Below are positions 1 through 33,133 of a stretch of DNA of 33,133 bases, in pieces. The stretch's first letter is position 1. Each line of letters opens with the position of its first letter. Below the pieces are notes generated by a model, which was not told the DNA's origin, ran no database searches, and worked only from the letters and a program-made list of their open reading frames with translations. A program made the position numbers and the translations under genes. The DNA is from Alphaproteobacteria bacterium (lineage in GTDB: Bacteria; Pseudomonadota; Alphaproteobacteria; Micavibrionales; Micavibrionaceae). The stretch spans positions 1-33,133 of the forward strand of contig JANQFU010000007.1 in NCBI GenBank assembly GCA_028277665.1, given 5' to 3'.

Positions 1-112
1 TCAAGCCTTTCGGGGTGTTGGGAAAGCGCGATGGGTGTGTTCCGGGCAAACCGTGGACATCCAGAGATGCTTTGCTAATATCGATTCCGATACTGGAAAA
101 TGGTTGGGTCAT
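1..112 (-). CDS. IS110-family transposase, N-terminal fragment (runs off the window)
   Basis: The reverse strand from 112 reads 37 codons without a stop, beginning MTQPFSSIGIDISKASLDVH. The GIDxSKxxLDV pattern is the opening of the DEDD (RuvC-like) domain of IS110/IS1111 transposases, and the Asp in GID is the first catalytic acid of the family. A strong ribosome binding site (AAGGAGGAT at 121-129, reverse strand) lies about 8 bases before the ATG, so the start is well supported. The rest of the gene is outside the window, so I cannot say whether the element is intact. It points away from pgsA. Confidence 0.8.
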   Translation of the reverse strand, partial: MTQPFSSIGIDISKASLDVHGLPGTHPSRFPNTPKGL

Positions 113-225
113 GGACTATAATCCTCCTTGTCTTCGCACCTGATGTGCAGGGTGGTAAGCCCCTTAATTGAGTCAGGCTATTATGGTAATGCTCTAGATT
201 ATAGCTCCGTATGAGCCGATTGCAT
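1..225 (-). mobile_element. End of an IS110-type insertion sequence with its non-coding terminal region
   Basis: The transposase start at 112 is followed outward by about 100 bases of non-coding sequence before the pgsA leader. IS110-subgroup elements carry a structured non-coding end upstream of the transposase that encodes the bridge (seek) RNA. The stretch 113-225 is in the right place and contains short complementary segments, but the exact element boundary cannot be fixed without the other end or an empty site. IS110 elements usually lack terminal inverted repeats, so none was expected. The boundary near 225 is a guess. Confidence 0.5.
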
Positions 226-253
226 TCCAAAGGAAAAGCCTTATAACGATCTC

Positions 254-808
254 ATGACTTGGACGTTTGCGAATATTCTGACTGTTTTTCGGCTGGTCCT
301 GCTGCCGTTTATTATCGTGCTGTTTTATATCGACGCGGCGTGGGCGGCGTGGAGCATCCTGACATTATATACGATCGGCGCCGTGACGGACTGGTTCGAC
401 GGATGGGTCGCACGCCGTTTCAATCAGGTTTCCGCATTCGGGACCTTTATGGATCCGATTGCCGATAAAATTTTTGTCGCCGCCGTTTTGTTCATGCTGG
501 TCGAGTCCGGACGCCTCACGGGGATCTGGGTCCTCCCGGCTATTGTTATTCTGGTCCGGGAGTTTTTGATCTCGGGCCTGCGCGAATTTCTCGGCCCTAA
601 AGACATCAAACTTCCGGTCACGAAATTTGCCAAATGGAAAACGGCATCGCAAATGCTCGCGCTTGGGTTTCTCATCATCGGTCCATACGGGACGGGTTTT
701 CTTGCTCTCTCTCCACTGATCGGAAATATCCTCCTGACAGCGGCCGCGGCCATGACAGCCCTCACCGGCTGGCGCTATCTCCGGGCCGGATTCGCGCATA
801 TGAGGTAA
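254..808 (+). CDS. pgsA: CDP-diacylglycerol--glycerol-3-phosphate 3-phosphatidyltransferase
   Basis: Makes phosphatidylglycerophosphate from CDP-diacylglycerol and glycerol-3-phosphate, the committed step to phosphatidylglycerol and cardiolipin, in the inner membrane. The 184-residue length is normal. The CDP-alcohol phosphotransferase signature is complete: D46, D49-G50, A53-R54, G63, D67 and D71 (in DWFDGWVARR and GTFMDPIADK). Several hydrophobic segments are visible (about 8-27, 31-45, 73-82, 90-105, 132-170). The N-terminus (MTWTFANILTVFRL) resembles family members, supporting this ATG. AAAGGA at 231-236 lies rather far upstream for a ribosome binding site. The IS110 end sits directly upstream, so the native promoter may be displaced or shared with the element. 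A composite palindromic repeat follows the stop. Confidence 0.93.
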   Translation: MTWTFANILTVFRLVLLPFIIVLFYIDAAWAAWSILTLYTIGAVTDWFDGWVARRFNQVSAFGTFMDPIADKIFVAAVLFMLVESGRLTGIWVLPAIVILVREFLISGLREFLGPKDIKLPVTKFAKWKTASQMLALGFLIIGPYGTGFLALSPLIGNILLTAAAAMTALTGWRYLRAGFAHMR

Positions 809-816
809 GAATTTAT

Positions 817-970
817 TTGTAACCACAGAGGCGCAGAGAGTACGGAGCGAACGAATAGCACCCGTCATCCCGGCGAAAGCCGGGATCCAGAAAAATCCAA
901 ACTGGACCCCGGCTTTCGCCGGGGTGACGGGTGAGAAAAACTCTGCGTCCTCTGCGCCTGCGGTTAAAAA
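817..970. repeat. Nested palindromic repeat, copy A (CGCAGAG arms around a REP-like pair)
   Basis: Outer arms at about 821-846 (AACCACAGAGGCGCAGAGAG) and 940-966 (CTCTGCGTCCTCTGCGCCTG then CGGTTAAA) are reverse complements with a few mismatches. Inside, 861-931 holds two inverted hairpin units: CCCGTCATCCCGGCGAAAGC continuing to CGGGATCCAG, and its mirror CTGGACCCCGGCTTTCGCC continuing to GGGGTGACGGG. The same outer arms recur at 6274 and 29407-29516, and the core recurs at 6314, 24183, 29446 and 32913. The element separates pgsA from the next gene and could fold into a large cruciform or act as a terminator. Confidence 0.85.
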
Positions 971-1080
971 ATCCAATTTTCCAAAACACTACCGGATTTT
1001 GTCGGATCGTATGGCCCACACAGCCCGTTTTACTTATGAAAAGACTTTCCCTGCGGGGCAAAATGCGGTTTAATGGACGA

Positions 1081-2595
1081 ATGAGTTTTTCTCGATTCAT
1101 GAAGGATTCTCAAAACACTTTGCGCGCCCGGCCTGTTCCCGAACAGGGCGGCGATGAGTCCATGCCCGGATCGCCCTCTTCCGCGGCGGATCGCAAGCCA
1201 GAAGATCTCTCTTTCATGAAAGCCCCGCCGGCCGCCCCTGACGACGCCCCCCCGGAACGAAAACAAAGAAACAAGCCGCAAGCCCCGGCGCAGCAGCCCC
1301 TGGCACAGCCGCTTGAGTTCCCCCGGCCCGGACGCATTATCCTGACTGCAATCTTCGGTCTTGCCGCCGCGATCCTGGGCATCACCATTCTGGATAACGG
1401 CGTAAACCCTGCCCTGCCTGTGTATGCCGGGGGGACGTTTGCCGTCTGCCTGCTCGCCTCGGACTGGATTTTCCGGCGCGTATGGCAAAAACAGGTCGAA
1501 AAGCGATTGTCCGATCTCGGCAAGACATGCCGGACGCTGACCGAGGATATCAAAAGAATTGACGCCGCAGAAAAAGCGGAGACGCCTGCGCCCGCAAAGC
1601 CTTCAACGGCGCAACCTGCGAAACCGAAAACCGAACCAATTCAGGACGCCTCCCCTCCGATGGATCTTGGCGCACCGCTCGCCGCAAAAACCGTCAAGGG
1701 CCGGTCATACTCCTATGCCGCATTAATCAGGGACGCAGAACCGGTCTCGGAGCTTGTAGACGAACATGAAGAAGAGAACGAACCGTCGGACGGTCTGTCC
1801 GACCTCGTCGTAAACGAGATGATGCACGAGGCGATCCGGACGGAGACTCTGGACGTTTTCGCGCAGCCTGTTGCGAAACTTCCCACGCGCCAGCCCGCCT
1901 TTTTTGAAATGTATGCGCGGATCCGTGCCCGGCCGGGGCTTTATCTGCCCGCGACCCGCTTCCTGCGCATGGCCGAGCAGGACAACCTTCTTGAGGCGAT
2001 CGACAAGCTTACGATGATCAAAACGATTGAGCATTTGCGCAAAAACGCGGAAATGGAAGGAGCGCCGGGTTTTTTTGTGAACATCTGCCCAAACTCGCTG
2101 AGCGATGCATCCTTTGTCAATCAGCTTCTGAGCTTCCTCTCGCATAACAAGGAACTTGCCGCACGGTTGATCTTTGAACTGCCCCAAAAAAGCCTCGGCC
2201 ATATGCCGGACAAAAGCGCCGCCATCCTTAAAAACCTGCACAGACTCGGCTGCCGCTTCTCGCTTGATCATGTCATGAATCCGGGCATTAATGCTCAGGT
2301 CCTCAAAGATTTCGGAATCTGCTTCATCAAAATTCCGACTCAGGCCATGACGCGGGAATCCGCTTCCGGCGGCGGGATCCGGCGCCTCATGAAATTCAAA
2401 TCCCGCATGTCAGAAGGCGGTGTAACAATCATAGCCGAGAAAATGGAGACCGAAAAAGATCTCCGGGACCTCCTCGATCTCGACCTGAATTTTGCACAGG
2501 GCCGCCTGTTCGGCCGCCCGGATTTCTGCGGAGCTTATCTGCGCGACAAAGCCTCCGCTCCCCACGCATACAGAAGAGGACGCGCCGCCGCATGA
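1081..2595 (+). CDS. Membrane-anchored degenerate EAL-domain protein (TipF-like architecture)
   Basis: About 504 residues from ATG 1081. The open frame extends further upstream, but that part runs through copy A of the palindromic repeat, so a start at 1081 (or 1036) is more likely; neither has a strong ribosome binding site. Order: Pro/Ala-rich N-terminus, two hydrophobic segments (about 86-105 and 111-131), a charged helical linker, an acidic stretch, then an EAL-type fold (about 247-490). Correspondences to the EAL motifs are FFEMYARIR (Glu kept), VNICPN (Asn kept), FELPQKS (Glu kept), SLDHVM in place of DDFG, and FIKIP in place of KID, followed by IAEKMETE and QGRLFGRP. Loss of the second Asp of DDFG and the Asp of KID predicts no phosphodiesterase activity; c-di-GMP binding remains possible. 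Two membrane helices, a linker and an EAL domain is the layout of Caulobacter TipF, a flagellar-site c-di-GMP effector. The orthology is an inference. Confidence 0.75.
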   Translation: MSFSRFMKDSQNTLRARPVPEQGGDESMPGSPSSAADRKPEDLSFMKAPPAAPDDAPPERKQRNKPQAPAQQPLAQPLEFPRPGRIILTAIFGLAAAILGITILDNGVNPALPVYAGGTFAVCLLASDWIFRRVWQKQVEKRLSDLGKTCRTLTEDIKRIDAAEKAETPAPAKPSTAQPAKPKTEPIQDASPPMDLGAPLAAKTVKGRSYSYAALIRDAEPVSELVDEHEEENEPSDGLSDLVVNEMMHEAIRTETLDVFAQPVAKLPTRQPAFFEMYARIRARPGLYLPATRFLRMAEQDNLLEAIDKLTMIKTIEHLRKNAEMEGAPGFFVNICPNSLSDASFVNQLLSFLSHNKELAARLIFELPQKSLGHMPDKSAAILKNLHRLGCRFSLDHVMNPGINAQVLKDFGICFIKIPTQAMTRESASGGGIRRLMKFKSRMSEGGVTIIAEKMETEKDLRDLLDLDLNFAQGRLFGRPDFCGAYLRDKASAPHAYRRGRAAA

Positions 2596-3554
2596 CCCCG
2601 CTCTCAGGAACCTCTACAGCCGAACATAACGCCCCTGCCCCCGCCGGGCCGGAGATCATCCGGAACGTCACGGATCTTTTCGGCCGCTATGATTGTTTTT
2701 TTCTGGATATCTACGGCGTCCTGCATAACGGGGAACAGCCCTATCCGGAAACCCTGTCCTTTCTTCGCGCGGCGAAGGCGGCCGGGAAAAAGATTTGCCT
2801 CCTCTCGAATGCGCCGTTCCGCGCGCGCGTCACCGCCGGACATCTGGAGGAGCGTTTCGGGATCGCACCCGATCTTTACGACCACCTTCTCACATCGGGG
2901 GAGCGGGCATGGCAAATGCTCTCCGAACGGAGGGACCCGTTTTTTTCGAACATCGGGCGGCGGTGCATGTTTTTCACCGACGAGGCCACGCGCCATGTGA
3001 TCGAGGGTCTCGATCTCGAATGCGTCGACCGTCTTGAGGACGCAGGGTTCCTGTTCAACGGCTCTCCTGATGATTCAAGATCAGGCGAAGGACTTGAAGC
3101 CGTGATACAAAAAGCCCTCGCCCTCCCCGAAGACCGGAGGCCGCCGATGCTGTGCATCAACCCGGACCGGATTGTGAATCTCGGCGCCCGCATTTTTAAG
3201 TGCGGCGGGCATTATGCGGAGATCTACCGCCGTCAGGGCGGTCCGGTCCGCTATATCGGAAAGCCGTGGCCGGAAGTTTATCATGCGCTGTGGAATATGG
3301 CCGGCGCGCCGGACAAATCCCGGATTCTTGCAATTGGCGATTCACTTCTGACCGATGTGGCGGGCGCATGCCGGTTCGGGATCGACAGCGCCCTGAACCT
3401 GCCCGGCATTCACTGGGAAGAGGTTTGCCGGCCACCTTTTGCCAATGATCCCGGCTGGCGGACGATGGATAAAGTTGACCCGGACAAAGCTCTTGCCATC
3501 AGCCTTTCCGCCGAACATCGCCCGGCCTACATCATCTGCTCGTTTTCTTCGTGA
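2592..3554 (+). CDS. HAD superfamily class IIA hydrolase (TIGR01459-type)
   Basis: A 320-residue cytosolic HAD phosphatase-like protein overlapping the upstream gene by ATGA, hence probably translationally coupled to it. Motif I is FFLDIYGVLHNG (D39 nucleophile; the usual second Asp is Tyr41). Motif II is LLSNA (S72, N73). The motif III Lys lies in YIGKPWPEVYHAL near residue 224. Motif IV is ILAIGDSLLTDVAGA near 250. The layout fits the alphaproteobacterial HAD-IIA family, whose members typically carry an aromatic residue in place of the acid/base Asp and have no firmly assigned substrate. The missing second Asp means classical phosphomonoesterase chemistry should not be assumed. Confidence 0.85.
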   Translation: MTPLSGTSTAEHNAPAPAGPEIIRNVTDLFGRYDCFFLDIYGVLHNGEQPYPETLSFLRAAKAAGKKICLLSNAPFRARVTAGHLEERFGIAPDLYDHLLTSGERAWQMLSERRDPFFSNIGRRCMFFTDEATRHVIEGLDLECVDRLEDAGFLFNGSPDDSRSGEGLEAVIQKALALPEDRRPPMLCINPDRIVNLGARIFKCGGHYAEIYRRQGGPVRYIGKPWPEVYHALWNMAGAPDKSRILAIGDSLLTDVAGACRFGIDSALNLPGIHWEEVCRPPFANDPGWRTMDKVDPDKALAISLSAEHRPAYIICSFSS

Positions 3555-3679
3555 TTTCCGTTTGACCACGGGGAAAATCGGAGAATTTGTTATATCCCTG
3601 CTTGGTCTCTTTGCGTCCAGGTGTTATTAGGGATCGGAAACCTTTTATTCAACACTTGATAATCACAGGCAAAAAAACG

Positions 3680-5233
3680 ATGCTGAATATGCCGCCGTGG
3701 AAAATCGTCCTTGTGATCGCCGTGTGCGTTCTCTCGGTCCTGTACAGCCTGCCAAACGCGCTCCCGCAGGAGGCCCGCCAATGGATGCAGACCTCCCTGC
3801 CCTCCTGGATGCCGGGAAAAACGGTTAATCTCGGGCTGGATCTTCAGGGCGGCTCGCACCTTCTTCTTGAGGTCGATGTCTCGGCCGTCGTCCGGGAGCG
3901 CGCAGATTCTCTCGTTCAGGCCGCCCGGCCGGAGCTTCGCAGCGCCAAAATCGGCTATAGCGGCATTGCCGCGCTGCCGGACGGAATCCGGATCACGCTC
4001 CGGGACGGGCAAGCGCCTGAGGCCGTCAAAAAAATCCTGCGCGGCGTCGACGACCACGATCTCGAGATTCGCGAAGCGGAAAACAACACCGTTGAAGGAC
4101 GCTTGACGGAAGACGCTCTGCGGAAAATCACGGACCAGACGATTTCCCAATCGATCGAGATCGTTCGCCGCCGGGTCGATGAAACCGGGACGCGGGAGCC
4201 GGTGATCACCCGTCAGGGCGAAAACCGGATCGTCGTCCAGCTTCCCGGGCTTGACGATCCGCAGCGGATCAAGGATCTCCTCGGCAAGACCGCGCAACTT
4301 ACGTTCCACCTCGTCCCGGAAGACCCTGACGCGGCGCGCGGCACAATGTCCTTGCCGATGGCGGAAAACCCGGCACAGAAAATGAGCGTCTTTCGGAAAT
4401 CCATCATGACCGGGGATATGCTGACCAACGCGCAGACGGCTTTCCAGCAGGGACAAACGGTTGTCAGTTTCCGGCTCGACGCGATCGGCGCGCGCCGGTT
4501 CTGCAAAACGACGGAAGAAAATATCGGACGGCCTTTTGCGATCGTTCTCGACCGTCAGATCATCTCCGCCCCGGTCATTCGCGACGCGATTTGCGGCGGT
4601 GCGGGAATTATCTCCGGCGGATTTACGGTTGAGACGGCAAGCGATCTCGCTCTTCTCCTGCGGGCCGGGGCTCTTCCGGCGCCGCTGAGCGTTCTGGAAG
4701 AACGCACCGTCGGGCCCTCACTCGGTGCCGATTCCATTGCCTCCGGGAAAGAAGCCGCACTGATCGCCCTTGCCCTCGTTCTGGTCTTTATGCTTTTTAT
4801 GTACCGGCGGTTCGGAATCTATGCGAGCATCGCGCTTTTGTTTAACGTGACATTGATTTTCGCGGCGTTGTCGATCCTTCAGGCGACGTTAACTCTGCCG
4901 GGGATTGCCGGGATCGTTCTGACCATCGGAATGGCTGTTGACGCGAATGTCCTGATCTTCGAGCGGATTCGGGAAGAACGCAAGGCCGGACGCTCCGTCA
5001 TGCCGGCAATCGACGCCGGATATGCGCGCGCCAGAGCCACAATCGTGGACGCGAACCTGACGACCCTGATTGCCGCAATCATCCTGTATTCCTTCGGCTC
5101 CGGGCCGGTTAAAGGCTTTGCCGTTACGTTGACGATCGGGATTATCACCTCGCTGTTTGCCGCCGTAATGGTGACGCGCCTGATGGTCCTGTTCTGGCTG
5201 CGCCGGAATAAGCCATCGGAATTACCTCTATAA
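3680..5233 (+). CDS. secD: Protein translocase subunit SecD
   Basis: About 517 residues from ATG 3680 (MLNMPPWKIV); the open frame reaches back to 3587, but that extension does not look like SecD. SecD with SecF uses the proton gradient to pull preproteins through SecYEG and release them in the periplasm. Visible: a first membrane helix (about 7-22), the P1-head entry motif NLGLDLQGGSHLLLEVD, the periplasmic region with SIEIVRRRVDETGTREP, then five C-terminal membrane helices with the family motif TIGMAVDANVLIFERIREE. Length is typical for alphaproteobacteria. secF follows after 57 bases. The usual upstream partner yajC is absent; a HAD gene is there instead. Confidence 0.95.
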   Translation: MLNMPPWKIVLVIAVCVLSVLYSLPNALPQEARQWMQTSLPSWMPGKTVNLGLDLQGGSHLLLEVDVSAVVRERADSLVQAARPELRSAKIGYSGIAALPDGIRITLRDGQAPEAVKKILRGVDDHDLEIREAENNTVEGRLTEDALRKITDQTISQSIEIVRRRVDETGTREPVITRQGENRIVVQLPGLDDPQRIKDLLGKTAQLTFHLVPEDPDAARGTMSLPMAENPAQKMSVFRKSIMTGDMLTNAQTAFQQGQTVVSFRLDAIGARRFCKTTEENIGRPFAIVLDRQIISAPVIRDAICGGAGIISGGFTVETASDLALLLRAGALPAPLSVLEERTVGPSLGADSIASGKEAALIALALVLVFMLFMYRRFGIYASIALLFNVTLIFAALSILQATLTLPGIAGIVLTIGMAVDANVLIFERIREERKAGRSVMPAIDAGYARARATIVDANLTTLIAAIILYSFGSGPVKGFAVTLTIGIITSLFAAVMVTRLMVLFWLRRNKPSELPL

Positions 5234-5290
5234 AAAAGAAAACAAACACTTGCAGAAGATCACAACACGAAAAAACAGGACCACGGAAAA

Positions 5291-6244
5291 ATGAGCGTAC
5301 GGATTATACCCGACGATACCCGAGTCGATTTCATGAAGCGGCGCTATCTGGCTTTCGCGCTTTCCGCTCTTATGATCGCGGCTTCCATCGGCATGCTTTT
5401 CACCAAGGGACTCAGCCTTGGGATCGACTTCACGGGCGGCACGCTCATCGAAGCCAAAACACCGGACCTCCCGGATCTCGGCGAACTTCGCGGGCTTCTG
5501 AACACACTGGATCTCGGAGAGGTTTCGATCCAGGAATTCGGCGCACCCGAAGATATTCTGATCCGCCTGCCCCAACAGGACGGCGGACCGGACGCCCAGC
5601 AAGCCGCAATCAATAAAGTCTATGAGACGCTGAACGCCCGTTATGCCGATACGGAGCCGGGCATTGACTATCGCCGGACTGAATTCGTCGGACCGCAGGT
5701 CGGCGAAGAGCTCAAAAAACAAGGGATGATGGCCTTCCTGTTTTCGCTTCTCGGCATTTTGATCTACATCTGGTTCCGCTTTGAGTGGCAGTTCGGCCTC
5801 GCCGCTATTATCGCTCTCGCGCATGACGCGATTGCGACCCTGGGCTTTTTCTCCCTGATGCAGATCGAGTTTAATCTTTCGACCGTTGCCGCCGTCTTGA
5901 TGATCGCCGGGTATTCGATCAACGATACGGTGGTCGTTTTCGACCGGATCCGGGAAAATCTCCGGAAATACAAGAAAACGCCACTCAATGAATTGTTCAA
6001 TATGTCGATCAACCAGACCCTCTCGCGGACCCTGCTGACCTCGATCACGACTCTTCTCGCGCTTCTGGCCCTGTGGTTCTTCGGCGGAGAAGTGATCCAG
6101 AGTTTTGTCGATGCGCTTCTGTTCGGGATTGTCGTCGGGACGTATTCCTCGATCTTCGTCGCCGCGCCGGTTCTGATCCTCCTCAATATCCGCCGCGGCG
6201 CATTCGCGGATGAGGAAAAAAATGCGGAAGATGCCACCAACTAA
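5291..6244 (+). CDS. secF: Protein translocase subunit SecF
   Basis: A 317-residue inner-membrane partner of SecD. Visible: the first helix (about 17-35), GLSLGIDFTGGTLIEAK (the SecF P1-like entry motif), a short periplasmic domain, then five membrane helices from about residue 145 with the motif IAGYSINDTVVVFDRIREN. The C-terminus is a short charged tail. A purine-rich GGAAAA just before the ATG is the likely ribosome binding site. It is followed by palindromic repeat copy B, which may end the secDF transcript. Confidence 0.95.
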   Translation: MSVRIIPDDTRVDFMKRRYLAFALSALMIAASIGMLFTKGLSLGIDFTGGTLIEAKTPDLPDLGELRGLLNTLDLGEVSIQEFGAPEDILIRLPQQDGGPDAQQAAINKVYETLNARYADTEPGIDYRRTEFVGPQVGEELKKQGMMAFLFSLLGILIYIWFRFEWQFGLAAIIALAHDAIATLGFFSLMQIEFNLSTVAAVLMIAGYSINDTVVVFDRIRENLRKYKKTPLNELFNMSINQTLSRTLLTSITTLLALLALWFFGGEVIQSFVDALLFGIVVGTYSSIFVAAPVLILLNIRRGAFADEEKNAEDATN

Positions 6245-6269
6245 AAACCAAAACGATTGATTTCTATTA

Positions 6270-6390
6270 ATTTTAAACCGCAGAGACGCAGAGAACGCAG
6301 AGTTTTTTTATATCGTCACCCCGGCGAAAGCCGGGGTCCAGAAAGAATTTTATCTGGATTCCGGCTTTCGCCGGAATGACGGGTGGATAC
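6270..6390. repeat. Nested palindromic repeat, copy B (left outer arm only)
   Basis: The outer arm AAACCGCAGAGACGCAGAGA continues with ACGCAGAG to about 6303. The REP-like pair CGTCACCCCGGCGAAAGCC ... GGCTTTCGCCGGAATGACGGG spans 6314-6385. The right outer arm seen in copies A and D is missing here, consistent with decay or a partial insertion. It fills the gap between secF and the Mth938-domain gene. Confidence 0.8.
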
Positions 6391-6431
6391 ACAATCGGAT
6401 GCGTAAGTGATGTGGATTGAAGGTTATAGAC

Positions 6432-6821
6432 ATGGACATTACGCCGCTTGTTCCGAACGCCGCAAAGATCCTTCAGTCCTATGGACCGAAAGGCTTTATG
6501 ATTTCAGGTGCCGTGTTTGACACATCCGTTATTATCCTGCCCGAAGAGGTCCTTCCGTGGCCGCAGGGCACAGACCTGACCCCGGAGGCCTTTGCGCCGG
6601 TCTTTGAGGCGGCCGAAAAATCGGGCTGCGAATTGCTCCTGATCGGGACGGGCGCGGATCATCGCTTCCTGCCGCCGACATTAAAGGCCGCGTTACATGC
6701 CCGGGCCCTGCCTCATGAAGCCATGGACACGGGCGCGGCGTGCCGGACATGGAATGTCGTTTTGAGCGAGGGGCGCAACGCCGCCGCCGCACTGATCTTG
6801 CCGGCACAAGCAGACAAATAA
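6432..6821 (+). CDS. Mth938-like (DUF498/DUF598) domain protein
   Basis: A 129-residue protein from ATG 6432, preceded by GAAGG 8 bases upstream; a TTG start at 6417 would add five residues and is less likely. The sequence shows the small alpha/beta fold typical of the family: GPKGFMISGAVFDTSVIILP, then LTPEAFAPVF, LLLIGTGADHRFLPP, and a C-terminal NVVLSEGRNAAAALILPA. Members of this family (human AAMDC is one) have no established enzymatic activity. In alphaproteobacteria the gene commonly sits just after secDF, as here. It is 19 bases from the penicillin-binding protein gene. Confidence 0.85.
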   Translation: MDITPLVPNAAKILQSYGPKGFMISGAVFDTSVIILPEEVLPWPQGTDLTPEAFAPVFEAAEKSGCELLLIGTGADHRFLPPTLKAALHARALPHEAMDTGAACRTWNVVLSEGRNAAAALILPAQADK

Positions 6822-6840
6822 AGACAGCAGGATCGGAGCC

Positions 6841-8874
6841 ATGGCCAAAAAAGAGACCAGAAAGCAGGACAGGAGCAAAGACAAAAAGAAGCGGAAAAAA
6901 GAGGAAAAGGCCAAAAAGGCGAAAAAAACCTCCCCCAGAAAAAGAGGAAAATCCGCCAAGAAAAAAAAAACGGCCGATCGGAAATCTGTGCGTTATGCGC
7001 TTGGGTTTTTGATCAAATGGGGATTTGTTGCGGCTCTGTGGGGCGTGCTTCTTATCGGTGGCTATATTCTCTGGCTGGCCCGGGATTTGCCAAACATTCT
7101 CGACAGCGTTGCGTTTGAACGCAAGACGGCGATTGTCTTCCGCGCCGATAACGGAGAAGAGATCGCGCGGTACGGAGAGATGCGCGGCAACGCCGTGACC
7201 ATTGACGATTTGCCGGATCATCTCGTGAACGCCGTTCTGGCCATTGAAGACCGCCGGTTTTATGTGCATAGCGGTGTCGATCCTCTCGGGATCGCGCGGG
7301 CGATGCTGACCAATTTGCGGGAAGGCGGGATCGTTCAGGGCGGATCGACGATCAGCCAGCAACTCGCAAAAAACCTCTTTTTGAGCCATGACCGCACGTT
7401 CCGCAGGAAAATCCGGGAAGCCATGCTGGCACTCTGGCTGGAGCGGCATTTGACCAAAGACGAGATCCTTAGCGCCTATCTGAACCGTGTTTATCTGGGG
7501 AGCGGCGCATATGGCGTCGATGCGGCCGCGCATCTGTATTTCAGCAAACCGGCCACGGCATTGACCCTGCGCGAATCCGCCACTCTGGCCGGCATGTTAA
7601 AGGCCCCTTCCCGCTATAACCCCCGCAACAATCCGGATCTTGCCGCCGCGCGGGCGGATGTCGTTCTTGAGGCGATGGTCGATGCCGGATTTCTGGCGCG
7701 TGCCGACAAACAGCATAATCCACGATATCCGAATGTCTTAGAACGCCAGAAAACCGCGCCGGATGAGAACGCTCGCTATTTCACGGACTGGACGATGGAA
7801 CAGATTCAGGACCTGATCGGCACTCCGGATGAAGACCTTCAGGTCAGGACGACCCTTGATCCGAACATTCAGGCTGCTGCCGAGCGCGCTTTGAATGAGA
7901 CACTCACGCAATACGGCGCGGCACGCGGGGTCTCGCAGGGGGCCGTTCTCGTCATGCGTCCGGACGGAGCCGTTCTTGCCATGGTCGGCGGACGGAGCTA
8001 CGGCCGCAGCCAGTTTAACCGCGCCACGCAGGCCCACCGCCCGCCGGGATCGGCGTTCAAGCCGGTGGTTTATCTGGCGGCACTTCTGGAAGGGGCCGGC
8101 CCCCTTGATATGGTTCTCGACGCCCCGATCACCGAAGGCGCATACCGTCCGAAAAATTTCGCGGATGAATATGAGGGCGACGTGACGCTGGAGACCGCGC
8201 TTGCCCGCTCCCTGAACACCGCCGCCGTCCGGGTCGCGGACCGGGCCGGGATTGCAAATATCCTGCACACGGGGCGGCAGCTCGGAATCCGGGCCGATCT
8301 CGACCGGAACCTGTCTCTCGCGCTTGGAAGTTCCGGCGTCCCGATGCTTGAAATGGCGACCGCATATGCGACCTTGGCGGCCAGAGGCCGGGCCATTCGC
8401 CCCTATGCCGTCCGGAATATCCTGACGGCGGAAGGGGCGCCTCTCTATCATCATCCGGAACACAAAACCGTTATGCGGGTCGTTCCGGCCGATGCCGCCG
8501 AACAGATCACGATGATGCTCCGCCGGACCGTGACGGACGGCACCGGGCGCGCCGCTGCCCTGCCCGGCATTCGGGCCGCCGGAAAAACCGGCACATCACA
8601 GGACAGCCGCGATGCATGGTTCATCGGATACACGGACCGCTTTGTCGCGGCCGTCTGGCTCGGGAACGACGACAATACGCCGATGGACGGCGTGACCGGC
8701 GGATCCCTCCCGGCCCGTATCTGGCGCGAGACCATCCGTGCCGCGTATGAGAGCCCCTCTGTTCCCGCTCCGGGAGCAGCTTCCGGCTCTTCCGGATCCA
8801 CCGCCCTCCCGGGCCTCCTGCGGCGTTTGTTGGGGGGTGGAGACGACAAAAATGCAGAAAAATACAATCCATAA
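6841..8874 (+). CDS. Class A penicillin-binding protein (PBP1A family, transglycosylase/transpeptidase)
   Basis: A 677-residue bifunctional peptidoglycan synthase. The N-terminus is very Lys/Arg-rich (residues 1-48), then a signal-anchor helix (about 53-78). The GT51 glycosyltransferase domain follows, with catalytic Glu136 in AIEDRRFYVHSGVD and the GGSTISQQLAKN motif. The transpeptidase domain has S404-A-F-K407 (SxxK), S457-L-N459 (SxN) and K582-T-G (KTG). All catalytic motifs are present, so it should polymerise and cross-link glycan strands on the periplasmic side. The C-terminus is a short Ser/Gly/Pro-rich tail. GGAG a few bases before the ATG supports the start. The long basic N-tail is lysine-rich low-complexity sequence facing the cytosol. 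Confidence 0.92.
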   Translation: MAKKETRKQDRSKDKKKRKKEEKAKKAKKTSPRKRGKSAKKKKTADRKSVRYALGFLIKWGFVAALWGVLLIGGYILWLARDLPNILDSVAFERKTAIVFRADNGEEIARYGEMRGNAVTIDDLPDHLVNAVLAIEDRRFYVHSGVDPLGIARAMLTNLREGGIVQGGSTISQQLAKNLFLSHDRTFRRKIREAMLALWLERHLTKDEILSAYLNRVYLGSGAYGVDAAAHLYFSKPATALTLRESATLAGMLKAPSRYNPRNNPDLAAARADVVLEAMVDAGFLARADKQHNPRYPNVLERQKTAPDENARYFTDWTMEQIQDLIGTPDEDLQVRTTLDPNIQAAAERALNETLTQYGAARGVSQGAVLVMRPDGAVLAMVGGRSYGRSQFNRATQAHRPPGSAFKPVVYLAALLEGAGPLDMVLDAPITEGAYRPKNFADEYEGDVTLETALARSLNTAAVRVADRAGIANILHTGRQLGIRADLDRNLSLALGSSGVPMLEMATAYATLAARGRAIRPYAVRNILTAEGAPLYHHPEHKTVMRVVPADAAEQITMMLRRTVTDGTGRAAALPGIRAAGKTGTSQDSRDAWFIGYTDRFVAAVWLGNDDNTPMDGVTGGSLPARIWRETIRAAYESPSVPAPGAASGSSGSTALPGLLRRLLGGGDDKNAEKYNP

Positions 8875-8895
8875 CGATTTTCCAGATTTTTCCGC

Positions 8896-8923
8896 TTGAC
8901 TCTTTCCGGGGTTACATTATGAA
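8896..8923 (+). promoter_or_regulatory. Candidate sigma-70 promoter for the gene at 8956
   Basis: TTGACT (8896-8901), a 16-base spacer, then TATGAA (8918-8923). The predicted start of transcription is about 25 bases before the ATG, with AGGAGAG between. Good match and position; not tested. Confidence 0.5.
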
Positions 8924-8955
8924 TACAAAAAAAACACAGAATCAGGAGAGAAGAA

Positions 8956-9750
8956 ATGTCTTCATCACGCACCACTGGAATGAATTATTACGCCGTCGAG
9001 CACGGCAGCCTTTTGGAGCAAGCTCTACAGGCTTACGACACCAAAGCCGCCGCCTTCGCGGGAGATGCGCAAAGATTTGCAGAATATTACGGTGGACAAA
9101 GTGTTATTTATGATAGCTTTTGGCTCGATTACTCCCTTTGTGGATTTTTCTTCGAAAACCCGCAGAATGCTCATAAAGATTTTTGTATGGATAATTTCGG
9201 GCGTTTTCACCCGACAGACAAAGGAATAGACCTAACCCTCAGAGCGTCAAAGCTAGACAAATTAAGCGAATCTCTTAGTCAAAAACTCGGTGATCATATG
9301 CCAAATGGTATGTATCGTTGCCTTCGTTATGCAAAAATCGGGAACCTATATATTGTCGCCGTTCCGCCGAATGAGCCGGATGGCAGTGTCGCCCTCTTCC
9401 CCGATTCAAGACATTTGGGCAAAGAAGAACTTGCCACCCTGACAGGAGAGTTGAACGAGAAGGAACAGAAAGATTTTGACGCATTAAATGGCGCAAGGTG
9501 GACGCCTCCTGTTTTCAACGAGTCCATTTTCACGCCGTCAGAGAGGGTTCTGAGTATTCTTCACACATTGGAAGATATCAGATGGGGTAACGCATCTAGA
9601 CATCTATCTGTTTTGGGCCCAACCCTCCTTGCTATCCAATTTAATGACGCCTGCACGCGTGTAGCAAACACTTTGGAACGCTGGAAGAGCGTTGTTCTTG
9701 GCAGAACAACGGCAGGACCTCAAACACCTGGGGCGGGCCCGACAGGCTAA
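8956..9750 (+). CDS. Unrecognised soluble protein, 264 residues
   Basis: I do not recognise this family. The start is well supported: AGGAGAG lies 6 bases before ATG 8956 and a good promoter precedes it, so it is probably a stand-alone transcript. No signal peptide or membrane helix is evident. The N-terminal half is rich in aromatic residues (NYYAVEHG, YYGGQSVIYDSFWLDY, CGFFFENP), followed by charged helices and a Gly/Pro-rich end. Composition looks more A+T-rich than the flanking genes, especially from 9100 to 9350, which hints at acquisition. It faces the convergent gene at 9760 with only 9 bases between stops. Confidence 0.75.
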   Translation: MSSSRTTGMNYYAVEHGSLLEQALQAYDTKAAAFAGDAQRFAEYYGGQSVIYDSFWLDYSLCGFFFENPQNAHKDFCMDNFGRFHPTDKGIDLTLRASKLDKLSESLSQKLGDHMPNGMYRCLRYAKIGNLYIVAVPPNEPDGSVALFPDSRHLGKEELATLTGELNEKEQKDFDALNGARWTPPVFNESIFTPSERVLSILHTLEDIRWGNASRHLSVLGPTLLAIQFNDACTRVANTLERWKSVVLGRTTAGPQTPGAGPTG

Positions 9751-9759
9751 ATAAACCGC

Positions 9760-10206
9760 CTAAACCAACGCCTCTTCCGCCCTTGCCTGCGCATAGGCCG
9801 GAAGACGGATGGCGACTGCCCGGCGCGGAGCGCGCCAATAGGCCAGCAATTCCGAGAGGTCTTCGCGCATGGGCTCGCTGTAAAGATACTGACGGCTCAT
9901 GCAGCGTTGCAGATAGCCGATGAAGCTCTCCGGAAATGCTGTTTTCGGAGCCCGCAGGCCGAGCCCGCAGAGCATCAAAGCCACGTCCCGTTCATCCAGA
10001 AACATCGCCTCGGCCGTGCTGCGCATCGCATTAAAGACCCGTATGGCCGGGCGGGCCTTCGGTTCGTGACGGAGCTGACGCATAAACAGCGCGTAGACCT
10101 CCATGTCATAGACCGCGTTCCGAGCGGGCGGAAGCGGTAACTGGATCCCTTTTTCGAGAAATTCGTTCGGACGGGTGTAGCCGTCTGTTGTTGTAATCAT
10201 GGTCAT
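9760..10206 (-). CDS. Unrecognised small protein, 148 residues
   Basis: A 148-residue protein of unknown function, probably cytosolic. AAAGGGAGG (10211-10220, reverse strand) supports ATG 10206; a second ATG two codons later could also serve. The middle contains AMRSTAEAMFLDERDVALML and the end is Arg/Ala-rich (YWRAPRRAVAIRLPAYAQAR). No metal-binding or catalytic motif stands out. It lies downstream of rnhA on the same strand after a 146-base gap containing a 10-base inverted repeat, so it may be separately transcribed. Confidence 0.7.
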   Translation of the reverse strand: MTMITTTDGYTRPNEFLEKGIQLPLPPARNAVYDMEVYALFMRQLRHEPKARPAIRVFNAMRSTAEAMFLDERDVALMLCGLGLRAPKTAFPESFIGYLQRCMSRQYLYSEPMREDLSELLAYWRAPRRAVAIRLPAYAQARAEEALV

Positions 10207-10249
10207 CCGGGCCTCCCTTTCGTTTTTGTTATGTTATGTTTTCGTCTTC

Positions 10250-10296
10250 TCTTTTGTTCTTACTTTCGAGTCTGGTCGGAATTTATGAACAAAAGA
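10250..10296. repeat. Perfect 10-base inverted repeat upstream of the gene at 9760
   Basis: TCTTTTGTTC (10250-10259) and GAACAAAAGA (10287-10296) are exact reverse complements separated by 27 bases. It lies 44-90 bases before the reverse-strand start at 10206. There is no T-run on either side, so it is not an obvious intrinsic terminator. It could be an operator or an RNA hairpin; chance is possible. Confidence 0.4.
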
Positions 10297-10352
10297 TTAA
10301 CGCGCTTTTGCAAGCTGTTGAAACAGAAGGGATAATCTTGTGGATAAGATCT

Positions 10353-10784
10353 CTATCTCTTTGGAATCGCTTGGCGCGCCAGGTTATCCACATGCTCGTT
10401 CTCCGCATGCCCGGCATGGCCCTTCACCCATAAAAATTTAACGTCGTGGCGGGCGATGGCCGAATCGAGTCGCTCCCAGAGGTCGCGGTTCATGACCGGT
10501 TTTTTGCTCGCGGATGTCCAGCCGCGGGCTTTCCATCCGGCCAGCCATTCATGAACGCCTTTCTGGACGTATGTGCTGTCCGTATAGAGGGTGACCTTGC
10601 ACGGACGCTTCAAGGCCTCCAGCGCCGCGATGGCCGCCATCAGTTCCATCCGGTTGTTGGTCGTCTCGAGTTCGCCGCCGGAGAGGTCTTTTTCGTGAGA
10701 GCCGGTGCGCAGCAGGGCGCCCCATCCTCCCGGGCCGGGATTTCCGCTGCACGCGCCGTCTGTGTAGATCTCAACGTGGTCCAC
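10353..10784 (-). CDS. rnhA: Ribonuclease HI
   Basis: A 143-residue RNase HI that cuts RNA in RNA-DNA hybrids, removing primers and R-loops. The four metal-binding acids are present: D9 ([16 protein letters not shown]), E47 (NNRMELMAA), D69 (LYTDSTYV) and D133 (NEHVDNLAR), plus the flexible-loop His123 (WVKGHAGH). The start is GTG at 10784, supported by a GGGAGGGAGA purine run just upstream. It follows ispH by 39 bases. In many alphaproteobacteria thrB lies between these two genes; it is absent here. Confidence 0.95.
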
Positions 10785-10823
10785 TTTCTGCTCTCCCTCC
10801 CGGTCGGTGTCATCGTCTTTTAT

Positions 10824-11771
10824 TCAAACCCGCAGGACACGCGGGATATTAAAAATAACGTTCTCATCGGCGATGGGGACTTCGCGGACATCCACTTCGG
10901 CAAAGCGGTCTTTCAGCGCGTCAATGACCTCGTCGACGAGGATTTCCGGCGCGGAGGCCCCTGCCGTAATCCCCAGCGCCAAGAGGCCGTCAAACCATGT
11001 CCAATCGATATCCGCCGCTCTTTGAACCAGCATGGCTTTCGGGCAGCCATGCGCCTTTGCGACTTCGACAAGACGATTGGAATTCGAAGAATTCGGCGCG
11101 CCGATGACGATCAGGCCGTCGCATTGAGGCGCGATGGCCTTGACGGCGGCCTGACGGTTCGTCGTCGCGTAACAAATATCCTCTTTTACCGGACCTTCGA
11201 TCCCGGGATATTTCTCTTCCAGTGCGGTAACGACCGCCGCCGTGTCATCGACGGAGAGCGTCGTTTGAGAGCACCAGGCGAGTTTATCAGGGTTCGCAAC
11301 CTCCAGAGCCGCGACATCGGCGCAGGTTTCCACGAGCAAGGCCGCGCCGTCCGGAAGCTGGCCCATCGTGCCCTCGACTTCCGGGTGTCCGGCGTGACCG
11401 ATCAGGATGACCTGCCGTCCCTGCTCGTGATGGCGTTCGGCCTCACGATGCACTTTCCCGACGAGCGGACAGGTCGCGTCGATATAGAACATCTCCCGGC
11501 GTTCGGCTTCCTTTGGCACACGTTTTGGAACACCGTGGGCGGAGAAAATGACGGGGCGGCCGTCATCCGGGACTTCGTGAAGACTTTCGACGAAAACCGC
11601 CCCCTTGGCGCGCAGGCCTTCCACAACATATTTGTTATGCACGATTTCATGGCGGACATAGACCGGCGCGCCGTATTTTTCCAGTGCCTTTTCGACAATC
11701 TGGATCGCCCGGTCGACGCCTGCGCAAAATCCGCGCGGAGCGGCAAGATATACAATCAGCTCTTTGTTCAT
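10824..11771 (-). CDS. ispH: 4-hydroxy-3-methylbut-2-enyl diphosphate reductase
   Basis: A 315-residue iron-sulfur enzyme that makes IPP and DMAPP in the last step of the MEP isoprenoid pathway. The three cluster cysteines are C16 ([10 protein letters not shown]), C101 ([11 protein letters not shown]) and C200 ([10 protein letters not shown]). The catalytic Glu lies in [10 protein letters not shown] (about residue 133). ATG 11771 ([18 protein letters not shown]) fits family N-termini; the open frame extends 18 codons further but that segment is unlike IspH. First gene of an ispH-rnhA pair, divergent from the lipoprotein gene. Confidence 0.95.
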
Positions 11772-11905
11772 CACAGATGCCCGTATAAAGCAAAAAGGAC
11801 GTGTTGAAAACAGACAAGCGCACACAACTCCCTCTTGCCGAAACCGCCCGCCTTGTCTAACCTGCCGATGAGGACTTGACCCACAGCCGCGCGAGGATCA
11901 ACGAC

Positions 11906-12613
11906 ATGAAAAGAATACCGCATCCCCAAAAGACACGCACCCTTCTGGCCGCGAGCGCGATCGGTCTTCTGACACTCACAGGATGTCAGACTTTCGAAGG
12001 TCTTAAAAACGATTTCCAATCCATCAATTTTCCAAGCTTTTCATCTTTTTCAGCGAATAAAACGCAAAAACAGGAACAAGTCGGCGCTTGCCCGAAAATC
12101 GAGATCGTCGAAGATTTACGCGAAACCCATAACTTCATGGACCCGTCAGGCCCGACACCGGACAAAAGAGTTTCTTCCGCGGAATTCGCAGCCGTCAGCG
12201 TCGATTGCCGCGTAAACAACGATTCGGCACAGCTGGATATGACCCTGTTGATCAAAAGCAATCTCGGTCCGCGCGCCCGGGAAGAACTCGGCCCGAAACC
12301 GGGGATCACGCATCCTTATTTCCTTGCCGTCACGACCGGGGACGGCGATATCCTGTCCAAGGAAATTTTCGCGGCTTCGGCGACCTACGGCCCGAACCAG
12401 ACCGATCTCATTCTGGATGAACGCCTCCGGCAGACGATTCCGCTCCAGAACTCCGGAGAAGCCGGCGAATACACGATCATGATCGGATTCCAGCTCGAAA
12501 AAGACCAACTGGCCTATAACCGTTCGATCGTTGACGAACAACGTCCGGCCGTTGATGTCAAAATCAAGAAAATCGCTGTCGCCGCACCGCAGAGAGAGAC
12601 AACGTCCCAGTGA
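11906..12613 (+). CDS. Putative lipoprotein of unknown function
   Basis: About 235 residues from ATG 11906, supported by GAGGA 9 bases upstream; an upstream TTG at 11876 has no such site. A basic n-region (MKRIPHPQKTR), a hydrophobic core and the lipobox LTGC (Cys27) mark a type II signal peptide, so the product is probably a lipid-anchored envelope protein. The mature part begins with a Ser/Phe-rich linker and then a folded domain with ACPKIEIVEDL and VDCRVNNDS, which could pair its two cysteines. I cannot name the family. The stop overlaps the gmhA start by GTGA, so the two are co-translated. Confidence 0.8.
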   Translation: MKRIPHPQKTRTLLAASAIGLLTLTGCQTFEGLKNDFQSINFPSFSSFSANKTQKQEQVGACPKIEIVEDLRETHNFMDPSGPTPDKRVSSAEFAAVSVDCRVNNDSAQLDMTLLIKSNLGPRAREELGPKPGITHPYFLAVTTGDGDILSKEIFAASATYGPNQTDLILDERLRQTIPLQNSGEAGEYTIMIGFQLEKDQLAYNRSIVDEQRPAVDVKIKKIAVAAPQRETTSQ

Positions 12614-13233
12614 ATCAAACGGAAGACCATATTGCCCCGGGAACAGAATTCGACCTTGAATCCTTCTGGCTCCGGGAAAGAGACGAGCACAAAGCCGTTA
12701 TGACCGGTACCTTCACCCGCCTGACCGGTGAATTCGGGCAATGGCTTGACGTCAGCGCCGAAAGCGTCCGCAACGGCAACAAGATCCTGTTTTTCGGCAA
12801 TGGCGGCAGCGCGGCGGACGCACAGCATCTGGCCACGGAATTGACCATCCGGTTTCACAAGGACCGCGCGGCCATTCCGGCGCTCGCCCTGACGACCGAT
12901 ACGTCCGCGCTCACGGCAGCCGGAAACGATATCGGCTTTGAGCGCATCTTTTCCCGTCAGATCGAAGCCCTCGGACGTGCCGGAGACGTCGCCGTGGGGA
13001 TCAGCACCTCCGGCAACAGCCCGAACGTTCTGCTCGCCCTTGAAGAAGCCCGCCGCCGTGCAATCGTGACCATCGGCCTGTCCGGAAAAGACGGCGGGAA
13101 AATGCGCGATCTGTGCGATATCCTCCTGATCGTTCCCTCACAGACAACGGCCCGGATTCAGGAAATGCACATCACGCTCGGGCACATGTTCTGCGCCGCG
13201 CTTGAAGAAAAACTCGGCTATTTACAAGGATAA
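12610..13233 (+). CDS. gmhA: Phosphoheptose isomerase (SIS domain)
   Basis: A 207-residue sugar isomerase of the SIS fold that converts sedoheptulose 7-phosphate to D-glycero-D-manno-heptose 7-phosphate for LPS core heptose synthesis. Visible motifs: FFGNGGSAADAQHLATEL, ALTTDTSALTAAGNDIGF, ISTSGNSPNVLLAL and the C-terminal IQEMHITLGHMFC. Start is GTG 12610 overlapping the lipoprotein stop; the resulting N-terminus is slightly longer than in E. coli. DiaA-type SIS proteins are a related alternative, but the intact EMHITLGH segment favours GmhA. No other heptose gene is in the window. Confidence 0.88.
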   Translation: MNQTEDHIAPGTEFDLESFWLRERDEHKAVMTGTFTRLTGEFGQWLDVSAESVRNGNKILFFGNGGSAADAQHLATELTIRFHKDRAAIPALALTTDTSALTAAGNDIGFERIFSRQIEALGRAGDVAVGISTSGNSPNVLLALEEARRRAIVTIGLSGKDGGKMRDLCDILLIVPSQTTARIQEMHITLGHMFCAALEEKLGYLQG

Positions 13234-13607
13234 GCGCCGTAAAGTGCGATGGCCACACCCGGTGCTGCCGTAAATCCGTCATGCTGCCCGTTCTGTTTCA
13301 GATAACGCAAAACAACCTCCTGCATTTCGTTAAGGGAGACAGACTTCGGAATACAAAAATTCACTGTCGGCGGCATGTCGAAAGCCCGCATCAGGTTATG
13401 ATAGTCGATAATCCCGGAGATATAGGCCTGACAGGCAATGTGTCCGCCGGGAACGATTTCCCGGCCGTGCGAATCGCTGGAACAGACATGGATCAGATAC
13501 GCGCCCGTAAACTGTGCCGCGCTCCCTTCCCTGGCGGCCTGCGCGGGCACGGATAAAACCAGAAGACAACCCAAAACAATCAGGACTTTGATGCGCGAAA
13601 AAGACAT
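13218..13607 (-). CDS. Rap1a/Tai-type immunity-like exported protein
   Basis: A 129-residue protein with a clear signal peptide (about 1-24, ending PAQA) and a mature domain of about 105 residues containing four cysteines (C42, C59, C85, C128), enough for two disulfides. The pattern CQAYISGIIDYH, NFCIPKSVSLNEMQEVVLRYL and a terminal YPC matches the Rap1a/Tai family, which includes periplasmic immunity proteins against type VI amidase effectors. No cognate effector is visible, and many family members in alphaproteobacteria are orphans of unknown role. Its 3' end overlaps the 3' end of gmhA by 16 bases on opposite strands. Confidence 0.7.
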   Translation of the reverse strand: MSFSRIKVLIVLGCLLVLSVPAQAAREGSAAQFTGAYLIHVCSSDSHGREIVPGGHIACQAYISGIIDYHNLMRAFDMPPTVNFCIPKSVSLNEMQEVVLRYLKQNGQHDGFTAAPGVAIALYGAYPCK

Positions 13608-13617
13608 GGCGTAACTT

Positions 13618-14862
13618 CTAATCTTTCGGATCGATCAATTGCTGGAGAATTGCAAACGGGGAATCTTCCATTTTCTTCTGTGCTTCGGCCCGGATGATCC
13701 GCGGTTCGTCGCGGCGTTCGCGATCCTTTCCGTGTTTATGATGCGGTTTGCGGTCTTTTTCTTTTTTATGCTTATGCTTATGACCGTCCTTCGGTCCGTG
13801 ATGCGGTTTGGCGGAAGGGCCGTCTTTTCCGTCCTGTTTGCGCTCTTCGTTCGCGCGCGGCTTGCGGGGCGGGCGGTCTTTCTTCGCCTCCGGCACGGAC
13901 GCCGCAAACGCTTTGCCCCGCTTGAGCCGGAACCGTGCGAGTTTCGGACGCTCCGGAGACGCAGGCACAGCCGGATCTTCTGTCTTTTCTACAGAGTTAT
14001 CCACAGATTCTGTTTCGCCCTCTGTTTGGGTGTCCTGTTTCGGTTCTTCCGGTTTTTCCTCTTCCGGTTTCACGTCGTCGGCCGGATCGTGGATCTTCGT
14101 ATGTCCCATGGATTCGATGACCGCATAGAGATCCGCAATCGGACAGCCCAGCCATTCCGCCATTTTATGCTGGGCGTCAAATACGCCTTTTTCGGCAGAA
14201 TCGTAGATTGCCCCGATCAGACGATCGAGCATGTCCACGCGGATCGCCCGGCCGCCATAGACCGGATATCCGATCGAGCGGTAGAAATCGGGATTGATTT
14301 CGGCTTCTGCAGGAAGCTTGAGAGAAACCATTCCGTCCGGCGGTAATGGGGCCGGTAGCGGTTTATCGCGCCACAAGCTCCAGAGCAGGGCCCGTATATG
14401 GACCGCGGCCGGCTTGTTCAAAAGCGGCAAAAAGACGAGGACCGGCCCGAGACGGACTTTTCCGCGGCGCAGCGCAGCGCGGCCGGCTGGATCGAGTTCG
14501 GCGATGAGCTCTTCGATATCCTGGCGCAGGACGATCCCGAGGCTTTCGCAAATCCGCCAGGCCAGTGTTTTTGCCGGCGCAGGGGTCTCATCTGACGCAG
14601 CAACTTCCGCGAGGGTCTTCAGCGGCGCGAGAACTTCATCAATATGATGGCTCAGCCAGGTCTTGATTTTCAGCGTAACCTGATCGTGATCGAGTCCGTC
14701 CGGAACGGCTTCCGGAATCAGGGCAATCTCGGGAACGAAGAGCGCGCCGCCCTTCTTGACGCATGCGACGGGTATGCCCGGTGTCGGGTTCGTCCTGTCC
14801 TGTTGATAGGTAATCCGCCCGTCATCCGTTAAACGGAATTGTTTCGCCTCTGCCTCTAACAT
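13618..14862 (-). CDS. C-terminal half of an alphaproteobacterial helicase-like protein, lacking the helicase domain
   Basis: A 414-residue protein resembling the C-terminal region of the long alphaproteobacterial superfamily II (Suv3-like) helicase proteins. Shared features are an N-terminal FRLTDDGRITYQ segment, LAWRICESLGIVLR, the FLPLLNKPAAVHIRALLWSL block, and PDFYRSIGY followed by AIRVDMLDRL. Residues about 260-330 are acidic and Pro-rich; the tail from 330 is highly Lys/His/Arg-rich (for example HKHKHKKEKDRKPHHKHGKD), suited to nucleic-acid binding. No Walker A or DEAD box exists in the protein, and an in-frame TGA nine codons before ATG 14862 shows that the frame does not continue upstream. 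Either the helicase half was lost, it is encoded elsewhere, or this lineage has a split form. The basis is remembered family sequence patterns, not a search. Confidence 0.6.
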   Translation of the reverse strand: MLEAEAKQFRLTDDGRITYQQDRTNPTPGIPVACVKKGGALFVPEIALIPEAVPDGLDHDQVTLKIKTWLSHHIDEVLAPLKTLAEVAASDETPAPAKTLAWRICESLGIVLRQDIEELIAELDPAGRAALRRGKVRLGPVLVFLPLLNKPAAVHIRALLWSLWRDKPLPAPLPPDGMVSLKLPAEAEINPDFYRSIGYPVYGGRAIRVDMLDRLIGAIYDSAEKGVFDAQHKMAEWLGCPIADLYAVIESMGHTKIHDPADDVKPEEEKPEEPKQDTQTEGETESVDNSVEKTEDPAVPASPERPKLARFRLKRGKAFAASVPEAKKDRPPRKPRANEERKQDGKDGPSAKPHHGPKDGHKHKHKKEKDRKPHHKHGKDRERRDEPRIIRAEAQKKMEDSPFAILQQLIDPKD

Positions 14863-15031
14863 GCCTGAATGTGCGTCCTGCTGAATTCAAATTAATTGGT
14901 ACATTTGTTTTTGGTCCGTCTTCTTGTAGCCGCTTTATGCGCGCGTGTCATCCGCTTTGAAACGAAAAACCGTGCAATTGAAAACAAAAAACCGCATGAT
15001 GTCCGGCGATCGTATATCCCTTTGAGCTTCG

Positions 15032-16552
15032 ATGCGGAAAGCCATGCCGAAATCCTTGCAGAACCTTCACATTCTTCTCCTCCTTGCCGTTCCGGCGCTT
15101 CTTCTGGCCGGAGCCGTTCTCGTTTTCAAATTCCTGCCGGGTGACGGCATGCCGGTGGAGCAACTGGAACAGGCCGCAAAACCTGCGCTGGGAGACGTCC
15201 CGCTCAAAGCCGAAATGCCGGAAGAGACCTACACAATCGACGATCTCGTGGCCTGTCTTGAAAACAGGCTGAATACCCTCAAACGCCAGGCCATGGACAA
15301 CGGTCTGAACCTGAAAACAAGCGGACGGATCGATGTCGAAGAGGCACAGACTTATTATGCCCTGACATTTCCGGAGATCACGCTTGAACACGCCGATGGA
15401 AATATCATCCATCTCGGCATTTTTGCCATGAATGTCAGCCCGGCGATGCCGGGGCGCACGGATCTGTGGCAATATACGCTGGCTCTGCCCGGGCTCATTC
15501 GCCTGACAGATACGCAGGGCCGGAAAACCGGACAAATTGAAATCGGGACACAGAACAATAGCGGGATCCTCGATATTGAAACCGAAGAGGTCCTGAGCCT
15601 GAAGAGCCGTCTCGGATCCATCCGCCTTGCAATCGCCGCGCAAAGCATCGGCGAGATCGTGACGACCTACGAAAAACGCCACGGACAGGGCGAAGACGGC
15701 AAGACCGATACGGAAGCAGAGCTGTCCATCGAGATAAAAGACCTGCTGCAAACGGGTCGGGGAGACGGGGCATATCGCCTTGAGCGTCTTCTCTTCACAA
15801 AAACGGACCGGCGCACAGCCTCCGGGACGGATACGGATTTGCAACTCGAGGTTCGGAATGCTTATAAAACAAAGACGTCCGGCCCTCCGGCCCCCCCTCT
15901 TCCGCAGGAGCGGATTCTCAATGCCGATATGGCGCTTTCCCTGAAAAATCCTGAGACGGACGAACCGGCGACGGCAAAAATGGAAGGCACGTTTTCCGGT
16001 CCGGCGGACTTAAATCTCGCGCTTGATCTGACCGGAATTCCGGTCGAGGAGTTTCGGGAGATCTTTCAGGAAACCGTCTCCGTTCTGACCGACAAAACCG
16101 TCAATCACAAACTCGGTCTGGCGCAGATCGGCATGCGTCTTCTGGGCGCGCTTGAAAAAGCCAACACAAAACTGACGGTTAACACGCTTGATTTTAAATC
16201 GCTTTCATGGGCTTTTGACGCAAACACCGCCCTGATGCTGGGGCGGATGCCGACCGGAAATCTGAACGTCCGGATCCGGGGGCTCGATTATCTGATCAAC
16301 ATGCAAAGCCGAAAGATTGCCGAGAAAGCGACCAATGGTGAAAGCATCACAACCGATCAGATTTTCCTGTCCGTTCTCGCCGCCTTGCGCCAGGTCGGCG
16401 CACAAAGCCCGGAAGATACGGATAAAATGTCCCTGATCTATAACCTGACACTGACGGAAGACGGACAGATTATCCTGAACGGCCAGTCCTCAGACTCCCT
16501 CGGCGAAATGCTCCTCAAAGACCCCGCCATCCTTACTTTGGGGACACAGTAA
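15032..16552 (+). CDS. Membrane-anchored exported protein of unknown function, 506 residues
   Basis: A 506-residue protein with one N-terminal hydrophobic segment (about 12-34, LLLLAVPALLLAGAVLVF) and a long, mostly beta-like periplasmic part. The second half alternates polar and hydrophobic residues, including SWAFDANTALMLGRMPTGNLNVRIRGLDYLI and a closing YNLTLTEDGQIILNGQ. This loosely recalls anchored families such as DUF945 or DUF2125, but I would not assign it to either. The start may be ATG 15032 or ATG 15044. It is divergent from the helicase-fragment gene across a 169-base gap in which I see no feature beyond likely promoters. Confidence 0.8.
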   Translation: MRKAMPKSLQNLHILLLLAVPALLLAGAVLVFKFLPGDGMPVEQLEQAAKPALGDVPLKAEMPEETYTIDDLVACLENRLNTLKRQAMDNGLNLKTSGRIDVEEAQTYYALTFPEITLEHADGNIIHLGIFAMNVSPAMPGRTDLWQYTLALPGLIRLTDTQGRKTGQIEIGTQNNSGILDIETEEVLSLKSRLGSIRLAIAAQSIGEIVTTYEKRHGQGEDGKTDTEAELSIEIKDLLQTGRGDGAYRLERLLFTKTDRRTASGTDTDLQLEVRNAYKTKTSGPPAPPLPQERILNADMALSLKNPETDEPATAKMEGTFSGPADLNLALDLTGIPVEEFREIFQETVSVLTDKTVNHKLGLAQIGMRLLGALEKANTKLTVNTLDFKSLSWAFDANTALMLGRMPTGNLNVRIRGLDYLINMQSRKIAEKATNGESITTDQIFLSVLAALRQVGAQSPEDTDKMSLIYNLTLTEDGQIILNGQSSDSLGEMLLKDPAILTLGTQ

Positions 16553-16569
16553 CCGTACAGACATGAGGA

Positions 16570-16598
16570 TTGACTCTTTTTATGGATTGTAGCATACG
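16570..16598 (+). promoter_or_regulatory. Possible promoter for the broken membrane gene and ImmA-like gene
   Basis: TTGACT (16570-16575), then 17 bases, then CATACG (16593-16598), a poor -10. It is the only reasonable -35 in the gap before the module. Low confidence. Confidence 0.25.
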
Positions 16599-16604
16599 TT
16601 TGTA

Positions 16605-16980
16605 ATGGATGGTTTCGATAAAATCTGCCATAGACTATGGGCCTTACTTTTACCCTTTGGGATTTTCCTGCATGGGTTGTAGGGGACTATATTTTGGTTC
16701 CTTGTTCTCGTTGGTGAAGATCAAAAATCATTAGAAGAGTTATTTATCAATTGTCCTCAGTGTTCTGATACGCTTGACTCGATATCTTATGCACAACAGG
16801 TGGGACGACTTGATATGATCTCGCTTATTCTTGCTGCATTTGGTATAATAATAGCGGTTGCCGCCGTAGGATGGTTTGGTTATATCCGTTTGGAAGCAAA
16901 GCAAGAAGCACGGGATGCGTGCAGAGTTTGCTGACAAGATTGCAGGCGTCATTTCTGATTTTGAAGAAGAGCCACAATGA
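16605..16980 (+). pseudogene. Broken small membrane-protein gene paired with the ImmA-like gene
   Basis: From ATG 16605 the frame reads MDGFDKICHRLWALLLPFGI and on to an in-frame TAG at 16680-16682. The same frame then continues as a sensible protein: EDQKSLEELF, NCPQCSDTLDSISYAQQVGR, a membrane helix (MISLILAAFGIIIAVAAVGW) and GYIRLEAKQEARDA, until TGA 16932. Removing one base near 16915 would restore a frame reading AEFADKIAGVISDFEEEPQ, which ends at TGA 16978-16980 and overlaps the next start by ATGA. One nonsense codon plus one frameshift therefore break an otherwise coherent protein of about 125 residues with one or two membrane helices. A sequencing error could explain one lesion but less easily both. 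Confidence 0.6.
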
Positions 16981-17513
16981 GTAGTTTAAGGGAAAAAATT
17001 CAACAATATATGGCCAATGCTCCAGTAAACATTGAGGGCATCATAAGGGCGTTTAATATTGAACTGGAAAAAAATGCCGATCTGCGAGAGGGCGTTCTCG
17101 GAGAGATAAGAAAAAAAAAGGATGGGCGTTACAAAATATCAATTAAGAAAACCGATCACTATTTCAGAAAACGTTTCACTATGGCTCATGAATTGGGCCA
17201 CTTCGTTCTTCATGGGGCAATGATCGGTGATGGTGTAGATGATAATGTAAAATACAGAAGCACGCCGGAAGGAAATTTCTATAATCCAAACATAACAACC
17301 CGTGAAGAAACGGAAGCAAATCAGTTTGCCGCTAGCATGCTTATGCCTGAGAACCTTTTACTCCCTAGAGTAAGAGAAACGAGGGGTGAATTTGACAACC
17401 AATTTATTAAAGATTTGGCAACTGAATTTCAGGTTTCTCCACAGGCCATGAAAATAAGACTTGACGCCCTCAAAAACAACCAAGGTGATGACGCCCCCTC
17501 CTCTCCACAATAA
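16977..17513 (+). CDS. ImmA/IrrE-family zinc metallopeptidase
   Basis: A 178-residue protein with the gluzincin motif H71-E-L-G-H75 (FTMAHELGHFVLH) and a downstream E113 in EETEANQFAASMLMP as third zinc ligand, both typical of ImmA/IrrE peptidases. In known members these enzymes cleave a partner regulator, often an Xre-type repressor, and act in phage or mobile-element control or stress responses. No HTH partner is adjacent; the overlapping upstream gene encoded a small membrane protein instead. The region is clearly more A+T-rich than its surroundings, consistent with horizontal acquisition. It ends 2 bases before the convergent hemW stop. Confidence 0.85.
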   Translation: MSSLREKIQQYMANAPVNIEGIIRAFNIELEKNADLREGVLGEIRKKKDGRYKISIKKTDHYFRKRFTMAHELGHFVLHGAMIGDGVDDNVKYRSTPEGNFYNPNITTREETEANQFAASMLMPENLLLPRVRETRGEFDNQFIKDLATEFQVSPQAMKIRLDALKNNQGDDAPSSPQ

Positions 17514-17515
17514 AT

Positions 17516-18703
17516 TTATTGTATCCCCAGGGTAAGGAGGGTTTCGATGAGGAGGTTAAGGCGCAGGCGGCCGGGGGTGGTTGCGCGCAGGATTTGCGGG
17601 TCCTTATCGCAGAGATATCCTTCTCCCTCCAGTGCCGCACGCTTTTCCGCAGAGATGATCTCTTGCCACTGGCGGCCGCCGCTTTCCGTCTCCAGCCGGG
17701 CAAGCGGAACGCCTTCGCTCAGGCGCAGGCCCATCAGCAACACCTCAATCGGCCGCGCATCGGGGGTGATCGTCTCCTCCCGCGCCGCATGGCGGCCGTG
17801 GCCGTGTGCCTCAACCTTATCGAGCCATGTCTCCGGCAGGCGGTGTCCATACGTCCCCAGCTTGTCCGGTCCGACACTCAGGCGCCCATGCGCGCCCGGG
17901 CCGATCCCGATGTAATCCTGATACCGCCAGTAAACAAGGTTATGGCGGCAGCCTTGACCCGGCCGGGCGTAATTTGAAATTTCATAAGAATGCATGCCGT
18001 TTGCAGCGCAAACTTCATCCGTCATCTCATATAATGCCGCGGCATGATCGTTTTCCGGAACGCGCAAACGTCCGGCCCGCCAATCCGTATAAAAGGCCGT
18101 GCCCTCCTCAATCGTTAACTGATAGAGCGAGAGGTGATCCGCGCCAAGGATCTCCAGAGCCTCGGTGAGTTCTGCCCGCCATTGATCCCGGCTTTGGCCG
18201 GGACGGGCATAGATCAGATCGAAACTGCAGCGCGGGAAGTGCCGGCGCGCCGTCTGTGCGGCGTCCAGAGCTTCTGCCCGGCTGTGCCTGCGTCCGAGAA
18301 AGCGCAAGGCCTCGTCATCCAGAGCCTGAATCCCCATCGAGAGCCGATTGACCCCGGCCTGTGCGAATGCTGCAAACTTTGCGGCGTCGACCGAGCCGGG
18401 ATTCGCTTCAAGCGTAATCTCAAGATCATCAGATACAGGCCAGATTTTTTTTGCTTTTGAGATGATTTCAGCAACGGTCTCGGGAGCCATCAGGGAGGGT
18501 GTTCCGCCCCCGAAAAAGAGGCTCTGGAGCCTGTATTCGCTGTGCTCCAGCATTTTTGCGTAACAGGCAAGTTCAGCGAGATACGCGGCCTGCCAGCGGG
18601 TCTGGTCGATCGTCTCCCGGACATGGGAATTGAAATCGCAATACGGGCATTTCGATTCGCAAAAGGGCCAGTGGATATACACGCCCAAAGGTCGGGGAGC
18701 CAT
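17516..18703 (-). CDS. hemW: Radical SAM heme chaperone HemW (coproporphyrinogen III oxidase-like)
   Basis: About 395 residues from ATG 18703; a GTG one codon earlier (18706) is equally possible. The radical SAM cysteines are C16, C20 and C23 (CESKCPYCDF). Also visible are FFGGGTPSLM, ITLEANPGSVD, GVNRLSMGIQALDD, the family segment YEISNYARPGQGCRHNLVYW, and GIGPGAHGR. The CxxxCxxC spacing without the extra upstream region of HemN favours HemW, a heme-binding chaperone rather than an oxygen-independent oxidase. The start overlaps the mscS-like stop, so it is the last gene of the rph-rdgB-mscS-hemW operon. Confidence 0.92.
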   Translation of the reverse strand: MAPRPLGVYIHWPFCESKCPYCDFNSHVRETIDQTRWQAAYLAELACYAKMLEHSEYRLQSLFFGGGTPSLMAPETVAEIISKAKKIWPVSDDLEITLEANPGSVDAAKFAAFAQAGVNRLSMGIQALDDEALRFLGRRHSRAEALDAAQTARRHFPRCSFDLIYARPGQSRDQWRAELTEALEILGADHLSLYQLTIEEGTAFYTDWRAGRLRVPENDHAAALYEMTDEVCAANGMHSYEISNYARPGQGCRHNLVYWRYQDYIGIGPGAHGRLSVGPDKLGTYGHRLPETWLDKVEAHGHGRHAAREETITPDARPIEVLLMGLRLSEGVPLARLETESGGRQWQEIISAEKRAALEGEGYLCDKDPQILRATTPGRLRLNLLIETLLTLGIQ

Positions 18704-19791
18704 CACGCCGTGTCACCGCAGATGCCGTTAGCGTTAGCGTTAGCGTGATCGTGAAGTTCCGCCCGGAATGTCGGCAGATGCGCGGGATACGTCTCCCGGA
18801 TGAAGGCGATGAGTTTTTCACGAAGCAGGCAACGCAGATCCCACGCCAGAGAGGAATCCGGCGCGCTGACGAGGACGCGCACGGCCATGGTTTTTTCGGT
18901 TGCGTCTGTGACCTGCACGACCTGCACCTTCCCGTCCCAGAGGTGGCGCGCCTCTCCCTCAAGGAGGCGTGTCAACTCGTCGCGGAGCGGATCCAGCGGC
19001 ATCGTATAATCGACATACAGCATGACGGAGCCGAGGATATCGGCCGAGGTCCGCGTCCAGTTCTGGAACGGATGATCGACAAAATAAGAGATCGGCAGGA
19101 CGAGCCGCCGGAGATCCCAGATCCGGACGACGACATAAGTCAGGTTGATCTCCTCGATCCAGCCCCATTCCCCTTCGACGACGACGGCATCGCCAAGCCG
19201 GATCGGCTGCGTAATCGCAATCTGAAGGCCCGTAAAAAAGTTCCCGATGGTCTTTTGCGCGGCCAGACCGATGACGATCCCGGCGACCCCGGCCGACGCC
19301 AGAAGCGACACGCCAAGAGAGCGGATGCTTTCGAACGTCATTAACGCGCCTGCAACCGCGATCAGGATGATCATCGCCGCGGCCAGACGCCGGATCACCT
19401 TGACCTGGGTATGCATCCGGCGCGCGTTGAGGTTATCCTTGTTTTCAATGTTGAACCGGCGCAGAAACCGGTCCGTCATCAGGTTCAAAACACGCAGGAT
19501 AAACCATGTCGCCAGGGCGATCATCCCGATTGTGTAGGCTTTCCCAAAGAGATAAACATTCTCCAGCCCGAAAGGCATTCCGCGCATTAACGCGAACGCC
19601 GTGGAATACAGAAACAAGGATTGAACCGGCGGACTCAACGCCTCGAAGATCCGGATAAACAGGTTATCGCTCGATTCCTCCGCCCTGCGGCGCAGAAAGG
19701 CCCGCACGCCATAGAAAGCGGCAACAACGCCGCCGGTCAGACACAAGAGCCAGATTTCCCGCATCGAAAACACGTTTATCCATTCCGGCAT
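18703..19791 (-). CDS. Mechanosensitive channel, MscS family
   Basis: A 362-residue inner-membrane channel with about four hydrophobic segments (roughly 11-30, 52-70, 80-100, 135-160). The pore helix and beta domain follow: SLLASAGVAGIVIGLAAQKTIGNFFTG, then ITQPIRLGDAVVVEGEWGWIEEINLTYVVV. These are hallmark MscS sequences. It is shorter than multi-domain MscK types. CAGGAG 8 bases upstream supports ATG 19791. It lies between rdgB and hemW, genes that are adjacent in many relatives, so it looks like an insertion into that pair. The C-terminus ends with an Ala-Asn repeat encoded by a hexanucleotide tandem. Confidence 0.9.
   Translation of the reverse strand: MPEWINVFSMREIWLLCLTGGVVAAFYGVRAFLRRRAEESSDNLFIRIFEALSPPVQSLFLYSTAFALMRGMPFGLENVYLFGKAYTIGMIALATWFILRVLNLMTDRFLRRFNIENKDNLNARRMHTQVKVIRRLAAAMIILIAVAGALMTFESIRSLGVSLLASAGVAGIVIGLAAQKTIGNFFTGLQIAITQPIRLGDAVVVEGEWGWIEEINLTYVVVRIWDLRRLVLPISYFVDHPFQNWTRTSADILGSVMLYVDYTMPLDPLRDELTRLLEGEARHLWDGKVQVVQVTDATEKTMAVRVLVSAPDSSLAWDLRCLLREKLIAFIRETYPAHLPTFRAELHDHANANANGICGDTA
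18727..18746 (-). repeat. Hexanucleotide tandem (GCTAAC)3 at the 3' end of the mscS-like gene
   Basis: GTTAGC is repeated three times plus two bases on the plus strand, encoding Ala-Asn x3 near the C-terminus of the channel, just before the hemW start. Six-base units change length without changing frame. Confidence 0.85.
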
Positions 19792-19807
19792 TGTCGCTCC
19801 TGTTTTT

Positions 19808-20395
19808 TTATTCCGTCAAGACGCCACTCTTCAGCAAGGCCTGAACCGCGCGGCCGCGATGGGAAAGGGCGGCTTTTTCATCGGCCGTCATTTCAGCGAA
19901 TGTACAATCATACCCGTCCGGCTGAAAGGCCGGGTCGTACCCGAACCCCTGATCGCCGCGCGGCGGCCAGACGTAATCGCCATCGACCCGTCCTTCAAAA
20001 ACATGCGTACGCCCGTCCGGAAAGACAAGAGCCAGAACACAGATAAACGCCGCGCGCCGGTCGCCGTCCGCCTTGTCTTCAAGCAGGGCCTGTATTTTCG
20101 ACATGGCCTTGCCGAAATCTTTCGACGGTCCCGCCCAGCGCGCCGAATAGACGCCGGGGTCTCCACCAAGAGCCGCGAGCGACAGGCCGCTGTCATCGGC
20201 AAGGGCCGGCAGGCCCGAGGCCGCGCACGCCGCGCGGGCCTTGATCAATGCGTTTTCGGTGAAGGTCTCCCCGGTCTCCTCAGGCTCCGGCAGATCCAGA
20301 TCTCCCGCGCCGACAAATGTCACGCCTGCGTGGTCGAACATGCGCTGAAACTCGGCGAGCTTTCCCGGATTATGTGTGGCGAGAACGATTTTCAT
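19808..20395 (-). CDS. rdgB: XTP/dITP pyrophosphatase (Ham1/RdgB)
   Basis: 195 residues from ATG 20395, with an AGGGGGGAT ribosome binding site about 6 bases upstream; the open frame continues further but overlaps rph. The enzyme hydrolyses dITP, XTP and related deaminated purine nucleotides, keeping them out of DNA. Visible: the opening IVLATHNPGKLAEF, FTENALIKARAA, LPALADDSGLSLAALGGDPGVYSARWAG, and GFGYDPAFQPDG. 11 bases separate it from rph. Confidence 0.95.
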   Translation of the reverse strand: MKIVLATHNPGKLAEFQRMFDHAGVTFVGAGDLDLPEPEETGETFTENALIKARAACAASGLPALADDSGLSLAALGGDPGVYSARWAGPSKDFGKAMSKIQALLEDKADGDRRAAFICVLALVFPDGRTHVFEGRVDGDYVWPPRGDQGFGYDPAFQPDGYDCTFAEMTADEKAALSHRGRAVQALLKSGVLTE

Positions 20396-20406
20396 GCAGA
20401 TCCCCC

Positions 20407-21135
20407 CTACTCTGCCTCTGTTTTCAGGGCGGCGCGCTGAAGGTGCGAGAGATCCGCGCATCCCGATTTGGCAAGATTGAGAAGCTGCATAAATTCCTCT
20501 TCGCTGAACGGGGTCATTTCGGCCGTCCCCTGAATTTCGACGATCCCGCCGCTTCCTGTGATCACGAAATTCGCGTCCGTTTCCGCGTTTGAATCCTCGG
20601 CGTAATCGAGATCCAGAACCGGCGCGCCCTGATAGATCCCGCAGGAGATTGCGGAGACCGTATCCCGTACCGGAGAGGCTTTGATCGCGCCGACGCGCCC
20701 AAGATGTTCGAAGGCCAGCGACATCGCGACAAAGCCGCCGGTAATCGCGGCCGTCCGGGTTCCCCCATCGGCCTGAATGACGTCGCAATCGATCCGCATC
20801 TGACGTTCGCCCATGGCTTGCAAATCAACGGCCGCGCGCAGAGCCCGCCCGATCAGACGCTGGATTTCCTGCGTCCGGCCGGATTGCTTTCCTTTTGCGG
20901 CTTCCCGGTCGACACGCTGCGCCGTCGCGCGGGGCAGCATTCCGTATTCCGCCGTGACCCAGCCCTTGCCGGAGCCTTTCATCCAGCCGGGGACTTTTTC
21001 CTCTGTGCTGGCCGCGCACAAAACGTGCGTATCGCCGAATTTGACCAGACACGATCCTTCGGCGTATTTGGAAACGTTTGTCTCAAGTTCAATATGGCGC
21101 AGCGAATCCGCCGATCTCCCGGATGGTCTTTTCAT
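20407..21135 (-). CDS. rph: Ribonuclease PH
   Basis: 242 residues from ATG 21135 ([13 protein letters not shown]), supported by AAAGGGGC 7-8 bases upstream; the frame extends about 45 codons further without RNase PH similarity. RNase PH is a phosphate-dependent 3'-to-5' exonuclease that trims tRNA precursors. Visible: [67 protein letters not shown], and [18 protein letters not shown]. First gene of the four-gene minus-strand operon, divergent from hrcA with 115 bases between. Confidence 0.96.
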
Positions 21136-21238
21136 GTCAATGCCCCTTTCATATCCTGTCGTGTCATGATTTTTCGGGAAGCCTAAGGCCTGCGGAGAAA
21201 ATGTCAATTTTTTCGAGACGGGCGGCGGTTTTATTCTA

Positions 21239-21251
21239 TATAATACCCGCA
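21239..21251 (+). promoter_or_regulatory. Promoter -10 element placing the hrcA transcript start at the ATG
   Basis: A perfect TATAAT (21239-21244) is followed by six bases and then the hrcA ATG. At standard spacing the first transcribed base is the A of the ATG, so the hrcA mRNA should be leaderless. No Shine-Dalgarno precedes the ATG. A -35 match is weak; TTTCGAGAC around 21212 might be a heat-shock-sigma -35. No CIRCE inverted repeat (TTAGCACTC-N9-GAGTGCTAA) is seen here or elsewhere in the window. Confidence 0.5.
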
Positions 21252-22309
21252 TGATCAGGCGAACGGACACACAGCAAGAGCGCGAAGACGAGGTCTTTTA
21301 TCGAGCTGCCGAGCATTTCTCAAGAACGGGGCGGCCGGCCGCGTCGAAGGATATTGCCGACCAGATGGGCCTGTCCTCCGCGACGGTCCGCAATATTTTT
21401 GCACGGCTCGAGGAACAGGAGCTGATCTGCAAACTTCATACATCCGGCGGGCGCGTTCTGACGTTAAAGGGTTTGCGGCGTTATGCCGGAAAGTTGCTTC
21501 AGGCCAGCCGCCTTGACGAGCGCACACGCGCGGAAATTGCCGGCAGATGGGAGCGCGGTGTCTCCCCCGAAGATATCCTCCAGACGGCCGGACAGATTCT
21601 GGCGGAGCTCTCGGCCTGCACGGCCCTCGTGATTTCGCCCAAACAGAGCAGGCCGCTCCAACAAATCCAGTTCGTCCGGATTGACGACGGCCAGACCCTT
21701 GTCGTGCTCATGTTCAAAGACGGCACATACGAAAACCGGATGACGGACACGCCGAAAGACCTGACACAGGACGATTTGACAAGGGCGGCAAATTACCTGA
21801 ACGCGAATCTTGAGAACAGCACGCTCGCGGAGCTTCGCGAACGCGTGACACAAGACCTCCGGGAGATCGAATCGGAATTTGGAGAGATCACCGCCGCCCT
21901 GATCGAAAAAGGCGTCCGGATTTCCCTGACCGACCTGCCTTTGGAAGACGGCGGACATCTGATCCTGCGCGGTCATGTGCATTTGCTCGACAACGCCAGG
22001 GTTCAGAAAGATATCGAAAATGCGCAGGCCTTGCTTGCCTATCTGGAAGAGCGGAAAAATACGGCCCGCATTCTTGAAAAAATTTCGCCCGGTGACGAAT
22101 TGCAGATCCTCGTCGGAACCGGAGAAGAGCATGATTCGGCGCCCGCCGGGTGTTCGCTCATCCTGGCGCCGTACAAAGGCCCGGGAGAGCGTCCTCTCGG
22201 CGTGGTCGGCGTCGTCGGCACGCATCCCCGGATTGACTACGGACGGGTGATCCCGATTATCAGTCACACATCGCAGATGATGTCAAAATGGGCCAAAGGC
22301 CCTCAGTAA
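21251..22309 (+). CDS. hrcA: Heat-inducible transcription repressor HrcA
   Basis: A 352-residue repressor that binds CIRCE operators, usually at groESL in alphaproteobacteria. The N-terminal winged HTH is visible ([29 protein letters not shown], about 36-64), followed by the HrcA dimerisation domain, and the C-terminal [36 protein letters not shown], which is diagnostic. Length is typical. The ATG lacks a ribosome binding site and follows directly on a promoter, suggesting a leaderless message. It heads an operon with the repeat protein (15-base gap) and grpE. Confidence 0.95.
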
Positions 22310-22324
22310 CAGGAACAATCAATC

Positions 22325-23425
22325 ATGAGGACGTCCCGACTACATCAACACCTTCCTGGCGCGGCCTTCGTCGGCCTGCTCGTTCTGGCTCTGGCCGTCT
22401 GTCATGTGAAGAGCGCCGCAGCGCAGGACGGAAACGTTCGCGTGACCCATCCGTCCTACAGGAGCACGTTATCCGGAGTTCAGCATCCTTCATATCATGA
22501 AACCGTGCAGGGCGTCGTTCATCCGTCCTACAGAAACACTCTGTCCGGGATTTCTCATCCCTCATACAGAAATTACGGGGACGCCCCACAGGCACAGAGG
22601 ATTCCCGGAGACACGCCACCGCCGGAGGATCGCGGCGAGCATGACGTCTCTGCCCCGCCATCATCCACGCCGCTTTTCATGCCAGAATATCTGGAGATAT
22701 CTCTTCAGACGCCTGCCCCTGAGGACTTGCAGGGTATAATACTGAATTTCAGTCTGCCGACGGGCGCCGCTCAATGTCGTCAACTCGGAGAGTTAATCCT
22801 GAGAAAATGGAAAAGCGCCCGTGAAACCCCCTACCTGAATATCACAGTAGACGGTTTTGTGGACAAAACCCCGCCGCCGCCTGCATGTCCAGCGTCATCC
22901 GCAGATCCGTCCGGCGGGCTCCTGATCACAAAAAAGGATCTTGAAGATATCACTCAAATCCATATTCATATCAGACACGCCATTGAGCGTTACAACATTT
23001 TCTTCGACGGCCGAAGTCTTTCAATTGAACCGGAAAATGCACTCAGGACAGGGCCGGAAACCGATTTACGCCGATCCGCTGCGGGAGAAGACAACAGCCC
23101 CTTTTTCCACTGGTTCTACCCGCCGAATACCGTTGTTCTGTTTGTACCGCAATCGCAAGGCCCCGTTCCGGAACAGGCTTTCAAAACAGCAGCTTTCTCT
23201 GCCAATCTGCGTCCTCTGGACATGGCTCTTCCCGGCTTTTCACAGCCGGCTTCCGGGATGCGCTATTACGCGGTTGATCCGTCCGGCCGTCTTGCAGCAA
23301 CAGATGCCCCCTCACAAGTCGGATTGATCCGGATTTCAGATACAAGGGCACAGGACCAGACAAAATTATACGGACAAAATAATGCCTGGGGACTTTACGC
23401 GCGCCCTCCTGCGCCCTATGAATAA
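22325..23425 (+). CDS. Exported protein with 12-residue HPSY repeats, inserted between hrcA and grpE
   Basis: 366 residues, not recognised. AGGAAC before ATG 22325 supports the start. A signal peptide is clear: a hydrophobic core GAAFVGLLVLALAVCHVKSAAA, probably cut before QDG; the Cys26 context (LAVC) is a poor lipobox. The mature N-terminus carries tandem 12-residue units beginning at H42, H54, H66 and H78 (HPSYRSTLSGVQ, HPSYHETVQGVV, HPSYRNTLSGIS, HPSYRNYG), then a Pro-rich linker and a domain of about 250 residues containing LTPxxP-like loops, ITKKDLEDITQIHIHIRHAI and a Tyr/Pro-rich end. The export signal is odd for an operon otherwise encoding cytosolic heat-shock factors. Position between hrcA and grpE predicts heat-responsive co-expression; function is unknown. 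Confidence 0.8.
   Translation: MRTSRLHQHLPGAAFVGLLVLALAVCHVKSAAAQDGNVRVTHPSYRSTLSGVQHPSYHETVQGVVHPSYRNTLSGISHPSYRNYGDAPQAQRIPGDTPPPEDRGEHDVSAPPSSTPLFMPEYLEISLQTPAPEDLQGIILNFSLPTGAAQCRQLGELILRKWKSARETPYLNITVDGFVDKTPPPPACPASSADPSGGLLITKKDLEDITQIHIHIRHAIERYNIFFDGRSLSIEPENALRTGPETDLRRSAAGEDNSPFFHWFYPPNTVVLFVPQSQGPVPEQAFKTAAFSANLRPLDMALPGFSQPASGMRYYAVDPSGRLAATDAPSQVGLIRISDTRAQDQTKLYGQNNAWGLYARPPAPYE
22448..22582 (+). repeat. 36-base in-frame tandem repeat encoding HPSY units
   Basis: Units start at 22448, 22484, 22520 and 22556, each opening with CATCC-TC-TA (HPSY). Units 1 and 3 are closest (CATCCGTCCTACAG in both); unit 2 has diverged most and unit 4 is partial. This pattern indicates internal duplication. 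Confidence 0.85.
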
Positions 23426-23467
23426 TTCCAATCCAGCAACCGAAGATCAGGGAATGACAGGAGACCC

Positions 23468-24130
23468 ATGCAGAATCATCAGCAGGAAAAAGCACAGCCA
23501 CAGCAGCAACCGGACGCGCCGGACGAAAACATAGAGCAGAATTCCGCCGCGCCGCAGGAGCCCCCTGCACCGGAACCGGAGCCGGAGCCGGAGCCCGCGC
23601 CCGCACCGGACGAACTTCAGGCGCTCCGCGATGAACTGGCCGCCGCGAAGGACCGGATGTTCCGCGCGCTGGCCGATGCCGAGAACACGCGCAAGCTGGC
23701 CGCCCGCGAGCGGGACGATGCGCGCAAATATGCGCTCTCCGGCTTTGCGCGGGACCTCCTCGACGTTGCGGATAATTTCCACCGGGCGATCGAGGCCATC
23801 CCGCCGGATCTCCTTGAATCGGACGCACGGATCAAAAATATCGTTGTCGGGATCGAGACCGTTGAAAAAGAAATGCTGAAAACATTCGGCAAGCACGGCA
23901 TTCAAAAAATCGAGCCGATGGATGAAATTTTCGATCCGAATTTCCACGAAGTCATGTTTGAAGCCCCCGTTCCCGGGAAACCTGCGGGAACGATCATCCA
24001 GCTTGTCGAGCCGGGCTATGTCATCAACGACCGCCTGCTCCGCCCGGCGCGCGTCGGTGTCGCCAAAGCGGACCCGAATGCGGAAAGCGGTCAACCGCCC
24101 AAATCCCCGCGACTGGACACGGAGGCGTAA
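23468..24130 (+). CDS. grpE: Nucleotide exchange factor GrpE
   Basis: A 220-residue co-chaperone that releases ADP from DnaK. The ATG has CAGGAG 5 bases upstream. The N-terminus is Gln/Pro-rich, with a short (Pro-Glu)n run around residues 36-46 encoded by CCGGAG hexamers, then the long dimerising coiled coil (about 50-95, LRDELAAAKDRMFRALADAENTRKLAARERD), and the beta domain ending FDPNFHEVMFEAPVPGKPAGTIIQLVEPGYVINDRLLRPARVGVA, diagnostic of GrpE. Last gene of the hrcA operon; convergent with argH. Confidence 0.95.
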   Translation: MQNHQQEKAQPQQQPDAPDENIEQNSAAPQEPPAPEPEPEPEPAPAPDELQALRDELAAAKDRMFRALADAENTRKLAARERDDARKYALSGFARDLLDVADNFHRAIEAIPPDLLESDARIKNIVVGIETVEKEMLKTFGKHGIQKIEPMDEIFDPNFHEVMFEAPVPGKPAGTIIQLVEPGYVINDRLLRPARVGVAKADPNAESGQPPKSPRLDTEA

Positions 24131-24141
24131 GCCCAATCAAC

Positions 24142-24254
24142 CTGAACTATGGATAAGAAGCAACATAAAATCTTATAAATCAACGTTATTCCGGCGAACG
24201 CCGGGATCACGGTTACTCTCATGTTGCTACAACTTATTATTATTCGTAATTCAG
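24142..24254. repeat. Second type of nested palindrome between grpE and argH
   Basis: Outer arms 24142-24166 (CTGAACTATGGATAAGAAGC then AACAT) and 24221-24254 (ATGTTGCTACAACTTATTAT then TATTCGTAATTCAG) are imperfect reverse complements. Inside lies a REP-like hairpin related to the other copies (CGTTATTCCGGCGAACGCCG followed by GGATCACG, about 24184-24211). The outer arms differ from the CGCAGAG type, so the same core appears to sit in a different host palindrome. It may end transcription from both sides. Confidence 0.7.
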
Positions 24255-24273
24255 GATACAACAGATAGAGCAA

Positions 24274-25662
24274 TCATAAAACGCCCCGGCTGCGCAACGC
24301 CGCCTTCGGATCAAGAACCGAATAAAGATCGTCTGTAATCCGCGGTTCGATCTCCTGCAGCGCCGCCAAATGCAAGGCATCCAGCGCGCATTTCCGCCCC
24401 CCGGCCTCGCCTCCCGCGTTCCCTTCCGCCAATCTCACAATCCGGCCGGTCACGTGATGCGCCTCCCGGAACGGCATATCAAGCTCCCGAACCAGCCAAT
24501 CGGCAATTTCCGTCGCCGTCGCATACCCATCCGCCGTTGCCTGATACATCCGGACGGAATCGAACGCCGCGCTCTCGATCATCCCCGCCATTGCATCCAG
24601 ACACAGACACAACGTATCAAAGCTCTCAAAGACCGCGGTTTTATCCTCCTGCATGTCCTTGTTATACGCCAGAGGAAGAGCCTTCATCACAGTCAGAAGC
24701 TGCACGAGATTTCCGTTCAGCCGCCCGGTTTTCGCCCGGACGAGCTCTGCCGCGTCAGGATTTTTCTTTTGCGGCATGATAGACGATCCCGTCGACCACG
24801 AATCGGAAAGCCGGACAAATCCGACATGCGGACTGGACCAGTAGACAATCTCCTCGGCAAGACGGGATAAATGCACCCCGCACTGCGCACAGGCGAACAA
24901 AAACTCGGTGGCAAAATCCCGCGCGGAAACCGCATCCATCGAATTGCGCATCGCCCCGGAAAAGCCAAGCTCCCGCGCCGTCCACTCCGGATCGGTCGGA
25001 AATCCCGTCCCGGACAAGGCGCACGCTCCCAGAGGAGAGAAATTATGCCGGGACGTACAATCCTCGAATCGGGAAGAATCCCGGGACAGCATCTCGGCAT
25101 AAGCCTCCAGATGCATCGCAAGCGTCACAGGCTGGGCGACCTGAAGATGCGTATAGCCCGGCATAACCGTGTCTTTATGCGCCTGCGCACATGTCGCGAA
25201 AACAGTCCGGCACGCGGAAATTTTCGTCACAAGGGTCTGGCAGGCTTCCCGAACCCAGAGACGAAAATCCGTCGCGACCTGATCGTTACGGGAACGCGCC
25301 GTATGGAGCTTCCCCGCAACATCTCCGATAAGATCTTTCAGCCGCCCCTCGATATTCATATGAATATCTTCAAGATCCGTGCGAAACTCAAAATGCCCGG
25401 CCTCAATCTCGGCCGTGACACGATCGAGCCCCGCCAGAATGGCCGCCCCGTCCTCCGCGCTCAAAATCTTCTGACGCGCCAGCATCCGGCAATGCGCCTT
25501 CGATCCGGCAATATCCTGCCGCCACAACCGGCAATCGACACCGATCGAGGCATTGATCTCGGTCATCAAATCCGCGGGGGCGGACTCAAAACGCCCGCCC
25601 CACATGCTGTTGCTGTCCTTCCGGACACCGCTTTCCTTTTCCGGTTGATCGGACATGCTCAT
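24274..25662 (-). CDS. argH: Argininosuccinate lyase
   Basis: 462 residues; splits argininosuccinate into arginine and fumarate, the last step of arginine synthesis. Visible: the opening [47 protein letters not shown] and the fumarase/lyase signature [12 protein letters not shown] with the catalytic Ser. The start overlaps the argG stop by ATGA, so the two are coupled. The N-terminus is about 18 residues longer than the conserved start; an internal Met at SNSMWGGRF could be used instead, but the overlap favours 25662. Confidence 0.96.
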
Positions 25663-26927
25663 GCTTGCGACTCCGTCTTTTCGTCATGATATTTCTTGCG
25701 AAGAGTCTGAAGGATCGCACTATGCGCCTTCAACCGGACGGCATTAATTTTGATAAAGCCGTCCGCATCGATCTGGTTGTATCCGCCTTCAATATCCATC
25801 GACGCAAGATCCTCGTCATAAAGAGACGTCGGCGACGTCCGGGCAATCGGATACGCGACCCCTTTATAGAGCTTCACCGTCACGGTGCCGTCAATATATT
25901 CCTGACTTTGCTTGACAGCCTTCATAAGAAAATCCATCTCCGGAGAGAACCAGAACCCGTTATAGATCAACTCGGAAATCTTGGTCGCCAGCATATCCCG
26001 CAACCGCATAACTTCGCGGTCCATCGCAATTCCTTCAAGATCCCGCAACGCATGAAACAGGATCGTCCCGCCAGGCGTCTCATAAACTCCCCGGGATTTA
26101 ATCCCGACAAACCGGTTTTCGACCATATCCAGCCGCCCGATTCCGTGCTTCGCACCCAGCGTATTCAAATACGCGAACAACGCCAGCGGATCGGTCTCTT
26201 CGCTCTGGTCATCCAGATTGACAACCTTGACCGGCATGCCATGATGAAAAGTCAGCGCAATGGTCTCCGGCTGGTCGGGCGCGGCTTCCGGAGCCACCGT
26301 CCGGGAATAAACGCTTTCCTCACAAACCTTCGCCGGATCTTCGAGAACCCCGGCTTCATGAGAAATGTGTAACAGGTTGTCATCCTCTGAATACGGCTTG
26401 GCCCGGCTGGCCGTCACGGGAATCTGATGCGTATCGGCGTAATCCAGCATATCCTGCCGCCCTTTGAACTGCGCAACAAATTCCGGCATTTTCCACGGAG
26501 CCAGAACCTTGATATCAGGCTTGAGAGCATAGTAGCTCAATTCAAACCGAACCTGATCGTTCCCCTTCCCGGTCGCGCCGTGAGAGACGAATCCGGCCCC
26601 TTCTTTCTCTGCAACCTCAATCTGGGCCCTGGCGATCAAAGGCCGCGCCAGCGACGTCCCGAGGAGATAACGTCCCTCATACATCGCATTGGCGGAATAC
26701 GCCGGATAAATATAATCCGTCACAAATTCCTTCTTGAGATCCGCGATATAGACATTCGACGCCCCGAGCTTCAGAGCCTTTTCCTTTGCCGCGGCAAAAT
26801 CCTCTTTCTGGCCGACATCGGCCATAAAGGCCACGACGTCATGGCCCTGCTCGATAAACCATTTCAAAATGACCGAGGTATCCAGTCCCCCTGAATAGGC
26901 CAGTACGATTTTTTGTTTCTCACTCAT
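25659..26927 (-). CDS. argG: Argininosuccinate synthase
   Basis: 422 residues; joins citrulline and aspartate with ATP. The PP-loop [11 protein letters not shown] (about 10-20) and the block [14 protein letters not shown] are visible, with further conserved segments [18 protein letters not shown] and [19 protein letters not shown] 4-8 bases before the ATG supports the start. First gene of argGH, behind a long leader containing an Arg-rich reading frame and a terminator hairpin, suggesting control by arginyl-tRNA supply. Confidence 0.96.
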
Positions 26928-26976
26928 TGGCTTTCCTTTCTTTTGTGTTTGTGTCGTAAAATTCCGGATTCAAGAC

Positions 26977-27013
26977 ATAAAAATAGAGGCTCCTGATAAA
27001 TCAAAGAGCCTCT
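26977..27013 (-). terminator. Intrinsic terminator (attenuator) in the argG leader
   Basis: On the minus strand AGAGGCTC (27013-27006), a 13-base loop, then GAGCCTCT (26992-26985) form a perfect 8-base-pair stem followed at once by ATTTTTAT (26984-26977). The layout is that of a Rho-independent terminator. It lies 50 bases upstream of the argG ATG, so it would stop transcription before the gene rather than after one. Confidence 0.7.
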
Positions 27014-27035
27014 GCCATTTCTCTAAAGATCGCGT

Positions 27036-27167
27036 TCACGCCTGGCGTATCACGCACCTTCGATCAGCCGTCGGCCCGCATGTCATGCCACGGCGTCGCC
27101 GGGAAAACAGATTCCCGCCCGATACGTTCATCGTTTTGAATGTCCGATCAGAAACGATCGTCTTCAT
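27036..27167 (-). CDS. Arginine-rich leader peptide upstream of argG (putative attenuator peptide)
   Basis: Reading the minus strand from ATG 27167: a 43-codon frame ending in TGA (27038-27036), with GGAG about 11 bases upstream of the ATG. It includes four consecutive Arg codons CGG CGA CGC CGT (27101-27090) in NLFSRRRRGMT, then DRR and IRQA close to the stop: eight Arg in 43 residues. The stop is 22 bases before the terminator stem. An Arg-codon run, short peptide, terminator and arginine-synthesis gene in this order is the textbook form of ribosome-stalling attenuation. A second in-frame ATG at residue 13 is an alternative start. I have not folded the RNA, so the antiterminator is not demonstrated. 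Confidence 0.6.
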   Translation of the reverse strand: MKTIVSDRTFKTMNVSGGNLFSRRRRGMTCGPTADRRCVIRQA

Positions 27168-27221
27168 AACCGTTCTCGCTCCGCTTGACTGTTTCAATGC
27201 ACCAACGTTCCAGCTTCGATA

Positions 27222-27250
27222 CTCTCACCGCTTTCATAAGCTCATGTCAA
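27222..27250 (-). promoter_or_regulatory. Possible argG promoter upstream of the leader
   Basis: On the minus strand a perfect TTGACA (27250-27245) lies at the right place to start a leader of about 290 bases; the matching -10 region at 17-base spacing (TGAGAG) is poor. Position, more than sequence, supports it. Confidence 0.3.
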
Positions 27251-27308
27251 GATTTTTCTCCGTACAGCTTACCATCCTTGTCATCGATTTAAATTCTGTG
27301 TAATAAAT

Positions 27309-27351
27309 CTGGAATCGTGAAACCGGACACCCTATATAACTACCTGTCCGG
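27309..27351 (+). promoter_or_regulatory. Candidate heat-shock promoter of dnaK with flanking inverted repeat
   Basis: CTGGAA (27309-27314), 15 bases, then CCCTATATAA (27330-27339) resembles the sigma-32 pattern CTTGAA-N13-17-CCCCATnT. A perfect 7-base inverted repeat, CCGGACA (27323-27329) and TGTCCGG (27345-27351), brackets the -10 and could be an operator. About 95 bases of untranslated leader would follow before ATG 27444. No CIRCE element is present. Confidence 0.4.
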
Positions 27352-27443
27352 GAGGGATGCCCACAGCGGGAACCTCACGACAATGGGAAGAATAGCGGTG
27401 CCGTTGCGGGCCGCCTAATCGTTTGCCAAAGGAGAAAAGAACT

Positions 27444-29393
27444 ATGAGCAAGATTATCGGTATTGACCTTGGGACGACAAACTCCTGTATCGCCGTGATG
27501 GACGGCAAGGAGCCCAAAATCATCGAAAACAGCGAAGGCGCACGAACGACTCCGTCGATGATCGCCTTTACAAAAGACGGCGAACGCCTCGTCGGCCAGC
27601 CGGCCAAACGTCAGGCCGTTACAAATCCGGATGCGACGCTGTTCGCGATCAAACGTTTGATCGGCCGCCGCTTCAAGGATGCCGAAGTTCAGGACATGAT
27701 CAAAAAAGCACCGTACAAAATCGTCGAGGGCGATAACGGTGACGCATGGGTCGAAGTGGACGGCGAAACCTACGCCCCGTCCCAGATCTCGGCCATGCTT
27801 TTACAGAAATTAAAAGAATATGCCGAAAGCTACCTCGGAACCCCCGTCGACAAAGCCGTCATCACGGTCCCGGCCTATTTTAACGACCAGCAACGCCAGG
27901 CCACAAAAGACGCCGGTAAAATCGCCGGGCTCGACGTCCTGCGGATCATTAACGAACCGACAGCCGCAGCCCTGTCCTATGGTCTGGACAAAAAGAAAAG
28001 CGGCATTATTGCCGTCTATGACCTTGGCGGCGGAACCTTCGATATTTCCGTGCTTGAAATCGGGGACGGCGTCTTCGAAGTGAAAGCCACGAACGGGGAT
28101 ACCTTCCTGGGCGGTGAAGACTTCGACCTGCGGATCATCGATTATCTCGCCGACGAATTCAAAAAAGAGAACGGGATCGACCTGCGCGACGACAAACTCG
28201 CGCTCCAGCGTCTGAAAGAGGCCGCGGAAAAAGCGAAGATCGAGTTGTCCAGCGCCACGCAAACGGACGTGAACCTGCCCTTTATCACGGCGGACGCCTC
28301 CGGCCCGAAACACCTGAACATCAAACTGACCCGCGCGAAGCTCGAGTCCATCGTCGAAGACCTGATCAAAAACACGATCATCCCGGTCAAGGCGGCCCTG
28401 AAAGACGCAGGCGTGAAAGCCTCCGACATTGACGAGGTCGTGCTGGTCGGCGGGATGACCCGCATGCCGAAAATCATTGAAACGGTGAAAGACTTTTTCG
28501 GGCGCGACCCGCACAAAGGCGTGAACCCGGACGAGGTCGTTGCAAACGGCGCCGCCATTCAGGGCGGAGTCCTGCAGGGCGACGTGAAAGACGTTCTCCT
28601 TCTGGACGTCACCCCGCTTTCTCTGGGGATTGAAACCCTCGGCGGCGTCTTCACACGCCTGATCGACCGGAACACGACGATCCCGACCAAAAAGTCCCAG
28701 ACCTTCTCAACGGCGGAAGACAACCAGAACGCCGTGACGATCCGGGTCTTTCAGGGTGAAAGGGAAATGGCCGCGGACAACAAGATGCTCGGCCAGTTCG
28801 ATCTGGTCGGGATTCCCCCTGCCCCGCGCGGCGTCCCGCAAGTCGAGGTCACGTTCGACATTGACGCGAACGGGATCGTTCACGTCTCTGCCAAAGACAA
28901 AGCCAGCGGCAAAGAGCAGAAAATCCGCATTCAGGCCGCCGGCGGCCTTTCCGACGCGGATATCGAGCAAATGGTCAAGGACGCGGAAAGCAACGCGGAC
29001 GCCGACAAAAAACGCCGTGAGCTGGCCGAAGCCCGCAATCAGGCCGAAACAATGATCCACTCCACGGAGAACGCGATCAAGGATCTCGGCGACAAAGTCC
29101 CGGCCGATGAAAAACAGGCCGCAGAATCCGCAATCGCCGATCTGAAATCCGCGCTGGACGGCGAGGACAAGGACGCGATTGAGGAAAAAACGCAGGCCCT
29201 GATGCAGGCGAGCATGAAAATCGGCGAAATGGCGTATCGTCAGGCACAGGAAGACGACACGGACGAAGCCGCGCAGCCGGAAGCCGCCGAAGAAGAAACG
29301 TCCTCGTCATCTTCCCGCAAACAGCATGCCGACGCCGACGATGATGTGGTGGACGCCGACTTCACCGAAGTCGATGACAACGGAAAAAAATAA
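27444..29393 (+). CDS. dnaK: Molecular chaperone DnaK (Hsp70)
   Basis: 649 residues from ATG 27444, with AAAGGAG about 10 bases upstream. The ATPase domain begins [20 protein letters not shown] and has [32 protein letters not shown] and [12 protein letters not shown]. The substrate domain has [19 protein letters not shown] and [15 protein letters not shown]. The C-terminus is an acidic and Ser-rich tail ending [19 protein letters not shown], the usual DnaK end. It should work with DnaJ and GrpE, both encoded nearby. Unusually, dnaJ does not follow directly: a palindromic repeat and three other genes intervene. Confidence 0.98.
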
Positions 29394-29406
29394 AAACCTG
29401 AGCCAT

Positions 29407-29516
29407 AAAACCGCAGAGGCGCAGGAAACGCAGAGAAAACAGTATCGTCATTCCCGCGAAGGCGGGGATGACGCAAAAAGGAAGAACTCTGCGTTCTCTG
29501 CGCCTCTGCGGTTAAA
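29407..29516. repeat. Nested palindromic repeat, copy D, between dnaK and the GNAT gene
   Basis: Outer arms 29407-29435 (AAAACCGCAGAGGCGCAGGA then AACGCAGAG) and 29484-29516 (AACTCTGCGTTCTCTGCGCC then TCTGCGGTTAAAA) match the arms of copies A and B. The core CGTCATTCCCGCGAAGGCGG then GGATGACG (29446-29472) is a single REP-like hairpin, not the pair seen in A. It is likely to fold strongly in RNA and may terminate or attenuate dnaK transcription. Confidence 0.85.
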
Positions 29517-29583
29517 AATCGTTTTTAATTTCATCTGGTTATATCCTATGTTCGGAGAATGACGGACAAAAGGTTTTTGAACC

Positions 29584-30084
29584 ATGGAGACAAATTACAA
29601 AATCGCCTACCTCGCGGATCACCCGGAACATATCGAAACGGTGGGCCGCTGGTACTGGGAACAATGGGACAGATATGAGGGCTGGGACATTGAGAGCTCT
29701 ATCGCCTACGCGCGCGAAGGAACCAACAAAGACAAGCTCGACATGACCCTGATTGCCCTCAACGACAAAAACGAATGCCTGGGCACAATCCAGCTCATGC
29801 AAAAAGGATTTTGCCCGGGCTATGACGATTTAACGCCCTGGGCCGGCGGGTTTTATGTCGCCCCGCCCAGGAGAGGCGGACGTCTTGCGTTCCAGTTGCT
29901 CTCGCATTTAAAAAGAGAAACCGCGCGTCTGGGAATTCGGACCTGCTATGCCTTTACATCAAGTTTGCACCGCCTGTTTTTAAGAAACGGCGGACGCGCA
30001 ATCGGAGACGGCTTTTATGCCGGGAAAAACGTTACCGTTTATGAATTTGAACCTGTGCAAAGCCATGGAACACAAGATTCCTGA
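29584..30084 (+). CDS. GNAT-family N-acetyltransferase (divergent)
   Basis: 166 residues. An acetyl-CoA-binding GNAT fold is suggested by the central strand ECLGTIQLMQ, the following YDDLTPWAGGFYVAPPRRGGRLAFQLLSHLKRETARLG (a loose RxxGxG/A pyrophosphate-loop motif) and the strand-turn TCYAFTSSLHRLFLRNGG. The motif is imperfect, so substrate and activity are open. The gene's last 20 bases overlap the mntA start, linking it to the toxin-antitoxin pair. Some toxin-antitoxin systems use GNAT enzymes, but here it is more likely an accompanying gene. Confidence 0.7.
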   Translation: METNYKIAYLADHPEHIETVGRWYWEQWDRYEGWDIESSIAYAREGTNKDKLDMTLIALNDKNECLGTIQLMQKGFCPGYDDLTPWAGGFYVAPPRRGGRLAFQLLSHLKRETARLGIRTCYAFTSSLHRLFLRNGGRAIGDGFYAGKNVTVYEFEPVQSHGTQDS

Positions 30085-30376
30085 AATGCCGGAGGGCGTC
30101 GCCGCGTTCGTGCGGGACGTATCCGAAAAAGCGGACATCCGGCGCATTCTCCTCTTCGGCTCCCGCGCACGGAGAGACGCCGCGGAGCGTTCCGACTACG
30201 ACATCGCCATAGAGGCACCGGAAATGTCCGAAGACGCATGGATCAAAATAGAGCATATGGCGGAAGACGCGCAGACGCTGTATAAAATTGACTGCCTTCG
30301 GTACGAAACGGCACCCGAAGACCTGAAACGTAATATTTTAAAGGACGGGATTGTTCTTTATGAACGCGCAAATTGA
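30065..30376 (+). CDS. mntA: MntA-type minimal nucleotidyltransferase (antitoxin)
   Basis: About 103 residues from ATG 30065; ATG 30041 or 30086 are alternatives because no clear ribosome binding site decides. The MNT active site GSX10DXD is exact: G32-S33, ten residues (RARRDAAERS), D44-Y-D46. In characterised MntA-HepT pairs the enzyme transfers AMP groups to a Tyr of the HEPN toxin and silences it. The stop overlaps the hepT start by 17 bases. The symbol follows the family name; the assignment rests on the motif and the partner gene. Confidence 0.85.
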   Translation: MEHKIPEMPEGVAAFVRDVSEKADIRRILLFGSRARRDAAERSDYDIAIEAPEMSEDAWIKIEHMAEDAQTLYKIDCLRYETAPEDLKRNILKDGIVLYERAN

Positions 30377-30764
30377 AACGGATTTAACAAAACTCAACCG
30401 GGCAATAACACGTCTGGAAGAGGTCATGTCCTGGCCGGACTCGCATGACGGACGGGTTGAGGCCGCAATCCAGTGCCTTGAATTCGTGGTCGAGCTATAC
30501 TGGAAATTGCTCAAACACATGCTTTACCACGAAGGCATACCCGCCCAGACACCTCGGGAAGTCTTTCGCGAAGCCTTCACCGCCGGACGGATTGGGGATG
30601 AGGACATCTGGCTGCGCATGCTAAGAGACAGAAATCTCAGCTCGCACACTTATAATGAAGATCTGGCACAGGAAATACTTGGACGTATACCGGATTACCT
30701 TCCCGTGATCCGCACAACGTTCGAGGCACTCAACGACCGGGCAGAACAAGAGGATCAGAAATAA
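30360..30764 (+). CDS. hepT: HepT-type HEPN protein (toxin; HI0074 family)
   Basis: 134 residues, almost all helical. The sequence matches the HI0074 nucleotidyltransferase substrate-binding family: LNRAITRLEEV, RVEAAIQCLEFVVELYWKLLK, TPREVFREAFTAGRIGDEDIW and LRDRNLSSHTYNEDLA. It carries the HEPN RNase motif with the AMPylation Tyr, RX4HXY, as R91-NLSS-H96-T-Y98, so both the RNase residues and the modification target are intact. It should be an RNase toxin neutralised by MntA. dnaJ starts 3 bases after its stop. Confidence 0.87.
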   Translation: MNAQIETDLTKLNRAITRLEEVMSWPDSHDGRVEAAIQCLEFVVELYWKLLKHMLYHEGIPAQTPREVFREAFTAGRIGDEDIWLRMLRDRNLSSHTYNEDLAQEILGRIPDYLPVIRTTFEALNDRAEQEDQK

Positions 30765-30767
30765 ACG

Positions 30768-31958
30768 ATGGCAGACGGCATGAAGAAAGACTTTTACGAA
30801 CTTCTGGGCGTTCAGAAAAACGCGGATGCAGCCGAGATCAAGAAAGCATACCGCAAGCTCGCGATGAAATATCACCCGGACCAGAACCCGGACGATCCGG
30901 ACGCCGAAATGCGCCTGAAAGAAATCAACGAAGCCTACGACGTCCTGAAAGATCCTCAAAAACGCGCGGCTTACGACCGGTTCGGCGCGGCCGCGTTCGA
31001 CGGCTCCATGGGCGGCGGCCCCGGGGGCCCCGGAGGAATGGGTGGAATGGGCGGCATGGGCGGTGCCAGTGCCTTCTCCGACATTTTCGAAGACATGTTC
31101 GGCGAGTTTATGGGCGGCATGGGCGGCGGCGGCGCGCGGCGCAGAAGCTCCGGTCCGGTGCGCGGCGCGGACATGCAGTACACAATGGATATCTCTCTTG
31201 AAGATGCCTATATCGGAAAAGAGACGACGATCAAAATCCCGACGATGGAAACCTGTAGCGCCTGCAACGGATCCGGGGCCGAGCCGGGCACGAGCGCAGA
31301 GACCTGTCCGACCTGCCACGGCACAGGACGCATGCGCATGCAACAAGGCTTTTTCACGATTGAGCGCACCTGCTCGACCTGTAACGGCGAAGGCCGGATC
31401 ATGCGCGATCCATGTAAAAAATGCGGCGGCGCAGGCCGGATCCGCAAGGAAAAGACGCTCAAAGTCCGGATTCCCGCCGGTGTGGAAAGCGGCCGCCGCA
31501 TTCGTCTGGCCGGCGAAGGCGAAGCGGGCCTGCGCGGCGGGAGCCACGGAGATCTATACGTCCTGCTCAACATCCGTCCGCATAAACTTTTCCGGCGGGA
31601 CGGCGCGGATCTCCATTGCCGGGTCCCGATCCCGATGACGCGCGCCGCACTCGGCGGCAAAATCGACGTGCCCACCATCGACGGCAAAAAGATCCAGCTC
31701 ACAATCCCGGAAGGCACGCAAAACGGACAAAAATTCAGGATCAAGGACAAAGGGATGCCGATCCTGCGCTCCGACGCGCGTGGAAACCTCTATATCGAGG
31801 CTGCAATCGAAATTCCGGTCAATCTGAACAAGAAGCAAAAAGAACTGCTCAAACAGCTCGATCAAAGCACAGGCGGCTCTGCAGCAGGCAGGCACAGCCC
31901 GGAATCCAGCGGATTTTTCTCCAAGGTCAAAGATTTGTGGGATGATTTGAGCAGTTAG
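30768..31958 (+). CDS. dnaJ: Chaperone protein DnaJ (Hsp40)
   Basis: 396 residues. The J domain (about 6-75) has the HPD motif ([10 protein letters not shown]), then a Gly/Met/Phe-rich linker with GGM repeats (about 80-125), four CxxCxGxG zinc motifs ([32 protein letters not shown]), and the two C-terminal beta domains ([37 protein letters not shown]). It stimulates DnaK ATPase and delivers clients. ATG 30768 lies 3 bases after the hepT stop and has only AGGA at 30751-30754, so translation may depend on coupling to hepT; ATG 30780 ([10 protein letters not shown]) is an alternative. Confidence 0.97.
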
Positions 31959-32001
31959 GTTAAGATCACAACACAAAAACAGAAACGCGGAGACATGCGC
32001 C

Positions 32002-32910
32002 ATGGAAAACGAACAGAACACAACGGGAAACAGCCAAAGACTTAAACTCGGCGTTCTGGGCGTTCAGGGCCGGGTCTCCCAGCTCATCGTCCGCGAAATC
32101 AGACAACACCCCGAGCATCCCGATTTTATCCTGCAAGGCGCGACGGTCGCGCCCGGATCGCCCGCCGCCGGACAGGATATTTCCGGATTGTGCGGCCTCC
32201 CCCCCTTCGGCCTGCGCGCGACAGACGACGTCGAAACCGTTTTCAACGCCTGCGACGTCCTGATCGATTTCACACTGCCCGATGCAACGATGAACCACAT
32301 CGCACTCGCCGGCCGGACGGGCAAAGCGCTGGTTATCGGCACGACAGGCCTGACCGAAGATCACGAGAACGCCTTGATGGAAGCCGGAAAAACGGCAACA
32401 ATCGTCCGCGCCCCCAATATGTCGGTCGGCGTAAACCTTCTGATGGCACTGGTTAAAAAAGCGGCTGCGGCCCTCGGCCCGGAATTCGACATCGAGATTT
32501 TTGAATCCCACCACCGGAACAAAATTGACGCCCCTTCCGGAACCGCCCTCGCCCTCGGACAAGCCGCAGCAGCTGGACGGAATGTTGATCTCAACGAACA
32601 AGCTGCCTGGGCGCGGCACGGCAATACGGGTCGCCGTGAAACCGGAACGATCGGCTTTTCGGTGCAACGCGGCGGCGACATCGTCGGCGAACACACCGCC
32701 AGTTTTCTGGGAACGGGAGAACGTCTGGAACTCACACACCGCGCCACTGACCGGGCCCTGTTCGCAAGAGGGGCCCTCCACGCCGCAAAATGGGCCGCGG
32801 CCTGCCCCGACAACGGCCTGTTTTCCATGCAGGATGTGATTGAAATACGGCAATCGCCTGAGGTTATGAATACCAAAGTCGTAAAAATGCAACCCATTGA
32901 AAAACAATGA
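32002..32910 (+). CDS. dapB: 4-hydroxy-tetrahydrodipicolinate reductase
   Basis: 302 residues, slightly longer than E. coli DapB because of an extended N-terminus. It reduces hydroxytetrahydrodipicolinate in the lysine/diaminopimelate pathway. Visible: the nucleotide loop LGVLGVQGRVSQ, VLIDFTLPDATMNH, VIGTTGLTEDH, APNMSVGVNLLMAL and the signature ESHHRNKIDAPSGTALALG. GCGGAGA precedes ATG 32002. dnaJ-dapB adjacency is common in alphaproteobacteria. A palindromic repeat follows the stop. Confidence 0.95.
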   Translation: MENEQNTTGNSQRLKLGVLGVQGRVSQLIVREIRQHPEHPDFILQGATVAPGSPAAGQDISGLCGLPPFGLRATDDVETVFNACDVLIDFTLPDATMNHIALAGRTGKALVIGTTGLTEDHENALMEAGKTATIVRAPNMSVGVNLLMALVKKAAAALGPEFDIEIFESHHRNKIDAPSGTALALGQAAAAGRNVDLNEQAAWARHGNTGRRETGTIGFSVQRGGDIVGEHTASFLGTGERLELTHRATDRALFARGALHAAKWAAACPDNGLFSMQDVIEIRQSPEVMNTKVVKMQPIEKQ

Positions 32911-32912
32911 AA

Positions 32913-32999
32913 TCGTCATCCTCTGCGAAGGCAGAGGATCCATTTCGAAGCCCGCGCCGACGGATAAATGGATCCTCCGAACAAGTCGGAGGATGACGG
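32913..32999. repeat. REP-like palindrome, copy E, downstream of dapB
   Basis: CGTCATCCTCTGCGAAGGCA then GAGGATCCATTT, and the mirror AAATGGATCCTCCGAACAAG then TCGGAGGATGACG, form two hairpins within a larger inverted repeat. It has the same GTCATCC ... GGATCC/GGATGAC layout as copies A, B and D with a different stem sequence and no CGCAGAG outer arms. Likely a terminator-capable repeat. Confidence 0.75.
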
Positions 33000-33021
33000 A
33001 ATTTAATTATATCAACAAGTT

Positions 33022-33133
33022 ATGACTCATACATTCGCCCTTTCAAGAGTGAAGTGCACGGGGAGGGGATTGAGCGGACGCGCCGTGGAATCGTTCTTGG
33101 GGCGTGTTAAAATCGAGCACTTTTCTTGGTCTG
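33022..33133 (+). CDS. Possible transposase fragment (IS3-like C-terminal motif), runs off the window
   Basis: From ATG 33022 the frame is open to the edge and includes SGRAVESFLGRVKIEHFSWS, which recalls the NAVAESFFGRLKxE catalytic segment of IS3-family OrfB transposases (the Glu after NAVAE). The preceding residues do not look like the rest of such a protein, so this would be a 5'-truncated remnant beside repeat copy E. Short and at the edge, so uncertain. Confidence 0.35.
   Translation, partial: MTHTFALSRVKCTGRGLSGRAVESFLGRVKIEHFSWS

Follow-up and report, generated by a model that had tools for sequence, protein, structure and literature searches.

Arginine-codon leader peptides as candidate regulators of arginine synthesis genes in an order of Alphaproteobacteria

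The locus described here raises the question of whether argGH is controlled by a leader peptide that senses arginine. Bacterial arginine synthesis is commonly portrayed as being under repressor control, with ArgR providing feedback on the arg genes. The locus lies in a stretch of 33,133 nucleotides (the window) from an uncultured member of the Micavibrionaceae related to the predator Micavibrio, and an earlier reading made without database searches, the sequence-only reading, had proposed a putative attenuator before argGH. Comparison with related genomes suggests that bacteria of this lineage probably sense arginine through the speed of the ribosome over a run of Arg codons. The best reading of the window's branch is a variant with a longer leader and a terminator, within an order-specific Arg leader-peptide system.

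The 43-codon frame claimed before argG, with four different consecutive Arg codons and eight Arg in total, proved exact on the sequence, as did the perfect 8-bp stem and T-run just upstream of the gene (Table 1). The predicted peptide is MKTIVSDRTFKTMNVSGGNLFSRRRRGMTCGPTADRRCVIRQA (43 aa), and its GMT directly after the four-Arg run resembles the RR-MTA of relatives. The terminator begins 22 bases past the leader stop and lies about 50 bases upstream of argG. Its arms are AGAGGCTC (27013-27006) and GAGCCTCT (26992-26985), after which ATTTTT runs to 26979. The hairpin has a free energy of -15.9 kcal/mol, and its 13-nt loop caused it to be overlooked by a mechanical terminator scan with a loop limit of 3-8. 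No minus-strand gene ends between dnaK and argG and, since dnaK is divergent, the terminator serves no neighbouring gene. The leader RNA would be expected to start near 27214. We also observed that argGH sits within a heat-shock cluster of hrcA, grpE, dnaK, and dnaJ (21251-22309, 23468-24130, 27444-29393, 30768-31958). Several large ORFs of the window had no Pfam match (8956-9750, 10446-11807, 13618-14862, 15032-16552, 22325-23425, and 31966-32943), some of which may be in the wrong frame.

Table 1. Features of the argGH locus in the window, and predicted Arg-run leaders of relatives
Feature	Position	Strand	Detail	Basis
Leader ORF	27167-27036	minus	ATG 27167, stop TGA 27038-27036; 43 codons, 8 Arg	translation; syntenic Arg-run leaders in relatives
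Alternative in-frame starts of leader ORF	ATG 27131, TTG 27197	minus		translation
Arg run	27101-27090	minus	CGG CGA CGC CGT	sequence; relatives
Second Arg pair	27057..27062	minus	CGA AGG	sequence
Additional Arg codon	27047-27045	minus	CGC	sequence
Intrinsic terminator	27013-26979	minus	8-bp perfect stem, loop, ATTTTT	sequence; similar terminator at the same place in G020
Candidate -35 box, argG leader transcript	27245..27250	minus	TTGACA	consensus only; G020 also has TTGACA upstream of its own leader
Candidate -10 box, weak	27221..27226	minus	GAGAGT, 18-nt spacer	inferred from sequence
argG	25659..26927	minus	argininosuccinate synthase, putative controlled gene	TIGR00032 and NF001770 above cut-off
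argH	24274..25662	minus	argininosuccinate lyase, overlaps argG end	TIGR00838 above cut-off
dnaK	27444..29393	plus	divergent neighbour	sequence, gene models
Stand-alone argG leader, G065			SIRRRRMTALRLLLT; core SIRRRRMTAL	
Stand-alone argG leader, G061			SIRRRRITALR	
Stand-alone argG leader, G008			ARRRRDDRRITASRGVGPCV; also quoted as ARRRRDDRRITAS	
Stand-alone argG leader, G009			SRRRTRRMTASLTWLAA; core SRRRTRRMTAS	
Stand-alone argG leader, G092			RSIRRSRRSRALCSGCCAFLL	
Stand-alone argG leader, G020			KTQRRRLFRTG; terminator also present	
Leader before argF-argG, G068			MQKTAPLLRRRTR	
Leader before argF-argG, G047 (another family)			MNTQIFTSPANIRRARRMTAPRLWWAA; also quoted as NIRRARRMTAPRLWWAA	
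Cluster-head leader, G029			MHKNGQNILNRRRRLS	
Cluster-head leader, G124			MATLMTLISLRRRTR	
Leader before argCBDFG, G066			LPRRRRT	
Cluster-head leader, G119			MNNFVASPSRRRPR	

The chance expectation of these features was estimated with shuffled sequences. When the argG-dnaK intergenic region was dinucleotide-shuffled 2000 times, 11 shuffles (0.55%) contained a perfect stem of 8 bp or more with a T-run. The Arg run by itself is weak evidence because shuffling the 350-nt upstream region 5000 times gave a four-Arg run in a short ORF 142 times (2.8%), and 50 of the 1312 350-nt segments of the window (3.8%) contain one. If independent, the run and the terminator would be expected jointly about once in 6000 cases. 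The window features alone are suggestive.

We therefore relied on relatives, comparing the regions upstream of argG in the window's family and order, with argF-argG loci set apart, and then the regions upstream of the first gene of each arg cluster. Short Arg-run frames precede argG or the first arg-cluster gene in at least 34 genomes of about 17 genera and two families, and a similar tiny gene stands before arg genes in at least 33 genomes related to the window's. Their usual endings are RRRTR, RRRPR, or RRRRx. Besides the examples in Table 1, a leader before the head of an arg cluster was found in G028, G117, G120, G087, and G025, and G065 has two leaders, one before argG and one before argC. 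On the ArgG tree, leaders occur in each of the family's two major branches as well as in the second family; arg loci that have no leader also exist within the family. One frame, MTMYNTRRRLS before argD in G005, was rejected as probably due to chance, as it overlaps the preceding gene and as the leader of G005 lies farther upstream. Five genomes (G007, G034, G059, G060, and G085; L028, L029, L143, L144) have only a divergent ArgG-like protein with about 30% identity to the window's. The Arg codons are conserved in relatives, a point on which the sequence-only reading would have been refuted had they not been, and these conserved leaders strongly support its idea of an Arg-codon leader controlling arginine synthesis genes. 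Beyond what it claimed is a lineage-wide system of predicted leader ORFs, most of them leaderless.

Enrichment was then measured. An RRR run in a short ORF was present at 12 of 25 cluster starts, compared to a shuffle mean of 1.2 and maximum of 5, and no other amino acid exceeded 2 for such runs at these starts. RRRR was present in 4 of 40 stand-alone argG regions (shuffle mean 0.18, maximum 2). Since the loci had been partly inspected before the enrichment test, a pattern search provided a cleaner check. The pattern consisted of TTGACA, 29-31 nt, ATG, 9-39 nt, and codons for Arg-Arg-Arg-x-Arg, and it was run on 104 genomes of the family. It gave 27 matches, compared to 3 for the reversed pattern. 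Twenty-one of the 27 were short Arg leaders ending in RRRPR, RRRTR, or RRRSR or containing RRRRR, and the other six were not Arg leaders. A candidate in G032 beside a contig end belonged to a longer protein and was discarded. Nineteen of the 21 leaders stand directly before arg-cluster genes, 16 of them before an unnamed gene and 3 before argC. The remaining two precede a gene followed by argD and an acetyltransferase-like gene, respectively. A search of 385 genomes of the class with an exact 16-mer motif gave five matches, none of which proved to be an Arg leader in front of an arg gene; among the matches listed, those to the reversed pattern were more numerous and the result was regarded as noise. 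In 60 argG upstream regions of the class outside the order, no comparable leaders were found, and scattered RRR occurred at about the rate of AAA.

The unnamed gene, of about 350 aa (L245:3249-4292; N terminus like MKKVELDKISSVTKNL, DKISSVTKNL), heads many arg clusters, where it lies between the Arg leader and argCBD. Homologues are present in L244, L246-L249, L272-L275, and L278-L291. In Pfam it had only a sub-threshold match to DUF1611, and it may belong to the arginine pathway without having been recognised as such. ArgJ was sought in 11 genomes, none of them among those shown to carry the unnamed gene, and was missing in 10.

The usual arginine feedback operates through the ArgR regulon, whereas here ArgR (PF01316) was not detected in 11 genomes including the window's, in a search that was positive in 9 of 14 control genomes. 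Caulobacter also had no ArgR in this search. This agrees with the ArgR-independent solution that the sequence-only reading had raised. Searching the window against Rfam for a T-box or riboswitch gave no family match at the gathering score. These two results count against a chance ORF with argG under ArgR, a T-box, or a riboswitch, as do the enrichment and synteny of Arg leaders in the order. GC-rich frames do yield Arg runs by chance, and RRR was present in 8 of 59 class-wide regions, but this already disfavoured explanation seems very improbable.

The leaders of relatives share an architecture. Of 19 leaders, 17 have a TTGACA-like box 36 +/-1 nt ahead of their ATG, compared to 16% of ATGs in the same regions, and in eight leaders the box is a perfect TTGACA at exactly -36. 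A -35-like box at this distance would place the RNA start at the leader ATG itself, so that the leader RNA of relatives should begin with a leaderless ORF. A segment 3' of the Arg codons, mostly beginning 9-21 nt past the second Arg codon, has a pairing partner located about 50-110 nt ahead of the first gene, with some outliers farther away. The best contiguous helix exceeded that of shuffles with a combined P of 2.7e-7 over 19 leaders, and with P 7e-4 for 13 leaders found later. When nine leaders were aligned across genera, an 11-bp helix was 92.9% paired with 6 of 11 pairs changed on both sides, and sliding it by 1-3 columns cut pairing to 17-46%. The helix, close behind the Arg codons, shows covariation between genera.

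Other potential structures were observed near the first gene. In L278, L279, L281, L282, L286, L247, L244, and L249, a conserved CTTG(A/C)A block that could form a small hairpin, followed by AATTGCATTGTG, sits within columns 126-160 of alignment A1, past the distal helix arm and ahead of the first gene. This block may act as an RNA element or as a second promoter. Within the last 100 nt before argG, GACCTGTTCC in L033 and GACCTGTTCT in L039 can pair around the argG ribosome-binding site (GGAAGCAGGTC and AGAAAGCAGGTC, respectively), with a matching change between the two species, which suggests possible control of translation start in that genus. The distal helix arm of G029 (L168:1724-1900), TCAGCAGTCA, can also base-pair with the beginning of the first gene, ATGACTGCT, which hints at a putative switch on translation start.

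Like these relatives, the window has a short ORF with an Arg run at this place ahead of the first arg gene, and its GMT resembles their RR-MTA. Neither of its ATGs is preceded at 36 nt by TTGACA, which G020 also lacks at that position, and the relatives' helix was not significant in the window (p 0.76). G020, which is on the same branch of the ArgG tree, shares the Arg run and intrinsic terminator with the window. The only close relatives with a terminator are G020 and NORP145. The latter, which falls on this branch too and has a similar terminator, was not counted as a third copy of the arrangement since its terminator follows a frame of about 140 codons (L049:1476-1902), which resembles a pentapeptide-repeat protein and ends in LRRGRPKTYALRKLT just before the terminator and argG. 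We looked for an Arg leader upstream of the window genome's own argF and did not find one.

The window was also compared to the classical attenuator. Its leader ORF is rich in pathway codons (43 codons, 8 Arg, run of 4), and in relatives the regulatory codons are conserved ahead of genes of this pathway. The window and G020 have an intrinsic terminator between the leader and argG, but a convincing one was absent in most relatives. A mutually exclusive antiterminator was not found in the window, where no pairing in a duplex search (p 0.41) and no contiguous helix (p 0.76) was better than in shuffles, nor was one found in the G020 leader; the comparison covered one genome of the window's genus. 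The putative argGH attenuator is supported as an Arg leader, on the strength of the relatives. A classical two-fold switch in the window is not supported, and most relatives do without its intrinsic terminator.

It is likely that the argGH transcript opens with an Arg-codon leader ORF that senses charged Arg-tRNA, as a terminator-type variant. The leader ORF would come first in the transcript, and its Arg codon run would gauge charged Arg-tRNA. With ample arginine, the ribosome would reach the leader stop, the terminator 22 nt downstream would form, and most transcription would end before argG. Under a shortage of charged Arg-tRNA, the ribosome would stall on the Arg codons, the leader RNA would fold or be paced differently, and RNA polymerase would enter argGH. 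Leader translation, termination in vivo, and the sign of the response in the window are inferred from sequence, and so is the step from stalled ribosome to read-through, since no antiterminator was found in the window or G020. In most relatives, the RNA would start at the leader ATG and the segment after the Arg codons would pair with the segment before the first gene. The post-Arg segment would be covered by a ribosome that has reached the stop codon and left free by one stalled on Arg.

Another possible explanation is translation-coupled or Rho-type control, in which the Arg-paced ribosome would govern Rho access or leader RNA stability and the hairpin would be secondary. Most relatives lack an intrinsic terminator between leader and first gene, and Salmonella speF orf34 provides a precedent with two Arg codons that act with Rho and RNase G (PMC6386406), but the good intrinsic terminators of the window and G020 make this rather unlikely here. 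The window leader could also be a decayed remnant: Arg-leader control would exist in the order, but in this genome only a constitutive promoter and an incidental partial terminator would be left. The window does lack the leaderless geometry, the helix, and an antiterminator, and a four-Arg run in a short ORF has a local chance of 3-4%. However, the Arg run is at the expected place, the terminator has no other gene to serve, and both features recur together in G020, the nearest comparable relative. We consider a remnant unlikely and retain the terminator-type leader as our reading of the window.

On balance, we favor the view that in one order, the Micavibrionales, Arg-codon leaders, mostly leaderless and moving with the cluster-head gene, replaced repressor control. 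The outputs would differ by branch, with a terminator in the window's branch and a long-range helix with no terminator in others. If true, arginine would join the amino acids sensed by leader peptides, and these genomes would form a natural series with a single sensor coupled to several outputs. Arg leaders also flag arg-cluster genes, including the conserved unnamed first gene.

Our search of openly readable papers turned up no Arg-codon attenuator acting on arginine synthesis. A survey of Actinobacteria described trp, leuS, ilv, and cys leaders and no such RNA structure for arginine, naming T-boxes for arginine elsewhere (PMC1262725), and arginine is unmentioned in a survey of premature terminators (PMC2965389). 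The proteobacterial trp, his, leu, ilv, thr, and phe operons, with their ribosome-mediated attenuators, have in common with the present leaders a short ORF with a run of codons for the pathway product, and the window shares their intrinsic terminator between leader and first gene. In contrast to them, arginine would be sensed here, the window has no detected antiterminator, and most relatives have a covarying helix and no terminator. Arg codons of a leader peptide sense arginine, as proposed here, in Salmonella speF orf34 (PMC6386406) and Staphylococcus aureus rbfL (PMC13009471), but these control polyamine synthesis and a biofilm regulator, respectively, with two Arg codons, no long runs, and other mechanisms. 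The leaderless trpL of Sinorhizobium meliloti (PMC10117765) senses Trp and not Arg, and the window leader does not have its geometry; this alphaproteobacterial leader ORF at the RNA 5' end does match the geometry predicted for most Arg leaders. The cysS uORFC-8-2 motif of Rhodobacterales (PMC8632094) differs in its Cys codons, its tRNA synthetase gene, and its order, but it is, like the window, an alphaproteobacterial candidate attenuator that combines tandem regulatory codons with a terminator.
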